This document shows, one piece after another, positions 1 through 64,000 of a DNA stretch of 64,000 nt. Every line of letters starts with the position of its first letter. Position 1 is the stretch's first letter. The position numbers and the translations under genes are program-made. Source of the stretch: Aquimarina sp. BL5 (lineage in GTDB: Bacteria > Bacteroidota > Bacteroidia > Flavobacteriales > Flavobacteriaceae); assembly GCF_003443675.1 (NCBI RefSeq), contig NZ_CP031963.1:124001-188000 (forward strand), in the 5' to 3' direction. Under the pieces are notes generated by a model. It ran no database searches. It was not told the origin of the DNA and saw only the letters and a program-made list of their open reading frames with translations.

Positions 1-803
1 TTGAAGAAGGAGTAGAAGGATTGATCCACGTTTCAGAAATGTCTTGGTCAACTCATTTACGTTCTGCACAAGATTTCGTAAAGGTTGGAGATGAAGTAGA
101 GGCTATAATTCTTACTCTAGATAGAGAAGAGCGTAAAATGTCTCTTGGTGTTAAGCAATTAACTCCAGACCCTTGGACTGATATTACAACTAAATATCCT
201 GTAGGTTCTAAACACACAGGTATCGTTCGTAACTTTACTAACTTTGGAGTATTTGTAGAGTTAGAAGAAGGTATTGACGGATTAATTTATATCTCTGATC
301 TTTCTTGGACTAAGAAAATCAAGCACCCATCAGACTTTACTAATGTTGGTGATAAACTTGATGTTGTAGTTCTTGAGTTAGATGTAGAAGGACGTAAATT
401 AAGTCTTGGACACAAACAAACTGAGGATAATCCTTGGGATAAGTATGAAAAAGAGTTTGCTGTTGGAACTAAGCACACGAACACCATTACTGAGATTGTA
501 GACAAAGGTGCTACTATCGATTTTAATGAAGATATCGTTGCTTTCGTACCATCTCGTCATCTAGAAAAAGAAGATGGTAAGAAGCTTACTAAAGGTGATG
601 AAGCAGAATTCCAAATCATTGAGTTCAATAAAGAATTCAAAAGAGTTGTAGCTTCTCATACTGCTTTATTCAAAGAAGAAGAAGCTAAGATTGTTAAGCA
701 AGCTGCTAAGAAAGCTGCTGCTAGTAACTCAGAGAAAACCACTCTTGGTGATATCGACGCATTAGCAGATCTTAAAGCTAAGATGGAAAAAGGAGGTAAC
801 TAA
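1..803 (+). CDS. rpsA: 30S ribosomal protein S1, C-terminal part (5' end outside window)
   Basis: The reading frame is already open at base 3, so the gene starts upstream of the window; the TTG at 21 is an internal Leu codon. About 267 residues are visible. They hold the end of one S1 RNA-binding repeat (EEGVEGLIHVSEMSW), a complete repeat (VGSKHTGIVRNFTNFGVFVELEEG) and a diverged last repeat, then a basic, Lys/Ala-rich tail. S1 binds mRNA on the 30S subunit and helps translation initiation, which matters in Bacteroidota because they make little use of Shine-Dalgarno pairing. A strong hairpin terminator follows directly. Identity is secure from the repeat pattern. Confidence 0.93.
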   Translation, partial: EEGVEGLIHVSEMSWSTHLRSAQDFVKVGDEVEAIILTLDREERKMSLGVKQLTPDPWTDITTKYPVGSKHTGIVRNFTNFGVFVELEEGIDGLIYISDLSWTKKIKHPSDFTNVGDKLDVVVLELDVEGRKLSLGHKQTEDNPWDKYEKEFAVGTKHTNTITEIVDKGATIDFNEDIVAFVPSRHLEKEDGKKLTKGDEAEFQIIEFNKEFKRVVASHTALFKEEEAKIVKQAAKKAAASNSEKTTLGDIDALADLKAKMEKGGN

Positions 804-827
804 ATCTCTTAATTTCAATATATAATG

Positions 828-858
828 AAAGACCGTTCGTAAGAACGGTCTTTTTTTT
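828..858 (+). terminator. Rho-independent terminator after rpsA
   Basis: AAAGACCGTTC (828-838) pairs perfectly with GAACGGTCTTT (843-853) around a GTAA tetraloop and runs into eight Ts. It lies 25 bases after the rpsA stop, a textbook intrinsic terminator. Confidence 0.95.
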
Positions 859-949
859 GTTTATGTATTCTAGTATAGTATTCGATATAATGAAAATATA
901 ATTGTTAAAACTTATATAGATCCACTGATGTAATAACTCTAAATTTTAT

Positions 950-957
950 TACTTTTG
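950..957 (+). promoter_or_regulatory. Bacteroidota -7 box upstream of pyrR
   Basis: TACTTTTG matches the TAnnTTTG -7 element of Bacteroidota promoters and lies 26 bases before the pyrR ATG. No clean -33 TTG is seen at the usual spacing. No PyrR-type attenuator hairpin is visible in the short leader. Confidence 0.45.
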
Positions 958-982
958 TATACCAAATATCCATTTGGAGATT

Positions 983-1522
983 ATGAGTCAAAAATTACTA
1001 CTTAGTGCAAAAGAGATAGATATTATTCTGCACCGTTTGGCTTGTCAATTAATAGAGAATCATACTCATTTTGAAGATACCGTTCTCGTAGGTGTTCAGC
1101 CAAGAGGTATCTTTTTAGCAGACAGAATAAAAAATATTTTAGTAGAGGATTATGATCTTTCCGACGTTAAAATGGGGTATCTAGATATTACATTTTATCG
1201 CGATGATTTCAGAAGAGGTGAAAAAACTTTGGAAGCTAATAAAACACATATCGATTTTACTGTAGAAGATAAACGTGTAGTTTTTATTGATGATGTTTTG
1301 TATACTGGAAGAAGTATTCGATCCGCATTAACAGCAATACAATCTTTTGGAAGACCCAGAGAAATAGAGTTGCTTACGTTAATTGACAGACGTTTTAGCA
1401 GACATTTACCAATACAGCCTAATTATCGTGGAAGACAAGTGGATGCTATTAATCAAGAAAAAGTAAAAGTACATTGGTTGGAAAATGGTGGAGAAGATGC
1501 TGTATATTTAATAAATAATTAA
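983..1522 (+). CDS. pyrR: Bifunctional pyr operon regulator / uracil phosphoribosyltransferase PyrR
   Basis: A 179-residue phosphoribosyltransferase of the PyrR family. The PRPP-binding loop VVFIDDVLYTGRS is intact, as is the N-terminal VGVQPRGIFLADRI segment. The ATG at 983 is preferred over an in-frame TTG at 974 because it gives the normal family N-terminus. It sits 62 bases before pyrB, so the two are probably cotranscribed. In Firmicutes PyrR binds pyr mRNA; here no PyrR-binding leader can be seen, so it may act only as an enzyme or regulate differently (inference). Confidence 0.93.
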   Translation: MSQKLLLSAKEIDIILHRLACQLIENHTHFEDTVLVGVQPRGIFLADRIKNILVEDYDLSDVKMGYLDITFYRDDFRRGEKTLEANKTHIDFTVEDKRVVFIDDVLYTGRSIRSALTAIQSFGRPREIELLTLIDRRFSRHLPIQPNYRGRQVDAINQEKVKVHWLENGGEDAVYLINN

Positions 1523-1584
1523 AGTTAAATAATTTCTGAAATGCTATCAAAAACATTTTGGGAGTATAATAAGAATATAAACGA

Positions 1585-2514
1585 ATGAGCGAATTAAGTG
1601 TAAATCACTTACTAGGAATTAAGTATCTTAAAAAAGAAGATATAAATCTCATTTTTGAAACTGCTGATCATTTTAAGGAAGTAATCAATAGACCAATAAA
1701 AAAAGTTCCTTCGCTTAGAGATATAACGATTGCTAACCTGTTTTTTGAAAATAGCACAAGAACACGGTTGTCATTTGAACTTGCTGAAAAAAGATTGTCT
1801 GCAGATGTTATTAATTTTTCTGCGGCGTCATCTTCGGTTAAAAAAGGAGAAACTCTCATTGATACTGTTAATAATATCCTTTCTATGAAAGTGGATATGG
1901 TTGTGATGAGGCACCCAAATCCGGGAGCGGGAGTTTTTCTTTCTAAGCATGTAAACGCGAGTATTGTAAACGCAGGGGATGGAGCTCATGAGCATCCAAC
2001 TCAAGCTTTGTTAGACTCATATTCTATACGAGAAAAATTAGGAGAAATACAGGGAAAGAAAGTAGTTATTGTTGGAGATATTTTACACTCTAGAGTGGCA
2101 TTATCAAATATTTTCGCGCTTAAATTGCAAGGAGCAGAGGTAAAAGTATGCGGCCCGAAAACTTTAATACCAAAATATATAGAAAAACTTGGGGTTACAG
2201 TAGAAACGGATCTTACTAAAGCGTTACAATGGTGTGATGTTGCTAATATGTTACGAGTTCAAAATGAACGTATGGAAATAAGTTATTTTCCATCTACTCG
2301 AGAGTATACCCAGCAATTTGGAGTAAATAAGAGGCTATTAGATAGCCTTGATAAAGAGATTGTAATAATGCATCCGGGACCTATCAATCGTGGCGTAGAA
2401 ATCACGAGTGATGTTGCTGATTCTAAGCAAGCCATAATATTAGATCAGGTGCAGAACGGAGTAGCAGTGAGGATGGCAGTTATTTATCTTTTAGCTTCAA
2501 AAATAAAACAATAG
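1585..2514 (+). CDS. pyrB: Aspartate carbamoyltransferase catalytic subunit
   Basis: A 309-residue protein of normal length for PyrB, which condenses carbamoyl phosphate and aspartate in pyrimidine synthesis. The carbamoyl-phosphate loop FFENSTRTRLSFE, the conserved HPTQALLD segment and the HPGPINRGVEI motif are all present. No regulatory pyrI follows, as expected for a Bacteroidota enzyme of this class. It lies between pyrR and a small gene starting four bases after its stop. Confidence 0.96.
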   Translation: MSELSVNHLLGIKYLKKEDINLIFETADHFKEVINRPIKKVPSLRDITIANLFFENSTRTRLSFELAEKRLSADVINFSAASSSVKKGETLIDTVNNILSMKVDMVVMRHPNPGAGVFLSKHVNASIVNAGDGAHEHPTQALLDSYSIREKLGEIQGKKVVIVGDILHSRVALSNIFALKLQGAEVKVCGPKTLIPKYIEKLGVTVETDLTKALQWCDVANMLRVQNERMEISYFPSTREYTQQFGVNKRLLDSLDKEIVIMHPGPINRGVEITSDVADSKQAIILDQVQNGVAVRMAVIYLLASKIKQ

Positions 2515-2518
2515 ACTT

Positions 2519-2851
2519 ATGATATTTAATAAAGAAGGTGCAACAACTATAATTACACAAGAAAAAGCTACGGTAGTAGATTTTGTAAAAGGAATTGAGG
2601 ATAAATACGAATCATTGAAAAATGATAATATTGTGGCTAATCTTTTTTCATTGAAAGAGTTATCCGTAAGCGATATTAATGAATTCCTGAGAGTTTCTAA
2701 AAAGCATAAGACTAATAAACGCTCGTTTGTTATTGTGACTGATAAGGTGTCATATGATGAAACTCCTAAAGAGATAACTATTGTTCCAACTTTGATAGAA
2801 GCTTTAGACTTGATCGAAATGGAAGAAATAGAAAGAGATTTAGATTTTTAA
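2519..2851 (+). CDS. Small STAS-like protein, pyrB partner
   Basis: A 110-residue acidic protein with no signal peptide or membrane segment. Alternating beta/alpha patterns (ATTIITQEKATVVDF, KRSFVIVTDKVSY, ITIVPTLIEALDLIEMEEIERDLDF) resemble small STAS-fold domains. Its start lies four bases after the pyrB stop, so it is translationally close to pyrB. From memory, this type of gene often precedes RNase Z in flavobacteria and databases sometimes give it the RNase Z name by mistake; it has no metallo-beta-lactamase motif, so it is not that enzyme. Function unknown. Confidence 0.7.
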   Translation: MIFNKEGATTIITQEKATVVDFVKGIEDKYESLKNDNIVANLFSLKELSVSDINEFLRVSKKHKTNKRSFVIVTDKVSYDETPKEITIVPTLIEALDLIEMEEIERDLDF

Positions 2852-2902
2852 TTTTTTTTCTTTGTTCTGTAATTTTTAATTCTTTTTTACGTCCTAATAC
2901 TT

Positions 2903-3355
2903 ATGAATAAATTCGCCCCATTTATTCTTGTGTTTATGTTTATATTTTCTGGTACTACTTATGCACAAGATTGGAAATATGATTTTGATGAAGCAAAAAC
3001 TTTAGCAAGAGAAAAAGATCAAAATATTGTTTTACTTTTTACCGGATCCGATTGGTGTCCTCCTTGTATAAAATTAGAAAGGAAGATATTCTCTGATCCA
3101 GAATTTAATAAATTTGCAAATCAAAATTTTGTTTGGGTAAAAGCGGATTTTCCTAAGCGTAAAAAAAATAGATTATCAGAAATTCAGCAACAGAAGAATA
3201 TAGAGCTTGCGGAACGGTACAATAAAAAAATGGTGTTTCCGGTTATTTTGGTAATTGATAAAGAAGGGAAAGTTCTTGGTGCGACTGGATATAGAAAAAT
3301 GTCAGCAAAACGCTATATAGAATTACTTACTACTTTTAATTCTTTTGGAAGCTGA
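2903..3355 (+). CDS. Secreted thioredoxin-fold protein (CPPC)
   Basis: A 150-residue protein with an N-terminal signal peptide (cleavage expected after TTYAQ) and a thioredoxin fold of the thioredoxin_7/DUF255-like type. The active site is W-C-P-P-C, cysteines about residues 52 and 55, and the cis-Pro loop appears as MVFPVILVID. It should act in the periplasm as a thiol-disulfide exchange protein; the partner is unknown. It lies between the pyr genes and RNase Z, with a 62-base gap to the latter. Confidence 0.82.
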   Translation: MNKFAPFILVFMFIFSGTTYAQDWKYDFDEAKTLAREKDQNIVLLFTGSDWCPPCIKLERKIFSDPEFNKFANQNFVWVKADFPKRKKNRLSEIQQQKNIELAERYNKKMVFPVILVIDKEGKVLGATGYRKMSAKRYIELLTTFNSFGS

Positions 3356-3417
3356 GATTGATTAATATATAAGATTAGAGTATCTTCACGCTCTTTTAAA
3401 TTAAGAAGTAAAGACAA

Positions 3418-4323
3418 TTGAAAGTAACAATTTTAGGCTGCTATTCGGCAACACCCAGAACGTTTACGAACCCAACTTCTCAGGTATTAGAAATAAATAA
3501 TCACATTTTTCTTATCGACTGTGGAGAAGGTACTCAGGTGGAACTTAGAAGAAATAAGGTAAAGTTCTCCAGGATCAATCATATTTTTATTTCTCACCTT
3601 CATGGAGACCATTTTTTCGGTTTAGTTGGTTTGGTTTCTACTTTTAGGATGCTAAATAGAGAAAATCCACTTCATATATATGGGCCAAAGGGGATAAAAG
3701 AAGCGATTACATTACAATTAAAGCTTTCTAATTCTTGGACTGATTACCCTTTGCATTTTCATGAATTAACTAGTTCAAATTCCGAGTTAGTGTATGAGGA
3801 TGATAAGGTAACTGTGCATACAATCCCACTTCAGCATCGTATTTATTGTAATGGTTTTTTATTTCAAGAAAAGCCAGGAGATAGAAAACTAGTAATGAAT
3901 AAGGTGCTTAATTATGATATTGATAAAGCATATTATAAGTCTATAAAGAAAGGTAAGGATGCGATATTAAACGATGGGAGCGTGATATCAAACGCAGAAT
4001 TAACTGAGGACCCTACACCTGTTAAAAGTTATGCTTTTTGTAGTGACACTAGATATGATGAAGGTAAAATCCCTTTAATTAATGAAGTCACTGTTTTGTA
4101 TCATGAGTCTACATTTTTAGAGAGTCATAAACATTTATGCCATAGAACTGGACATAGTACTGCTATCGAAGCAGCGACCATTGCGAAAAAGGCTAATGCA
4201 AAAAACTTGATTTTAGGCCATTATTCTACAAGGTATGATAATATTGAACAATTTAAAGACGAAGCTTTAACAGTTTTTGAAAATGTTGAAGTAGGGGATG
4301 ATGGTAAAGTTTTCACTTTTTAA
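3418..4323 (+). CDS. rnz: Ribonuclease Z
   Basis: A 301-residue metallo-beta-lactamase-fold enzyme of the RNase Z/ElaC family that cleaves tRNA precursors at the 3' end. The zinc motif SHLHGDHFFG and the later residues CSDTRYDE, HESTF, HRTGHSTA and LGHYSTRY fit the family. It begins with TTG at 3418, giving MKVTILGCYSATPR as the N-terminus; no better start exists. Length and motif order are normal. Confidence 0.93.
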   Translation: MKVTILGCYSATPRTFTNPTSQVLEINNHIFLIDCGEGTQVELRRNKVKFSRINHIFISHLHGDHFFGLVGLVSTFRMLNRENPLHIYGPKGIKEAITLQLKLSNSWTDYPLHFHELTSSNSELVYEDDKVTVHTIPLQHRIYCNGFLFQEKPGDRKLVMNKVLNYDIDKAYYKSIKKGKDAILNDGSVISNAELTEDPTPVKSYAFCSDTRYDEGKIPLINEVTVLYHESTFLESHKHLCHRTGHSTAIEAATIAKKANAKNLILGHYSTRYDNIEQFKDEALTVFENVEVGDDGKVFTF

Positions 4324-4440
4324 TTATAAAATTCTTAGTTTTTAAAATTAACCTTTAATAAAAGTAGGGTATTTTTAAGGTAATTTGTTCTTAATTAAAG
4401 ATAACAGAGTGTATCGAATAATATTTTAAACAAATCACCA

Positions 4441-6063
4441 ATGAAAAAGGCATTATTCTATTTTTTACTTTTTTTGATTTCCAATTTAGGCTTTAGTCAA
4501 CAACAAAAATATATTCCGGGAGAAGTTCTGGTTAAACTTCAAAAAGATTATTCTTCTAAATCTTTTTTACAAGACTTTAGGAAGTCAAGTACACAATTGA
4601 GTAATCCAGTTTTAGTTTCAAAATCATTAAATATTTGGAAATACAGTTTTGATTCGAATGCAGTAAAAATGGAAGATGTTTTAAAAAGTGTATCACGAAA
4701 TAAAAATACACTGATCGTTCAAGTAAATCATATTATTGAAAAGAGAGCAACTATGCCTGATGATACTCGTTATGATAGACAATGGCAATATTTTCAAGAA
4801 AATGACAAGGATATCGATGCAGATGAAGCTTGGGATATTACAACCGGGGGCACAACTGCTAACGGTCATGAAATAGTGGTTGCAGTTATTGATGATGGGA
4901 TCCAATTTGATCACCCAGATCTGCAAGGTAATATTTGGATGAATTCACAAGAAATAGCAGGAAACAATATTGATGATGATGGGAATGGATATGTGGATGA
5001 CGTAAAAGGATGGAATACTGCGACTAATGACGATAATGTTGGGGATTTGGGACACGGAACCCCAGTTAGTGGAATAATAGGAGCAAAAGGAAATAATAAT
5101 CTTGGAGTAGCTGGAGTGAATTGGGATGTGAAAATAATGGCTATAGATGGAGGGACAGGTGTTGAAGAAGAAGTTATCAGAGCGTATTCTTATATATTAG
5201 ACAATAGAAAATTATATAATGAGACCAATGGAGAAAAAGGCGCTTTTGTAGTTGCTACAAATGCTTCTTGGGGAGTTGATTTTGGTCAACCGGAAGATGC
5301 TCCATTATGGTGTGCATTATATGATGAGTTAGGACAGCATGGGATTTTGAATGCTGGCGCAACAATTAATGATAATCAGAATATAGATATTGTAGGAGAT
5401 TTGCCAACAGCTTGCCCTAGTGATTTTCTGATTTCAGTTACTAATATGAATCAAGATGACGAAAAAGTTAGATTCGCAGGTTTTGGAAAAACTACTATTG
5501 ATCTTGGTGCACACGGTGAAAATGCGTACACAATAACTTCTGGAAGCGGTTATGGGGGATTTGGAGGTACTTCTGGAGCAACACCTCACGTTGCAGGCGC
5601 TATAGCTTTATTGTATGCCGCTCCTAGTAATACATTTGCAGAATTGGCAATAAGTAATCCAAAAGAAGCAGCAATGAAAGTGCGTGGTTATATTTTAGAT
5701 AATGTTGACCCAAATACTAGTTTAGAGGATATAACGACTACTGGTGGTCGATTAAACCTGTTTAAAAGTTTACAGGCATTGATGAATGATCAAGTACTCT
5801 CTATAGATGATCTTCCTAGTCAATCTAATCATGAATTTTTATTATACCCAAATCCCGCACAGGACATAGTACAGTTTAAAACTAATTCTGATATAAAGAT
5901 TAAGTCGGTATCTGTTTATACGACTACAGGAAAATTGGCAAATAAATTTAATGATGTTACTTCGTCAATGGATGTTTCTGATTTAAGTAGTGGCTTATAT
6001 ATTGTAAGATATGAAGTAGCGAGTACTAACTCCTTGTATCATACGATGCTGTTAAAAAGATAG
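4441..6063 (+). CDS. Secreted subtilisin-like serine protease with T9SS sorting domain
   Basis: A 540-residue S8 peptidase. A signal peptide (MKKALFYFLLFLISNLGFSQ) is followed by a short propeptide-like segment, then the catalytic domain with Asp151 (VIDDG), His205 (GHGTP), oxyanion Asn274 and Ser378 (GTSGATPHVAG). The last ~75 residues (YPNPAQDIVQF to the terminal KR) are a type A T9SS sorting domain. The protein should be exported by Sec, moved across the outer membrane by T9SS and released or anchored. All catalytic residues are present, so it should be active. Confidence 0.93.
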   Translation: MKKALFYFLLFLISNLGFSQQQKYIPGEVLVKLQKDYSSKSFLQDFRKSSTQLSNPVLVSKSLNIWKYSFDSNAVKMEDVLKSVSRNKNTLIVQVNHIIEKRATMPDDTRYDRQWQYFQENDKDIDADEAWDITTGGTTANGHEIVVAVIDDGIQFDHPDLQGNIWMNSQEIAGNNIDDDGNGYVDDVKGWNTATNDDNVGDLGHGTPVSGIIGAKGNNNLGVAGVNWDVKIMAIDGGTGVEEEVIRAYSYILDNRKLYNETNGEKGAFVVATNASWGVDFGQPEDAPLWCALYDELGQHGILNAGATINDNQNIDIVGDLPTACPSDFLISVTNMNQDDEKVRFAGFGKTTIDLGAHGENAYTITSGSGYGGFGGTSGATPHVAGAIALLYAAPSNTFAELAISNPKEAAMKVRGYILDNVDPNTSLEDITTTGGRLNLFKSLQALMNDQVLSIDDLPSQSNHEFLLYPNPAQDIVQFKTNSDIKIKSVSVYTTTGKLANKFNDVTSSMDVSDLSSGLYIVRYEVASTNSLYHTMLLKR

Positions 6064-6169
6064 TATAGTTTTAAATAAAGAATCAGAACTGTTGTTTTTG
6101 GTTCTTCATTTAAATCAAAAATTGTATACCTTTACAGTATTGTTTATTTAATTAAATACTCTTTTTCTA

Positions 6170-6814
6170 ATGAATAGGGATCTTACGGCTTATAGAAAAT
6201 CTTATGATAAAAAGGCATTGGAAGAAAGCGAGTTGCCCGAATCTCCTGTTCAGTTGTTTTCTAGTTGGTTTAAAGAGGTTGAAGAAGCTGGCGGAGTAGA
6301 AGAAGCAAACGCCATGACGCTAACTACCTTTGGTTTAGATGGTTTTCCTAAGGCAAGAATCGTTTTATTAAAACAGTTCGATAATGATGGATTTGTGTTT
6401 TATACTAATTATCAATCCGAAAAGGGAAAAGCTATTGCCAATGATAATAAAGTTTGTATTTCCTTTTTCTGGCCGAATTTAGAGCGACAGGTTATAATTA
6501 AAGGAGAGGTCGATAAGATATCTGAAGAAGGAAGTAATGACTATTTTCAATCTCGTCCTAGAGGAAGTCAATTAGGTGCTTGGGCGTCTGATCAGAGCCA
6601 TGTTGTTGAGTCACGTGAAATTTTAGAAGAAAAACTAGCTTCATTAGAAAAGAAGTATCAAGATAAGGAAATACCAAAGCCTGATTTCTGGGGAGGTTTC
6701 TGTGTAAAACCAATCGAATTTGAATTTTGGCAAGGTAGACCTAATAGATTACATGATAGAATTAGGTATGTTGCTAAAAAAAATACTTGGAAAAGAGAAA
6801 GATTGTCACCTTAA
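6170..6814 (+). CDS. pdxH: Pyridoxamine 5'-phosphate oxidase
   Basis: A 214-residue FMN enzyme that makes pyridoxal phosphate from PNP/PMP. Family signatures are RIVLLKQFDNDGFVFYTNYQSEKG, the RPRGSQLGAWAS region and the C-terminal EFWQGRPNRLHDRI followed by a Trp and ERLSP end. Length matches the family. It converges with the minus-strand OmpA gene, only 8 bases apart. PLP made here would supply, among others, the decarboxylase at 15.2 kb (metabolic logic, not linkage). Confidence 0.95.
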   Translation: MNRDLTAYRKSYDKKALEESELPESPVQLFSSWFKEVEEAGGVEEANAMTLTTFGLDGFPKARIVLLKQFDNDGFVFYTNYQSEKGKAIANDNKVCISFFWPNLERQVIIKGEVDKISEEGSNDYFQSRPRGSQLGAWASDQSHVVESREILEEKLASLEKKYQDKEIPKPDFWGGFCVKPIEFEFWQGRPNRLHDRIRYVAKKNTWKRERLSP

Positions 6815-6822
6815 ACAAATGA

Positions 6823-9003
6823 TCATTCCATTATAACAAAGTTAGACCTTCTGTTCTTGCGATATTCATCTTCTTCACAATCCTGTCCATCAAGACAGTT
6901 ATTCACAGGTCTTGTTTCTCCAAACCCTCTATAAGAAAGTATTCTGTTTTCAGAAATATCTTGATCAACTAAATACCTAAATATAGACTCCGCTCTTTTT
7001 TGTGATAATACTAAGTTATAATCAGTATCTCCACGACTATCAGAGTGTGTTTCTATTTTGATAATCATATCAGGATATTCCTGTTTCATTAATGATACTA
7101 CCTTGTCAAGCTCTACAATTGCTCTTTCAGTAATATCCCATTTATCAAATTCAAAATAAATTTCATTTAATTTGATTAGGTCATTTAGAGTTTTATTTAA
7201 TTCTATATCAGATGTTAATCCGGATGTTGGATCTTGTTCCGTTTTAACTACATCATCATTATTGATTCCAGTACTTTCTGTATTTTCTGATTTGTTTGAT
7301 GTGTTTAATTCTACAAGATTTTTATCCAATTCTTTTGTTCTGTCCACAAAATTAGTATTGGCATTAGGGCAATTTAAGCCACTCATATCAACAGCTAACT
7401 TAAGTTGGTAATAATCTGGAAGATTACATTTATTCATGTAATTATAACCTTTAGAATATTTTTTAGTATCATTAAAAGAACCATTAAACTCTGCAATAAC
7501 CGGTTGATCTAAAATAGTAACCTCACCTGTTTCATTTATTAGATCACAACTAGTATTTACTTTAATTGCATATCTAATCTCAAAAGGCTCGCTATCAATT
7601 TTTACCATTTTGTTTGGTATCGAAAAACTCAACGTTCTGGAAGGTTTATCGTAGGATACTTTAATTCTTTTAGAAGGAAGCACAACAGACTCCTCAGCGA
7701 ATAGTACATTTTCTGGAAGTATGTCCTTTATAACTGTGTTCTTTGCATCGTCATTACCATCATTATTAATAGTTAGACTGTAAATTATATCCTGATCAGG
7801 TGCCACCATATCGTTAGGAAAAACAAAGCTATTGTCAGTATAACGCGATCTTTTTATGATTTGAATAGCTGGTTCGTATATTTCCACACTAAAAGCTACC
7901 GCCATAACAGAATATCCATCATTATCTGTAAGTAATCGAAAGCTTGATTTTGTTTGATTGTTACCGATTATACTATTTCTTGGGTTTTTTATATCAAATA
8001 GGTCAGCATCATACCCCAATGTGTTTTGACTGGCAGGAACTCTGGATGTAATATTTTTTCCGTTTTCCGTTATATTAGCGTTAAAGAAATTGTTCATGGG
8101 ATTTGTATTGTCCGTAATTCCTTTGTACTTATTCGTTTCATTAGACATTACCTGAAAACGATCTCCTCGTATTCCTTTATCTCCTTCATAAGAAATCACC
8201 CCGATTTTTCCGTGTACAGCTCCTTCTGGAATCGTTTGGAAGTTATCAAAAGAAAACTCTACAGGTTTAGCTTTGGAGTCAATATTTACAAAACCATCAT
8301 AGACATAAAAACGTTTTCTAGGTTTTGAAGTATCTTCATAAATAACAACCATTGTCCAGCCACCTGCTAAACCATTTCCAAGAGCGGCATCATCATTAAT
8401 CTCTGATGTTGTAGCTGGAATATTGGCTACAGTGTATGTTCCTGTTGGATCTTCAAGATTCATAATCTGATCAGTAATATCCTTATAACAGGAGTATTGC
8501 TTGAACAAGGATTTAGAATCATTATAGTAGTCATGAATTACAGTAGCATCTGTAATAGGGGTATAAGATTCATTACCAGGATATTTAATTTTTATTGAAG
8601 TAATATCGTTTTCTCTGTTTTCGTCTGCATAAGCGGCAGTCCAATATAAGCCTACATGCTTAATGGAAGCACAACCAGAAGTAATATCTAAATCCGCACT
8701 ACTAGAGTTAAAAGTAGATGGATCATTATCTATATCTATAAAGCCCATTCTAAATTGATTATTTAACCCGCCATTGTTATAGCTCTTATTTGGGTTAAAA
8801 ACATCAGTCCCATCATCATTACTTACTTTTCCTAAAATAGTATTAGAAACGAACTTAAAATCTCCTTTAATGGTAAATTCAGTTCTTTTTTCAAGAGGCA
8901 CTTCAACCTGACCATATATATTAAACGAAAAATATAGTATAGCAATGACAAGGCTAAAATTCACCTTTTTAAAATCTATTATTTGTCTACAAATTTTCTC
9001 CAC
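6823..9003 (-). CDS. Outer-membrane protein with DUF11-like region and OmpA C-terminal domain
   Basis: A 726-residue protein. The N-terminus has a signal-like hydrophobic segment ending near IYGQ. The centre holds large beta-rich extracellular-type regions, including a DUF11/CARDB-like stretch around residues 370-470 (NDGNDDAKNTVIKDILPENVLF). The C-terminus is an OmpA peptidoglycan-binding domain (NEIYFEFDKWDITERAIVELD ... ETHSDSRGDTDYNLVLSQKRAESI ... GFGETRP). It probably anchors a surface beta structure to peptidoglycan. Gliding and adhesion surface proteins of Flavobacteriaceae often look like this; the specific role is unknown. Confidence 0.85.
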   Translation of the reverse strand: MEKICRQIIDFKKVNFSLVIAILYFSFNIYGQVEVPLEKRTEFTIKGDFKFVSNTILGKVSNDDGTDVFNPNKSYNNGGLNNQFRMGFIDIDNDPSTFNSSSADLDITSGCASIKHVGLYWTAAYADENRENDITSIKIKYPGNESYTPITDATVIHDYYNDSKSLFKQYSCYKDITDQIMNLEDPTGTYTVANIPATTSEINDDAALGNGLAGGWTMVVIYEDTSKPRKRFYVYDGFVNIDSKAKPVEFSFDNFQTIPEGAVHGKIGVISYEGDKGIRGDRFQVMSNETNKYKGITDNTNPMNNFFNANITENGKNITSRVPASQNTLGYDADLFDIKNPRNSIIGNNQTKSSFRLLTDNDGYSVMAVAFSVEIYEPAIQIIKRSRYTDNSFVFPNDMVAPDQDIIYSLTINNDGNDDAKNTVIKDILPENVLFAEESVVLPSKRIKVSYDKPSRTLSFSIPNKMVKIDSEPFEIRYAIKVNTSCDLINETGEVTILDQPVIAEFNGSFNDTKKYSKGYNYMNKCNLPDYYQLKLAVDMSGLNCPNANTNFVDRTKELDKNLVELNTSNKSENTESTGINNDDVVKTEQDPTSGLTSDIELNKTLNDLIKLNEIYFEFDKWDITERAIVELDKVVSLMKQEYPDMIIKIETHSDSRGDTDYNLVLSQKRAESIFRYLVDQDISENRILSYRGFGETRPVNNCLDGQDCEEDEYRKNRRSNFVIME

Positions 9004-9400
9004 TTTTCCTTATTTAATCCCTATAGGTTAACTTAAATTTTGTTCTTAAATTGTATCTAATTAGTTAGGGTACTTGTCTTCATTTTAAGGGGAAACCGTA
9101 GGTAAATTTAAATTTTAACATTTGATTATGTAAGTAAAAATTGTTCTTTTCGATATAAAATACAGTTTCATCGATTAAATGCACTTAATTATTTAACTCA
9201 TTTTCATTGAATTAGCGATTTTTTTTCACAATAAATTATGATATGATCTATATCTAATTAACTTAATCTGAAATATTTTTTTGATGAGACGTTTTTTTAT
9301 TATCGAGGAGTTTTTTTTATGATATAATACTTAGAATTGTAAATGCTTATTCTTAAACTTGCGTATATATAATTTATATTGTTTAAAATAATCCTGAGGC
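9004..9400. other. 397-base divergent intergenic region
   Basis: A very AT-rich stretch between the minus-strand OmpA gene and the plus-strand sixA operon. It must hold promoters for both directions, but no convincing TAnnTTTG/TTG pair, hairpin or short ORF stands out. Confidence 0.5.
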
Positions 9401-9886
9401 ATGAAAACTTTGTACATTATTAGACACGCTAAATCTTCTTGGGAATTTGATTTAGAAGACCACGAAAGACCTCTTAATAAAAGAGGGTTAAATGATGCGG
9501 ATTTAATTGGTAAAAGACTAAAAACCCTTGTTAATACTATAGATAAGGTAATAAGTAGTGATGCAGAAAGAGCAAAAACTACCGCAAAAATTATTTTAGG
9601 TAATCTTGATATTAACGAAAATGTATTCAGTTTAGAATCAAAACTTTATGATTTTAGCGGTCATCAGGTTATAGATGTAATAAAAAGTTGTGATAAGAAT
9701 ATTAATACCTTAATGATTTTTGGTCACAATCATGCATTTACATCTATAGCAAATCTTTATGGCAGTAAAGTAATAGATAACTTACCCACCGCGGGAGTCG
9801 TAGGTATTCAGTTTAATGTCGAAAATTGGAGTGATATAGAGGTAGGAAAAACCGTACTTACCCTATTTCCAAAGGAATTAAGATAA
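9401..9886 (+). CDS. sixA: SixA-type histidine phosphatase
   Basis: A 161-residue member of the histidine phosphatase (phosphoglycerate mutase-like) superfamily. The RHAKSSW motif near residue 8 carries the phosphate-accepting His, and HNH near residue 108 carries the second His. SixA proteins dephosphorylate phosphohistidine proteins. Here it is the first gene of a tight operon with ppk1 (6-base gap) and ppx, suggesting a role linked to phosphate or polyphosphate state (inference). Confidence 0.85.
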   Translation: MKTLYIIRHAKSSWEFDLEDHERPLNKRGLNDADLIGKRLKTLVNTIDKVISSDAERAKTTAKIILGNLDINENVFSLESKLYDFSGHQVIDVIKSCDKNINTLMIFGHNHAFTSIANLYGSKVIDNLPTAGVVGIQFNVENWSDIEVGKTVLTLFPKELR

Positions 9887-9892
9887 AGTTAA

Positions 9893-11998
9893 ATGGTAGA
9901 AAATCAAGTTAATAAGTATATAAATAGGGAGTTAAGTTGGCTACAATTTAATGCTAGAGTATTACAAGAAGCATCTGATGATAGTGTGCCATTATTAGAA
10001 AGATTACGGTTTATAGGTATATTTTCAAATAATTTAGATGAATTTTTCAAGGTACGATATGCTGCAATTAAAAGAATAGATCTTGCCGGCCGTGATGGTA
10101 AGAATGTTCTTAAAGGTAAAACAGCGAGTGAATTGTTGGAACAGATTACTAAAATTGTAATCAAGCAACAGTCTGAAAGTTTAAAAACCATTAATTCTAT
10201 TGGAGAAAAACTAAAAGAGCACGATATTTTTATCATTGATGAAAATCAAGTAACTACCGAACAAGATAGTTTCATACGTAGATATTTTGTCGATAAAGTT
10301 AGCCCTGCATTAGTAACTTATATATTAAATGACCTTGATAAGTTTCCACATCTTAAAGATAGTGTTGCTTACCTGGCGGTAAAATTAGTGCTAAAAGATA
10401 AGATACCTAAAGAAGGAACAATATCCAAGATATTACATCAAAAAACTAAAGAAAAAATTTATGCCTTAATCGAGATACCTAAGAACACAGATCGTTTTGT
10501 AGTATTACCAGAAAAAGATGGTAAGAAATACATTATTATATTGGATGACTTGATTAGGTACTGTATGCAAATTAACTTCAGTATTTTTGATTACATCAGT
10601 GCTTCTGCACATATGATTAAAATCACTAGAGATGCGCAGCTGGATTTTGATAACGATTTTAGTAAAAGTTTTATACAAAAAATTTCGAGTAGTGTAAAAT
10701 CGAGAAGAGATGGAGAACCTGTAAGATTTGTTTATGATAAAACCATAGATAAGGATACCCTTAATTTTTTAATGGAAAAAATGGGTGTAGATAATGCAGA
10801 TAGTATTATTCCTGGCGGTAGATATCACAATCGTAGGGATTATATGAATTTTCCTGATTTAGGTAAAAAAGAATTGGTATATCAACCCTTATTACCTTTA
10901 ACTATCCCTGGTTTAAGTTTACAAGGTAGTTTGTTAGATAAAATTGCAAAAAAAGATTATTTGCAGTACACGCCTTATCACACCTTTTCTTATACCGTAA
11001 AATTTTTGAGAGAGTCGGCAATTGATCCAAAAGTGAAAACGATCAAAATTACTATCTATCGATTAGCGAGTATCTCGCATATTGCAAGTTCTTTAATTAA
11101 TGCAGCAAAGAATGGAAAGAATGTGACTGTACAGATTGAGCTCCAGGCAAGATTTGATGAAGAGGCAAATATTGGATATGCAGAACAAATGCAAAGAGAA
11201 GGTGTAAACCTTATTTTCGGAGTTTCGGGCTTAAAAGTACATTGTAAAGCGTGTGTAATTGAGAGAGAAGAAAAAGGGAAATTAAAACGATATGGGTTCA
11301 TAAGTACAGGGAATTTTAACGAATCTACCGCAAAAATATATACTGATTATACATTATTTACAACAAATGAAGCTATCCTAAAGGAAACAAATAAGGTATT
11401 TAAGTTTTTTGAAATTAATTATAAGGTAAGTAGGTATAAGCATTTGTTAGTTTCTCCGCATTATACTAGAAGTTCTTTGGTTAAGTTGATAGATAGTGAA
11501 ATACAGAATAGTAAGGAAGGTAAGCCATCAGGTATTAAACTAAAATTAAATAGCCTTAGTGATTACTCAATGATTGATAAATTATATGAAGCAAGTAGAG
11601 CTGGAGTGAAGATTGATTTAATTATTCGAGGAATATGCTGCTTGATTCCGGGAATTCCTGGAATGAGCGAAAATATCAGGGCAATAAGTGTAATCGATAA
11701 GTTTTTGGAACATCCAAGACTTTTGATTTTTAAAAATGGCGGAGATCCTAAAGTATATATATCATCTGCGGATTGGATGAGAAGGAATCTTGATAGACGT
11801 GTAGAAATAACATGCCCTATTTATGATACAGATATTAAAGAAGAGCTAATGGATACTTTCGAAATTTGTTGGAGTGATAATGTGAAGGCACGAAAACTTT
11901 CAGAGAATCAGGATAATGGGTATATTCGAAACAATAATACGAAAGTAAGATCTCAGATCACCACGTATGATTATTATTTAAGAAAACTAGGAAATTAG
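9893..11998 (+). CDS. ppk1: Polyphosphate kinase 1
   Basis: A 701-residue PPK1, which reversibly transfers the ATP gamma phosphate to polyphosphate. The N-terminal NRELSWLQFNARVLQEA signature, the central LPLTIPG...DYLQYTPYHTF region and the autophosphorylated His in GLKVHCKACVIE (about residue 450) are present, as are two phospholipase-D-like C-terminal domains. Length is typical. It sits between sixA and ppx, with five bases before the ppx start. Confidence 0.96.
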   Translation: MVENQVNKYINRELSWLQFNARVLQEASDDSVPLLERLRFIGIFSNNLDEFFKVRYAAIKRIDLAGRDGKNVLKGKTASELLEQITKIVIKQQSESLKTINSIGEKLKEHDIFIIDENQVTTEQDSFIRRYFVDKVSPALVTYILNDLDKFPHLKDSVAYLAVKLVLKDKIPKEGTISKILHQKTKEKIYALIEIPKNTDRFVVLPEKDGKKYIIILDDLIRYCMQINFSIFDYISASAHMIKITRDAQLDFDNDFSKSFIQKISSSVKSRRDGEPVRFVYDKTIDKDTLNFLMEKMGVDNADSIIPGGRYHNRRDYMNFPDLGKKELVYQPLLPLTIPGLSLQGSLLDKIAKKDYLQYTPYHTFSYTVKFLRESAIDPKVKTIKITIYRLASISHIASSLINAAKNGKNVTVQIELQARFDEEANIGYAEQMQREGVNLIFGVSGLKVHCKACVIEREEKGKLKRYGFISTGNFNESTAKIYTDYTLFTTNEAILKETNKVFKFFEINYKVSRYKHLLVSPHYTRSSLVKLIDSEIQNSKEGKPSGIKLKLNSLSDYSMIDKLYEASRAGVKIDLIIRGICCLIPGIPGMSENIRAISVIDKFLEHPRLLIFKNGGDPKVYISSADWMRRNLDRRVEITCPIYDTDIKEELMDTFEICWSDNVKARKLSENQDNGYIRNNNTKVRSQITTYDYYLRKLGN

Positions 11999-12003
11999 AT
12001 ATT

Positions 12004-12903
12004 TTGTTGACTATAGAAAAATATGGAGCCATTGATATAGGTTCTAATGCAGTTAGATTATTGATCAGTAGCGTCCACGAAGAAAAAGGAAAGACTACTA
12101 GGTTTAAAAAAACCAGTTTAGTTCGTGTTCCGATTCGATTAGGTGCTGATGTATTTTTAACGAATAAAATTTCCGAAGAGAATATTACTAGAATGATAGA
12201 TGCTATGCAGGCATATCACCTACTAATGAAAACACATAAAGTAGTTCGATATAAAGCTTGCGCTACATCTGCAATGCGAGAAGCAGAAAATGGCAAAGAA
12301 GTGGCCGATCTGATTAAAGAAAAAACAGGAATAAAGATTGATATTATTGATGGTTCTGATGAAGCAGCAATTATTGCGATGACCGACCTTCATGATTTGA
12401 TTAATTCTGATGCTACCTATTTATATGTAGATGTTGGTGGTGGTAGCACTGAGTTTACATTATATCATAATGGAAAAACGATAACTTCTAGATCATTCAA
12501 GTTAGGAACAGTAAGGCTGTTGAACAATGTTGTTTCCGAAAGTACTTGGAAAGAAGTAGAAGAATGGATTGGAAATGTAACTAAAGGATATTCTAGATTA
12601 TCTTTGATCGGATCCGGTGGAAACATAAATAATATTTTTAAAAACAGTGGAAAAGGTAATGGAAAACCACTTTCATTCTTATATCTAAGCTCCTATTATG
12701 ATTTATTAAATTCGCTGTCATATGAAGAGAGAATATGGGAGTTAAACCTGAATCAGGATAGGGCAGATGTAATTTTACCAGCTACTAGAATATATTTGTC
12801 CGCTATGAAATGGAGTGGTGCTCAAGAAATTTTTGTTCCCAAAATTGGTCTCTCTGATGGAATTATAAAATCACTATATAGCGATAAATTAGAAAATCGA
12901 TAA
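12004..12903 (+). CDS. ppx: Exopolyphosphatase / Ppx-GppA phosphatase
   Basis: A 299-residue actin-like ATPase-fold protein of the Ppx/GppA family, the short form common in Bacteroidota. AIDIGSNAVRLLI (phosphate 1), VDVGGGSTEFTL (phosphate 2) and the GSGGNINN loop are clear. It probably degrades polyphosphate made by the adjacent ppk1. Start is TTG at 12004 or 12007; there is no ATG nearby. Paired kinase and phosphatase in one operon suggests control of polymer level. Confidence 0.9.
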   Translation: MLTIEKYGAIDIGSNAVRLLISSVHEEKGKTTRFKKTSLVRVPIRLGADVFLTNKISEENITRMIDAMQAYHLLMKTHKVVRYKACATSAMREAENGKEVADLIKEKTGIKIDIIDGSDEAAIIAMTDLHDLINSDATYLYVDVGGGSTEFTLYHNGKTITSRSFKLGTVRLLNNVVSESTWKEVEEWIGNVTKGYSRLSLIGSGGNINNIFKNSGKGNGKPLSFLYLSSYYDLLNSLSYEERIWELNLNQDRADVILPATRIYLSAMKWSGAQEIFVPKIGLSDGIIKSLYSDKLENR

Positions 12904-13043
12904 AAGACATAAAAAATCAATTTACTGGCTTTTTGTCGATTTATCATTCGAATATTTGGTCTAAAGTATCTACACAATCTTTAAAATCACTTTTTTTGTG
13001 TTAAATTGCTTTAAGAACCAAATTGATTATAAATACTTATGTT

Positions 13044-13598
13044 ATGAATAAAATTTTACTTTTACTATTTACCTTATTTATAGGTACTGTTACTATTAAT
13101 GCTCAGGAATCAAGATATGGAATTAGAATAGGAGCAAATTTAAGTTCTATTAGTTCTGATGATATTACTGGGGATTTAGATCAGAGTAGAATAGGTGTTG
13201 TAGTAGGTTTTTTAGCAGACTATAGATTAACGGATAAATTAAGATTACAACCAGAATTTCAATATTCTGGACAAGGAAATAAGGATAGAGATTTACGCGT
13301 TAATTATCTTCAATTACCTGTAATGGTAAAATATAATATTACCGATCTTTTTAATGTTCAATTAGGACCACAAGTTGGTCTTAAGATATGGGAATGGGAG
13401 GATAATCAGTCTAGTGATACTGATTTTGGTACATTTGATTTTGCCGGAGTTATAGGGATAGGAGCGAATATAACAGACAACTTTTTTGTAGATCTTCGTT
13501 ATGCCTTTGGATTGTCTAATGTTTTTGATGATGGAGCTGGTGTAAACATAGACGGATCAAACCGAAATATTCAACTATCCGTTGGATATAGATTATAA
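13044..13598 (+). CDS. Outer-membrane beta-barrel protein (porin family)
   Basis: A 184-residue protein starting at ATG 13044; an upstream TTG at 13023 would add seven residues in front of the signal peptide and is unlikely. The signal peptide ends at INAQ. The rest alternates short strands rich in Gly/Tyr/Phe (YGIRIGANLSSIS, RLQPEFQYSGQG, LPVMVKYNI, FFVDLRYAFGLS) and ends in a beta strand with a terminal YRL, typical of the PorT/OmpW-like outer_membrane_beta-barrel families. Specific cargo is unknown. Confidence 0.82.
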   Translation: MNKILLLLFTLFIGTVTINAQESRYGIRIGANLSSISSDDITGDLDQSRIGVVVGFLADYRLTDKLRLQPEFQYSGQGNKDRDLRVNYLQLPVMVKYNITDLFNVQLGPQVGLKIWEWEDNQSSDTDFGTFDFAGVIGIGANITDNFFVDLRYAFGLSNVFDDGAGVNIDGSNRNIQLSVGYRL

Positions 13599-13608
13599 TT
13601 ACTTTGCT

Positions 13609-14259
13609 TTAAAATCCTTTCTGATAGTCAAAAAAGCTCTTTTTTAAGATAATTTTTTGTTGATTAGATTCAATTAGTAGGTCTTTTTTTAGTTTATTAA
13701 TTATTTTATTAATGGTAACTCTTGTTACCCGAATATAATTAGAGATTTCTTCTTGATTGAGTGGTATATCAATGATGATACTTTGATTATTATCTGATAT
13801 TGATTCAAACTTTTCCATGAATTCTAGAAGGGCATTGATTAATCGGTGTTCCGCGCTGTTATTTGTTAAAGTTTGTATTCTTCTTTCTAATTGGAAATAT
13901 TGATTCCCTAGCGCAATCAGTATATCTCTATATTTGAAATGATTTTCTTTTATGTAATTCCTCACATGCTGAATATCAAATTCGTACAATATAGTTTCTT
14001 CGTTAAGCGATTCACAGGAGTGGTTTATGTACGAATTATCTATAATTGGGTTCGAACCAAAAACTTGCCCTTTGCTTAGTACAAATAATATTACTTCATC
14101 TCCTCTTTCTGTAATACTACTAACTTTTACGACTCCATTTTTTATAAGGTAGAATTTGTTACATATGCATTCTTGATTAGTTATAATTTCTTTTTGATCA
14201 TAGCAGTTCCGCTTATATTGATTAGCCTTTATAAGGCCATCTAATAAATTAATATACAT
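13609..14259 (-). CDS. Crp/Fnr family transcriptional regulator
   Basis: A 216-residue protein with an N-terminal cyclic-nucleotide-binding-like barrel (residues ~20-120: CNKFYLIKNGVVKVSSITERGDEVILFVLSKGQVFG) and a C-terminal winged HTH (LNQEEISNYIRVTRVTINKIINKLKKD). The canonical cAMP-binding residues are not clearly preserved, so the effector is unknown. It is divergent from the NTF2-like gene at 14504 and lies just before the ACP cluster, which it could control (inference from position only). Confidence 0.88.
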   Translation of the reverse strand: MYINLLDGLIKANQYKRNCYDQKEIITNQECICNKFYLIKNGVVKVSSITERGDEVILFVLSKGQVFGSNPIIDNSYINHSCESLNEETILYEFDIQHVRNYIKENHFKYRDILIALGNQYFQLERRIQTLTNNSAEHRLINALLEFMEKFESISDNNQSIIIDIPLNQEEISNYIRVTRVTINKIINKLKKDLLIESNQQKIILKKSFFDYQKGF

Positions 14260-14503
14260 TCTCTCTTTTTGATTTTTTACAGTAAATCTTTATGAAATGT
14301 TAAAATAATATCGATTTAACGTTTAAAATCATGTTTGATTATCATTATTACATATTTTTTTTATGGTAATCATATCATTTATTACCGCTCATAACTATAA
14401 TAAAGTAAAGTTTATGTTAGAATATTTATAGCTAAAAAATTGAAGCTGCTATAATTTCGAATCTGATAAATATTAATTTTTAACTCTTAAACTCAAACCA
14501 GTT

Positions 14504-15049
14504 ATGAAAACAGTTAGTCTAAAACCAACTTGGACGTTTTTTATCGGAATTTTTGTCTTAATCTTTTCATCATCATTCTTGGTAATTATCAAATCAACTC
14601 AGGCCGAAATTAAATACAAAGATTCTGTCGTTAGTTATTTCGGAAATGAAAATATCACTGAAAAAGATCTTTTAAAAGAGGCAAAACTTATTGACAAAGC
14701 GGATCGTCGTTTCGAATCTAAATGGAAGAATAAAGATCCAAAAGGGATTTCCGAAGAATACACGAGTAAAGGTGCCGTTTTTATGAAACCAGGAGTCAAA
14801 CCTAGAATAGGTAGAACCCAAATTGAAAAAGAATTTTCTCTAAGTGTAAAATCAGTAGATAGAGTTGAGTTTTTTCAAGATGAATTACAGTTTTTCGGAA
14901 AAATGGATGTAGCATTTCAAAGATGTCATATGCTCGGTTATTTAGATTCAAAAAAAGAGCACGTTTTCGAGGGATCTTATGTGATTCTATGGAAAAAAGA
15001 AAATGGCCATTGGCTTATAGAGTATGATATGTTTAATTCGGATAAATAG
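14504..15049 (+). CDS. Membrane-anchored NTF2/SnoaL-like protein (DUF4440 type)
   Basis: A 181-residue protein with one N-terminal membrane segment (residues ~11-29) and a cone-shaped NTF2-like domain (KLIDKADRRFESKWKNKDPKGISEEY ... GRTQIEKEF ... GHWLIEYDMFNSDK). This fold is used for small-molecule binding, isomerisation or as a scaffold. It stands 129 bases before the PLP decarboxylase and on the same strand, so it may be part of that small-molecule cluster. Catalytic residues cannot be assigned. Confidence 0.7.
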   Translation: MKTVSLKPTWTFFIGIFVLIFSSSFLVIIKSTQAEIKYKDSVVSYFGNENITEKDLLKEAKLIDKADRRFESKWKNKDPKGISEEYTSKGAVFMKPGVKPRIGRTQIEKEFSLSVKSVDRVEFFQDELQFFGKMDVAFQRCHMLGYLDSKKEHVFEGSYVILWKKENGHWLIEYDMFNSDK

Positions 15050-15178
15050 AATTCCACACCTTCCTTAAAAACACTCTTAAAACTCAATACTTAATAAGAA
15101 CATAGTACTCAATAGAGTAGTATATCTTACGGTAGTTAAACGTATATATCAAGTTTACTACTGATAATTACAAAAAAA

Positions 15179-16456
15179 ATGAAAAACAATAATAAAGAAA
15201 TAATATCCGCTGTAGATAAATATGGAACACCAGCATATTTTTATGACGGAGAACAATTGATTACCAATTATCAAAATTTAGTTAATGCGTTACCTTCTTG
15301 TGTCGATGTATTTTATGCTCTTAAAGTAAATCCAAATGTTTCTTTGGTAAAATTATTACGAGCACAAGGAGCTTGTACAGAAGTATGTTCTATCACAGAA
15401 ATGGAAATCGCTCTTAAAGCCGGAACACCTGTACAAGATATCATTTATTTAGGTCCTTGTAAAAAAGATGAAGAGCTTAAAAAAGCAATTGCATTAAACA
15501 TATTTGCTATAGTAATAGAATCTGAAATAGAATTAGAAAGAGTATCTTCTTTTGCTAAAGAACTGGGGATTACGGCTAATGTTGCGATTCGTATTAATCC
15601 AGATTTTTCTGCAGAAGGATCTCCTTGGAAAATGGGTGGTAGACCTACTCATTTTGGGATTGAAGAACAACAAGCTATTCGTAATTTTAAAACTTATTTA
15701 GATACACCTAATGTAAATATTAGAGGTATTCATGTATATAATGGCACAAATATTTTAGAAGCTAAATCAGTATATGAAAACACTAAGTATATTTTAGGAT
15801 TATACGAAAAGATTGTTGAAAAATACAATTGTGAATTCACTATGGTTGATGTAGGAGGAGGAATGGGAATTCCATATTTTAATAATCAAGAAGAACTAGA
15901 CCTTAAAGAATTTCGAAACCTAATGGTCCCGCTATTTAACAATTTTAATAAAAAGTTTCCTAATACTAGAATCATTATGGAATCTGGAAGATTTATAATT
16001 GGCACTGCAGGTTCAATGGCGGTAAAAGTAAACAACATGAAATCTAATCATGGAAAAACTTTTGTTGTAACTGATGGAGGTACTAATTGCCATTCCGCAG
16101 CGGCAGGCTCAGGAAGAGTTGTAAAAAGAAATTTTCCGATGAAAAATATATCTAATCCAGATGATAGTTTTGTAGATAAATATCAAGTTTCGGGACCATT
16201 ATGCAGTCCAGATGATATCATTGGGCGCAATATTATGCTTACTAAAGTAAATGTATCCGATATTTTGTTAGTCGAGTTGTCAGGAGCGTATGGTCCTACA
16301 TCTTCTCCTGGGCTTTTTCATAGTCATGGATTCCCTTCTGAGATATTATTATATCGTGGAGAAACCTACCTCATAAGAGGTAGTGATACAACAGAAGATA
16401 TTGTAAATAAGCAAATACTAGTAAATTTTAAACAAGAAGAACTAATCTTAAGTTAA
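15179..16456 (+). CDS. PLP-dependent decarboxylase, DAP/ornithine decarboxylase (fold III) family, ACP-cluster type
   Basis: A 425-residue alanine-racemase-fold decarboxylase. Lys49 in YALKVNPN should bind PLP; EVCSITEMEIALKAG, the GGGMGIPYF phosphate loop and Cys342 in GPLCSPDD (the second-subunit catalytic Cys) are all present. It is not obviously biosynthetic LysA, because it is followed 11 bases later by a discrete ACP and then an AMP ligase and an alpha/beta hydrolase. This set recalls the exosortase-A-associated PLP decarboxylase group and the butirosin enzyme BtrK, which decarboxylates an amino acid held on an ACP (family knowledge). I infer an ACP-bound amino-acid substrate. Confidence 0.8.
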   Translation: MKNNNKEIISAVDKYGTPAYFYDGEQLITNYQNLVNALPSCVDVFYALKVNPNVSLVKLLRAQGACTEVCSITEMEIALKAGTPVQDIIYLGPCKKDEELKKAIALNIFAIVIESEIELERVSSFAKELGITANVAIRINPDFSAEGSPWKMGGRPTHFGIEEQQAIRNFKTYLDTPNVNIRGIHVYNGTNILEAKSVYENTKYILGLYEKIVEKYNCEFTMVDVGGGMGIPYFNNQEELDLKEFRNLMVPLFNNFNKKFPNTRIIMESGRFIIGTAGSMAVKVNNMKSNHGKTFVVTDGGTNCHSAAAGSGRVVKRNFPMKNISNPDDSFVDKYQVSGPLCSPDDIIGRNIMLTKVNVSDILLVELSGAYGPTSSPGLFHSHGFPSEILLYRGETYLIRGSDTTEDIVNKQILVNFKQEELILS

Positions 16457-16467
16457 TTGACACGATA

Positions 16468-16740
16468 ATGGATACTCATAAAATTTTAGATATAATAAAG
16501 GAAGGTTTACTAGATAGTATTCCTAATATTACCAAAGAACAGATCTTAATAGAATCTCATCTTAAAAATGATTTAGGAATTGATTCGCTTTCATCTATGT
16601 TTTTTCTAACATATTTAGAAGATAACATTAATGGTTTCGAGGTAAATCCTAATAATATAGAAGCTAAACACTTTAATACGTTGCAAACAATTTTCGAATA
16701 CGTACTTACCGAAATGAATATAAATGTTTCGGTCTTATAA
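16468..16740 (+). CDS. Discrete acyl carrier protein
   Basis: A 90-residue acidic carrier protein. Ser40 in LGIDSLSSM is the expected 4'-phosphopantetheine attachment site, with three helices around it. It is not the housekeeping AcpP (the DSL context and the C-terminal half differ) but a dedicated carrier lying between the decarboxylase and the AMP ligase. It probably holds the acyl or aminoacyl intermediate of the cluster. A phosphopantetheinyl transferase is not in the window. Confidence 0.88.
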   Translation: MDTHKILDIIKEGLLDSIPNITKEQILIESHLKNDLGIDSLSSMFFLTYLEDNINGFEVNPNNIEAKHFNTLQTIFEYVLTEMNINVSVL

Positions 16741-16798
16741 CTTATAAAACTTTCATTTTAATTATTGTAGAGAGATTCTAGATTTCTTTACTGTAAGT

Positions 16799-16843
16799 AC
16801 TTATTGATACTCTAGTCATTTTACGAGTATCAATAAGCTACTT
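16799..16843. other. Perfect 12-bp hairpin between the ACP and ligase genes
   Basis: TTATTGATACTC (16801-16812) pairs exactly with GAGTATCAATAA (16825-16836) around a 12-base loop, and outer AAGTA/TACTT bases can extend it. No T-run follows, so it is not a standard terminator; it may stabilise or attenuate mRNA within the cluster. Confidence 0.6.
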
Positions 16844-16870
16844 GTTACTTCAACTTATAAATACTTTATA

Positions 16871-18454
16871 ATGATACCAAAAATTCAAAATTTCTTGGAA
16901 GAATCCGTACATCTATATCCTAACGGAATAGCTGTAGTATTCGGAGAAGAAAGATTTACATTTTCTGATATAAATAAAAAATCTGATTCGCTTGCTGCAT
17001 ATTTTCAAAATATCGGTGTTAAAAGAGGTGATCGGGTTGTACTTCAATTAGGAAATACTATAGAGACTGTTATCTCTTTCTGGGCAGTTCTAAAAATTGG
17101 AGCTATTGTAATTCCGGTAGGAACTGAGCTAAAATCCAGTAAAATAGAATATATACTTAATGATTCTGGAGCTATAGTTTTAATCACTAAAGACGATATA
17201 GCAGTTCGGAATAAAGAACTATTAGATAACTCCAAGCTTAAAAAGATTATTATCCCTAATAAATCATTAAATCTAGAAGAACCCATATTCGTTGATTTTG
17301 GACTAGTATCTAATAAAACGGAAAAAGAACTTGCTTCTTCCAGAACAATTAGTGTTGATTTGGCTGCAATTATATATACCTCTGGTTCTACAGGTGAACC
17401 AAAAGGAGTGATGTTAACTCATCAAAATATGATTGCCGCTACTGATTCATTAAATAGTTATTTAGGATATAGTAAGGAAGATAAAATCTTATGTGCTTTA
17501 CCCTTATCATTTGATTATGGTTTATATCAAATGATAATGAGTATTTCTGTTGGAGCAACACTATTATTAGAAACAGAATCGACTTGGCCAATATTTCTAT
17601 TAAAAAGAATAGAAAAGGAGAAAGCAACAATAATACCTGCGGTACCAACAATGATTATGCTATTGTTTGAACAAAACAAGAAAAATCATTTTGATTTAAG
17701 AAGTATTCGTTCCGTAACAAATACGGGAGCAGCCCTTACAGGAAGTAATATTAGTATGATCAAAAGCACGTTTCCAAAAGCTCAAATATTTTCAATGTAT
17801 GGTCTAACAGAGTGCAAGAGATGCACGTACTTACCACCAGAAGATATTGATAATAAACCAGATAGTGTGGGTGTTGCTATTCCGAATACCGAACTGTGGT
17901 TAGTAAACTCTGATGATAATAAAATATTTACTCCAAATACGATAGGTCAATTGGTAATAAGAGGAGCAACTGTAATGCAGGGATATTGGAATAAACCAAT
18001 TAAAACATCAGAAAAACTAAAACCTGGGAGATATCCAGGTGAAAAAGTATTGTATACCGGTGATTACTGTACTATTGACCAAGATGGATATCTCTATTTT
18101 AAAGGGAGAATGGATCATATGATCAATTCTAGAGGTATAAAAGTTAGTCCTAAAGAAGTCGAGGATTATATAGGAAGTATTAAAGAAGTCAATGCTGTTG
18201 TAGTAACTGGTGTTCCTCATGTTGATTATGGAGAAGCGTTATTTGCATTCATTGTACTTAACTCAAATGAATCAATCACAGAAAAAGAGATTTTATCCCA
18301 TTGCTCTTCTAATTTAGAAAATTATAAAGTACCAGAGCATATTCAGATTATAGAATCAATTCCGAAAACTCCTAATGGAAAATTTAATGTAATTGTACTA
18401 AAACAAAAAGCATTAAAAATCATAGAAGAAGCTAATAATGCTATATCTATTTAA
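16871..18454 (+). CDS. AMP-dependent synthetase/ligase (ANL superfamily), loads the cluster ACP
   Basis: A 527-residue adenylating enzyme. YTSGSTGEPKGVMLTH (near residue 170) is the nucleotide loop, MYGLTECKRCTYL the A5 motif, YTGDYC the ribose-binding Asp, and Lys504 in PNGKFNV the adenylation Lys. The C-terminal domain (RMDHMINSRGIKVSPKEVE) is complete. By analogy with exosortase-A-associated ligases and BtrJ it should activate a carboxylic or amino acid and pass it to the ACP at 16468. Substrate cannot be read from sequence with confidence. Confidence 0.88.
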   Translation: MIPKIQNFLEESVHLYPNGIAVVFGEERFTFSDINKKSDSLAAYFQNIGVKRGDRVVLQLGNTIETVISFWAVLKIGAIVIPVGTELKSSKIEYILNDSGAIVLITKDDIAVRNKELLDNSKLKKIIIPNKSLNLEEPIFVDFGLVSNKTEKELASSRTISVDLAAIIYTSGSTGEPKGVMLTHQNMIAATDSLNSYLGYSKEDKILCALPLSFDYGLYQMIMSISVGATLLLETESTWPIFLLKRIEKEKATIIPAVPTMIMLLFEQNKKNHFDLRSIRSVTNTGAALTGSNISMIKSTFPKAQIFSMYGLTECKRCTYLPPEDIDNKPDSVGVAIPNTELWLVNSDDNKIFTPNTIGQLVIRGATVMQGYWNKPIKTSEKLKPGRYPGEKVLYTGDYCTIDQDGYLYFKGRMDHMINSRGIKVSPKEVEDYIGSIKEVNAVVVTGVPHVDYGEALFAFIVLNSNESITEKEILSHCSSNLENYKVPEHIQIIESIPKTPNGKFNVIVLKQKALKIIEEANNAISI

Positions 18455-18456
18455 TT

Positions 18457-19335
18457 ATGGAGTTAGTATTGGATATAGAAGGTTTTAAGGTTAATGCTAA
18501 AACCTGGGGAGATAAAACAGGTCGACCGCTGCTTGGTATTCATGGTTGGTTAGATAATGCAAATACATTCGATAAGATAGCACCATTATTATCTGAAGAT
18601 ATTTATTTAGTGGCTCCTGATTTAGCAGGTCATGGTTTTTCTGATCATCGATCAATGAATGGTTCTTATTATTTGTGGGACTATGCGGTTGATATATTGA
18701 ATGTGGTTAACATATTAAAATGGAAGAACTTTTCGATTCTAGCACATTCTATGGGTACAGGAATAGCTGCTATAATTGCGGCTGCTATGCCAGAATCTGT
18801 GGATAGGCTAATTTTTATAGATGGTTTAGGTGCTCCTTTTGTAATTAATGAAGGAGATGTTGTATCTAATTTTAGAAAATCAATAAAACAACTGAAAATG
18901 GCTAAGAAAACCAAGTTGTTTGGTTTTTCTTCAACAAATTCCTCTCAATTTGATACTAAGGATGAGGCCATTAAAGATAGAATGAAGAGCAACATCAGTA
19001 GCATTTCGTATGATGCATCTGCATATTTGATAGAGAGATCTTTATATCAAACATCAAATGGATATCGATGGCGTTATGATCCGCGTATTGCATTACCAGA
19101 ATGTTATAAGATGACAGAAAGACAAGCACAACTTTTTATTGAAAAAATATCTTGTGAGATACTTGTCATTTTAGGAAAAGAAGGCCTTTTCGCAGATGGA
19201 ATGTTTAGCGAAAGGCTTAAGAGGTTTAAAAAAGCCGTTATTCATTGGGTGAAAGGTGGTCATCATTTACATCTCGAAGAAACGTATATAGAAACTTCAA
19301 CATTAATAAATCAATTTTTACAAACAGAATTTTAA
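18457..19335 (+). CDS. Alpha/beta hydrolase (SERHL-like), possible thioesterase of the ACP cluster
   Basis: A 292-residue alpha/beta hydrolase starting two bases after the ligase stop, so the two are almost certainly cotranscribed. Features are the HGWLDNANTF oxyanion region, Ser98 in AHSMGTG and a His near residue 269 in GGHHLHLE. Family length is normal and there is no signal peptide, so it is cytoplasmic. In this context it may release the product from the ACP; exosortase-A loci carry similar hydrolases (family knowledge). Direct substrate is unknown. Confidence 0.82.
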   Translation: MELVLDIEGFKVNAKTWGDKTGRPLLGIHGWLDNANTFDKIAPLLSEDIYLVAPDLAGHGFSDHRSMNGSYYLWDYAVDILNVVNILKWKNFSILAHSMGTGIAAIIAAAMPESVDRLIFIDGLGAPFVINEGDVVSNFRKSIKQLKMAKKTKLFGFSSTNSSQFDTKDEAIKDRMKSNISSISYDASAYLIERSLYQTSNGYRWRYDPRIALPECYKMTERQAQLFIEKISCEILVILGKEGLFADGMFSERLKRFKKAVIHWVKGGHHLHLEETYIETSTLINQFLQTEF

Positions 19336-19337
19336 TT

Positions 19338-20063
19338 ATGAAAAAGAATATATTAGCGATTATAGTATGCTTATTAATGATGTATGCTTCTAATGCTCAA
19401 GAAAAAGAAGAACAGAATAAAACGACATTTGCAACCAAAATAATTCATAACAGTGTTGCAGGTTTTTATCCTATTTTCTTTGGTAATTTTGAAACGAATA
19501 AAAATTTTGACATTACCTTTTATACTATTTTTTGGACAAATCCGTCTTTTGGAAATTTACCATCCGGAAGTGATCTATTATTAGAAACTTCGGTTGGATT
19601 AGGTTTTAAGTTCTTGAACAAGTCTTTATATGTTAATCCATCTTTTGGTTTTACTAGTGGTAAGTTTTCATCCAATAGTACAGGAACTAAAATAGGAGAA
19701 GGGATTGTTCCAAGTTTATATGTAAACTATCAAAAAGGTTTGATTGATTTTGAAGGATATATATCTTATTATAAATCAATAAGAGAAGATGATGGTATCC
19801 TGACTAAAGATTATCTTTTAAATTGGATGGCTCCAGGAGTAAGTGTAAGTAGGCGTGTAGTCTTAGGAGCTTTTTATGAATCTTTTGGAATTACACGCCA
19901 GGAAGAAGGTGATCCCTTACTAGTTTATCAGTGGTTAGGAGGATCGATAAAACTAAAATTTGATAAAGGAATTGCTTTTAGAATATCTGCAGGAGCCACG
20001 CTCAATACCGATGCAGGAACATCTGATGAGTTTTATAAAGTTTCTGCATTTATACCTTTGTAA
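19338..20063 (+). CDS. Outer-membrane protein, last gene of the ACP cluster
   Basis: A 241-residue protein starting at ATG 19338, two bases after the hydrolase stop. The signal peptide is MKKNILAIIVCLLMMYASNAQ. The mature part is beta-rich with a barrel-like pattern (FDITFYTIFWTNPSFGNLPSG, LYVNPSFGFTSGKF, YWLGGSIKLKFDKGIAFRIS). I recognise it as the DUF6733-like/outer-membrane type only loosely. Its tight coupling to enzymes for a small molecule suggests an export or surface role for the product (inference). Confidence 0.72.
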   Translation: MKKNILAIIVCLLMMYASNAQEKEEQNKTTFATKIIHNSVAGFYPIFFGNFETNKNFDITFYTIFWTNPSFGNLPSGSDLLLETSVGLGFKFLNKSLYVNPSFGFTSGKFSSNSTGTKIGEGIVPSLYVNYQKGLIDFEGYISYYKSIREDDGILTKDYLLNWMAPGVSVSRRVVLGAFYESFGITRQEEGDPLLVYQWLGGSIKLKFDKGIAFRISAGATLNTDAGTSDEFYKVSAFIPL

Positions 20064-20094
20064 TATGCAAACAAATTAAAATAGAAAACCGAAC

Positions 20095-20128
20095 AAGGCG
20101 AGTATGAATGGTATGTTATACTCGCTTT
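20095..20128. terminator. Bidirectional terminator between the ACP cluster and miaE
   Basis: GCGAGTAT (20098-20105) pairs with ATACTCGC (20118-20125), flanked by AA on one side and TTT on the other, in the short gap between two convergent genes. Confidence 0.75.
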
Positions 20129-20134
20129 ATATTA

Positions 20135-20716
20135 TTATCCGTGGATGGATTCTTTTTTACTTAAGGATTTCATAATCTCGGCTTCGTAGATGAGCAGATC
20201 TTGCCATTTTTTATCCACTTCTTCGCGATCACCATATTGTCTTGCGAAACCAAGAAACATAGTGTAATGATTCGCTTCACTTACCATCAAATCTTTATAA
20301 AATTTTGCTAGTTCTTGATCTTCTAGTTCTTCAGAAAGTAGTTTGAAGCGCTCGCAGCTTCTGGCTTCAATCAAAGCTGCATAGAGTAAGCGATGCACTA
20401 ATTGTGTTGTTCTACTGCCTCCTTTAGGAAAAAAAGTAACTAATTGAATTACATAATCATCCTTGCGATCTCTGCCTAATGTCCATCCTCTTGCAATAAT
20501 TTTATCGTGAACCATTTTAAAATGACTAATCTCTTCTTTAACCAGTTTGGTCATCTCTTGAACAAGTTCTGTATACTCTGGAAAGCTAACAATTAAAGAT
20601 ATTGCTGTGGATGTAGCTTTTTGCTCACAATAGGCGTGATCCGTAAGGATTTCCTCGATGTTCTTTTCTACAATATTTACCCATCTTGGGTCCGTGGGAA
20701 GTTTTAGGCCTAGCAT
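20135..20716 (-). CDS. miaE: tRNA-(ms2io6A)-hydroxylase MiaE, copy 1
   Basis: A 193-residue ferritin-like diiron monooxygenase that hydroxylates the isopentenyl group of ms2i6A37 in tRNA. Ligand motifs EEISHF, EARSCERF and SEANHY are present and the N-terminus MLGLKLPTDPRW is typical. A clearly homologous second copy (about 60% identical by eye) lies at 34110-34694. It is convergent with the ACP cluster and upstream of dnaX's end. Confidence 0.92.
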   Translation of the reverse strand: MLGLKLPTDPRWVNIVEKNIEEILTDHAYCEQKATSTAISLIVSFPEYTELVQEMTKLVKEEISHFKMVHDKIIARGWTLGRDRKDDYVIQLVTFFPKGGSRTTQLVHRLLYAALIEARSCERFKLLSEELEDQELAKFYKDLMVSEANHYTMFLGFARQYGDREEVDKKWQDLLIYEAEIMKSLSKKESIHG

Positions 20717-20818
20717 TATCTGTTTTTTTTGCTTAATATTTAAAGCAAAATTAATGTTTTGTAGTCTCCTAAGCTAACGAGTTTCGTAAAAATGGTGATC
20801 AAGGAAAACGAAATAGTA

Positions 20819-22623
20819 TTATATATCCAAATCAAAATCAGATCTCAACTTATCAATAAGAGGGTTTTTTTCGCGAAGTTTTTCGTATTTATCCTGTGGA
20901 GTAAAAGCGTATTTTTTTGATGCTTCTTCGTTTACCTTAATATCAAGTGCAATACTATAATTATTAAGTTTTTTGTAGAGAAACTGAAATAATCCAGGTA
21001 GTGCACTCTCCATATCGGCTTTCATGGAATTATTAGGTAGTTCTAAATAAATTTTACCATCATTCAATGTAGGTATATTCATTGCAAACATAGAACCAAT
21101 AATACGTTCTCCTTTTTTGTCTTGCATTTTTCCATAATCTTCCCAACCGGCTTGCATTTCGGATTCAGTGAAATCATCACTTGGTAGGTTTTTGGGATCA
21201 ACAATAGTGTCTACCTTTTTCTCTTCATGTTCTTTTTTCTTTCGGATACTGCTAAGTGATAACCCTGAAGTGCGACCTTCTCTAGGCTTAACTACTCTCT
21301 TATTTTCAGTAGAAGTAGGAGTAATGGTTTCTGTTTGTTTAGCGTTACCTTGTAAGGAAGAAAGCTTTTCTGTTTTGTTATTAACTAGATTAGATGCATC
21401 AGATACTTCAGAAATTTCTTTAGACGCTATATCTTCGGACTTTTCATTAGCTGCTTTTTCTTCAGCTTTTTCTTTAAGTTCGGTTGAAACCTTTATGGGT
21501 TGGATCCCTTTCTCCTTAAAATAATTAGGAGGGATTATGTAAGGCTGGCCTTTTTTTTTTCTCCGTCTTTAGTAAGAACAGAGGCAAGTTGCATTAAACA
21601 CAATTCGACTAACAATCGTTGGTTACGACTTGTTTTGTATTTTAAATCACAATCATTTGCTAGTTCAATCCCCTTAACTAAAAATGGATGTGGCGCTTTT
21701 TGTGATTGCTCCAAATATTTTGCTTTTGTTTGTTCTCCAACTTCCAATAGATTAATGGTAGCTTGATTTTTGCAAACCAATAAGTCTCTAAAATGAGAAG
21801 CTAAACCAGCAATAAAGTGATGACCATCAAACCCCTGAGCTAGTATTTCATTAAATTCTAATAAAAGTTGTGGGATATTATTTTCTAAAATAAGATCTGT
21901 AGTTTTAAAATACGTTTCGTAATCTAAAACATTGAGATTCTCAGTAACAGCTTGTCTAGTAAGGTTTTTTCCACTAAAACTAACAACTCTATCAAAAATA
22001 GATAGAGCATCACGCATAGCACCATCTGCTTTTTGAGCAATGATTTGTAGTGCATCTTCATCAGCCGTGATTCCTTCTTGCTCCGCTACTTGCATAAGAT
22101 GTTTCTTAGCATCGGTAACAGTGATTCTTTTAAAATCAAAAATCTGACAACGTGATAATATTGTAGGGATGATTTTATGTTTCTCGGTTGTTGCTAGAAT
22201 AAAAATAGCGTGCTTAGGAGGTTCCTCTAATGTTTTAAGAAATGCATTAAAAGCTGCCTGAGAAAGCATATGTACCTCATCAATAATATATACTTTATAA
22301 GTACCTACTTGTGGAGGAATACGAACTTGATCAATGAGACTCCTGATATCATCTACAGAGTTATTAGAAGCTGCATCTAGTTCAAAAATATTAAAAGCAA
22401 AATCTTCATCTGGATTTTCATGACCTTCCTGATTGATGGTTTTAGCCAAAATCCTAGCGCAGGATGTTTTTCCTACTCCACGAGGTCCGGTAAATAATAA
22501 GGCCTGAGCGAGATGGTTATTTTCTATAGCGTTAAGCAACGTATTGGTAATAGCCTGTTGACCGACAACATCCTTAAATGTTTGGGGTCTGTATTTACGT
22601 GCAGATACTATAAAATGTTCCAT
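20819..22623 (-). CDS. dnaX: DNA polymerase III gamma/tau subunit, expressed through a -1 frameshift
   Basis: The clamp-loader ATPase. The zero frame gives a 362-residue gamma-like protein (stop at 21535-21537): RKYRPQTFKDVVGQ, Walker A GPRGVGKT, IIDEVHMLS and the SRC sensor motif LSRCQIFDF are intact. A run of ten As (21560-21551) contains A AAA AAG in frame. A -1 shift continues in an open frame (GQPYIIPPNYF...) through a charged linker into the tau C-terminal domain ending at 20819, about 601 residues in all. The four-Cys zinc module found in most DnaX proteins is absent (residues ~63-75). Either a programmed shift/slippage or an A-run sequencing error explains the break. Confidence 0.9.
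21550..21560 (-). promoter_or_regulatory. dnaX slippery site (A10G)
   Basis: Ten As followed by G on the minus strand. The zero frame reads GAA AAA AAA AAG GCC and holds the heptamer A AAA AAG, identical to the E. coli dnaX frameshift site, while the long A-run would also allow transcriptional slippage as in Thermus dnaX. Shifting by -1 enters the tau frame directly. Confidence 0.8.
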
Positions 22624-22738
22624 CGATACAAAGTTAAAAATAGATTGGAAATAAAGAATTGTTGTTTTTGGTTTTTATACCGAGTTATTAACAGATAAAA
22701 ATATTATTGAATTCTGAATGCAGGTATATGAATTATTC

Positions 22739-22746
22739 TATTTTTG
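22739..22746 (+). promoter_or_regulatory. -7 box of the rnpB promoter
   Basis: TATTTTTG matches TAnnTTTG and ends five bases before the predicted first base of RNase P RNA, exactly where a -7 element should be. No TTG at the standard -33 spacing is visible. Confidence 0.65.
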
Positions 22747-22750
22747 CAGC

Positions 22751-23056
22751 AAGCAGATCACCTTATCGCTGTTCGCGTTTGCGGAGAGAGGAAAGTCCGG
22801 ACACCATAGTGCAGCATAGCGGGTAACGCCCGTCCGTCGCGAGATGAGGACAAGTGCAGCAGAAAGTATGTACAGGTTAAGCTGTAGTGAAACCAGGTAA
22901 ACTCTATGCGGTGCAACGCCATGTAAACCAACGCTTAAGAGTTGCACGCTCAATGTTGGAGGGTAGGCGGTTTGATATTGATAGTAATGTCAATACTAGA
23001 TAAATGATAAGGAGTCCGCCATAGGTGGAATACAGAATCCGGCTTATGATCTGCTT
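22751..23056 (+). ncRNA. rnpB: RNase P RNA (bacterial type A)
   Basis: The 5' AAGCAGATCA and 3' TGATCTGCTT form helix P1. Conserved RNase P blocks are present: GAGAGGAAAGTCCGGACACC near the 5' end, the AGGGTAGGCGG-like P-loop region, AATGATAAGGAGTCC-type sequence, and the 3' GAATACAGAATCCGGCTTATGATC end. About 306 nt long, normal for this group. A T-run follows at once. It is the catalytic RNA that matures the 5' ends of tRNAs; RNase Z at 3.4 kb does the 3' ends. Confidence 0.95.
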
Positions 23057-23248
23057 TTTTTATTTTTGACTAAAACTAAATAACTTTTTTACAAATCCTT
23101 TAACAAGGACCAATACCAATTTTCTTGTACATTGTGCGATGAAAAGAAAATTGTATTTATGAAATGAGCCATAATAACGAAGTTGTTATTAATTTCTAAG
23201 ATTACTGGCGAATTCCATCTAACCTATTTGAAAAATTAAAATACATAG

Positions 23249-24376
23249 ATGAATATTGCTATTGTTTGTTATCCAACTTTTGGAGGTAGTGGAGTAGTGG
23301 CCACTGAATTAGGAATTGCGCTTGCTAAACTAAATCATCAAGTACATTTTGTTACGTATAAACAACCAGTGAGACTTGGATTATTAAATCCAAATATTCA
23401 TTTTCATGAAGTTACAGTGCCAGAGTATCCTCTCTTTCAGTATCAGCCGTATGAATTAGCTTTATCTAGTAAGCTAGTAAATACTATAAAGAAGTATGAT
23501 ATTGAGTTATTACATGTACATTATGCGATACCACACGCGTATGCAGGCTATATGGCTAAAAAAATGTTAGAAGAAGAAGGGATACATATTCCAATGGTTA
23601 CTACTCTGCACGGTACAGATATTACACTAGTAGGGAACCATCCTTTTTATAAGCCAGCAGTTACTTTTAGTATAAATAATAGTGATATTGTAACGTCTGT
23701 TTCAGAAAGTTTGAAAGATGATACCTTACGACTTTTCGATATTAAGAAAAATATAGAAGTGGTTCCTAATTTTATTGATGCTAGTCTTCGTAAAACTGAT
23801 TTCACGGATTGCCAGAGAGAGTTAATGGCAACTTCAGAAGAAAGAATAGTTACTCATATTAGTAATTTTAGACCCGTAAAGAGAATTATGGATATTGTAG
23901 ATATATTTTATAATATTCAGAAAGAGATTCCTGCTAAATTGTTGATGGTAGGTGATGGACCGGAACGCGAACCTGCAGAAAAAAAATGTAAGGAATTAGG
24001 AATTAAGGATAAAGTCATCTTTTTAGGTAATAGTAATGAGATTGATAAGATACTATGTTTCTCAGATTTATTTTTATTACCATCAGAACGTGAAAGTTTT
24101 GGGCTGGCGGCGTTAGAAGCTATGGTCAATAAAGTACCAGTAATATCTAGTAATGCAGGTGGTATTCCAGAGGTAAATGTAGAAGGAGTTTCGGGTTATT
24201 TAAGTGATGTTGGTAATGTAAAAGAAATGTCAGAAAATGCAATCCAAATTCTCAAAGATGATGATACTCTAAACACCTTTAAAGAAGGAGCGTTTGATCA
24301 AGCCTTAAGATTTGATATAGATAATATTGTTCCTATGTATGTAGAGTTGTACGAAAATGCATTGGAGACGGTATAA
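23249..24376 (+). CDS. bshA: N-acetyl-alpha-D-glucosaminyl L-malate synthase
   Basis: A 375-residue GT4 glycosyltransferase. CYPTFGGSGVVATELG at the N-terminus, HVHYAIPHAYAGY, TTLHGTDITLVG and the nucleotide-sugar motif PSERESFGLAALEAM identify BshA, the first enzyme of bacillithiol synthesis, which joins GlcNAc to malate. Bacillithiol is the low-molecular-weight thiol of many Bacteroidota. Length and motif order are normal. A perfect hairpin terminator follows. Confidence 0.93.
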   Translation: MNIAIVCYPTFGGSGVVATELGIALAKLNHQVHFVTYKQPVRLGLLNPNIHFHEVTVPEYPLFQYQPYELALSSKLVNTIKKYDIELLHVHYAIPHAYAGYMAKKMLEEEGIHIPMVTTLHGTDITLVGNHPFYKPAVTFSINNSDIVTSVSESLKDDTLRLFDIKKNIEVVPNFIDASLRKTDFTDCQRELMATSEERIVTHISNFRPVKRIMDIVDIFYNIQKEIPAKLLMVGDGPEREPAEKKCKELGIKDKVIFLGNSNEIDKILCFSDLFLLPSERESFGLAALEAMVNKVPVISSNAGGIPEVNVEGVSGYLSDVGNVKEMSENAIQILKDDDTLNTFKEGAFDQALRFDIDNIVPMYVELYENALETV

Positions 24377-24380
24377 TAAT

Positions 24381-24410
24381 AAAGCACTATCAAGTAATTG
24401 ATAGTGCTTT
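24381..24410. terminator. Bidirectional terminator between bshA and a convergent gene
   Basis: AAAGCACTATCAA (24381-24393) and TTGATAGTGCTTT (24398-24410) are perfect complements around a GTAA loop, with A and T runs on either side, so it can stop transcription in both directions. Confidence 0.9.
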
Positions 24411-24451
24411 ACAACTAAACATAAATCAAATCAATTGATCTATAGGGGTAA

Positions 24452-24988
24452 CTAAAAGGTATATCTTGCTGCAATACCAACATTTACTCCAAAATTATCG
24501 ACATCGTTAAATCCTGAGGTATTTTCTATAGAATGAATATCATAGGTAGGACGAATGCTAAAGGCTACTTGTAATGGGAAATCAAAACGATAGTCTGCTC
24601 CAAAATCCGCTCCTACATAAGGAAAGAATTCACTATCTCTATTGTTAGTTATTCCTATACCAAAGAAACTCGTTTTAAAATCGATATATCCAGCACCAAT
24701 CCCAGGACCTGCGAACCAATTTAGATTATCCCAAATATTATAACTCCAGTGAAAATATCCACCTCCACGATAGGTGTTGATAAAAGAATTAGTTCTCCAG
24801 CTTAGATTAATATCAATTCGGTTGTGTTCTCCAAACATTTGTCGTTGATATGTAATTTCTGGACCAAATCCTTCGTCTCCTACAACACCTTCTGATATTC
24901 TAATCCCAATGGCGTTTTTAGGAATATCCTGAGCTTTTAAGTTAATACTTGTTACGATTAAGAGTACTCCAAAAAATAATTTCTTCAT
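24452..24988 (-). CDS. Small outer-membrane beta-barrel protein, paralogue A
   Basis: A 178-residue protein with signal peptide MKKLFFGVLLIVTSINLKAQ and an eight-stranded-barrel pattern ending in ARYTF, a C-terminal aromatic typical of BAM substrates. It is paralogous to the next gene upstream (shared IPKNAIGIRISE versus ISEHAIGLRLSE and W(N)WFAGPGIGAGYIDF versus LNWYVGPGIGGGLVDF). The pair is probably a tandem duplication; function unknown. Confidence 0.82.
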   Translation of the reverse strand: MKKLFFGVLLIVTSINLKAQDIPKNAIGIRISEGVVGDEGFGPEITYQRQMFGEHNRIDINLSWRTNSFINTYRGGGYFHWSYNIWDNLNWFAGPGIGAGYIDFKTSFFGIGITNNRDSEFFPYVGADFGADYRFDFPLQVAFSIRPTYDIHSIENTSGFNDVDNFGVNVGIAARYTF

Positions 24989-25075
24989 GATTATAAGGTT
25001 TTTTTTAATTTACCTTTAGTGTCATTTAGAATTGATAGGTTAACACAGGTGCATTTATTTTTTCTAAAAAAGAAA

Positions 25076-25100
25076 ATCCTTAACAAGATTGTTAAGGATT
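25076..25100 (-). terminator. Terminator after the 162-residue barrel gene
   Basis: ATCCTTAAC (25076-25084) pairs with GTTAAGGAT (25091-25099); on the minus strand it is followed by a T-rich tract (TTTTCTTTTTT). It separates the two paralogous barrel genes. Confidence 0.8.
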
Positions 25101-25129
25101 CACTGTATTTAATTTAATATGTAATATTA

Positions 25130-25618
25130 CTAAAACTTATACCTTGCACTAAGACCAAGATTAAATATAATATCGTCATCAGTATAGTCATCAAAATAGA
25201 TTTCTGGTCTAAAATCTAACGAAATCATCAAAGGGAAATCAAAATTATATTCGATACCTACATCTCCCGTAACAAAACCAAAAGTTTCTAAGTCTCTATT
25301 ATCAAGATCAGTATCAAAATCTACCAGACCACCACCAATTCCTGGACCTACATACCAATTAAGACCACCATCAATGTTAAAAACCCATTGATACATTCCT
25401 GTAATTTTTACTGCATTAAATTGATTTCTTCCTTGTACTCCTAGATCTAATTCAATTCTTGTATCAGAACTTAATTTGGCTTGGTAGGTAGCTTCTGCCC
25501 AGAAACCATCACTTTCACTTAGTCGTAAACCAATTGCATGTTCGGAAATATCCTGTGCTTGAACAGTAAAGATAGAAGCTAATAATAATGTGGTAATAAT
25601 AAAAATACGCTTCGTCAT
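25130..25618 (-). CDS. Small outer-membrane beta-barrel protein, paralogue B
   Basis: A 162-residue protein with signal peptide MTKRIFIITTLLLASIFTVQAQ and barrel-like strands ending in ARYKF. Closely related to the 178-residue neighbour at 24452, with which it shares the start of the mature chain and the central GPGIGxG(L/Y)(V/I)DF segment. Its own promoter and terminator suggest separate expression. No ligand can be assigned. Confidence 0.82.
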   Translation of the reverse strand: MTKRIFIITTLLLASIFTVQAQDISEHAIGLRLSESDGFWAEATYQAKLSSDTRIELDLGVQGRNQFNAVKITGMYQWVFNIDGGLNWYVGPGIGGGLVDFDTDLDNRDLETFGFVTGDVGIEYNFDFPLMISLDFRPEIYFDDYTDDDIIFNLGLSARYKF

Positions 25619-25737
25619 TGTGCTTTTGTTTTTATTGTTATCCCAGTATAACGTTCTATCCTATATTTTAATGTAATAGAGTTGCTTAAGATTTTGTTAA
25701 TTTAGTTAACGTTTTCTTAAATTGATTAATAGGTCAT

Positions 25738-26550
25738 TTACAATTCGTGAAGCTTCATATCCGTACTTTCGAAAATTTTATCTGCTGAGTTTGCAATAAA
25801 CCCGGTAAAAAGTTTTCCGTTTTCCTGCTCGTATCTATAAGCAAACTCGTAATAACAAGAAGTAATTTCCTTAACACCTTCAATGAATGTTACTTCGACT
25901 TTGTCTGCAAGAATGCTAGATTGTTCTAGTAATTGAGCAGGAGTACCTTTGATTTCCCCTCCGGATGAATTCATTGAGAAACCGTTGTTTTTTAGGAACT
26001 CGTTTAATCTACTTAAATCTTCAAACCCTTTTAGCTTGTTAACATCTACAGTAAAATGATTAGAACAAAACCCATTAACATACATCCAAGCTGCATATTC
26101 CGATTCATTTTGTAGCGCTTTATACGTTTTGTAAGACGGTGTTTCCCAAACGCTACCTTTTAAAATAAGCTCATCTTCATTGAAGATATTTTGATCACAA
26201 TTATCTAGTATTTCCTTTATTGTCTCTTGTAATTCATCAGAAAAATGATGGGTTAATAGTTGACTAATAAAGATTTTTGGAGCATTCGGGTTATCGATGT
26301 GCTCGTAGTGTTTTGCATATAATTTCTTAGCTTCAAAATGATATTCACCCATTTCCTTATATCCCATTGTTATAAATGGTTTAGCAATAACTTCGATATT
26401 GGTTCTAGGGTCATCAAATGTTCTAATAGCAATATGATCATTAAAAACTGTTTCGCCTTTTGCTTCTAAAAGAGATTTTACCTTATATGCAGATGGGGTT
26501 TTACTGGCATATTGTTTCCATAGTGCTGATAAAAAAAGTGTAGGATTCAT
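25738..26550 (-). CDS. DUF1338 / HglS-like 2-oxoadipate dioxygenase-decarboxylase
   Basis: A 270-residue member of the DUF1338 (VOC-fold) family. His39 in NDHIAIRTFDD, the NHFTVDVN segment (about residue 165) and a late Glu in YYEFAYRYE fit the metal-binding pattern of HglS/YdcJ, which converts 2-oxoadipate to D-2-hydroxyglutarate and CO2 in lysine catabolism (known for Pseudomonas). It is shorter than the ~450-residue proteobacterial enzyme. It lies divergent from an Lrp regulator and a YdiJ-like D-2-hydroxyglutarate oxidase candidate, which supports the assignment. The minus strand carries a TAnnTTTG box (CAAAAATA at 26574-26581 on plus). Confidence 0.75.
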   Translation of the reverse strand: MNPTLFLSALWKQYASKTPSAYKVKSLLEAKGETVFNDHIAIRTFDDPRTNIEVIAKPFITMGYKEMGEYHFEAKKLYAKHYEHIDNPNAPKIFISQLLTHHFSDELQETIKEILDNCDQNIFNEDELILKGSVWETPSYKTYKALQNESEYAAWMYVNGFCSNHFTVDVNKLKGFEDLSRLNEFLKNNGFSMNSSGGEIKGTPAQLLEQSSILADKVEVTFIEGVKEITSCYYEFAYRYEQENGKLFTGFIANSADKIFESTDMKLHEL

Positions 26551-26663
26551 TTTTTATTTGTTTTATTTTAATACAAAAATACTAATTTTGACTACTTTTG
26601 TTTTGAAATGTAAACGATTTAGTCATTTATAGTTTTATTTTATGTCAAATTGATTTTACTTAA

Positions 26664-26681
26664 AAACAAGATTTCTTGTTT
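26664..26681. promoter_or_regulatory. Candidate Lrp operator (inverted repeat)
   Basis: AAACAAGA-TT-TCTTGTTT is a perfect 8-bp inverted repeat 30 bases before the Lrp start, inside the divergent region with the HglS-like gene. Placement suits autoregulation; the regulator assignment is inferred. Confidence 0.5.
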
Positions 26682-26711
26682 GAGTATAGATCTTGCAAAA
26701 TTTCATTAATT

Positions 26712-27191
26712 ATGAATCATTTTGATTATATAGACCAGCAGATATTATTACAGATCCGTAAAGATGCTAGAAAGCCTTTTTCTCAAATTGCAGAAGAGTT
26801 AAAGATTTCTAATTCATTAGTACATCAAAGAATTAGAAAGTTAAAAGAAAATGGTGTCATAGATAAAGCAGAGTTTGTAATTAATGAAAAACAGATAGGG
26901 TATAAGACCAAGTCTTATGTTGGTATAAGGCTAAAAGAAGCTAGGTATGCAAAATCTGTGGTAGATGATCTAGCTAAAATACCGGAGATATTAGAATGTA
27001 ATTACGTTTCGGGTAATTATGCGCTTTTTATTCTGATATTTGCATATGATAATCATCATCTACGGAATATATTATATGAACAGATCCATCAAATTGAAGG
27101 TGTAGGCGGAACAGATAGTTTTATCTGTTTTGATACTAATTTCAAAAGACAAATTACCTTAGATTCATTGGCAAAAGGAAAACAGTTATGA
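26712..27191 (+). CDS. Lrp/AsnC family transcriptional regulator
   Basis: A 159-residue protein starting at ATG 26712; an upstream TTG (26676) adds residues foreign to the family. N-terminal HTH (DYIDQQILLQIRKDARKPFSQIAEELKISNSLVHQRIRKLKENGVI) and C-terminal RAM/AsnC ligand domain are complete. Its stop overlaps the start of the next gene in ATGA, so both are translationally coupled. Lrp proteins often sense amino acids; lysine or 2-aminoadipate is a reasonable guess here. Confidence 0.92.
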   Translation: MNHFDYIDQQILLQIRKDARKPFSQIAEELKISNSLVHQRIRKLKENGVIDKAEFVINEKQIGYKTKSYVGIRLKEARYAKSVVDDLAKIPEILECNYVSGNYALFILIFAYDNHHLRNILYEQIHQIEGVGGTDSFICFDTNFKRQITLDSLAKGKQL

Positions 27192-30112
27192 TTAAAGAAA
27201 CTGACCTGTTAGTTTTACAAGATCGGTTAGATGGGGAACTAAGATTTGATTCACTTACGAAATCATTATATGCTACGGATGCATCAGTATATCGTAGGAT
27301 TCCTATTGCGGCTGCTTTTCCAAAGAATATATCAGATATAAAGAAAATTATTGATTTTGCTAATGATCATAATTGCGGTTTGATTCCTAGAACAGCTGGG
27401 ACATCCCTTGCAGGACAATGTGTAGGAGAAGGTATTGTAGTAGATGTATCTAAATATTTTACTAAGATAATCTCTGTTGATAAAACAAATAAAACGGTAA
27501 CCGTTCAACCGGGAGTGATTAGGGATGATCTTAATCGTTTTTTAAAACCATATGGATTATTTTTTGGCCCTAATACATCTACTTCTAATCGATGTATGAT
27601 TGGCGGAATGGTTGGTAATAACAGTAGTGGAACTACCTCTATACAATATGGAGTTACCAGAGATAAGGTAATTGAGTTACAAACGATTTTGTCTGATGGG
27701 AGTGAAGCTGTTTTTACAGATATTTCTAAAGAAGATTTTGAACATAAAATGAATCAAAATACTCTTGAAGGTAAAATATATAAAACCATTTACGAAGAAC
27801 TCTCACCAAAGGATATACAAAAGCGAATTGATGATAATTTTCCAAAACCGGATATACACAGACGTAATACTGGATATGCAATAGATGAACTTATAATATC
27901 AGCTATTTTTTCTGATAGAAAGGATAGCTTTAATATGTGTAAGTTACTATCTGGTAGTGAAGGAACATTGGCTTTTACTACCCAGATTACCTTACAGTTA
28001 GATGAGTTACCTCCGCAAGAATCATTGATGATTGCTTCTCATTTTCGCTCTATTGAAGATTGTCTTAATGCGGTAGCACCTGTAATGCAACACGAATTAT
28101 TCACTTGTGAGATGATGGATAAAACGATTTTAGATTGTACTAAGAATAATATAGAACAGCTTAAAAATCGTTTCTTTATAAAAGAAGATCCACAAGCAAT
28201 TTTAATGCTCGAACTAAGAGCAAACGATACTAAAAACCTTGAAAAACAAAAATTAGCACTTTTATCTACTCTAGAGAAATCAAAATTATCATATGCAAAT
28301 CCTATTTTATTAGGAGATGAAATACATCAGGCTTTAGAGCTTCGGAAAGCAGGATTAGGACTATTAGGTAATATTGTTGGTGATAAGAAAGCAGTTGCGT
28401 GTATAGAAGATACGGCAGTCGCTTTACCTGATTTGGCAGATTATATCGCCGAGTTTTCTGATCTTATGAAGAAACACGATCAGCAAGCCGTTTATTATGC
28501 GCACGCAGGTGCTGGAGAACTCCACCTAAGACCTATTTTAGATCTTAAAAAGAAAGAAGACGTAGTGCTTTTTAAAAAAATAACCGATGATGTAGCTGCT
28601 TTAGTAAAGAAGTATAAAGGATCTATGAGTGGAGAACATGGGGACGGAATTGTCCGTGCAGGATATATTCCTTTTATGATTGGAGAAGAGAATTATGAAT
28701 TATTGAAACGAATTAAAAATGCTTTTGATCCTAAAAGTATTTTCAATCCTGGTAAAATTGTCAATGCTTATGCTATGGATGAGCATCTACGATATGAAAT
28801 TGATCGTGAAGAACCTGAAATAAAAACATTGTTTGATTTTACGGATTCGCAAGGAATATTAAGGGCTACAGAAAAATGTAATGGTAGTGGTGATTGCAGA
28901 AAATCTGTAGAAGCAGGTGGAACCATGTGTCCAAGTTACAGAGCAACTAAAAATGAAAAAGATACCACCAGAGGTAGAGCAAATGCTCTAAGAGAAGTGT
29001 TAACTAATAATACAAGTAAAAATACATTTAATCAAAAGGAGTTAAAAGAAGTTTTTGATTTATGCCTTAGTTGTAAAGGGTGTTCTAGTGAATGTCCTTC
29101 TAATGTAGATGTGGCTACTTTAAAAGCTGAGTTTGAATATCAATACCAAAAAGAGCATGGAGTTTCGTTAAGAACGAAGCTATTTGCAAATAATAATAAA
29201 TTAAATAATCTAGGAAGAATTGCTCCTGGATTAACAAACTTTGTTTTTAAAAATACAATTACTTCTGGAATTTTAAAATCTACATTAGGTATTGCTAAAG
29301 AAAGAGATTTACCTCTGTTAAGTAAACAGTCTCTTAGAAATTGGTGCTGTAAAAATTTAGTATCCATTCAACCAAAAAATCCAATAAAAACTATTTACTT
29401 TTTCATAGATGAATTTACAGATCATTTAGACTCTAATATTGGAATTGATGCCATAGAACTACTAACTCAATTAAATTATGAAGTAAAAATAGCCAAGCAT
29501 AAAGAAAGTGGTAGAACTTTTATTTCGAAAGGTTTGTTAAAGCAAGCCAAAGCTTTGGCAAATCATAATGTAAGTGTTTTTAGTAATTTGATTTCGGATG
29601 AAATATCTCTAATCGGTTTAGAACCTTCAGCTATATTAACATTTAGAGATGAATATCTCCGATTAGCAGACCATAAAGAAGATGCTAAAACACTTTCTAA
29701 AAATGTTTTTCTCATCGATGAATTTTTAAAATCAGAAATCGAACTAGGAAACATTTCTTCTGATCAATTTACAAATGAAGAAAAGGTGATAAAACTTCAC
29801 GGACACTGTCATCAAAAAGCATTATCTACTATTCATACAACGTTTGTATATCTTAACTTACCTAAAAACTTTAAAGTTACTATTATTCCATCCGGATGTT
29901 GTGGTATGGCGGGATCTTTTGGATATGAAAAAGAACACTATGATATCAGTATGCAAGTAGGCGAGCAGACGTTGTTTCCATCCGTTAGAAAGGCTTCTGA
30001 AGCTACCATTATTGCTGCTGTTGGAACGAGTTGTAGACATCAGATAAAAGATGGGACACAACGCACTGCGTTGCATCCCATTAGTATATTAAGAAAAGCC
30101 TTTGTCAATTAG
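27188..30112 (+). CDS. YdiJ-like FAD/Fe-S oxidoreductase, likely D-2-hydroxyglutarate dehydrogenase
   Basis: A 974-residue fusion. An FAD-binding_4 domain (PRTAGTSLAGQCVGEGIVVDVS; GGMVGNNSSGT) and FAD-oxidase C domain (SGEHGDGIVR) are followed by two Fe-S Cys clusters (CNGSGDCRK...MCPSYRAT near 570 and CLSCKGCSSECPS near 630) and CCG-type Cys motifs (GHCHQKAL, SGCCGMAGSFGYE) at the end. This is the layout and length of E. coli YdiJ, a D-2-hydroxyglutarate dehydrogenase. Coupled by an ATGA overlap to the Lrp gene and divergent from an HglS-like gene that would make its substrate. Glycolate or D-lactate remain alternatives. Confidence 0.82.
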   Translation: MIKETDLLVLQDRLDGELRFDSLTKSLYATDASVYRRIPIAAAFPKNISDIKKIIDFANDHNCGLIPRTAGTSLAGQCVGEGIVVDVSKYFTKIISVDKTNKTVTVQPGVIRDDLNRFLKPYGLFFGPNTSTSNRCMIGGMVGNNSSGTTSIQYGVTRDKVIELQTILSDGSEAVFTDISKEDFEHKMNQNTLEGKIYKTIYEELSPKDIQKRIDDNFPKPDIHRRNTGYAIDELIISAIFSDRKDSFNMCKLLSGSEGTLAFTTQITLQLDELPPQESLMIASHFRSIEDCLNAVAPVMQHELFTCEMMDKTILDCTKNNIEQLKNRFFIKEDPQAILMLELRANDTKNLEKQKLALLSTLEKSKLSYANPILLGDEIHQALELRKAGLGLLGNIVGDKKAVACIEDTAVALPDLADYIAEFSDLMKKHDQQAVYYAHAGAGELHLRPILDLKKKEDVVLFKKITDDVAALVKKYKGSMSGEHGDGIVRAGYIPFMIGEENYELLKRIKNAFDPKSIFNPGKIVNAYAMDEHLRYEIDREEPEIKTLFDFTDSQGILRATEKCNGSGDCRKSVEAGGTMCPSYRATKNEKDTTRGRANALREVLTNNTSKNTFNQKELKEVFDLCLSCKGCSSECPSNVDVATLKAEFEYQYQKEHGVSLRTKLFANNNKLNNLGRIAPGLTNFVFKNTITSGILKSTLGIAKERDLPLLSKQSLRNWCCKNLVSIQPKNPIKTIYFFIDEFTDHLDSNIGIDAIELLTQLNYEVKIAKHKESGRTFISKGLLKQAKALANHNVSVFSNLISDEISLIGLEPSAILTFRDEYLRLADHKEDAKTLSKNVFLIDEFLKSEIELGNISSDQFTNEEKVIKLHGHCHQKALSTIHTTFVYLNLPKNFKVTIIPSGCCGMAGSFGYEKEHYDISMQVGEQTLFPSVRKASEATIIAAVGTSCRHQIKDGTQRTALHPISILRKAFVN

Positions 30113-30114
30113 TT

Positions 30115-31290
30115 TTACCAAGATATTTGAGTAGTACAGTTAGAATCAGATGGCCTTCTTGAGTATGTTACCTCTACATTGGTAATACCTCTATTTGAAA
30201 GATCTTCAGTGTATGTGAATTTTGAAAAACTTCCAGGATTTATTTCCTGTATAAAACCTTGAGTGTCTACAAGAAGAAATACAGATTGAATACTCCAACG
30301 TCTTGAACATCCTAATCCCACAAACGCCTGTCTACACTTATAACTTCTCATTGTAGCGACAAGTCTAGTGCTTGTTAGATTATTTCTTACGAAAACATTT
30401 CGATAATATCCTCCTGTGCATACTTCATAGCATTCTCCCGGATCTCCAATTGGAATAATACCTCCATCTGATGGATCTATAGGTAATTCTTCTAATCCAG
30501 AACAAACAATATTACACACTCTTGGTACCCAAACCTGTCTGTATTGGGGAGTGAATGTATTTATTATTGAGGTATTCCCAGTCAATTCTCTTCGCTCACC
30601 TGGAGGAGACCATATACAATTGTCTTTTAGTGTTTCATCAAAAGTTTTATTGATATTTTCATTCAATAAATTGATAACAATTAAATCATCATTCTTATTT
30701 CCTGATTTTTTTAGTGAAGGATCATTTTTATAATTTAGATTAATCCTTAATTCCTTATTAGAATATTCCAGTTTTGAACCTGCAACGTAAACAATTCCAT
30801 TTTTATCCAACAAAGTAGCTAAAATTTCATCCTTGATTCTAAATTGATCAATAGTGTAACCATCAAAAGACATATAGTTTTCATATTTCTTTTTTAGAGA
30901 ATTATATTCTTCATCAAAAGATTTTGCCAATGCTATATCTTTTGAATTGTCTTCTTGAAGAAAATCTTTATACTGGTTATAAATTCTTTTTTCTTCATCT
31001 AATGCGTTTATATATATAGAGAATAAAGAGTTGAAACCAATATCATTATTCCAGCTTATTATTTTCTCTTCTGATAGATCTTTTATCCATAAAATAGTAT
31101 TTTTAAAATCCTCTGTGGTTGCAAAGTTTAGCACTCCGTCTTCAGAAACATAGATTTTGGATGTAATTTCTTCAATATTGATTTCTTGATTAATATTTTC
31201 TAGTTCATCATTAACTTCCAACTCCTGTTGACAAGAATAGATTAGTAAAAAACTAAAAATGGACAATGTGATTTTTAAGATGTTTTTCAT
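30115..31290 (-). CDS. Cys-rich lipoprotein of unknown function
   Basis: A 391-residue protein with a lipobox (LLIYSCQQE), so a lipoprotein. The first half is Glu/Asn/Lys-rich and helical; the second half is Cys-rich and beta-like (CIWSPPGERRE, VCNIVCSGL, GECYEVCTGGYYRN, KCRQAFVGLGCSRRW, NCTTQISW), which suggests disulfide-stabilised structure outside the cell. It ends two bases after the convergent YdiJ-like gene. I do not recognise the family. Confidence 0.72.
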   Translation of the reverse strand: MKNILKITLSIFSFLLIYSCQQELEVNDELENINQEINIEEITSKIYVSEDGVLNFATTEDFKNTILWIKDLSEEKIISWNNDIGFNSLFSIYINALDEEKRIYNQYKDFLQEDNSKDIALAKSFDEEYNSLKKKYENYMSFDGYTIDQFRIKDEILATLLDKNGIVYVAGSKLEYSNKELRINLNYKNDPSLKKSGNKNDDLIVINLLNENINKTFDETLKDNCIWSPPGERRELTGNTSIINTFTPQYRQVWVPRVCNIVCSGLEELPIDPSDGGIIPIGDPGECYEVCTGGYYRNVFVRNNLTSTRLVATMRSYKCRQAFVGLGCSRRWSIQSVFLLVDTQGFIQEINPGSFSKFTYTEDLSNRGITNVEVTYSRRPSDSNCTTQISW

Positions 31291-31599
31291 TGTATGAATG
31301 ATTTTTATATAAATGATTTATTAAAGCAGATCATTAGTTCACTACTTTCATCAAATAGTTACGTATGGGATCATTTCTTACCCATGATTTTTATTAAAAA
31401 AATAATTATTCCCAAATTCATTTTTATTTACTCTCTCAATTTCTAATTTTTGGTAGCGTAATAGTTTGATTTTCAGTTATAATGTTTAGTCTTGATTATT
31501 TATAAAATAGAGCTTTCAAAATTGTGAATATCTATTGGTATAATTCGCTGTGAGATTTTTTTTTAAGATTTATATTTGGCATCCTAAAAAAGTAAATAT
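31291..31599. other. 309-base divergent intergenic region with one -7 box
   Basis: AT-rich spacer between the lipoprotein and the DUF4494 gene. TATATTTG at 31571-31578 fits the TAnnTTTG -7 element and is 21 bases before the DUF4494 ATG. Nothing else stands out. Confidence 0.5.
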
Positions 31600-32154
31600 A
31601 TGAGCGCTACTTGGTATGAATGTAAAGTAAAGTATAGAAAAATAAACGATTCCGGAGTACAGAAGGTTACTACAGAACCTTATTTGGTGGATGCTGTATC
31701 TTATACAGAAGCAGAAACTAGAATTAATGAAGAAATGGCAGCTTATGTTAGCGAAGAATTTAAAATCACTAATATAAAAGTTGCGAATTTTGCCGAGATA
31801 CATCCGTTTGAGAATTCTGATCGTTGGTTTAAGTCAAAGGTATCTTTGATTGCATATGATGAAGAAAGTGGTAAAGAACGAAAAACTAATATGTACTTAC
31901 TTGTACAGGCAAATGATGTAAAAGAAGCTTTCGATAATACAAATAGTATGATGAAAGGTACCACAGGAGATTATACCATACCAGCTATTACAGAATCGCC
32001 AATCATGGATGTGTTTCCTTATTTTACAGGAGAAGAAGATCAATTAGAAAAGTTTAAAGCATTACGAGATTCTATTCAGGTTGTAGAAGAAGTAGAGATA
32101 GATGAAAATGTACCTGCAGCTCCTGGTTTTATTATAAAAGACGAAGAAGAATAA
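31600..32154 (+). CDS. DUF4494 domain protein
   Basis: A 184-residue cytoplasmic protein that starts MSATWYECKVKYRKINDSG and belongs to DUF4494, a family restricted to Bacteroidota, whose members are of about this length. The fold alternates beta strands and helices with an acidic tail (KDEEE). No catalytic motif is visible and its role is unknown. A promoter box lies upstream and a strong terminator downstream, so it is a single-gene unit. Confidence 0.82.
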   Translation: MSATWYECKVKYRKINDSGVQKVTTEPYLVDAVSYTEAETRINEEMAAYVSEEFKITNIKVANFAEIHPFENSDRWFKSKVSLIAYDEESGKERKTNMYLLVQANDVKEAFDNTNSMMKGTTGDYTIPAITESPIMDVFPYFTGEEDQLEKFKALRDSIQVVEEVEIDENVPAAPGFIIKDEEE

Positions 32155-32209
32155 TTTCTTTTTAGATACTATTATTAGAAATCTGGTATAATACTGTTTT
32201 CTATTTTAT

Positions 32210-32257
32210 AAGTTTTTATATCTGTGATTTGTCATAGATGTAAAAACTTTTTTTTTA
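32210..32257 (+). terminator. Terminator after the DUF4494 gene
   Basis: AAGTTTTTA (32210-32218) pairs with TAAAAACTT (32241-32249), with inner ATCT/AGAT pairing, and is followed by a T-run. Confidence 0.85.
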
Positions 32258-32389
32258 CAATAGAATTATATGTGGAACTATTAAATTGATTTTTACTAAG
32301 ATACTAGTAACTTATTCCGGAATTAGTCGTCATACATATGTTACTTATTCTTAAGTAATTTTATATATCAATCAAAAATAAAGAATCAC

Positions 32390-34054
32390 ATGAAATCATT
32401 ACAAAAAATTAGATTACTCTTTTTTGCAAGTCTTTGTACAATCTGTTTTACACACGTTCAAGGTCAAAATATAGAGAAAGATATTGATGCTATTATTTCT
32501 TCAATGTATACCGCGAATGAACCAGGAGTTTCTATTTTAGTAGCAAAAGATGGTAAATCTATTTATCGCAAGGCATTTGGTAAAGCAAGTCTAGAGTTAG
32601 ATGTTCCTTTAAAACCAGAAAATGTATTCGAGATAGGGTCAATTACTAAACAGTTTACAGCGGTTGCTATTCTAATGTTAGAGGAACAAGGAAAGCTTAA
32701 AATTGATGATGAAATCACGAAATACATTCCAGATTATCCCACTAATGGTAAAAAGATCACGATTCATCATTTACTGAATCATACTTCGGGTATAAAAAGT
32801 TATACAGGGATGCAAAGCTTCATGAAATCCGCAAGAACGGATATGACGCCAAAAGAACTTATTGACGTTTTTAAAAATGAGCCAATGGATTTTGATCCTG
32901 GAGAAGAGTTCAAGTATAATAATTCTGGGTACATATTATTAGGATATATCATTGAGGTAATTTCGGGGGATACTTATGAGAATTTTATCGAGAAGAATAT
33001 TTTTGAAAAGATTGACATGAATTCTTCTTATTATGGAAATATGAGTGAGCTTATTAAAAACAGAGCATTAGGTTATAAACAAGAAGGTGATACGTTTTTA
33101 AATGCAGATTATCTTAGTTTGACATTGCCATATGCCGCTGGTTCATTAATGTCTACAATAGATGATTTGTTAAAATGGCAAAATGCAATTAATGCAAATA
33201 CCTTTATAAAAAGAACAAGCTTAGAAAAAGCAATTAACGGTTCTACATTGAATAGTGGTGAGGAAATTAATTATGGATATGGTTGGCGTAAGACTGATAT
33301 ACAGGGTTCTAAAGGATATTCTCATAGTGGAGGGATTTTTGGGTATACAACGAATGGAATTTTTCTTGAAAAAGAAAATGTGTATGTAATTGGGTTGACT
33401 AATTGTAATTGTAAAAACATACGTGAAATTACTATGAAAGTAGCCGCTACGGTAATAGGTAAACCAATTCCAGATAAGAAAGATGCTATACCATTATCCA
33501 TTGATGAAGCAAAGAAATGGGTTGGTGCATATGAGTTCGAAGAAGGTGTGATAAGACATATTATCCTAAAAGAGGGTAAGTTATTTAGTCTTAAGGAAGG
33601 AAAGAACTCAAGAGAATTTGAGATATATCCAATGAAAGATGGTTCATTTATATTTGATGATGGAACCATATCATATACTTTTTCTTTGGAAGATGATGCC
33701 ACACGACAAACCGTTTTTAAAACGGCTCAAGAAAATTTTGTGGGAAAAGGAATTGATAAAGCACCTCCTGCAGAAAGAAAGTCAATAACTGTAGCACCAG
33801 ATGTTTTAAAACATTATGTAGGTAAGTATGAACTACAACCAAATTTTATTATTGATATAACTTTAGAAGGAAATTCTATATATGCAATGGCTACAGGTCA
33901 ACCTAAATTTGAGATTTTTGCAGAAAGTGAAACACAATTTTTCCTAAAAGTAGTTCCTGCAGAAATTACATTCAATAAAAGTGATAAAGGAACCATAGAT
34001 AGTTTGACTTTAAACCAAGGAGGAAGACAAATGCCTGCTAAACGAATAGAATAA
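32390..34054 (+). CDS. Periplasmic serine hydrolase (class C beta-lactamase-like)
   Basis: A 554-residue protein with an N-terminal signal peptide ending at VQGQ. The beta-lactamase/transpeptidase fold carries SITK (SxxK, near residue 85), YNNSGY (YxN) and HSGG (third motif). Two DUF3471-like beta domains follow to the end. It is probably a D-aminopeptidase, esterase or PBP-like hydrolase rather than an antibiotic-resistance enzyme. It has its own terminator overlapping the end of the convergent second miaE. Confidence 0.86.
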   Translation: MKSLQKIRLLFFASLCTICFTHVQGQNIEKDIDAIISSMYTANEPGVSILVAKDGKSIYRKAFGKASLELDVPLKPENVFEIGSITKQFTAVAILMLEEQGKLKIDDEITKYIPDYPTNGKKITIHHLLNHTSGIKSYTGMQSFMKSARTDMTPKELIDVFKNEPMDFDPGEEFKYNNSGYILLGYIIEVISGDTYENFIEKNIFEKIDMNSSYYGNMSELIKNRALGYKQEGDTFLNADYLSLTLPYAAGSLMSTIDDLLKWQNAINANTFIKRTSLEKAINGSTLNSGEEINYGYGWRKTDIQGSKGYSHSGGIFGYTTNGIFLEKENVYVIGLTNCNCKNIREITMKVAATVIGKPIPDKKDAIPLSIDEAKKWVGAYEFEEGVIRHIILKEGKLFSLKEGKNSREFEIYPMKDGSFIFDDGTISYTFSLEDDATRQTVFKTAQENFVGKGIDKAPPAERKSITVAPDVLKHYVGKYELQPNFIIDITLEGNSIYAMATGQPKFEIFAESETQFFLKVVPAEITFNKSDKGTIDSLTLNQGGRQMPAKRIE

Positions 34055-34080
34055 TTTTAGCTTTTATCCAAAAGAAATAT

Positions 34081-34133
34081 AGAAACGATATGTAGATAGG
34101 TTATTAAAATTATCCGTGTATCGTTTCTTTTTT
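34081..34133 (+). terminator. Terminator after the serine hydrolase
   Basis: AGAAACGATA (34081-34090) and TATCGTTTCT (34119-34128) are perfect complements and run into five Ts. The right arm lies inside the 3' end of the convergent miaE copy, so coding and stop signals share bases. Confidence 0.7.
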
Positions 34134-34694
34134 GCCATATTTTTGAATAAGTTCTCCTTCGAATTTCAGTAGGTCTTGCCATTGTTGATCCACATCAATA
34201 TCTTTTCCGTATTTACGCGCAAAACCAATAAAGGTTGTATAGTGACCCGCTTCACTAATCATAAGATCATGATAGAATTTTGATAATTCGGAATCCTTTA
34301 TTTTTTCCGAAAGAAGTTTAAAACGTTCACAACTTCGAGCTTCGATCATAGCAGAAAAAAGCAATCTACTTACTAAACCTTGCTGACGACTTCCTCCTTG
34401 TTTTACTTTATGCTTAAATAATTCATTTACATAACTATCTTTTCGTTCGCGTCCGAGTTTATAACCACGCTTTTTTATGAGTTCATGAACCATTTGAAAA
34501 TGCTCTAATTCTTCTTGAGCTAAGATCAGTAAATCGGTTACCAGATCTTCGTGTTCAGAGTTTAGTGTGATAATAGTAATAGCATTGGTTGCTGCTTTTT
34601 GTTCACACCAAGCGTGATCTGTAAGAATTTCTTCGATATTTGATTCTACTAATGCAGCCCAACGAGGATCCGTTGCCAATTTTAAACCAAGCAT
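34110..34694 (-). CDS. miaE: tRNA-(ms2io6A)-hydroxylase MiaE, copy 2
   Basis: A 194-residue MiaE homologue of the same layout as the copy at 20135: MLGLKLATDPRW, EELEHF, EARSCERFKLLSE and SEAGHYTTF keep the diiron ligands. Overall identity to copy 1 is roughly 60% by eye, and both keep the same C-terminal end (K-E-S/T-I-H-G). Having two may mean different tRNA substrates, oxygen levels or timing. Confidence 0.9.
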   Translation of the reverse strand: MLGLKLATDPRWAALVESNIEEILTDHAWCEQKAATNAITIITLNSEHEDLVTDLLILAQEELEHFQMVHELIKKRGYKLGRERKDSYVNELFKHKVKQGGSRQQGLVSRLLFSAMIEARSCERFKLLSEKIKDSELSKFYHDLMISEAGHYTTFIGFARKYGKDIDVDQQWQDLLKFEGELIQKYGKKETIHG

Positions 34695-34821
34695 AAATGT
34701 TTTGTTTTAGATGATTTGGAATGTTTGACCAAAGATACGTATTACAGCTTTTGTTTTTTAACAATTATAATTATTGATTATAAAAGTGGTTTGATGGTTC
34801 ACTGTGGATATAGACTTCTTA

Positions 34822-35961
34822 TTAAACAATTGTAAACAATTCTATTTGTTCATTTTTCCCTCTTAATGAAGCTTTATCAACTGTCTTGTATGTAAAACCA
34901 GAGTTGTTTTTCAATTTTTTTACTAAACAATCAGAAATAAGAATAACTTGTCCATAGGTGTTACAGAGTCCTTCAATTCTGGCTGTAGTATTAAGTACAT
35001 CTCCTGTAAAAACGATAACCTTTTTAATTGTTCCAATTTCGCCGGCTGTAATCATTCCGCAATGAAATCCTGCTTTAAAAGTTGGTAAAACTCCAAATTG
35101 TTCCAGATATTTTGTAGATTGATTTTTGAGAGCTTTTTGCATAGAGTAAAAACAATGAATACAGTTATTATTTTTAAGTCCTTTATCTAAACTCCAAGAA
35201 ACCACAATTTCATCTCCTACATACTGATATATAATACCCGCGTGTTCTACAATAGCGTTGGATAGATCAGCATAATATTGGGCTAACATCTCAAAATATT
35301 TCACGTGACCTAATTTTTCAGCAATAGAAGTAGAGGACTTCATATCCAAAAACATAAAAATGCGCTCTTCTTCAATGGGTTTATGGTATTTTCCAGTAAA
35401 AAAATTAAATAATACTTCTTGACCAATATTGTCACTTACTTCTAGATAAAACAAAGAAAATCCAATAGTTGTTATGATATATAATATAACACTAAGAAAA
35501 GCAATATTAGTTACAAAATTGCGCAAATTTATCCATACGTTCTTGTCAAATAAATCAGTATCAAATTCAACAATGAATGATATAGTAGCTGTACTAACTA
35601 AGAAAATAATTACTATAACTATATAAAAAGCTATTTTGTAGATTATTTTTTTAAGGAAGCTTTTCGAATAAAAGAATTTATTAAAATATAATACTTCAAA
35701 AGAACCAATAATTAACCCAAAAATACAAGCAGAAATTATGGAAATAATGATACTGTTATTAAAGTTATAAGGATTGTTAGTAGAAGGGTAATGGGTTGCA
35801 TCACCGAGAATTCCTTTTTCTAAAAATAAATAAATTAAAGATGAAATAATAAAAAGTATAATGAAAGGAGTAACCCTATATATTAATCTTTTTTTTAAAG
35901 GAGAAAGTATACTCATTAAAAGTATGAATGTTAACTGGTGGTTAAAGAGGAGCATGCTCAC
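34822..35961 (-). CDS. Membrane-bound class III adenylate/guanylate cyclase
   Basis: A 379-residue protein with four or more membrane segments in the first half and a class III cyclase domain in the second. The first metal Asp is in FMFLDMKSSTSIAEKLG and the second in YVGDEIVVSW; FKAGFHCGMITAGEIG and FTGDVLNTTARIEGL complete the fold. Start may instead be the Met at 35913 (MSILSPLKKR). It would make cAMP or cGMP; two Crp/Fnr proteins in the window are possible but unproven readers. Confidence 0.85.
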   Translation of the reverse strand: MSMLLFNHQLTFILLMSILSPLKKRLIYRVTPFIILFIISSLIYLFLEKGILGDATHYPSTNNPYNFNNSIIISIISACIFGLIIGSFEVLYFNKFFYSKSFLKKIIYKIAFYIVIVIIFLVSTATISFIVEFDTDLFDKNVWINLRNFVTNIAFLSVILYIITTIGFSLFYLEVSDNIGQEVLFNFFTGKYHKPIEEERIFMFLDMKSSTSIAEKLGHVKYFEMLAQYYADLSNAIVEHAGIIYQYVGDEIVVSWSLDKGLKNNNCIHCFYSMQKALKNQSTKYLEQFGVLPTFKAGFHCGMITAGEIGTIKKVIVFTGDVLNTTARIEGLCNTYGQVILISDCLVKKLKNNSGFTYKTVDKASLRGKNEQIELFTIV

Positions 35962-36076
35962 TCAAAGTTAAGAATAAATATTTTGGGTATTAAAAGTTGT
36001 TACAGAAAAGGACGGATCACATTGCTTAAAGTTGCAAAGAAGTTATAGCGATACGTTATTAGAAGTATATTGATTA

Positions 36077-36922
36077 TTATTTTTTTATCAATTTATTGAT
36101 TGCAAAAGAAGCTTGAATACTTTCTAAACTAATATCTAGATCTTCTATTTCATCATCTACCAATTTATCAGTTTTAATATCTTTATTTTGGTATGTTATA
36201 AGTTCCCACTCCTTATTTTTATACTCTAGAGCAGTAAGGTTTTCAATCCAATCACCAGAGTTTAAATACATACAGGATCCATTTTTATTAGATTTTTTGG
36301 TTATTTGAGGTTGATGAATGTGTCCACAAATTACATAATGATAATCATTATCGATAGCTAAATCTGCTGCCACTTGTTCGAAATCATTAATATATTTCAC
36401 AGCCTTCTTTACACTATTTTTGATCTTTTTGGATAAAGAGAATTTTTCTTTACCAAACTTTACCAGACACCAATTCATAAGTTGATTTATTAATATCAAA
36501 AGATCATATCCCCAACCACCAAGTTTGGCAAGCCATTTTGCATTTTGTATAGAAGCATCAAAAATGTCGCCGTGAAATATCCAGGTTTTCTTATTATCTA
36601 ACTCCAGAACAACTTTATCCACTAATTGGAAGTTACCCATTTTGGTATCACTAAACTTTCTTAGCATCTCATCATGATTCCCTGTTATGTAAATAACTTC
36701 TGTTCCTTTTGAAGCAAAATTGATAATTTTTTTGATGATTTTAAGGTGTGATTTAGGAAAATAATGTTTTCTGAATTGCCAAATATCAATAATATCCCCA
36801 TTAAGAATAAGTGTTTTTGGTTTTATACTATTTAGATAATTTAACAATTCTTCCGCCTGACAGCCAAATGTCCCTAGATGGACATCAGAAATCACAACAA
36901 CTTCAACAATACGTTTTTTCAT
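36077..36922 (-). CDS. LpxH-like UDP-2,3-diacylglucosamine diphosphatase
   Basis: A 281-residue calcineurin-like metallophosphoesterase. Metal motifs are DVHLG, NGDIIDIWQ, GNHDE and GHIHQP, with HGDIFD between. The WQFRKHYFP segment fits the UDP-2,3-diacylglucosamine hydrolase branch used for lipid A synthesis in Bacteroidota. No signal peptide. It is divergent from bglX with a 303-base gap. Confidence 0.8.
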   Translation of the reverse strand: MKKRIVEVVVISDVHLGTFGCQAEELLNYLNSIKPKTLILNGDIIDIWQFRKHYFPKSHLKIIKKIINFASKGTEVIYITGNHDEMLRKFSDTKMGNFQLVDKVVLELDNKKTWIFHGDIFDASIQNAKWLAKLGGWGYDLLILINQLMNWCLVKFGKEKFSLSKKIKNSVKKAVKYINDFEQVAADLAIDNDYHYVICGHIHQPQITKKSNKNGSCMYLNSGDWIENLTALEYKNKEWELITYQNKDIKTDKLVDDEIEDLDISLESIQASFAINKLIKK

Positions 36923-37225
36923 AGACTATAGTAAGCCCCAAATTAACTACACATAGATTAAAAAACAATTAACTGATTATAAGTAGATTGTTATGATTTA
37001 TGCCTAGTATATTTCTTATGTTATCATAATGTTATTAAGTAGACTCAATTCCATAAAGATTTCCCTGTATTTCGATAAAAAGGTTCTATATACTTTCTTA
37101 ACAACTAAAGAATTGGTTTGTTTCGCTTTTTTCTTATCCTGAAGTATATCTAAATTCGTCTTGTAAATCTTAACAGTATTCTTACTGAAAAGTTTAAAAT
37201 ATCTTTCTCTAACTAAAATTATTTT
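36923..37225. other. 303-base divergent intergenic region
   Basis: AT-rich spacer between the LpxH-like gene and bglX. Promoters for both must be here but no clear TAnnTTTG box or hairpin was found. Confidence 0.45.
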
Positions 37226-39514
37226 ATGACGTTTTTACAAATGAAAATTTATAATAGGTTGTCATTATTGTTAATCATATTTAGTGTATTTCTATCCTGT
37301 GAATCTAAAAATCTAGATACTTCAAAAAAAGATATAATAGAAGATCCAATTGAGAATAAAATTGATAGCATTCTTTCCAAGATGTCTTTAGAAGAGAAAA
37401 TTGGTCAAACTGCTCAAAGAGGTAAATCCAGTAGAGTAAAAGAATTACCTGCAGATCTTAAAGAAGCCGTGAGAAAAGGACAGATTGGTTCTTTTCTTAA
37501 TATTATGAATAAAAACGATGCTAAAGAATTACAAAGAATAGCCGTAGAAGAAAGCCCTAGTAAGATTCCATTAATTTTTGCACGAGATGTGATCCATGGA
37601 TTCAAAACAATTTTCCCTATTCCACTAGGGCAGGCGGCTTCATTTAATCCTCTGTTGGTAAAGGAAGGTTCTAGAGTAGCGGCGATAGAAGCAAGTACAA
37701 GTGGAATTAGATGGACTTTTGCTCCGATGTTAGATATATCAAGAGATCCTAGATGGGGTAGAATTGCTGAATCAGCGGGTGAAGATCCCTATTTGACAAG
37801 TGTAATGGCAGAAGCATATATAAAAGGTTTCCAAGGAGAAGATTTATCATCACCAACAAGTATGGCAGCCTGTGCAAAACATTTTATTGGATATGGAGCA
37901 GCAGAAGGAGGAAGAGATTACAATACGGCGAATATAAACGAAAATTTATTACATAATACGTATTTGAAGCCATTTAAGAAAGCTGTAGAAGCGGGTTCGG
38001 CAACATTTATGACCAGTTTTAATGAGCTTAACGGGGTTCCGGCGTCTGCCAATAAATATATTCTTAAAGATATTTTAAGAGATGAATGGGGATTCGATGG
38101 TTTTGTGGTGAGTGATTGGAATTCTATTATAGAGATGGTAAATCATGGATTTGCAAAAGATGAAAAAGAAGCAGCAGAGAAATCAATAAATGCAATGTTG
38201 GATATGGAAATGACTAGTACTTCATATCACGATCATCTAAAACAATTAATCAATGAAGGTAAGTTTTCTGAAAAACAATTGGATACAATTGTTAAGAATA
38301 TACTTCGTATAAAACTGCGATTAGGATTATTTGAGAATCCATATTTTGATCCTAATGATGCGATTCTTTATGATAAAAAACATTTAGCTTCGGCTCAAGA
38401 AACCGCTACAGAAAGTACGGTATTACTAAAAAATAAGAATAATTTATTACCGTTAAATTCCAAAAATAAATTAGCAATTATAGGTCCTTTGGCAAATGCT
38501 CCTCACGAACAATTAGGTACTTGGACTTTTGATGGCGAAAAAGAACATACCATTACTCCATTAAAATCATTTCAACAGGATGATCAGTATACAATTCAAT
38601 ACAGCGAAGGATTATCATACAGTAGAGATAAATCAACCGATGGTTTTGGTAATGCAATAAAAGCAGCAAAGTCTTCTGACGTGATTCTATTTTTTGCTGG
38701 AGAAGAAGCTATTTTATCTGGAGAAGCGCATAGTAGAGCTAGTATAAACCTTCCTGGAGGTCAAGAAGATTTAATCACAGAATTACATAAGACAGGAAAG
38801 CCTATTGTTTTAATTGTTATGGCAGGTAGACCAATTACATTAGGAAACATTATAGATAAGGTTGATGCCGTTTTAATGGCTTGGCATCCTGGAACTATGG
38901 GCGGGCCTGCTTTGAAAAATATTATAACCGGAAAAGTTTCCCCTTCAGGAAAACTGCCGATTACCTGGCCAAAAGAAGTAGGACAAATACCAATTCATTA
39001 CAATCATAAAAATACGGGTAGACCTGTGATTCCAGAAGAATTTGTGTATATGGATTCAATACCAATTGCGGCTTGGCAAAGTTCTCTGGGTAATACATCA
39101 CATTATCTGGATGCAGGTTTTTTACCACAATATCCTTTTGGGTATGGTTTAAGTTATAGTAATTTTAGATATGCTGATGTTAGTATTTCATCAACTAGCC
39201 CTAAGATTGGAGATACAATTACGGTAAAAGCTATGATTACCAATACAGGAAAAATTAAAGCCAAAGAAACCGTACAATTGTATTTTAGAGATATGGTTGG
39301 TAGTTTAACCAGACCAGTTAAAGAACTTTTACGATTTAAAAAAGTAACTTTAGAAGCAGGTGCTTCTAAAGAAGTTATATTTAATTTTTCTACAGATGAT
39401 TTGGCTTTTTATGGACCGGATAAAATATGGGTTACAGAACCAGGTGATTTTAAACTATGGGTAAGTAAACATTCGATGGATGAAGCGAATGAATTAGAAT
39501 TTACATTAGAATAA
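37226..39514 (+). CDS. bglX: GH3 beta-glucosidase, lipoprotein (BglX-like)
   Basis: A 762-residue family 3 glycoside hydrolase. A lipobox (SVFLSC) at the N-terminus suggests outer-membrane anchoring facing the periplasm; the Met at 37241 is an alternative start. The catalytic nucleophile Asp is in GFVVSDWNSI; RWTFAPMLDISRDPRWGRIAES and KHFIGYGAAEGGRDY are family markers, and a fibronectin-like C-terminal domain (PVKELLRFKKVTLEAG) is complete. It heads a run with gluconate genes, so it may feed glucose units into oxidation. Confidence 0.92.
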   Translation: MTFLQMKIYNRLSLLLIIFSVFLSCESKNLDTSKKDIIEDPIENKIDSILSKMSLEEKIGQTAQRGKSSRVKELPADLKEAVRKGQIGSFLNIMNKNDAKELQRIAVEESPSKIPLIFARDVIHGFKTIFPIPLGQAASFNPLLVKEGSRVAAIEASTSGIRWTFAPMLDISRDPRWGRIAESAGEDPYLTSVMAEAYIKGFQGEDLSSPTSMAACAKHFIGYGAAEGGRDYNTANINENLLHNTYLKPFKKAVEAGSATFMTSFNELNGVPASANKYILKDILRDEWGFDGFVVSDWNSIIEMVNHGFAKDEKEAAEKSINAMLDMEMTSTSYHDHLKQLINEGKFSEKQLDTIVKNILRIKLRLGLFENPYFDPNDAILYDKKHLASAQETATESTVLLKNKNNLLPLNSKNKLAIIGPLANAPHEQLGTWTFDGEKEHTITPLKSFQQDDQYTIQYSEGLSYSRDKSTDGFGNAIKAAKSSDVILFFAGEEAILSGEAHSRASINLPGGQEDLITELHKTGKPIVLIVMAGRPITLGNIIDKVDAVLMAWHPGTMGGPALKNIITGKVSPSGKLPITWPKEVGQIPIHYNHKNTGRPVIPEEFVYMDSIPIAAWQSSLGNTSHYLDAGFLPQYPFGYGLSYSNFRYADVSISSTSPKIGDTITVKAMITNTGKIKAKETVQLYFRDMVGSLTRPVKELLRFKKVTLEAGASKEVIFNFSTDDLAFYGPDKIWVTEPGDFKLWVSKHSMDEANELEFTLE

Positions 39515-39530
39515 AAGGAATAATAATATT

Positions 39531-41447
39531 GTGAGCAAAGGTATTGTATATATCATATATGGAGTTTCCGGAAGTGGAAAAACAACTATAGGAAAAAAGT
39601 TAGCTAAAGATTTAGATATTCCTTTTTTTGATGCAGATGACTTTCATCCAGAAAGTAATATTAAGAAAATGTCTGATGGATTTCCGCTTGATGATACAGA
39701 TAGGGAGCCTTGGTTACAAAAGATAGCGAATGAAATTAAAGTTTGGAACACTAAAAATGGAGCAGTATTAGCTTGTTCTGCCTTAAAAATAAAGTATAGA
39801 AAAACGCTAGGATCTATTGATGAAAAATACATAAAATGGATTTTCTTAGAAGGAAGTTATGATATGATTTCCAAACGCATGCAAGCAAGAAAAAATCATT
39901 TTTTCAAAAAAGAAATGTTGGTTTCTCAATTTGAAACCTTAGAAGGACCAGAAAAAGGGATTGTTATAACAGTTGATAAAAGTAGTGATGAAATTGTGAA
40001 TGAAATTAAATCTAAATTGGATACAAATAGATCGCAGTTAGGATTGATAGGATTAGGAGTGATGGGTAAGAGCTTAGCTAAAAACCTTTTATCTAAAAAC
40101 TTCACACTTTCTGTGTATAATAGGCAAGTGGATGATTATGAGGTTGATATCGCAAAAAAGTTTGTAAAGGAGCAGCCTGATAACCATATGGTACTAGGGT
40201 TTGATAATTTAAAATCATTTGTAGACTCTATAGAACAACCTCGTACCATTATACTTATGGTCAATGCCGGGAAACCGGTGGATGTGGTGATTGAAGCATT
40301 AGTACCATTTTTATCGAAAGATGATTGTGTTGTTGATGGAGGAAATTCTCATTATAAATCAACATTAGAGAGAAGCGATAGATTAATTGATAAAGGAATC
40401 CATTTTTTAGGAGCAGGTATTTCTGGAGGAGAAGAAGGAGCTTTAAAAGGTCCTTCGATTATGCCTGGAGGATCAAAGAAAGCTTATAATAGATCAGGAA
40501 ATTTTTTAGAAGCTATTGCGGCGAGAGATAAAGCAAATAATCCATGTTGTGAATATATTGGGCCAGAAGGATCAGGACATTATGTAAAAATGGTTCATAA
40601 CGGTATCGAATATGCAGAGATGCAATTGTTAGCGGAAACCTATCATGTCTTGCGTTTTTATGCAAAGAAAAATCCTGATCAAATAGCAGCTATTTTTAAT
40701 ATTTGGAGAAATAATGGATTAGATAGTTATTTGCTCGAAATTACGGCCGATATTCTTCTTAAAAAAGAGGGAGATGATTTTCTAATAGATAAAGTACTGG
40801 ATAAAGCAGGGCAGAAGGGAACAGGTGGTTGGTCTACGAATGCTGCTTTAGAAGTCGGAATGCCGTTATCTACGATTTCAGAATCTGTAATGGCCCGTAA
40901 CATTTCTGGAATCAAATCCAAACGTGTTGAAGCTTCAGAAAAATATCAGCTAAAAACATATAGTATTTCTTCAAATGATACCATATTTATTGAAAATTTA
41001 GAAAAAGCTTTCAGAACGGCAAGTGTTATTAATCATCATATCGGTTTTGAGCTAATAAAAGAAGCTTCTAACGAATACAACTGGGAACTGAACCTTTCTA
41101 AAATAGCCAGAATATGGACAAACGGTTGTATCATACGAAGTGATTTAATGGAGCAAATTTGGAAGTTGTTTTTAAATGATAATGACACCTCTCTGTTACT
41201 ACTTCCGGATATAATCATAACTGTAAAATCAGATATTCATTCACTAACGGAAACCGTTGCTGCCGGACTTACATCAGGATTTTCTCTACCAGTATTTTCG
41301 GCAGCGGCGAACTACTTTTTAGCATATACATCGGCTCAGTCTTCGGCCAACATCATACAAGCGCAAAGGGATTATTTTGGAGCACATACCTATCAAAGAG
41401 TAGATACATCGCTAGATGAATATTTTCATACAAACTGGAAACACTAA
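39531..41447 (+). CDS. Gluconokinase::6-phosphogluconate dehydrogenase fusion
   Basis: A 638-residue bifunctional enzyme starting with GTG. Residues 1-160 are gluconokinase (GVSGSGKTTIGKKLA P-loop; DADDFHPESNIKKMSDG; ACSALKIKYRKTL). Residues ~165-638 are a complete 6-phosphogluconate dehydrogenase (LIGLGVMGKSLAKNL; VDGGNSHYKST; GAGISGGEEGALKGPS; catalytic Lys in HYVKMVHNGIEY). One chain would turn gluconate into 6-phosphogluconate and then ribulose 5-phosphate, CO2 and NADPH. It lies 3 bases before gntP. Confidence 0.92.
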   Translation: MSKGIVYIIYGVSGSGKTTIGKKLAKDLDIPFFDADDFHPESNIKKMSDGFPLDDTDREPWLQKIANEIKVWNTKNGAVLACSALKIKYRKTLGSIDEKYIKWIFLEGSYDMISKRMQARKNHFFKKEMLVSQFETLEGPEKGIVITVDKSSDEIVNEIKSKLDTNRSQLGLIGLGVMGKSLAKNLLSKNFTLSVYNRQVDDYEVDIAKKFVKEQPDNHMVLGFDNLKSFVDSIEQPRTIILMVNAGKPVDVVIEALVPFLSKDDCVVDGGNSHYKSTLERSDRLIDKGIHFLGAGISGGEEGALKGPSIMPGGSKKAYNRSGNFLEAIAARDKANNPCCEYIGPEGSGHYVKMVHNGIEYAEMQLLAETYHVLRFYAKKNPDQIAAIFNIWRNNGLDSYLLEITADILLKKEGDDFLIDKVLDKAGQKGTGGWSTNAALEVGMPLSTISESVMARNISGIKSKRVEASEKYQLKTYSISSNDTIFIENLEKAFRTASVINHHIGFELIKEASNEYNWELNLSKIARIWTNGCIIRSDLMEQIWKLFLNDNDTSLLLLPDIIITVKSDIHSLTETVAAGLTSGFSLPVFSAAANYFLAYTSAQSSANIIQAQRDYFGAHTYQRVDTSLDEYFHTNWKH

Positions 41448-41450
41448 TTT

Positions 41451-42794
41451 ATGGACTATCAATTATTAATTGCTGTCGGAGTAGGTATCATTGCATTGCT
41501 TTTTATGATCCTGAAATTAAGAATGCAAGCATTTATTGCACTGCTTATCGTTTGTATATTGGTGGGAATTGTTGCTGGATTACCAGCAGAAGAAATTCTT
41601 ACTAGTATTAAGAATGGAATGGGAGGAACACTTGGTTTTGTAGCAACTGTTGTGGGGCTTGGAGCATTATTTGGTGGATTGTTAGAAAACTCAGGAGGGG
41701 CACAAGGATTGGCAAATTATATACTAAAATTAGCTGGAGAAAAAAATGCATCCTGGGCATTGATGATCACTGGGTTCATCATTGCAATACCCGTTTTTTT
41801 TGATGTGGCTTTTATTATTTTAGTACCAATAGTATATGCAATTGCCAGAAAAACCAAAAAATCTTTATTGCTCTATGCAATTCCATTATTAGCTGGATTA
41901 GCAATTACACATAGTTTTATACCACCAACTCCTGGTCCAGTCGCTGTAGCTGATATATTGGGAGCTAATCTTGGATGGGTCATTGTATTTGGATTTATTA
42001 CAGGTGTTCCTGCTGCGATAATTAGTGGACCAATATTGGGAAAACACCTTGCTAATAAAATAGATATCACGATTCCTGAGGCTAATGATTCTAATATAAG
42101 AATGGATAATACTCCTAATCCTATTGGTATTATTATAATTATTACGTTACCCATTTTATTAATAGTATTAAAAACAGTTTTGCTGGGCGATTGGTTTAAG
42201 GAAGATGTGTTACCGCAATCAATGATATATATAATAACTCTTTTAGGGCACCCTTTTACTGCTTTGATTATAGCAAATTTAATTGCTTGGTATTTTCTCG
42301 GAATTAAAAGAGGAGTTACTAGAGATGAACTTTTGAAAATTTCAATGAAATCATTCAAACCAGCAGGAGCCATTATCTTACTAACTGGTGCTGGTGGAGC
42401 TTTTAAACAAATATTAGTAGACACCAAAGCAGGGGAATTATTAGCTTCTTCGTTACAGAGTTCATACATCCACCCATTGTTATTTGCATTTATAGTTGCG
42501 GCTTTGATTAGAGTTTTACAAGGTTCTGCTACGACCGCTATGATTGCAGCTGCAGGTATTACCTCACCGATTATTCTTGCTGGAGATTTTAGTGCTGCAC
42601 AGATTGCTCTTTTTGTAATTTCCATTGCTTCGGGAGCAACGATCTTATCTCATGTGAATGATAGTGGATTTTGGTTAGTAGGACAATATCTGGGAATGAC
42701 AGAGAAACAAACCTTTCGTTCCTGGACTGTTATGACAACTCTTATTGCAATTACTGGAGTTTTGATGTCTTTGTTATTATGGTATGTTTTTTAG
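41451..42794 (+). CDS. gntP: Gluconate:H+ symporter
   Basis: A 447-residue inner-membrane transporter of the GntP family with about 12 hydrophobic segments. LGALFGGLLENSGGAQGLA, FFDVAFIILVP, HSFIPPTPGPVA and LQGSATTAMIAAAG are family signatures. Start is 3 bases after the fusion gene, so kinase, dehydrogenase and transporter are one operon for gluconate use. Confidence 0.94.
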   Translation: MDYQLLIAVGVGIIALLFMILKLRMQAFIALLIVCILVGIVAGLPAEEILTSIKNGMGGTLGFVATVVGLGALFGGLLENSGGAQGLANYILKLAGEKNASWALMITGFIIAIPVFFDVAFIILVPIVYAIARKTKKSLLLYAIPLLAGLAITHSFIPPTPGPVAVADILGANLGWVIVFGFITGVPAAIISGPILGKHLANKIDITIPEANDSNIRMDNTPNPIGIIIIITLPILLIVLKTVLLGDWFKEDVLPQSMIYIITLLGHPFTALIIANLIAWYFLGIKRGVTRDELLKISMKSFKPAGAIILLTGAGGAFKQILVDTKAGELLASSLQSSYIHPLLFAFIVAALIRVLQGSATTAMIAAAGITSPIILAGDFSAAQIALFVISIASGATILSHVNDSGFWLVGQYLGMTEKQTFRSWTVMTTLIAITGVLMSLLLWYVF

Positions 42795-42934
42795 CCAGTC
42801 TTTAGAAACTATTCCAAAGGAAATAAACTAAAACATATGATTCAGTTAAAAACTAGTTAACTACCCATTTCGGGTGGCAATGCTACTATTAACAAGATGT
42901 AGTTTTAGATGATTAACAATTTAAATGAAGTACT

Positions 42935-43069
42935 ATGAAAACATTAAATGATCTTAAGATACTGTATAAAGAATTAGAAAGAGACGAAAAATATAAAATT
43001 AATGGAGGTGCTCAACAAAAATCCGTTGTTGTATGGTGCAGAATGGCAATTAGTTATGAGCCATGTTAA
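42935..43069 (+). CDS. Double-glycine leader peptide (44 aa)
   Basis: A short ORF of 44 residues, below usual gene-call cutoffs. Residues 1-25 resemble a GG-type leader: amphipathic helix MKTLNDLKILYKELERDEKY followed by KINGG, with Gly24-Gly25 at the expected cleavage point. The remaining 19 residues, AQQKSVVVWCRMAISYEPC, hold two Cys (core positions 10 and 19) and Trp/Tyr. GG leaders direct peptides to C39-peptidase ABC exporters (family knowledge); none is in the window. It lies between gntP and a 7-TM AraC regulator on the same strand. It could be a pheromone, bacteriocin-like or RiPP precursor. Confidence 0.72.
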   Translation: MKTLNDLKILYKELERDEKYKINGGAQQKSVVVWCRMAISYEPC

Positions 43070-43195
43070 TAATTGTTTGGATTACTAAAGAATGAATATT
43101 TTGGTTTCAGGTCTATTTTGAAATATATAATTCTATTATTCTTTATAGAATCATTAGTATGAACAAAGAGTAAAAATTACTTTCTTTGTTTGACA

Positions 43196-44239
43196 ATGAA
43201 TCCGGAAGTTTTTAAACATATCGAATTATTATTAGGGAGTATTGGTTTTATAATCGCATTATTCTTTGGATTATTCTTGATAATAACAAAAAAAGAGCGT
43301 GCTAGTGCGAATGTTTTTCTGGCGATTTATCTCTTAGCTTTTAGCCTTAGAATTGGTAAATCTCTATTCTATAATTACTTTCCAATTGACCCTGTAATAA
43401 GGAATGTTTTTCTTGGAATGTTATTAGCTATTGGCCCTTCATTATGGTTTTATGCAACGAGATTATTTTTCACTAACGAAATAAGGAACAGTAGGTCAAT
43501 TTTGATTCAGTATGCTCCATTACTTTTATTTGTAATATTTTGTTGGATAATCCCAAATGATGATTCAATATCTTCCAGAATAATTTTTCTAGGATTATTA
43601 TCCCATATTTTGTTATACGGGTTATATACTTTGTATTGGTTGTTTACTAGTAAGAATCAATCTAATCATAAATCGTATAAGGTGTATCATTGGTTATTGT
43701 TTTTTACAATGCTTACCATTGGGATGTCACTTATTCAGATGGGAGTGTTTTTGCGCATAGTACCGTATTTAAGTACAGCTTTTTTATTCTCAGCGATAGT
43801 TCTTGTTTTATTAATCTATGCTCTAAGGAATCCTTTTTTGTTTAAGATTGAAAACAAAAAGTATGCTAATTCTTCTTTAAATGATGAAAATGCAAAAACG
43901 TATTTAGATCAGTTGACATATCTAATGGAGGAAGAAAAATTGTTTCTGGATCCTAAGATTACATTAATTAAACTTAGTAACAGAATAGGAATAACCTCTA
44001 AGCAACTATCTCAAGTTATTAATCAGAATAAAAAGGAAAATTACTCACAGTATATTGCAAGATATCGAATAGCAGAAGCAAAGCGATTATTACACTTACC
44101 AGAATATCAAAACTTTAAAATATCCAGTATTGCATATGATTGTGGGTTTAACAGTATATCTTCTTTTAACACAGCTTTTAAAAAGTTGACGAATACAACT
44201 GCAGTTCAATACAGAGAGGCCCAATTAAAATCTTTATAG
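43196..44239 (+). CDS. 7-TM AraC-family transcriptional regulator
   Basis: A 347-residue membrane regulator starting at ATG 43196 (an upstream TTG at 43190 is less likely). About seven membrane segments fill residues 5-225; the C-terminal ~100 residues are an AraC/XylS HTH pair (KITLIKLSNRIGITSKQLSQVINQNKK ... YRIAEAKRLL ... ISSIAYDCGFNSISSFNTAFKKLTN). Such proteins may sense an external signal and bind DNA from the membrane. Its gene starts 126 bases after the GG peptide, which is a natural candidate ligand or target. Confidence 0.88.
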   Translation: MNPEVFKHIELLLGSIGFIIALFFGLFLIITKKERASANVFLAIYLLAFSLRIGKSLFYNYFPIDPVIRNVFLGMLLAIGPSLWFYATRLFFTNEIRNSRSILIQYAPLLLFVIFCWIIPNDDSISSRIIFLGLLSHILLYGLYTLYWLFTSKNQSNHKSYKVYHWLLFFTMLTIGMSLIQMGVFLRIVPYLSTAFLFSAIVLVLLIYALRNPFLFKIENKKYANSSLNDENAKTYLDQLTYLMEEEKLFLDPKITLIKLSNRIGITSKQLSQVINQNKKENYSQYIARYRIAEAKRLLHLPEYQNFKISSIAYDCGFNSISSFNTAFKKLTNTTAVQYREAQLKSL

Positions 44240-44366
44240 GGTTGTATAGCTTTAAGTTGTGATTATTTTGATTTACATAGATTTTATGGGGTACTGATAA
44301 ACCAAAAACAGGTAAGATACACATTGACAAATTTATAAACTGTTGTTTACATTATGGGTTTTGTTT

Positions 44367-45139
44367 TCAATGCACAACTTGGATTTCATTTCCTGTAATC
44401 CAACTTTTTATCAGTTGTTCGTTCGTACTAATCTCTGCAAGATAGAATTTATTGTAGGAGGCAAAAACAATTGAATCTTCAATTTTCTCGATTTCTACTC
44501 CTTTATAATCCATATAGTTTGAATGAATTAAATATAGTTGTCCATTTTCCTTAAAAATATATCCAACGTGGCTAGCATCAAATCCAATGAAATGGATTCC
44601 GTCTTTTAAACTCTTATTGATCATTGAGATATTTTCTTCAATAGAATTTTCGGAAATTTCAATTACTTGATTGTTAAGCGCTAAACTTTTCGCTTCATCT
44701 ATTGGAGATTGTTGAGCAAGCTTGTATCGATTTAAGTTTATTCCAGCATCTTTTAATGTTGTCGAAACAAAATACCCACAGGCAATTTTTCCTTTCTTTG
44801 GGATCGATGTATGCCCTTCAAACGACCATTCGGTTCCTTCCCAAAAAGGGATTATTCTATTGATCAAAGAATGGGTAAAGACATTTGATATCGAATCAAT
44901 AGATAATTCTTTGTTTTTTAGTTCTACTTTACACTTTTAATTTGACTTTTTACCAATCCATAACTTTTAAGCGAATCATTTTCTGATTTTAATTCTTTAA
45001 GAGTCTTTATAAGATCTTTTTTGACTAAAAGAATAACTTCAGTCTTGTTATTTTCAGAAGTATTTGAAGCTTCCTTGCCATTCTGTCCAATACATCCAAA
45101 GTGCATTAACAAGAATATTGTCAAAACGAATTTATTCAT
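44367..45139 (-). pseudogene. Lipoprotein with NlpC/P60-like C-terminal domain, interrupted by a frameshift
   Basis: Two adjacent minus-strand ORFs join into one plausible protein. The first (45139-44924, 71 aa) has a lipobox (MHFGCIG) and a helical stretch ending ...SQIKSVK*. The second frame is open from just after a TAA at 44937-44939 through 44367 and carries ACGYFVSTTL (Cys nucleophile-like) and DASHVGYI (His-like), an NlpC/P60-type pattern. A -1 shift around 44930 joins VKSQIKSVK to KVELKNKE directly. Either a frameshift mutation, a sequencing error or, less likely, two genes. The joined product would be about 250 residues. Confidence 0.6.
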
Positions 45140-45237
45140 TCCTTTTTATTTGTAATTGTTATTAATTGAACACACGCTTAAATTTAAATAATTCTACCAC
45201 AATTGATTCATAGCATTCTATTTCGAAATAGATTTTA

Positions 45238-45756
45238 TTACTTTTTATCGGTTTTGAATCCGTAAATAGTAGTCTGCATTCCTGCAATTTTCCATTCTCC
45301 ATTTACTTTCTCCATAAGTCTAGTTTCGCGTTTCAGACCACGTAGTGAGTCTTGTTGTTCATAAGTAACCCAAGCTCCATTTCCATAGAGTCTTACATCA
45401 ATTTTGTCCAACAACTTAGGTAAGGGCTCTGGTTCGGGATGTTCTTCGATAAAGGTTTTAACGAATTGACTTATTTCACTCCAACCCACAGACTCAGAAA
45501 AAGTACTATCCGCAAAATCTATGTAGGTTTTCGTAATCTCAGGATCGTGTACCCATTTGTCTTTCCAGTCCTTATAGTTTCTTTGAAAAGCAGCTTTAGT
45601 CTCGTTGTTAAGGGTTTCTAAAATAGCTTTTTTTTCTTTTTCAATATCGATTTCCAGATTAACTACTTGATCTATTTTTGTTGTTTTGTGCTCTTTACAA
45701 CTTATTATATTTAGCATGAAGACAACGCAGAATATTGATACTAATTTATTAGTCAT
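45238..45756 (-). CDS. NTF2/SnoaL-like lipoprotein
   Basis: A 172-residue protein with a lipobox (MLNIISCKE), then an NTF2-like domain of the DUF4440 type: RNYKDWKDKWVHDPEITKTYID, YGNGAWVTYEQQDSLRGLKRETRLMEKVNGEWKIAGMQTTIYG. It would sit on an envelope membrane. No enzyme motif can be pinned down; members of this fold bind small molecules or act as isomerases. It is followed on the minus strand by the frameshifted lipoprotein at 44367. Confidence 0.8.
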   Translation of the reverse strand: MTNKLVSIFCVVFMLNIISCKEHKTTKIDQVVNLEIDIEKEKKAILETLNNETKAAFQRNYKDWKDKWVHDPEITKTYIDFADSTFSESVGWSEISQFVKTFIEEHPEPEPLPKLLDKIDVRLYGNGAWVTYEQQDSLRGLKRETRLMEKVNGEWKIAGMQTTIYGFKTDKK

Positions 45757-45856
45757 GTTTTTTGTTTTCTTAGTTGTTCGTTAAAGCACTTGGGTAACAC
45801 AAGTTAAAGATTAAATTGTAATTTAAATTAGTTTTAAAACTTTAGGATCCTTTTTA

Positions 45857-45970
45857 TCAATATTTAAATACTAAAACATACCCGTTTAGTTCAAGAGCAT
45901 ATTCCATAAACTTTTTAACATCATTAAATATCTGTTCAATTTTTTCTGGATGATTATTTATTTGCTCTAT
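45857..45970 (-). pseudogene. 3' remnant of a lost gene
   Basis: In the 355-base gap before the cupin gene one minus frame encodes about 37 protein-like residues (EQINNHPEKIEQIFNDVKK...ELNGYVLVFKY) ending in a TGA, with a stop upstream and no usable start. Base use is coding-like. It is probably the tail of a deleted gene; nothing recognisable remains around it. Confidence 0.4.
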
Positions 45971-46045
45971 TTACAACCAATAGTATTTTGTATGAGTTGT
46001 AGCGAGTTTTAAATCATTTAACTTTCAAAAGTAATTTACAAAATA

Positions 46046-46091
46046 AAAAGTAATAGCGGTTTGGATTAAACTCCAAACCGCTATTACTTTT
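46046..46091 (-). terminator. Terminator after the cupin gene
   Basis: A perfect 19-bp hairpin: 46046-46064 pairs with 46073-46091 around an 8-base loop, with the arm core GTAATAGCGGTTTGG, and a T-rich end on the minus strand. It closes the nitroreductase/monooxygenase/cupin operon. Confidence 0.92.
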
Positions 46092-46112
46092 ATGCATTGA
46101 TGGTAACTGACT

Positions 46113-46973
46113 TTATTTCACTTTTACTTCTCCATTTGTTCTTATATATAGAATAATTTCTTTTTCAGAATTACCTTTAATTGTATGGATAGCTTTATCT
46201 GTCGAACCAAAATAACTTCCTGCATCTAAATTTTTTGTTTCGTTATTTTGAGGCATTATATAATTTAGATTGCCTTTTATCACAACGGAATGTAAAACAG
46301 TTCCATTGGTTTCTATTGCTCCATTATAGTCTTTTGGAAGTTTTACAAAAATACTTTTAAGACCATTATTCTTTTTACTATCTAAAAGAAAACTAATTTC
46401 AGCTTTACTTTTTGAACCAACCCAATTTGTCTGTTCATTATTGAGCCAGACAATATTTGAATCATCTATGTTTATGGGTTTTTCTCCGTTATCAAATGCT
46501 TCATTTATTGGTTTAACCAAATAAGGTCCTTTGTTAATCTCTACTAAAGCGATATTTTCTTCTCCTTTAGCGGAAGTGATATGAGGTTCTCCAGCGGGCT
46601 GCGTCCAAAACGAACCTGATTTCATCCACATATTATCGGCTTTTGGATCATCGTTATGCAACGATCCTTTTATTACGACTGCTCGATAGGTAACATTATG
46701 AATATGTGGTGGTGAAGAAAATCCATCAACAAATTTCGCTAAAAAACCTGTTGGTTCTGTTCCTTTTCTATCACCCCAAATTGTTCCAGCTTGCGGGCTC
46801 TGGTCTCCTCTTGCTGGATTTAATTTTTCCCACTTAATTTCACTGCTTAATAGAACTTTGTTTGTTGGGTTTTCAATCTTTTCTGAAAGAGCTTCGCTTA
46901 ATTTCTTTTCTTGATTTTTACAAGAAAAAGAGATTCCTAAAATTAGTATTAGATAGATAGATAATTTGTTCAT
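46113..46973 (-). CDS. DUF4437 cupin lipoprotein
   Basis: A 286-residue protein with a lipobox (ISFSCKN) and two cupin-like barrels of the DUF4437 type ([20 protein letters not shown] with metal-site-like His residues; [16 protein letters not shown]). Cupins of this group are usually small-molecule binders or dioxygenase-like enzymes. It is one base downstream of a small monooxygenase gene and at the 3' end of an operon whose other members (nitroreductase, ABM monooxygenase, divergent HxlR) point to detoxification of electrophiles or quinones. Confidence 0.85.
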
Positions 46974-46974
46974 T

Positions 46975-47271
46975 TTATTGAATTTGAGTCATTTCATTAA
47001 GTGTGAATTCTTCTACAGCTCCGTCTGTTGCTTTCATATAATCAGCTAAATGTGTATTATTCATATGCGTTTGCCATAAATCTCTACTTTCCCAATTTTC
47101 ATAAAATAGAAATAGATTTTTATTTTCATTGTCTTGGTGCAAATCGTAGTTGATACATCCTTTCTCTTTTTTAGTAATATCAATTAATTTTACTAGTTCA
47201 CTTTTTACTAGTTCTCTTTTTTCCGGTTTTGCTAATATTTTTGCAACGATTGTTAACTTTTGATTATTCAT
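46975..47271 (-). CDS. Antibiotic-biosynthesis-monooxygenase (ABM/YgiN-like) protein
   Basis: A 98-residue ferredoxin-like protein: [60 protein letters not shown]. This is the ABM/quinol monooxygenase YgiN fold and length. It may oxidise quinols or aromatic substrates without cofactor. It is cotranscribed with the cupin and the upstream nitroreductase. Confidence 0.88.
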
Positions 47272-47373
47272 AATTTCGGAATTTTATTACTCGATGTGTT
47301 TTTTTAATTCTTGGATTTGTGCACAGTATAAAATATATACTTTTATCTACTACCATCTACCATTACTACTTTT

Positions 47374-47973
47374 TTATATGGTTTCTATTACTTTATTTAT
47401 GTCTCTTCTAGATTTTGGTTTTTTACTTGGTTGGTTAAAGTCTTCATCGTCTCTATAACCAATAGCTACTGCCATAAGAGTAGAGTAGTTCGTCTGATTT
47501 AGAATTACGTCATAGTTTTCTGGTTCAACTCCTTCCATCGGTGTAGCATCAATTCCCATTTCAGGACAAGCACTTAAAAAAACACCTAAAGCTAAATATA
47601 CTTGTTTATCAAACCAAGCTTTTATTTGCTCTTTTGTTTGAGGTTTTATAAATTCTTTGTAATAATTAACTGCTCCTTCAGGAAGCTCATTTTCAATTTG
47701 TTTTTCGAATAAGTCGATGTTATTGATTCGACTAAAAACGACAACTGTATCACTCTCAAGAACTTTATTGGTGTTTAACCAAGAAACTTTTGCTAGCTTT
47801 TGTTTTGTATCGTTGTCCGAAACAAAAGTGAATTTCCAAGGTTGACTGTTTATAGAAGAAGGGCTTAAGTGCAGAATTTCCTTTAATTCTTGAATTTTAC
47901 TACGTTCAATTTTTTTTGCTGGGTCATACTTTTTGGTTGTATAACGGTTTTGCATTGATTCTAAAAAGCTCAT
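47374..47973 (-). CDS. Nitroreductase family NAD(P)H-dependent FMN oxidoreductase
   Basis: A 199-residue FMN nitroreductase of the NfsB type. MQNRYTTKKYDP, LSPSSINSQPWKF, and the C-terminal AVAIGYRDDEDFNQPSKKPKSRRD are family features. It should reduce nitro compounds or quinones. It is divergent from an HxlR regulator, a very common pairing in which the regulator senses electrophiles through Cys residues. It lies at the 5' end of the small operon ending in the cupin gene. Confidence 0.9.
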   Translation of the reverse strand: MSFLESMQNRYTTKKYDPAKKIERSKIQELKEILHLSPSSINSQPWKFTFVSDNDTKQKLAKVSWLNTNKVLESDTVVVFSRINNIDLFEKQIENELPEGAVNYYKEFIKPQTKEQIKAWFDKQVYLALGVFLSACPEMGIDATPMEGVEPENYDVILNQTNYSTLMAVAIGYRDDEDFNQPSKKPKSRRDINKVIETI

Positions 47974-47993
47974 ATTTTTATACTTGTCAGTTT

Positions 47994-48012
47994 AACTATA
48001 ATAATTATAGTT
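47994..48012. promoter_or_regulatory. Candidate HxlR operator (inverted repeat)
   Basis: AACTATAA-TAA-TTATAGTT, a perfect 8-bp palindrome, lies in the divergent region between the nitroreductase and HxlR genes and touches the -33 element of the HxlR promoter. TATACTT-like half sites also occur around 47978-47984, 48021-48027 and 48063-48070. Confidence 0.55.
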
Positions 48013-48041
48013 GCAAACTTAAGTATAGTATTTTACCTTTG
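48011..48041 (+). promoter_or_regulatory. HxlR promoter (-33 TTG, -7 TACCTTTG)
   Basis: TTG at 48011-48013 and TACCTTTG at 48034-48041 are separated by 20 bases, an almost exact match to the Bacteroidota TTG-N19-TAnnTTTG consensus. The ATG is at 48073. Confidence 0.75.
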
Positions 48042-48072
48042 CAATAACGGTCAAAAATGATAGTATACTTTT

Positions 48073-48426
48073 ATGAAAGCAAAAGAACCCAAAATCCTTA
48101 AATTCAAAGGAAATGAATATCCTTGTTGTGCTAGTCTTACAATGGGAATTATTGGTGGAAAATGGAAAACGGTTATACTTTTTTATTTAATGGATGAAAA
48201 ATTAAGGTATAATGAATTGAGAAAATCTATGCCAACTGTAACCGAAAGAACATTGAGCTTACAGTTAAAGTCATTAGAAGAAGATGGATTAATTAATAGA
48301 AAAGTTTATACTTCTAAGCCTCCTTTAAGAGTAGAATATTCATTAACTGATTTCGGGAAAACCTTAATTCCACTTATTAAATCGATTGCAGATTGGGGTG
48401 ATTTAGTGGTTAAAAAATATTCCTAG
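48073..48426 (+). CDS. HxlR family transcriptional regulator
   Basis: A 117-residue winged-helix protein: CCASLTMGIIGGKWKTVILFYL, LRYNELRKSMPTVTERTLSLQLKSLEEDGLINRKVY, RVEYSLTDFGKTLIPLI. Length is normal. Two adjacent Cys near residue 19 (YPCCAS) could sense electrophiles, as the Cys of YodB/HypR proteins do (family knowledge). It is divergent from the nitroreductase operon, which it most likely controls via the palindrome at 47994. Confidence 0.92.
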   Translation: MKAKEPKILKFKGNEYPCCASLTMGIIGGKWKTVILFYLMDEKLRYNELRKSMPTVTERTLSLQLKSLEEDGLINRKVYTSKPPLRVEYSLTDFGKTLIPLIKSIADWGDLVVKKYS

Positions 48427-48523
48427 CAGATTGTCGCTTTAACTTGTTGTCAAACCGCTCGTGTGCTATTAGTTGACTTGGTCATCAATTAAATTAGTAA
48501 AAGAAAACGACCAAATGAAATCT

Positions 48524-48637
48524 CTAATAAATTTTTAATTTTAGACTTTTTTTTGAACCCATTTCTTTCATATAATTTAATAATTCTTTGCACTCTTCAG
48601 TATTTAGAGTCCCAACTTTAACCTTATTCCAGTTCAT
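48524..48637 (-). other. Possible 37-residue ORF or gene remnant
   Basis: The 234-base gap after HxlR holds one minus-strand ORF, MNWNKVKVGTLNTEECKELLNY followed by a Lys-rich tail, with coding-like codon use. It may be a small peptide gene or the broken end of a larger one. No homology recognised. Confidence 0.3.
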
Positions 48638-48660
48638 AGGTTTATAAGATTTTTACTTAC

Positions 48661-49176
48661 TTATATTTTTTTTGAAAAAACTATGTTTTCATACGCTTTT
48701 CCATTGACTATAAAGTTTAATTCTCCTACGTTTTTAAATTCATTCCTTTCATAGAATCTAATCGCTCTTTTGTTTTTTATGTAAACAGAAAGCCACATCG
48801 TATCTAATTGTAATGCTTTAGCTCTTTCTTCAACAAAAGTTAGAAGTTGTTGTCCAATTTTTAAGTGTATGAATTCACTTTGAATGAAGATCCTTTCAAG
48901 ACGACAATTGTTTTGGGAGGCAATACTTTCATTTATGGCGTTTAGTACTAATTTTGCGTAACCAACGGGTAAATCATCGACATAAATAATATAGAAAAGG
49001 TTTTTAGGATTATTTATGTCTTGTTTTGTTTTAGAAACTGAAAAATTCTTGTTTAGGTATTTACGCAGATCGTTTTTATCATCTATATATTGCCCGTGAG
49101 ATTCGGCCCATGTCACTCTTCCTAAAAGAGCTAAAACCTCCTTATCAGCTTCTTTAGCTATTTGTATTTTAATCAT
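48661..49176 (-). CDS. GNAT family N-acetyltransferase
   Basis: A 171-residue acetyltransferase. The acetyl-CoA region is seen as LERIFIQSEFIHLKIGQQLLTFVEERAK, preceded by DDLPVGYAKLVLN and followed by LSVYIKNKRAIRFYERNEFKNVGE. Substrate unknown. Its start overlaps the upstream 78-residue membrane gene by 8 bases, so the two are cotranscribed. Confidence 0.9.
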   Translation of the reverse strand: MIKIQIAKEADKEVLALLGRVTWAESHGQYIDDKNDLRKYLNKNFSVSKTKQDINNPKNLFYIIYVDDLPVGYAKLVLNAINESIASQNNCRLERIFIQSEFIHLKIGQQLLTFVEERAKALQLDTMWLSVYIKNKRAIRFYERNEFKNVGELNFIVNGKAYENIVFSKKI

Positions 49177-49405
49177 TGTTATCCTTTTTAATTTTCAATC
49201 GTCTTAGGTGATACCCATGCAGAAATACGGCAATAGTACATCCTACAATTATCGGAGTTGCACTAATTAATGCGCCGTATAAAATGTAAATAATATTCGC
49301 GATTAGTGAGATTAGTCTTAGTTTATATTCACCTTTGGTGGACATTGAATATAAGTTAATGACCAAACCTCCGTAACCAATACAATCAATTAAAAATGGA
49401 CTCAT
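49169..49405 (-). CDS. Small two-to-three-TM membrane protein
   Basis: A 78-residue hydrophobic protein (IDCIGYGGLVINLYSMSTKGEYKLRLISLIANIIYILYGALISATPIIVGCTIAVFLHGYHL) with a basic tail. It resembles YgjV/SWEET-like small inner-membrane proteins in pattern, but family membership is uncertain. It overlaps the GNAT gene by 8 bases. Confidence 0.7.
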   Translation of the reverse strand: MSPFLIDCIGYGGLVINLYSMSTKGEYKLRLISLIANIIYILYGALISATPIIVGCTIAVFLHGYHLRRLKIKKDNND

Positions 49406-49528
49406 ATTTTGTGTTTTTTCTATTTAAATATTTAAAGTTGGAGACTACCAACCTAAAACTAATACAACAAATATAGAATGTAATAACTCTTTTTTAGTTT
49501 ATAATCGAGTTTATTATGGTATATTTAA

Positions 49529-49564
49529 ATTCGATTATATCGAATAATTGCTAATATAATTTTG
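49529..49564 (+). promoter_or_regulatory. Operator-like palindrome and -7 box before the Lrp gene
   Basis: ATTCGAT-TAT-ATCGAAT (49529-49545) is a perfect 7-bp inverted repeat, and TAATTTTG (49557-49564) fits TAnnTTTG. Both lie in the short space before the Lrp ATG at 49572, suiting autoregulation of a dimeric HTH protein. Confidence 0.55.
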
Positions 49565-49571
49565 ATTGTAA

Positions 49572-49982
49572 ATGGACGTGTTAGATAAAAAGATACTAGA
49601 AATGCTAAAAATTAATGCTAGAGAAAGCTTTGCTACTATTGGAAAAGAAGTGGGGTTGTCTGCTCCAGCTATAGGGAAGCGTGTTAGACAAATGGAAGAA
49701 GAAGGCATAATCGAAGGTTATGCTTTAAAAGTGAATCATGAAAAATTGGGTATTGAGACCAAAGCATATATAACATTAGTAATACACCGAGGGTCAGCAG
49801 GTTCAAACGATGCTCAAAAGCAATTACAAGCAATGGAAGAAGTGCAAAGATGTGATAGAATTACTGGCGATGATTGCTTATGCGTTTTAGGTTATTTTAG
49901 AAACAATAAGCATCTTATTTCCTTTCTTGAAAAAATTGCAAAGTATGGTGCTTCAAAAACGAGTATTATTTTAGAAGCGTAA
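49572..49982 (+). CDS. Lrp/AsnC family transcriptional regulator
   Basis: A 136-residue regulator, slightly short for the family. HTH: DKKILEMLKINARESFATIGKEVGLSAPAIGKRVRQMEEEGIIEGY; ligand domain: RGSAGSNDAQKQLQAMEEVQRCDRITGDDCLCVLGYF. It is divergent from the GNAT/membrane pair and the last gene before the accessory region. An amino-acid effector is likely but unknown. Confidence 0.9.
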   Translation: MDVLDKKILEMLKINARESFATIGKEVGLSAPAIGKRVRQMEEEGIIEGYALKVNHEKLGIETKAYITLVIHRGSAGSNDAQKQLQAMEEVQRCDRITGDDCLCVLGYFRNNKHLISFLEKIAKYGASKTSIILEA

Positions 49983-50053
49983 TTTATTTCCTAGAAAGAT
50001 ACTATAAACCGGTAAATTGTCAATTTTAGCAGGATTTTTTTCATAATTGTAGA

Positions 50054-50236
50054 GTAACGTCTCGACTAAGGTTAGTACGGGAATTAATATTACTAAATTT
50101 CCCGTTAAGCACTTAGCCAAATCTTTTGTTTTATCTTTTTCTTCATAAAATCAAATCAAAAGATTTGGCGGACTTGGTTTAAAGCTTAGAACTTGGTTTA
50201 GTACTAAACCGGGTATTAACTATAGCCATTGTGCCT
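50054..50236. repeat. Structured intergenic repeat D1 (adjacent to the IS)
   Basis: Begins GTAACGTCTCGACTAAG, related to the starts of other repeats at 59 and 62-63 kb. It contains three hairpins: ACGGGAA/TTCCCGT, a perfect 13-bp stem GCCAAATCTTTTG (50116-50128) with CAAAAGATTTGGC (50157-50169), and the 16-base palindrome GGTTTAGTACTAAACC (50195-50210). No ORF. Ends at the IS left end. Confidence 0.65.
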
Positions 50237-51914
50237 GTTGCACAAGTTAGTAAAAAGGATTAATTTCATGATATGCAAGGAAAAAAGATATATCAAGAGA
50301 AGTTGTTTAGTGATTTCCGTTTAAGTGATCGTGTAGCGGAGACCAATTTTTATTATCGTTTAAAGAGTGTTTTGCATTTAGACTTTTTATATAAAAAAAC
50401 CAGTACCTATTACGGTAGAAGTGGTCAACGTAGTATTGATCCTGTAGTGTTTTTCAAGCTTTGTTTAGTTGGTTATCTAGAAAATATTATAAGCGATAGA
50501 AAGCTTATCGAGCACTGTAGTATGCGCTTGGATATCCTCTATTTTGTGGGCTATGACATTGATGAGACACTACCTTGGCATTCGACTATCAGTAGGACAC
50601 GCCAGTTGTTCCCTGAAGAAATTTTTGAACAAGTATTCATCCACATTTTGGAGATGTGCATCGGCAAGGGTATGGTAAAAGGGCGCACCCAAGCGATAGA
50701 TTCTGCACCTGTAAAAGCAAATGCCAGTATGGATAGTCTGGAGTTAAAAGTTCCTTGTCAAGATTTAGAAGCACACTTAGCTGCTGTACGCCATATTAGC
50801 CATCGGGATCAAGAGGTTTTTCGCAAAGCCAAGGAAAACAAAGCCAGTGAAGAGCAGCAAAGTATTACTGCCACAAAACAAGAACTAAAAAGTATTGAGT
50901 CCAGGAACAAGAACTGGAGCAAGAATCAAGACAGGCGCCCAGGTGCAAATAACAAGGGTAGCCGTTATACAAGCAACAAGACACACTACAGTCCAACCGA
51001 TCCAGATGCTAGAATAAGTGTGAAGCCAGGCAAGGCTCGAAAACTCAATTATAGCAGCCAACTTAGTGTAGACACGGCAAATCATGTGATTACTGACATC
51101 AAAGCTTATCATGCAGATGGTAAGGATAGTCAATATATGGAGGACATTGTAGATCGTGTTCAACGGCGGTTGTGGAAGTCAGGATTTCAATTAGAAAACG
51201 TACTGGCAGATACAGGATATAGTAGCGGAGAGGTGTACGCTTATTTAGAAAATAAAGAGATCAAAGGTTACATACCACCACATGGCACTTACAAAGGTGG
51301 TCCAGATGGCTTTGAATATATAAAAAGTGAAGATCATTATATCTGTCCCAACAGAGCAATAGTACCTTTCAAGAAAGTGTTCAAAGACTACCGTACCCAA
51401 ACCTTAAAGAAAGAATACCGTATTTCCAGTAAAATATGTAGAGACTGTCCACTATCACTTAGCTGTTTGGGAAAAACAGCTAAAGAAAAGAAATTTAGTG
51501 TAACCTACTATCGGGAGGAATATGAGCGTAACAATGCTCGACTAGCCACTCCCAAAGGCAAAGTAATGAAAGCCAAACGGCAAAGTACTGTAGAGCCTGT
51601 TTTTGGAACCCTCACCCAGTTTATGGGACTGCGCAAGATCAACACTATTGGCATAAAGCAGGCTAACAAAGTGATGCATCTATCGGCAATGGCTTATAAT
51701 TTAAAGAAATATCTAAAATTCACAGAAAAACGAGTAAAAAGTGAAGCAAAAGCACTTGCTCCTCTTTTTTTTGAAAAATTGGTCTTAATACAAACACTAG
51801 CCTTCATTTTAAGCACTCAAATTTTTGAAATTTCAACAAGCATTTTCAAAATAAAAGAGGTTTAAAATAGTATTTTTAATGTCAACCCCATCAAAAGTTA
51901 AGTACTTGTGCAAC
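50237..51914 (+). mobile_element. IS1182-type insertion sequence, about 1.68 kb, intact
   Basis: A single transposase gene is bounded by an 11-bp inverted repeat, GTTGCACAAGT at 50237-50247 and ACTTGTGCAAC at 51904-51914. No obvious target duplication is seen (left flank TGCCT, right flank GGTTA). The element lies between repeat D1 and the 3' end of the big T9SS gene, only 27 bases after that gene's stop. Confidence 0.85.
50273..51865 (+). CDS. IS1182 family transposase
   Basis: A 530-residue DDE transposase. The N-terminal DUF772 region (RSIDPVVFFKLCLVGYLENIISDRKLIEHC) is followed by AIDSAPVKANASMD (first Asp), ADTGYSSGEVYAYL (second Asp), a Cys-rich zinc-type region (CRDCPLSLSCLG) and EPVFGTLTQFMGLR (Glu). 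The frame is full length, so the element may still be active. Codon and base use are less AT-rich than the neighbours, consistent with recent arrival. Confidence 0.92.
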   Translation: MQGKKIYQEKLFSDFRLSDRVAETNFYYRLKSVLHLDFLYKKTSTYYGRSGQRSIDPVVFFKLCLVGYLENIISDRKLIEHCSMRLDILYFVGYDIDETLPWHSTISRTRQLFPEEIFEQVFIHILEMCIGKGMVKGRTQAIDSAPVKANASMDSLELKVPCQDLEAHLAAVRHISHRDQEVFRKAKENKASEEQQSITATKQELKSIESRNKNWSKNQDRRPGANNKGSRYTSNKTHYSPTDPDARISVKPGKARKLNYSSQLSVDTANHVITDIKAYHADGKDSQYMEDIVDRVQRRLWKSGFQLENVLADTGYSSGEVYAYLENKEIKGYIPPHGTYKGGPDGFEYIKSEDHYICPNRAIVPFKKVFKDYRTQTLKKEYRISSKICRDCPLSLSCLGKTAKEKKFSVTYYREEYERNNARLATPKGKVMKAKRQSTVEPVFGTLTQFMGLRKINTIGIKQANKVMHLSAMAYNLKKYLKFTEKRVKSEAKALAPLFFEKLVLIQTLAFILSTQIFEISTSIFKIKEV

Positions 51915-51941
51915 GGTTACCATTATTAGGCAATCTTATTT

Positions 51942-54900
51942 TTAATTCAATATCAATTTCGACAATACCATTTTGGTACTTTCAAAATTTACTTTTACAA
52001 AGTATATTCCTTTTCTAAAATTTGATACATCAATTTTTATATCAGAGATATTAGAAGTATTCTCATAGTAAACACGTTGACCTAAAGCATTATAGAATTC
52101 TATAAACTTAACTTTTTCAGAAACATTAGATTTAATATTTACAAAATCAGTTGTTGGATTTGGATATATTGATATGCTTCTTTCTAAATCAAAATCTGTC
52201 AGGCCAAGTGTAGCTGTTGTAAATTGATAAGTATCGGAATAGATTATATTTTCATTATTAGTGGCAACTAACCTATAATAATAAGTTTGATTAGGTAACG
52301 GATTGTCGATTAAACCAACTATCAGATTAGTATTATAACCGAAAGCATAATTTGGCGTTCCTACTATTGATGAACCAAAACTGTTTGTGACTCCATACTC
52401 GAAATGGATATTTGTTAAATAAGCACCATAGCTATTAATTAATCCCTTCATTTCTAAAGAATTGTCTTGAATTCCTTCAATTGTGCCAATTGTCATAATG
52501 ATATCTTCTGAGAAATTAAAAACACTTTCTTCGCTATAAATAGTCTCTCCATTATGGATAGCTTTTAATCTATAATAGTAATTTAAACTTGTATCTAAAC
52601 CAGTTATAGTGGTATTAACAAGTGATGAACTGTTAGCGTTGATTTGTGATGGGGTAGTTGAGATATTATTTTCGTAATCGATAGATCCGTATTCAAAAAC
52701 AATATCAGTTATATCTTGATTGTAGGAAGTTAAATACGCTGATAGCGTAACATCAGTTCCATTGATATTTGGAAGATATAGATTTATGTTATATTCAGGG
52801 TATGTTGTAAAAGATTGTACGTCCCCATAAATATCTTCTCCTTGATGAGTTGCTTTGATTCTATAATAGTATTGTGTCTCAGGTTGTAAATTATTTAAAC
52901 TAGCAATAATATTCTCATTTGTATTGCCAACTACTAATTCTGGCGTCCCAACTACAGTATTAGTAAAAGTATCAGAGCTTAATCCATATTGAAATTCTAC
53001 ATTTGTAATATCATGTTCATTGGAAAGAATATTACCTGATATTTCTGCAGTAGTTGCCGAATAATTAAAAGCAAAATTTGTTGTTATTTCATAATCAGGA
53101 AGTGTCGTGAAACTCAAAATCTCGCTATACTCTATATTTGAACTTTGTGTTCCAGATAGTCTAAAGTAATATGTAGTGTTAGATTCCAGGTTTGATAAAT
53201 TCACAGAAACATTTAAAAGTTCATTTGAATCAACTGTATTAGGAGTTGTTGAAATTATATTACTAAAAGAATAATCGAGACTATATTCAAACTGGATGTT
53301 AGAAATAGATTCGCCATTCGAAGCAACATTACCGGTTAAACTAGCACTTGAATTATAGATGTTATCAACAGGGTTGACGTGTAAAACTATAGTTTCATAT
53401 TCCACATCACTTCTATAAATTTTACCATTTGTACCTGCAGTATAGATTTTATCATTAATGAGTTCGATAGAATTGATTTTATATTGTCTCGTTAGATATT
53501 CCCAATATACTCCACCATTTTCTGTTTTATATAGCTTACCATCTTCGTCAGCTATGTAACCAACATTTTTTGAATAAAATTTAACTTGAGTATACCAATC
53601 ATAAGGAATGTCTAACTCTTTCCAGTTGTTTCCGCCATCATTAGTTTTGTAGATTAAGCCTTGATCTCCAACAAAATACCCATTATTCTCATCGACAAAA
53701 TGAAATGCGTTAATTTCTTCATCTGCTTCAAAATTAACACTCCAAGTATTACCCCCATCTGTAGTTTTATACATTCTGCCATTTGAATATCCAATCCTAT
53801 GTGCGTACCCTATTTGGTTATTGACAAACTGGATTTGACCAAATGAGATGGATTCGACTTGAGTCCAGTTAATACCACCATCAACAGTTTTCATAACTCT
53901 CCTTTGATTAAAACCACCTGAAATAAAGCCATTGTTCTCGTCAAGAAAAAAAATGGAAGTTATTCCTTCATCAATAATGTCATAACCATTGTTCAAATCT
54001 ATCCATGTAACTCCACCGTCTATAGTTTTAAAAACATGCCCACCATATGTTCCTCCTGTAGTTGCGTAGCCTAAGTTTTCATTTACAAAAGTAAAATCAC
54101 TACTACTTACTGATGTACCTAAACTTAATGAACCAACTAAAGACCAGTTATCTCCGCCATCTATCGTCTTGTAAAAATTATTTCTTGATTGAGCATAACC
54201 TGTGTTGCTGTCTAGGAACTGTATTTGTCTAAAATCAATATAGGTCATTGAATGAGGTGTCCAAGTATTACCTCCATCTATAGTTTTAATAATACGACCA
54301 CGAGCACCAGTAGCATAACCAATGTTAGTATCTTGGAAGTAAATCCCATACATAGAAGTGTTATAAACAAATCCATTTTGAAAAAAGATCTGACTCCATG
54401 TATTTCCACCATTATTTGTTTTATATGTTGCTCCGTGGTCTCCTGTTACAAAGCCTATGTTTTCATCTAGAAAATGAAAATCGTAGATAGCTTCTCCTGG
54501 ACCTGAAATTTCTACCCAGGTTTCGCCAGCATCTATCGTTTTAAACATGTCATCGTGCTCTCTTGTTGCGAATCCGATATTTTCATTTATAAAGTAGACA
54601 GTAAAAAAATCTGAAGGAAATGTATTTGTACTTTGCGTTGTATACCAATTTTGTCCTCCATCAATAGTTTTTAAGATTGTTCCTTCATTGCACACAGCGT
54701 GTCCAATTAATGGACTAGTAAAAGATGTTTTATTAACTCCAGAATTTGGAATACTCAAACTTTCCCATGTGGTTCCTCCATCATTAGTTTTTACGATACC
54801 GTTTGAAGTTGATAATATAATATTATTAGTATCAATAATATTTACAGTATTAAAAGAACCACTAAAACCTGTCGATATTTGATTCCAAGTTATTCCGTTA

Positions 54901-55193
54901 TCTATAGATTTCAAAACATATCCATAATTCCCAACTATATAACCAGTTGAGTTGTAGAAACTCATATCATTTCCACTAGAGATGCTTTGTTTTTTTAACC
55001 AATTATCACCAGCATCCAATGTTTCTAATAATTCATTTGAAGTTATTATATATCCAATGTTAGCTGTAACAAACTCAATATCTTTACCAGTATTAGCTGT
55101 TGGTTTTGGGTTTAACAATTCCCAGTTTGTTTGAGATTGCATTTTATTAATAAACAAAATAAGACATAACAGTATAAGTAGATTTTTTTTCAT
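51942..55193 (-). CDS. Giant secreted protein with YCF48/BNR-like beta-propeller repeats, fibronectin-like repeats and T9SS domain
   Basis: A 1083-residue protein. A signal peptide (ending MQSQ) is followed by more than a dozen repeats of the type G-Y-x(n)-K-T-x-D-G-G-x-T-W, as in YCF48/sortilin-like propellers (residues ~20-610). Then come about four fibronectin/Ig-like repeats with TTYYFRL-type ends (~615-1000) and a type A T9SS sorting domain (SIYPNPTTDFVNI ... GIYFVKVNFES). It should be surface-displayed or released. Likely an adhesin or binding scaffold; ligand unknown. Confidence 0.9.
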   Translation of the reverse strand: MKKNLLILLCLILFINKMQSQTNWELLNPKPTANTGKDIEFVTANIGYIITSNELLETLDAGDNWLKKQSISSGNDMSFYNSTGYIVGNYGYVLKSIDNGITWNQISTGFSGSFNTVNIIDTNNIILSTSNGIVKTNDGGTTWESLSIPNSGVNKTSFTSPLIGHAVCNEGTILKTIDGGQNWYTTQSTNTFPSDFFTVYFINENIGFATREHDDMFKTIDAGETWVEISGPGEAIYDFHFLDENIGFVTGDHGATYKTNNGGNTWSQIFFQNGFVYNTSMYGIYFQDTNIGYATGARGRIIKTIDGGNTWTPHSMTYIDFRQIQFLDSNTGYAQSRNNFYKTIDGGDNWSLVGSLSLGTSVSSSDFTFVNENLGYATTGGTYGGHVFKTIDGGVTWIDLNNGYDIIDEGITSIFFLDENNGFISGGFNQRRVMKTVDGGINWTQVESISFGQIQFVNNQIGYAHRIGYSNGRMYKTTDGGNTWSVNFEADEEINAFHFVDENNGYFVGDQGLIYKTNDGGNNWKELDIPYDWYTQVKFYSKNVGYIADEDGKLYKTENGGVYWEYLTRQYKINSIELINDKIYTAGTNGKIYRSDVEYETIVLHVNPVDNIYNSSASLTGNVASNGESISNIQFEYSLDYSFSNIISTTPNTVDSNELLNVSVNLSNLESNTTYYFRLSGTQSSNIEYSEILSFTTLPDYEITTNFAFNYSATTAEISGNILSNEHDITNVEFQYGLSSDTFTNTVVGTPELVVGNTNENIIASLNNLQPETQYYYRIKATHQGEDIYGDVQSFTTYPEYNINLYLPNINGTDVTLSAYLTSYNQDITDIVFEYGSIDYENNISTTPSQINANSSSLVNTTITGLDTSLNYYYRLKAIHNGETIYSEESVFNFSEDIIMTIGTIEGIQDNSLEMKGLINSYGAYLTNIHFEYGVTNSFGSSIVGTPNYAFGYNTNLIVGLIDNPLPNQTYYYRLVATNNENIIYSDTYQFTTATLGLTDFDLERSISIYPNPTTDFVNIKSNVSEKVKFIEFYNALGQRVYYENTSNISDIKIDVSNFRKGIYFVKVNFESTKMVLSKLILN

Positions 55194-55237
55194 TATTAAA
55201 TTCTTAAATTTATTTCTATACTTAGGTTTTACGTGTT

Positions 55238-55404
55238 ACCCAACGTTTCATATTTGTGTCTTATAAGAACAAAATGTTACCTTGTTTTTCTGTTTTTTTG
55301 CGCATTAATTGCTAATTTTTTCTCTGAAGGCATTGCACCATCCAAAAATACAACAACAATTTGATTGATCACTTAGTTAAAATAATTACATATATGTTGT
55401 TGTA
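55238..55404. repeat. Intergenic repeat A1
   Basis: About 167 bases starting CCCAACGTTTCATATTTGTG and ending ACATATATGTTGTTGTAAAA; the ends are imperfect inverted repeats. The interior (TTTTTTTGCGCATTAATTGCTAA, GGCATTGCACCAT, ACAACAA) aligns with A2 and A3. Lies between two minus-strand genes and holds no ORF. Confidence 0.7.
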
Positions 55405-55414
55405 AAACTTGCTT

Positions 55415-55816
55415 TTATGTAATATTATGTACTCTGCCTTTTAGTGTTCGTCTATTAAAATCACTCACACGGGTTTGATCTTGTTTATTGATTACAGCAT
55501 ATGCAAAAATCGGAATCAGTAAAAACCCTCCAATAATATAAATTACATAATGATTCCGATTTCCCGTAAAGACCGGATTAATTCCGAAAAACATAAGGGG
55601 TGTTCCGATAAACAGTATCAATCCAGCAATTAATTGAGCACTCTTAGATTGTTTTGCGTATAATTGATCAACATGGTATTTCGTATCCGTTCCACAATTT
55701 GTACAATTCAAAGTTTTAGTTTCCCCGTCTTGCATTGCAAATTCTACTCGCGTATTAGCATATGTTGAGTATTTATTTTCGGTTTCACAGTTTTTACATT
55801 TCCCGTAAATTTTCAT
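55415..55816 (-). CDS. Zinc-ribbon membrane protein, unknown function
   Basis: A 133-residue protein. The N-terminus has two CxxC knuckles (GKCKNCETENKY and LNCTNCGTDTKY) forming a zinc ribbon; two membrane segments follow (SAQLIAGLILFIGTPLMFFGI and YVIYIIGGFLLIPIFAYAVI). Similar small proteins are frequent in flavobacteria. Lies alone between repeats A1 and C1, without a strong promoter seen. Confidence 0.7.
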   Translation of the reverse strand: MKIYGKCKNCETENKYSTYANTRVEFAMQDGETKTLNCTNCGTDTKYHVDQLYAKQSKSAQLIAGLILFIGTPLMFFGINPVFTGNRNHYVIYIIGGFLLIPIFAYAVINKQDQTRVSDFNRRTLKGRVHNIT

Positions 55817-55860
55817 TTATCTATCAATTTTAATTTTGTATGCCTTAAAGTACCAAATAT

Positions 55861-55922
55861 ATGAATAGTAGCAAGCCAAGTAAGCTATAGCCAATCGATC
55901 TATCTGCACATTTTTATTTCTT
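55861..55922. repeat. Short intergenic repeat C1
   Basis: A ~62-base element (ATAGTAGCAAGCCAAG ... CCAATCGATCTAT ... TTTTTATTTCTT) that recurs at 56600 just before the next gene. About three quarters of positions match. CAATCGATC is shared exactly. Confidence 0.6.
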
Positions 55923-56024
55923 ATTAAATTTTAAAAAATTTAGCTTCACTTCAAAAGGAAAAGACCTTTCGATCAGTACTAAAATTTGCTCTGATTTTAT
56001 ATATAATGTAGTGCGCTTAGCTTT

Positions 56025-56564
56025 TTATTTTATTGGTTTCCATTTCCCTTTTTTGAAAAACATGTTATTAAATTTAGGAGAATTGAAGACTAAATAAAAG
56101 CTCCAAGAACTTCTGTAAGTCGTAGGATTACTTGTCAGAATATGAGTAGTTGGTTGTTCCATATCGATAATAAGTCTTGCGGATTTATAGATATATGAAT
56201 CTGTTGTGTTTATCTTTCCCTTATATGTTTTTATAACATTGTTGTTTTCCGTTTCGTAAAAGTAAATAGAATCATTTTCTTTGATTTCAAATCTAAATCT
56301 ATTGTATTGCCAATCGCTTTGTTGTCCTTTAAAATACTCTCTGTTAATTATATATTCTCCATAATAATCTTCTTTATCTAACTCAGTTTTTGAGGTTAAC
56401 CATTTAATAGTACTAGAAAATAGAACTAACCCAAAAATTCCGAACCAAATAAAACCAATCAACTTTCCTATAGATTTTTTTCTAAATAAAAGCCAAGCTA
56501 TTAATAATATTCCCGTTACTGGTAAGAGAATAAGAATAAAGAATAAGTTAAATCCAAATCCCAT
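56025..56564 (-). CDS. Membrane-anchored protein of unknown function
   Basis: A 179-residue protein with two N-terminal membrane segments (FNLFFILILLPVTGILLIAWLLF; LIGFIWFGIFGLVLFSSTI), then a beta-rich soluble domain (EDYYGEYIINREYFKG, RFRFEIKENDSIYFYETENN). I do not recognise it. It is one of a run of small minus-strand genes separated by repeats, so it may be transferable cargo. Confidence 0.68.
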   Translation of the reverse strand: MGFGFNLFFILILLPVTGILLIAWLLFRKKSIGKLIGFIWFGIFGLVLFSSTIKWLTSKTELDKEDYYGEYIINREYFKGQQSDWQYNRFRFEIKENDSIYFYETENNNVIKTYKGKINTTDSYIYKSARLIIDMEQPTTHILTSNPTTYRSSWSFYLVFNSPKFNNMFFKKGKWKPIK

Positions 56565-56599
56565 GGTACTTTTATGTTTTATAGCTGATGTTTAATAGT

Positions 56600-56661
56600 A
56601 AGAATAGAAGCAAGGCAAGTATACTTAAACCAATCGATCTATTTGTGAATTTTTATTTCTT
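56600..56661. repeat. Short intergenic repeat C2
   Basis: Second copy of C1 (AAGAATAGAAGCAAGGCAAG ... CCAATCGATCTATTTG ... TTTTTATTTCTT). It overlaps the last codons of the ankyrin gene at 56653 on the minus strand. The C pair brackets the 179-residue gene as imperfect direct repeats. Confidence 0.6.
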
Positions 56662-57261
56662 GTCATATTTTTTAATCAAACTATGTAATTTTTCATCTTC
56701 CGAAATCTGAATCCAACGTCTTGATGAAATTCCGTGATTATTTACTTGATCTAGATTTGCGCCAAGCTTTAATAATTCCTCAATAATTTCCAATCGAAGT
56801 TGATTCAGCGCTTTTTGTTCTTCTCTCCAGGTTTTGTTATATTCTCTTATTGCAGTGAAAATTGGGCTATTTCCATTTTTTTCTTCAGCTTCATTGATTT
56901 CTATTCTTCCACTTTTAATTAAAACTAATGCTATTTTTGAAAGATCATGATATTCAAGAGCTATATGTAAAGCACTGTATCCATATTTGTTTTTCCAGTT
57001 TATATTAACATTACTATCAATTAAATAATTTATTATGTCAATTTGTTCTTTGGAGTTTCTTGATTCAGATGAACAATCTGTTGCGTTTATTAAAATAGAG
57101 TCAGAATTAGAAAAGGCTACAAACTTATTAATATCGATATTATAAGTTTCAATTAATTCAACCAGTTTGTCTTTATTTGATTCATATAAAGCCCTATACA
57201 ATTTAGTTCCTATATTTTTCTCAGGATTTGTTGAAGAATATATGTTTTTTAATAAACTCAT
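56653..57261 (-). CDS. Ankyrin-repeat protein
   Basis: A 202-residue protein with three to four ankyrin repeats (NINWKNKYGYSALHIALEYHDLSKIALVLIKSG; NSPIFTAIREYNKTWREEQ; LGANLDQVNNHG). No signal peptide. Ankyrin modules mediate protein contacts; in accessory regions they may be effectors or immunity partners (inference). The gene follows repeat A2 and precedes C2. Confidence 0.82.
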   Translation of the reverse strand: MSLLKNIYSSTNPEKNIGTKLYRALYESNKDKLVELIETYNIDINKFVAFSNSDSILINATDCSSESRNSKEQIDIINYLIDSNVNINWKNKYGYSALHIALEYHDLSKIALVLIKSGRIEINEAEEKNGNSPIFTAIREYNKTWREEQKALNQLRLEIIEELLKLGANLDQVNNHGISSRRWIQISEDEKLHSLIKKYDKK

Positions 57262-57621
57262 TTATAGATTCGTATTAATGAAGTACAGTGTTTAATATAA
57301 GTATCGTAATGAGGTAAAGTGTTACCCTGTTTTTTAATTTTTTTTACACATTGGTTGCTAACTTTTCCTCTCTGAAAGCATTGCGCCTTATCAAAAATAC
57401 AACAACCATTCGATTAATTGCCAAACTGCTATGATCACTCATATCGTGTTACGGCACGTTTTTTTAGATTTAATATTCAGTATCCGTATTATTCCGAAAA
57501 CCACATCATTTAGCAATCAGAGTAAAGTCCACCGTACATTTTTATGGCATTTTGCTTTTTAATCTGAGATTTCTATTTCTATTATAATTAAACTTTCGCA
57601 AAATCGTTTTTTTTCGCCTTA
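57262..57621. repeat. Intergenic region with repeat A2 (about 57292-57458)
   Basis: Contains TACACATTGGTTGCTAAC (57345-57362), GAAAGCATTGCGCC and ATACAACAACCATTCGATTAAT, aligning with A1 and A3. Its ends are more worn (TATCGTAATG / CATATCGTGTTACG). The rest of the 360-base gap (57459-57621) shows no ORF or hairpin. Confidence 0.6.
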
Positions 57622-58005
57622 TTATTTTCGGTCATAGTTTTTTAACCTTTTTATATAATTCCTGTATAGAATTATTTGTAATATAAAATTTGGTATTAAT
57701 ACTATGGCAGGTATTACAATGCTTAGACCATGAAAAGTAAGATTTGCGTACAATAAGATTAATATTGAAAGCATAGTTGGAATAAAAAATAATACTCTTT
57801 CAGTTTCAATTTTTGTTTTGAATTTTTCTCGAGCTATAAATAGGAATGGTAAGTATATTAACACGGATAATAAGAAATATGCTACACCAAATAATTTGAC
57901 CATACAACTATCACCAGAACATTCCTTGTTAATAAAGAATATAAAGCAAGGAATAATATTGATTATAATAGCGATAAAATAAATTTTTATATTATAATAT
58001 TTCAC
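57622..58005 (-). CDS. Four-TM membrane protein of unknown function
   Basis: A 127-residue hydrophobic protein with four membrane segments (IYFIAIIINIIPCFIFFI, LFGVAYFLLSVLIYLPFLFIA, VLFFIPTMLSILILLYANLTF, LSIVIPAIVLIPNFILQIILY) and a basic C-terminus. Two Cys (ECSGDSCM) lie in the first loop. No family recognised. It stands between repeats A2 and A3. Confidence 0.65.
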   Translation of the reverse strand: MKYYNIKIYFIAIIINIIPCFIFFINKECSGDSCMVKLFGVAYFLLSVLIYLPFLFIAREKFKTKIETERVLFFIPTMLSILILLYANLTFHGLSIVIPAIVLIPNFILQIILYRNYIKRLKNYDRK

Positions 58006-58055
58006 TTATTTATTGGTAGTTAAGATGTTAATCAAGTCCAAAATTTACAGCTTAC

Positions 58056-58224
58056 GGTAACGTTTATATATGTGTCGTAGTAGGGCAAAATGTAACCTTT
58101 CTTTTCGGTTTTTTTGCACATTGGTTGCTAACTTTTACTTTTTGCAAGGATTGCACCATTGCAAAAAGACACGGACGTATCGAATCGTCAATTAACAGCT
58201 ATAACCACATATATATTGTTGCCC
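58056..58224. repeat. Intergenic repeat A3
   Basis: About 169 bases with terminal inverted repeats GGTAACGTTTATATATGTG (58056) and CACATATATATTGTTGCC (ending 58223). The interior block CACATTGGTTGCTAACTTTT (58117-58136) is identical to A2 (57347-57366). Best-preserved A copy. Confidence 0.75.
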
Positions 58225-58239
58225 ATAGTTTTTAGTACG

Positions 58240-58355
58240 TTAATGGTCATCCATCATTATATATTTCTCTCCTGCTTTTTTCTTTAAAAGCAACATTCCG
58301 ATTATATAACTAAATTCTTCGGAAAATTCAATTCGATAAGTTTCATTTCCGTTTT
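58240..58355 (-). pseudogene. 3' coding remnant fused behind lysE-type gene
   Basis: After the LysE stop, another frame that already runs through the last LysE codons stays open to 58240 (SEIKNGNETYRIEFSEEF...AGEKYIMMDDH) with coding-like composition. It looks like the tail of a different gene joined at this point, as expected from recombination at a cassette junction. Confidence 0.45.
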
Positions 58356-58988
58356 TTATTTCACTTTTGCGAATGCCATTTTCATAGCGAGTCCAGTCAA
58401 TACAGAAGCCATAAACCACTTTTGTATTCTTAACCAAATTGGTTTTTTCGAGAACCAACTTGCCATTTTAGCGGCCGATATGACGATCAGAAAATTAACA
58501 GAAAAACTTATTATTATTTGTATAATTCCAAGTTGAAAACTTTGACCTAATATAGAGCCATATTCTGGTTTTATAAATTGAGGAAAAAATGAAAGATAAA
58601 ATACTGCCATTTTGGGATTTAAGATATTTGTCAAAAGTCCAATGTTAAAGAGTTTAAGAGGTTTGTCTGATTTCAAGTTTTGGTCAGCGTCAAAAATTTT
58701 GTTTTTAGATTTCACAGTGTTATAGGCTAAATATAATAAGTATGCTACTCCAAGAAATTTAACCACAACAAAAGCATAAGGAACAGCAAAAAATATTGCA
58801 GTAAGCCCAAAAGAGACCATAAGTATATGGAATAAAAATCCGCACATTACCCCGAAAAGAGAGATGATTCCAGCTTTTTTTCCTTGCGATAAAGACCTAG
58901 AGATTAAATAAATCATATTCGGACCAGGAGAAAGTACCATTATCAATGCTGCTAATCCAAATAGTATTAAATCATTAATTGGTATCAT
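58356..58988 (-). CDS. LysE/RhtB family amino-acid exporter
   Basis: A 210-residue inner-membrane exporter with about six membrane segments and the LysE start MVLSPGPNMIYLISRSLSQGKKAG, AYLLYLAYNTVKS and NPKMAVFYLSFFPQFI. Length is complete. Exports amino acids, homoserine lactone-like compounds or similar. It is flanked by repeats D2 (upstream) and A3 (downstream). Confidence 0.9.
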   Translation of the reverse strand: MIPINDLILFGLAALIMVLSPGPNMIYLISRSLSQGKKAGIISLFGVMCGFLFHILMVSFGLTAIFFAVPYAFVVVKFLGVAYLLYLAYNTVKSKNKIFDADQNLKSDKPLKLFNIGLLTNILNPKMAVFYLSFFPQFIKPEYGSILGQSFQLGIIQIIISFSVNFLIVISAAKMASWFSKKPIWLRIQKWFMASVLTGLAMKMAFAKVK

Positions 58989-59018
58989 ATTTCTGTTTTT
59001 AATTCTTAGTTTTTAGCT

Positions 59019-59240
59019 GTTGCACAACGTCTCGTGTAAAGAAACGTAGGGCAGGTGATAGGCGATACGTTTTGGTTTGGTACTAAGCCAAATGTAAATA
59101 TTTTGCTTTTATTTTATTTTTCGTAAATGCCCACTGAAGGACTACGACTTCAAAAATATAAAATAAACCAATAGTTGTAAATTTTATATTTAGCGGACTT
59201 TGTAAATATTCTCAGACCTTTCCACAAACATAAACGCCCT
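59019..59240. repeat. Structured intergenic repeat D2
   Basis: Begins GTTGCACAACGTCTCGTGTA. Carries TTTGGTTTGGTACTAAGCCAAA-type near-palindrome (59071-59092; pairs completely if G-T wobbles are allowed), the counterpart of the palindrome in D1. AT-rich complementary tracts follow (ATTTTATTTTT / AAAAATATAAAAT). No ORF. Confidence 0.6.
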
Positions 59241-59253
59241 ATGTTTTTTATAC

Positions 59254-60420
59254 CTAGCTGACAATAGTTTTGTCCAGTTTATACATTTCTAACATCTGTT
59301 TTTTCATATAAGATTCAGGTGTTTTTCTAAGAATAAAATTTCGAATGATTTCCAAAAATCTATTTGTTATTGAGATTTTTGATGTGAATCTTGATTGTTT
59401 TACTAATTTTTCAACTTTCGTCTTTCTATAATTATAAAATTTATCGAATGCTGTATCTAACGTATTAGTTTTTTTGATGAAGTTTGATAGATAAAATGCA
59501 TCTTCAATTGCTTGAGCGCCACCTTGCCCTAAATCTGGCGTTATACTATGAGCAGCATCTCCAATTAGGCATATACTTCCCAGGTTCCATTTATTTAGTA
59601 ATTCTAAATCAGAAAGGTCATCTCTAAAAATTTTCTCATTTGGTGTGTTTTCAATTAGATAAGTTACAAGAGGAGGGTATTCTGAGAACATGTTTGTTAG
59701 AATAATTTTGAGGCTTTTTTCATCATCGGTTAAGTTAGGTTGACTTAGTTTTACAGCAAACCAATATACTTTTCCATTTGCAATTTTAGACACACCAAAT
59801 TGCAATTTTTCACCCCACAAGGTAAAACCTACAGACTCTAGTTGAGGATCTAAATCATAGTTAGAAATGCCCCTCCAACAGGTTTGTCCTGAATATCTTA
59901 ATTTACTATTAGGAAATAGTTGTTTCCTTATTTTGGACTTAATTCCGTCTGCACCAATTATTGCATTTGTATTTATATGAGAACCATCTATAAAATATAA
60001 CCTTATAGATTTTTCGCTATCCTGTGAGTATTCTTTGAATTCTTTACCTAATTCAATATTTTCTTGTTTTACATATTTATATAAAATTTCCTGTAACTTT
60101 CCCCTATGAATAGCCATTGTAGTAAAACCAAATTTTTCTTGTACAAAATCTTGATTGGAATCCGATATCGGGTTAAATTTATGGTCCGCCACCAAAATTC
60201 TATTAAGAGTATTTCCAGCATTTTGAATTTCCTGTAGTAGGGAAGGGTTAATCCATTGTAAAACTTGTAAAGCATTTGGTGATAACCATATTCCTGCTCC
60301 AACTGCTTCCAATGAAGCTGCTCTTTCGTATAATGTATATGGAATATTTAATTTATCAAAGGACAATGCTGTTACTAAACCTCCAATTCCTCCGCCAATT
60401 ATAGTTATATTTTCTGTCAT
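59254..60420 (-). CDS. FAD-dependent aromatic monooxygenase
   Basis: A 388-residue group A flavoprotein hydroxylase: GGGIGGLVTALSFDKLNIPYTL (FAD fold), GADGIKSKIRKQLFP (DG motif), and IGDAAHSITPDLGQGGAQAIEDA (GD motif). It resembles salicylate/6-hydroxynicotinate hydroxylases more than TetX. Substrate unknown. It is the last gene of an operon with a Crp-type regulator, a DUF6463 protein and a DJ-1 lipoprotein, spaced by only 4 bases. Confidence 0.9.
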   Translation of the reverse strand: MTENITIIGGGIGGLVTALSFDKLNIPYTLYERAASLEAVGAGIWLSPNALQVLQWINPSLLQEIQNAGNTLNRILVADHKFNPISDSNQDFVQEKFGFTTMAIHRGKLQEILYKYVKQENIELGKEFKEYSQDSEKSIRLYFIDGSHINTNAIIGADGIKSKIRKQLFPNSKLRYSGQTCWRGISNYDLDPQLESVGFTLWGEKLQFGVSKIANGKVYWFAVKLSQPNLTDDEKSLKIILTNMFSEYPPLVTYLIENTPNEKIFRDDLSDLELLNKWNLGSICLIGDAAHSITPDLGQGGAQAIEDAFYLSNFIKKTNTLDTAFDKFYNYRKTKVEKLVKQSRFTSKISITNRFLEIIRNFILRKTPESYMKKQMLEMYKLDKTIVS

Positions 60421-60424
60421 AAAT

Positions 60425-61153
60425 TTATTTTTTTATTCTATCAAATAGTATTGATGTTTCGACAAATTTTCTATGTTCTTTACTTGTTAGTTTTTCTAAC
60501 AAATCAAACGAGGCGATATAACTTACTAAGCTACCATTCGACGAAATAAATTTTCCATCTTGAACAACAGAAAATTTAGTATCGTCAACAACTTGTAAAT
60601 TGGGATAATTTTCTTTTAAAGACTCTCCACCAGTAACATAGGTAACTATTTCTTTATTGTCAGCAATTCCTGATGCTCCAATTAAAAATGCTCCTGCACA
60701 ATGGCTAGCTATATAATCAGTTGATTTATTCTGTTCTTTAATAAAATTCACTAATTTTTCATCAGAAGTTTGGTCGGCAGGATTGTATGAACTTGGTACA
60801 ACTAAAACTTTTAATTTAGGAATATCTTCAATCACAAAATCTGGTATTATTTTTAATCCATGAGCGCTTTTATAAGTTTTATTTTTTTTTGCAATTGTTA
60901 TTACGTTAAAAAGATTCTTATTATCAATGGTAGGATTAGAAAAGACATCTAATGGAGCAACTACTTCATTAATTATTATTCCTTCAAAGATTAGTATTCC
61001 TATGGTTGGTAAATTTTGGTTAATAGGCTTTTCTGTTATTTTTTCTTGTATTGAAGTTTTAGTTATTATTGTTTTTTCAGAATTGGTTTTTGTTCGTTCT
61101 GAACAACTTAAAAGTATTAATGTTAGTGTGAGTAATGTGATTGTTTTTTTCAT
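60425..61153 (-). CDS. DJ-1/PfpI family lipoprotein
   Basis: A 242-residue protein with a lipobox (ILLSCSERT) and a DJ-1/PfpI domain (TIGILIFEGIIINEVVAPLDVFSNP; nucleophile Cys in SHCAGAFLIGASG; VTYVTGGESL). Most DJ-1 proteins are cytoplasmic, so an exported lipidated form is uncommon. The domain resembles isonitrile hydratase / AraC N-terminal (GATase1) proteins. It starts 3 bases downstream of the DUF6463 gene. Confidence 0.86.
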   Translation of the reverse strand: MKKTITLLTLTLILLSCSERTKTNSEKTIITKTSIQEKITEKPINQNLPTIGILIFEGIIINEVVAPLDVFSNPTIDNKNLFNVITIAKKNKTYKSAHGLKIIPDFVIEDIPKLKVLVVPSSYNPADQTSDEKLVNFIKEQNKSTDYIASHCAGAFLIGASGIADNKEIVTYVTGGESLKENYPNLQVVDDTKFSVVQDGKFISSNGSLVSYIASFDLLEKLTSKEHRKFVETSILFDRIKK

Positions 61154-61156
61154 TTT

Positions 61157-61564
61157 TTATACTTTAATTTTGTTTCTTCTACCTTGATAAAACATATATA
61201 TTGCGTGTGGTAACATAAGAAATGTCATGCCGGAAAAAGGAATCATATAAACACCAATTAATACAGCAATTAAATACGTGATTATGAATTTTCTTGGAAC
61301 TAATTTATGTGTGTTTTCTATATAATTTACAAGAATTCCAATGAGGATAATTAAAATCCCAAAATATACAAACCAAAAAGAAGCAAAATTTTCATAGTTC
61401 ATTATTCCATTCAATAACGGGAATTCAAAAATTCCATCACTAATTTTGAAAAAGTAGTTTTTAGAAAATGCTGAAAATTGTTTTCCAAAAGCAAAAGGTG
61501 ATATACCTAGTAGACAATGCGCAATTCCTGTATAAATTAGTATTTTACCATTAAATGGCTTCAT
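61157..61564 (-). CDS. DUF6463 four-TM membrane protein
   Basis: A 135-residue protein with four membrane segments: KILIYTGIAHCLLGISPFAF, FASFWFVYFGILIILIGILV, FIITYLIAVLIGVYMIPF and a last one ending PHAIYMFYQ. The N-terminal GIAHCLLG and the FWFVYFG segment are typical of DUF6463. Function unknown. Coupled with the downstream lipoprotein by a 3-base gap. Confidence 0.8.
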   Translation of the reverse strand: MKPFNGKILIYTGIAHCLLGISPFAFGKQFSAFSKNYFFKISDGIFEFPLLNGIMNYENFASFWFVYFGILIILIGILVNYIENTHKLVPRKFIITYLIAVLIGVYMIPFSGMTFLMLPHAIYMFYQGRRNKIKV

Positions 61565-61628
61565 AATTTGTTTGTTACTGTTATAAAAGTACAGGTACTT
61601 TTAAAAACATTTTTTGACCTATATCAAA

Positions 61629-62198
61629 TTATGAGTAAGATGCTCTTATTCTGCTTAAAGTTTCTTGTGTGATTCCTAAATAAGATGCAATATCTCCAAG
61701 TGGTACTGTTAATTCAATTTGTGGATATTGTTTTATTAAACTGTCATATCGTTGTTTAACAGTTTTAAATTGAATAGAAACAACTCTATATCTAAATTGA
61801 ACGATTACTTTTGATAAGATAAGACGAAATAAATGTTCGAAATCGTGATTATTCTTACAAAGCATTTCTACTTTATTTTTTTCAGTTTCAAGAATAATAC
61901 AATCCTCCATAGTTTCGATAAAATGAAGACTTGGTTCGTCGGTGAAATAACTTGTGCTTGAAGTTATAAACTCATTTCCGAAAGCAAACCAATCTATTAT
62001 TTTTTTATCTTCATTCATGTAGTATGCTTTTAAAGAACCTTTTATTACATAAAATAATTTATGCCTTTTTTGTCCTTCACTTACTATTTGCTCTCCTTTT
62101 CTATATTCAATTATTTTACTATTAACTTCCCAATTGGATATTGTTAATTTGTTAAGACTGCAATAATTCAATGCTATTTTATTTATTATTTCAATCAA
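61629..62198 (-). CDS. Crp/Fnr family transcriptional regulator
   Basis: A 189-residue regulator: cyclic-nucleotide-binding-like barrel (EYRKGEQIVSEGQKRHKLFYVIKGSLKAYYMNEDKKIIDWFAFGNEF) and a short HTH (VPLGDIASYLGITQETLSRIRAS). This is the common Flavobacteriaceae subtype without clear cAMP residues. It is the first gene of the operon with DUF6463, DJ-1 lipoprotein and monooxygenase (64-base gap) and probably controls it. Confidence 0.9.
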   Translation of the reverse strand: MIEIINKIALNYCSLNKLTISNWEVNSKIIEYRKGEQIVSEGQKRHKLFYVIKGSLKAYYMNEDKKIIDWFAFGNEFITSSTSYFTDEPSLHFIETMEDCIILETEKNKVEMLCKNNHDFEHLFRLILSKVIVQFRYRVVSIQFKTVKQRYDSLIKQYPQIELTVPLGDIASYLGITQETLSRIRASYS

Positions 62199-62220
62199 TC
62201 TTTAGTTCGCTTTAATTGTG

Positions 62221-62295
62221 TATAACGTCTCTTATATGCTGCGTTTTCTACTCGAGGAGAGCAAATGAAATATACAAATTGTTGTGTGTAGTTTT
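62221..62295. repeat. Intergenic repeat B1
   Basis: A 75-base element, TATAACGTCTCTTATATG ... AATATACAAATTGTTGTG, matching B2 without gaps at about 65 of 75 positions. The ends can pair (TATAAC with GTTGTG, two G-T wobbles). Confidence 0.75.
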
Positions 62296-62297
62296 CT

Positions 62298-62891
62298 TTA
62301 TTTTAAACTAATCCAACGTTGGATTTCCATTTTTATTTTTTCTAGCTCTTCGGTAATAACAAATTCTTCGTCTTTCTTTTTCTCTTCTCTTAAGTTTATT
62401 AGTTTTTCATATATCGGATAAAATTCCATTGAAGTTTTTAAGTAAAATCTATCTTTTAAGTATATAAGTATTTTGTTAATAGCTCTTTGTATTTTGTTTT
62501 CTTTTAAAAGATTTTGAATATCATTTATAACTGTTTTTGAGATGTTAAATTCATCCCAGTGTTTAATATTATCGAGAAAAGAGTCAGTTGATAGTATTAA
62601 TCTACAGCCTTCTTGCTTTTTTAGTAGAAAGGAAAGACATTCTATTTTTTCGTCTAAAGGCATTTTACAAGTGGTATCGTTTTCCAATAAATCTCTCAAT
62701 TTTTGACCTAGTTCATAACCTGTGCCAAAACCGATATAATATTCAGTTCCAGGTAATGTGTAATATTCTGGCATTTTCAACTCATTTAGGCCATTGTCTA
62801 TCATAAATCTAGTGATATCAACTGAGTTATTTAAACCTTTTATACGTCCGTCAACTATTCCTTTACTAGTAGGATGAAACATTCCTCCCAT
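62298..62891 (-). CDS. Conserved-looking cytoplasmic protein of unknown function
   Basis: A 197-residue helical protein (MGGMFHPTSKGIVDGRIKGLN ... CLSFLLKKQEGCRLILSTDSFLDNIKHWDEFNIS ... EELEKIKMEIQRWISLK) with a charged C-terminal coiled-coil-like end. No signal peptide or membrane segment. I cannot place it in a family. Lies between repeat B1 and the DUF1493-like gene. Confidence 0.62.
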   Translation of the reverse strand: MGGMFHPTSKGIVDGRIKGLNNSVDITRFMIDNGLNELKMPEYYTLPGTEYYIGFGTGYELGQKLRDLLENDTTCKMPLDEKIECLSFLLKKQEGCRLILSTDSFLDNIKHWDEFNISKTVINDIQNLLKENKIQRAINKILIYLKDRFYLKTSMEFYPIYEKLINLREEKKKDEEFVITEELEKIKMEIQRWISLK

Positions 62892-62980
62892 ATTATATTT
62901 TTCTAATTAAGTCTGTTTTAATCTTGACTAATATCAAGTTTTATTTCTGATATACAGTTAATTATATTTTTAGAAATTTG

Positions 62981-63409
62981 TCAATTTTCTCTCAAGGTAA
63001 ACTCTCCATTTAATTTACTCAAAATCAAATCACCAAATGTCAAATCCTTTTTACAGTTTGTTCTATCATAAAGAGTATTGTCAATTTTCTTGTATGTCTT
63101 AATCGAAATATGTTTTATTAAAAGATTATTGATTATCAGTACAGGCAACTTAAAAACTCCAAGTATGAATGTTTTAAATCCAACAAGCTCTCCCTCAGAG
63201 TCAAAGTGTTTGTCGTATTCAAACTTTTCAAAATTCAAATCATATTTTTCAATAAATTCAATCAAGAGGAAATAATTATCATCTCCCCATAATTTTAAAT
63301 CTTCAACAATTTTTGTATTTAGACTATTTATTTTCTCACCAGAAGCGTGTTCAAGAAATTTTTTCACCTCCAAATAAGTTTCTTTTAATTCAGTGTATTT
63401 AAATTTCAT
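62981..63409 (-). CDS. DUF1493-like protein
   Basis: A 142-residue protein with the pattern LKLWGDDNYFLLIEFIEKYDLNFEKFEYDKHFDSEGE and LTFGDLILSKLNGEF, which fits DUF1493 (small acyl-carrier-like or enterobacterial hypothetical proteins) from memory. No Ser attachment motif typical of ACP is present. Function unknown. It is followed upstream by repeat B2. Confidence 0.6.
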   Translation of the reverse strand: MKFKYTELKETYLEVKKFLEHASGEKINSLNTKIVEDLKLWGDDNYFLLIEFIEKYDLNFEKFEYDKHFDSEGELVGFKTFILGVFKLPVLIINNLLIKHISIKTYKKIDNTLYDRTNCKKDLTFGDLILSKLNGEFTLREN

Positions 63410-63432
63410 AATTGCTATTTTTGGTAGTGCAT

Positions 63433-63505
63433 TACAACGTCTCTTGTATGGTGCGTTTGCTTCCCGAAGGGAGCATATGTAATATACAAATTGTTGTATG
63501 TAGTT
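63433..63505. repeat. Intergenic repeat B2
   Basis: Second B copy: TACAACGTCTCTTGTATG ... AATATACAAATTGTTGTA. Perfect TACAAC/GTTGTA ends and an internal GCTTCC-CGAA-GGGAGC hairpin (one G-T pair). Confidence 0.75.
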
Positions 63506-64000
63506 TTATTCTTGGGAATTAATTTTCAATAATTTTTCATTCGCATTTTCCCAACCCGCATTTTTTGCCCTTTCATAATATTCTTTCGCCTTGACCAAAT
63601 CCCCTTTGATTCTATACAAATCTCCACCCTCATTTAAAATTTCAGGCTCATAAGGAAACGCTTCAAGGATCTTTTCAATCATCTTAATACACCCAGTAAT
63701 ATTATCTGTTCGTTTATAAAACTCTTTTAATTTACCTGTTGAATCTCCGGACTTTTTTTCAAGATTAGCCCCTATAAGATAACTTTCCTCAGCTTTATCG
63801 ATTAGGCCTTTTTTTTCTAATATCTTACCTTTTATAGAATGTAAATAAGGGTTTTTAGGTGTAATTTCAAGAGCCGTATTAATATCTTTAAATGCAAGAT
63901 CATATTTTTCATTTCTTAGATTAAATATAGCCATGTTCCAATAGAGATCTGGACTTTTTGGAGTTAATTCAATTTGTTTTTTCAGATTCTCAATACCAAT
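63506..64000 (-). CDS. Tetratricopeptide-repeat protein (5' end outside window)
   Basis: The frame is open from 63506 to the window end; the Met at 63934 is internal because upstream codons (GIENLKKQIELTPKSPDLYWN) continue the TPR pattern. About 165 residues are visible with four TPR units (YDLAFKDINTALEITPKN, GLIDKAEESYLIGANLEKK, CIKMIEKILEAFPYEP, DLVKAKEYYERAKNAGW). TPR proteins scaffold complexes; nothing more specific can be said. Confidence 0.82.
   Translation of the reverse strand: MGIENLKKQIELTPKSPDLYWNMAIFNLRNEKYDLAFKDINTALEITPKNPYLHSIKGKILEKKGLIDKAEESYLIGANLEKKSGDSTGKLKEFYKRTDNITGCIKMIEKILEAFPYEPEILNEGGDLYRIKGDLVKAKEYYERAKNAGWENANEKLLKINSQE

Follow-up and report, generated by a model that had tools for sequence, protein, structure and literature searches.

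Sequence comparison indicates that the 44-residue open reading frame lying between the gluconate genes and a membrane-type AraC regulator in the window (the whole stretch of 64,000 nucleotides analysed here, G000:C1:124001-188000, from the single 6.01 Mb contig of the Aquimarina sp. BL5 genome, G000) is a real, evolutionarily conserved gene. Its product is best read as an orphan peptide, probably exported, whose core is constrained, and as an accessory of the gluconate locus; the adjacent regulator is separable from it. An earlier note on this DNA had described a leader ending in INGG, a 19-residue core with two Cys and one Trp, and the order gluconate genes, peptide and AraC regulator on one strand, all of which was confirmed by the translation of the ORF and by the gene positions (Table 1). 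The block runs bglX, gntK-gnd fusion, gntP, peptide and araC, all on the forward strand; the genes upstream of the peptide are closely spaced, and the peptide ORF itself is placed 140 bp past gntP and 129 bp ahead of the araC ATG, which is the probable start of that gene (the listed ORF begins at the TTG at 43190). The seven transmembrane (7-TM) segments attributed to the regulator hold as a prediction, since a simple Kyte-Doolittle scan yielded seven hydrophobic segments; together with the HTH_18 domain at residues 259-340, these give the protein the combination, by hydropathy, that defines a membrane AraC/XylS regulator. Likewise, the peptide has the Gly-Gly/Ala/Ser ending of a 15-30 residue leader. 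It matched no NCBIfam family up to E=1, and the protein database holds eight records for it, designated "hypothetical protein" wherever a name is given. Among the matches listed in a literature search (titles and the starts of abstracts), none dealt with this peptide, with a 7-TM AraC/GG pair or with Flavobacteriaceae pairs of TPR-HTH_18 regulators and lanthipeptide-type leaders.

Table 1. Positions of the peptide gene, its neighbours and nearby repeats in the window.
Feature	Position	Strand	Basis
BglX-type GH3 beta-glucosidase, first in the conserved block	37226..39514	+	NF011678 above cut-off; synteny
Gluconokinase / 6-phosphogluconate dehydrogenase fusion (gntK-gnd)	39531..41447	+	TIGR01313 and TIGR00873 above cut-off
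GntP gluconate:H+ symporter	41451..42794	+	PF02447 E=1.8e-137, TIGR00791
Direct repeat GTTAA-N6-GTTAAC, upstream of the peptide	42845..42861	+	alignment, sequences, scan
GG-leader peptide precursor gene, 44 aa	42935..43069	+	ORF reading; orthologues; purifying selection
Leader, 25 residues, terminal INGG, MKTLNDLKILYKELERDEKYKINGG	42935..43009	+	GG at 24-25
Core, 19 residues, AQQKSVVVWCRMAISYEPC, Trp at 9, Cys at 10 and 19	43010..43066	+	
Inverted repeat AACAAAG...CTTTGTT, directly before the araC start	43161..43191	+	alignment, folding
AraC-type regulator, seven predicted TM segments then HTH_18	43199..44239	+	PF12833 E=1.7e-16; hydropathy

The first line of evidence came from the distribution of the peptide among relatives. 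A search of 140 genomes, the own genome included, returned strong matches in seven (own, G028, G033, G017, G025, G043 and G037; E from 4e-26 to 2e-8), all within the genus Aquimarina, hence an intact peptide in 7 of the 66 genomes of that genus, and gntP directly precedes the copy in every one of them. The earlier note had proposed looking for relatives with a kept leader and for frameshifts or stops in them; the GG is invariant and the reading frame is kept in all seven, though the copy in A. amphilecti (G032; L126/L009), matched at E = 0.003, is a decayed remnant that lacks the start of the leader and carries a CAA repeat where the core begins. The remaining matches in this search were 13 weak ones (E>0.1). 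No full-length relative was found beyond the genus in 397 genomes of the family, mostly of other genera: besides the own genome, 14 of them matched at E<=0.05, only over part of the profile, and these candidates were rejected as homologues of the full peptide.

The second line of evidence was provided by the codons. For 16 of the 21 pairs among the seven orthologues dN/dS lay between 0.09 and 0.51, with several dS values above 1 and the highest ratio, 0.51, in the closest differing pair (own and G028); four of the other pairs were saturated (own or G028 with G025 or G043), and G025 and G043 are identical in protein. Summed Nd/N was highest in the leader (0.190), lower in the core (0.131) and lowest in the first 14 residues of the core (0.076), while Sd/S was alike in the three (0.46, 0.56 and 0.53, respectively). 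The codon changes thus show purifying selection, stronger in the core than in the leader, and a core more constrained than its leader suits a peptide that binds one fixed target (a receptor ligand or signal) more readily than a toxin under diversification. In the ten aligned sequences, some of them nearly alike, the GG is invariant and its flanking residues are variable; in sequences of the G025/G043 type, a Ser replaces the first Cys and two Cys lie further on. These data add a small conserved peptide family, whose strongly constrained QKSVVIWCRMA-like core is easily synthesised.

The relationship with the neighbouring regulator proved to be looser than had been supposed. AraC orthologues, defined at 68% identity or more, were found in ten genomes of the genus (at most 32 candidates per genome were scored), and the peptide is intact in six of these, decayed in one (G032) and absent from three. 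In G042 and G008 araC directly follows gntP, and in G013 a 274-aa ORF on the opposite strand separates the two genes. The peptide adjoins araC in six of the seven genomes with an intact copy; in the seventh, G037, it follows gntP and the remaining 188 bp to the contig end contain no araC, the best AraC match in that genome (32 of 105 candidates scored) being a 45% paralogue on another contig. Since 4 of 10 genomes have AraC but no intact peptide, and one of the seven with the peptide shows no AraC beside it (at a contig end), the two genes are not kept or lost together, and an obligate pair was rejected. In the AraC tree the peptide-less genomes are scattered, with several nodes weakly supported (45, 53 and 69), and the GntP tree, in which two rows are truncated, has a different topology, grouping G042 and G008 with the peptide-bearing G037. 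On either tree, repeated loss of the peptide with retention of the regulator would be the simplest, albeit unproven, reading, and it would follow that the AraC protein most probably works for the gluconate operon or for itself, with no need of the peptide. Outside the genus, gnt genes were lacking from the 21-kb loci of homologues of this AraC (51-54% identity) in Ulvibacter, Dokdonia, Winogradskyella, Croceitalea and Lacinutrix, and no GG-leader-like ORF was seen in the 8-13 kb inspected.

Whether the leader fits the GG-export class was considered at the level of single positions and of profiles. According to the available extracts of PMC6363468, recognition by C39 proteases involves positions -4, -7 and -12, and the ComA pattern is Leu(-12)-X3-Glu(-8)-Leu(-7). 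The window leader fits with I(-4), E(-8) and L(-12) and deviates with K(-7). Against an independent profile of the other GG leaders of the genome it scored 2.8 bits, a value equalled by 429 of 1000 shuffles, and the leaders of G028, G033, G017 and G025 were reached by between 148 and 914 of 1000. The leader of the most distant orthologue, that of G037, scored 15.5 bits, reached by none of 1000 shuffles, and was the sole clear one of the six scored. A leave-out test within the window ranked the own leader tenth among the ORFs, below the top scores of shuffled windows, whereas a profile-profile comparison of the six orthologue leaders with the independent leader profile gave a probability of 92%. 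Since one orthologue is clear and the profiles match, a canonical GG leader was probably ancestral to the family, and the window leader has since drifted. The stronger statement that the window leader clearly belongs to the GG family of the genome was dropped, as profile A2, on whose match it stood, contained the window leader itself. The classification as a GG-type precursor made in the earlier note therefore stands as far as the invariant GG and the presence of a C39 exporter in the genome are concerned, and does not stand on the window leader alone, which is not above shuffles.

A C39 ABC exporter, for which the earlier note had suggested a search elsewhere in the genome, was indeed found, in the company of HlyD and C39-VKOR-thioredoxin proteins. 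It is a 734-aa protein (G000 5435494-5437695) with C39, ABC_membrane and ABC_tran domains, and a HlyD gene adjoins it. The region around it (L057, G000:C1:5428000-5447000) also contains two GG peptides and one of the C39-VKOR-thioredoxin proteins; the other lies at 2774000-2788000 (L058), again with GG peptides nearby. The two regions likely serve the GG peptides of this genome in general, as their machinery for export and oxidation. The exporter occurs in 56 of the 66 genus genomes at E<=1e-100, and each of the 11 genomes of the own clade has it with at least 95% identity, a conservation to be expected because many other GG-leader places exist in the genome. No exporter gene is linked to the peptide at its locus, and export in trans through the chromosomal C39 exporter is plausible.

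These observations could be integrated in an explanation to which we attach moderate confidence: that the gene encodes a genuine precursor of a short, probably secreted peptide and is an accessory of the gluconate locus. Briefly, the leader would be recognised by the chromosomal C39 exporter and cleaved after the GG, in trans and with HlyD, and the core might then be oxidised by either of the two C39-VKOR-thioredoxin proteins. The peptide gene would have been lost repeatedly and the AraC gene kept. In favour of this explanation were counted the synteny, the selection on the core, the invariant GG, the G037 leader, the exporter set and the scattered absences; against it, the five leaders no better than shuffles (own, G028, G033, G017 and G025), the K(-7), the unlinked exporter, the shifting Cys and the conflict between the trees. 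Like the GG precursors served by C39/PCAT exporters (colicin V, class II bacteriocins and ComC-type pheromones), the peptide is short, has a GG site and aliphatic residues at -4 and -12, and comes from a genome with such an exporter; unlike them, its gene is an orphan located far from the exporter, its leader has diverged and its core is very short.

An unlikely alternative is that the product is a bacteriocin-like antimicrobial peptide, exported by the same C39 machinery. Such peptides would not be out of place in this genome, where the GG-leader profile, which included the window leader, matches 38 places at E<0.05, many of them small Cys-rich ORFs among the part inspected, and the window peptide itself is patchily present among the genomes of the genus. 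In addition, bacteroidetocins employ a C39 exporter and a thiol oxidoreductase, according to the part of PMC6671954 that was available, and resemble the window peptide in being GG peptides of Bacteroidota with Cys, for which disulfide-type enzymes are at hand. However, the same extracts describe bacteroidetocins as having leaders of 15-16 aa and 42-aa cores with four Cys, their exporter and thiol oxidoreductase being linked, so that the window peptide, with its 25-aa leader, 19-aa core, two Cys and nothing linked, falls outside the class as described there. Its core is very short and conserved rather than diversifying, no exporter gene lies alongside, and no NCBIfam family is matched. The other GG peptides of the genome share with it the leader plan M-K-x-L...L-x-K...I-x-GG; unlike it, they are mostly Cys-rich and have longer cores. 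Weak matches to the Chryseo leader family (NF047798, leader_Chryseo) were obtained for 3 of the 28 scanned GG peptides of the own genome, and none for the window peptide.

A stronger lead than the window pair for a link between peptides and regulators was found in a separate class of genes. In the own genome, 13 HTH_18 genes have open frames in the range 553-589 aa. Ten of them belong to a TPR-type class whose members have a single internal TM segment and, in some cases, an N-terminal one as well; TPR repeats match in nine of the ten (L137 below the Pfam cut-off), L141 being the exception. The remaining three comprise a GAF protein (L134) and two proteins with a different N-terminus (L133). 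At seven of the ten TPR-type regulators (loci among L137-L142), GG peptides lie about 100-180 bp downstream on the same strand, and the class I lanthipeptide leader model NF038153 matches 11 of 14 such peptides at E<=0.1. One locus (L139:3681-4781) has four tandem GG peptides behind a single TPR-HTH_18 gene, with an STKTLP motif in every C-terminal part. In four other genomes a leader-only profile gave 19 matches in 16 regions; 13 of these regions (L162-L166, L169, L170 and L172-L177) contain an HTH_18 gene of 556-588 residues, classed by HTH_18 and size alone with a home-made HTH profile on the fetched regions, and 16 of the 19 matches lie downstream of such a large gene on the same strand. 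These large HTH_18 regulators are possible membrane peptide receptors. The window peptide, without a match to NF038153 in the NCBIfam scan up to E=1, does not fall clearly into either the ordinary-GG or the lanthipeptide-type class. The accessible parts of two papers are relevant in this respect: PMC10352776 describes two Bacteroidales RiPP clusters with TPR genes and mentions a possible pheromone role, and PMC10075063 treats RRNPP systems in Firmicutes.

From this class a wider and rather doubtful proposal may be drawn: that many exported GG peptides of Aquimarina are ligands of membrane AraC-type one-component regulators, mainly of the TPR-HTH_18 proteins, with TPR across the TM helix from the cytoplasmic HTH_18, paired with lanthipeptide-type peptides, the window pair being a minor, gluconate-tied variant. 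If true, this would be a Gram-negative counterpart to ComCDE/RRNPP signalling, and the linkage of TPR-HTH_18 genes to GG peptides makes one-component peptide sensing in Bacteroidota directly testable.

The narrower idea of the earlier note, namely that the 7-TM AraC next door either senses the mature peptide as a ligand or controls its production, must be considered improbable and was left unsupported by the distribution of the two genes. The adjacency on one strand recalls the ComCDE and RRNPP pheromone/receptor pairs, in which a small peptide gene lies beside a regulator gene; unlike in those systems, the regulator here persists without the peptide. To our knowledge, 7-TM AraC proteins are not among the known classes of pheromone receptors. 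A test prompted by the same data found 5 of 28 GG clusters of the own genome within 1 kb of an HTH_18 gene, with 1.1 expected (9 of 2000 circular shifts), and another 7-TM-type AraC gene of this genome is preceded, at 273 bp and on the same strand, by a GG-like (IIAG) peptide (L151:6018-6227). However, one of the five clusters is the window's own and three are at long HTH_18 genes of the different class. Moreover, of 39 regions fetched around ordinary GG leaders in G025 and G019, 3 contained an HTH_18 gene; this control omits the window orthologue at G025 1850945, G025 1090384, 293294 and 4426719, three G025 matches within lanthipeptide-leader regions (one of these, 4498917, shares its region with a regulator of the large HTH_18 class) and every one of the 11 matches in G003 and G010. 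A general link between ordinary GG peptides and AraC proteins, hinted at in the own genome and not seen in these two, was thus rejected. In 17 AraC paralogue loci from 17 genomes (36-39% identity, L040-L056), inspection by eye revealed no GG-leader peptide immediately upstream.

Of similarly low probability is the notion of a small intracellular protein acting on GntP or AraC, with the GG as a relic of an export leader no longer used. The constant position after gntP and the drift of the leaders of the window and its nearer relatives from the consensus would agree with it; the invariance of the GG amid variable flanks and the canonical leader retained in the G037 orthologue argue against it. 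Finally, a spurious ORF within a conserved untranslated region, as its shortness, the four AraC-bearing genomes with a decayed or absent copy and the unexceptional leader might suggest, is hardly credible, being largely refuted by the codon pattern and the frame kept in seven genomes, with a structured RNA over the region also rejected (a single Rfam match, weak at 20.1 bits where the gathering score is 86).

Several elements accompany the coding sequences of the gluconate locus. The direct repeat upstream of the peptide is partly or wholly retained in the peptide-bearing genomes and in G032, and no intact copy was seen by eye in G042 or G008. The inverted repeat before araC folds as a hairpin in eight of nine properly cut stretches, the exception being G032; G017 shows it in its alignment row, and it is also present where the peptide is absent, with altered bases in G042 and G008. 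Promoters of the sigma-70 type and terminators were in no excess over shuffles, and an operator common to bglX and the peptide is not claimed, given just a loose TTAAC resemblance noted by eye. Downstream of araC, on the reverse strand, an ORF of 166 aa (44367-44867) with a weak, below cut-off NlpC/P60 match is 82-86% identical to 257-aa proteins of G013 and G017, and is hence shorter here. At the other end of the block, a stretch of about 110 bases ahead of bglX (about 37080-37190 of the window) is strongly conserved in all eight genomes aligned and is likely a regulatory region of the gluconate operon.
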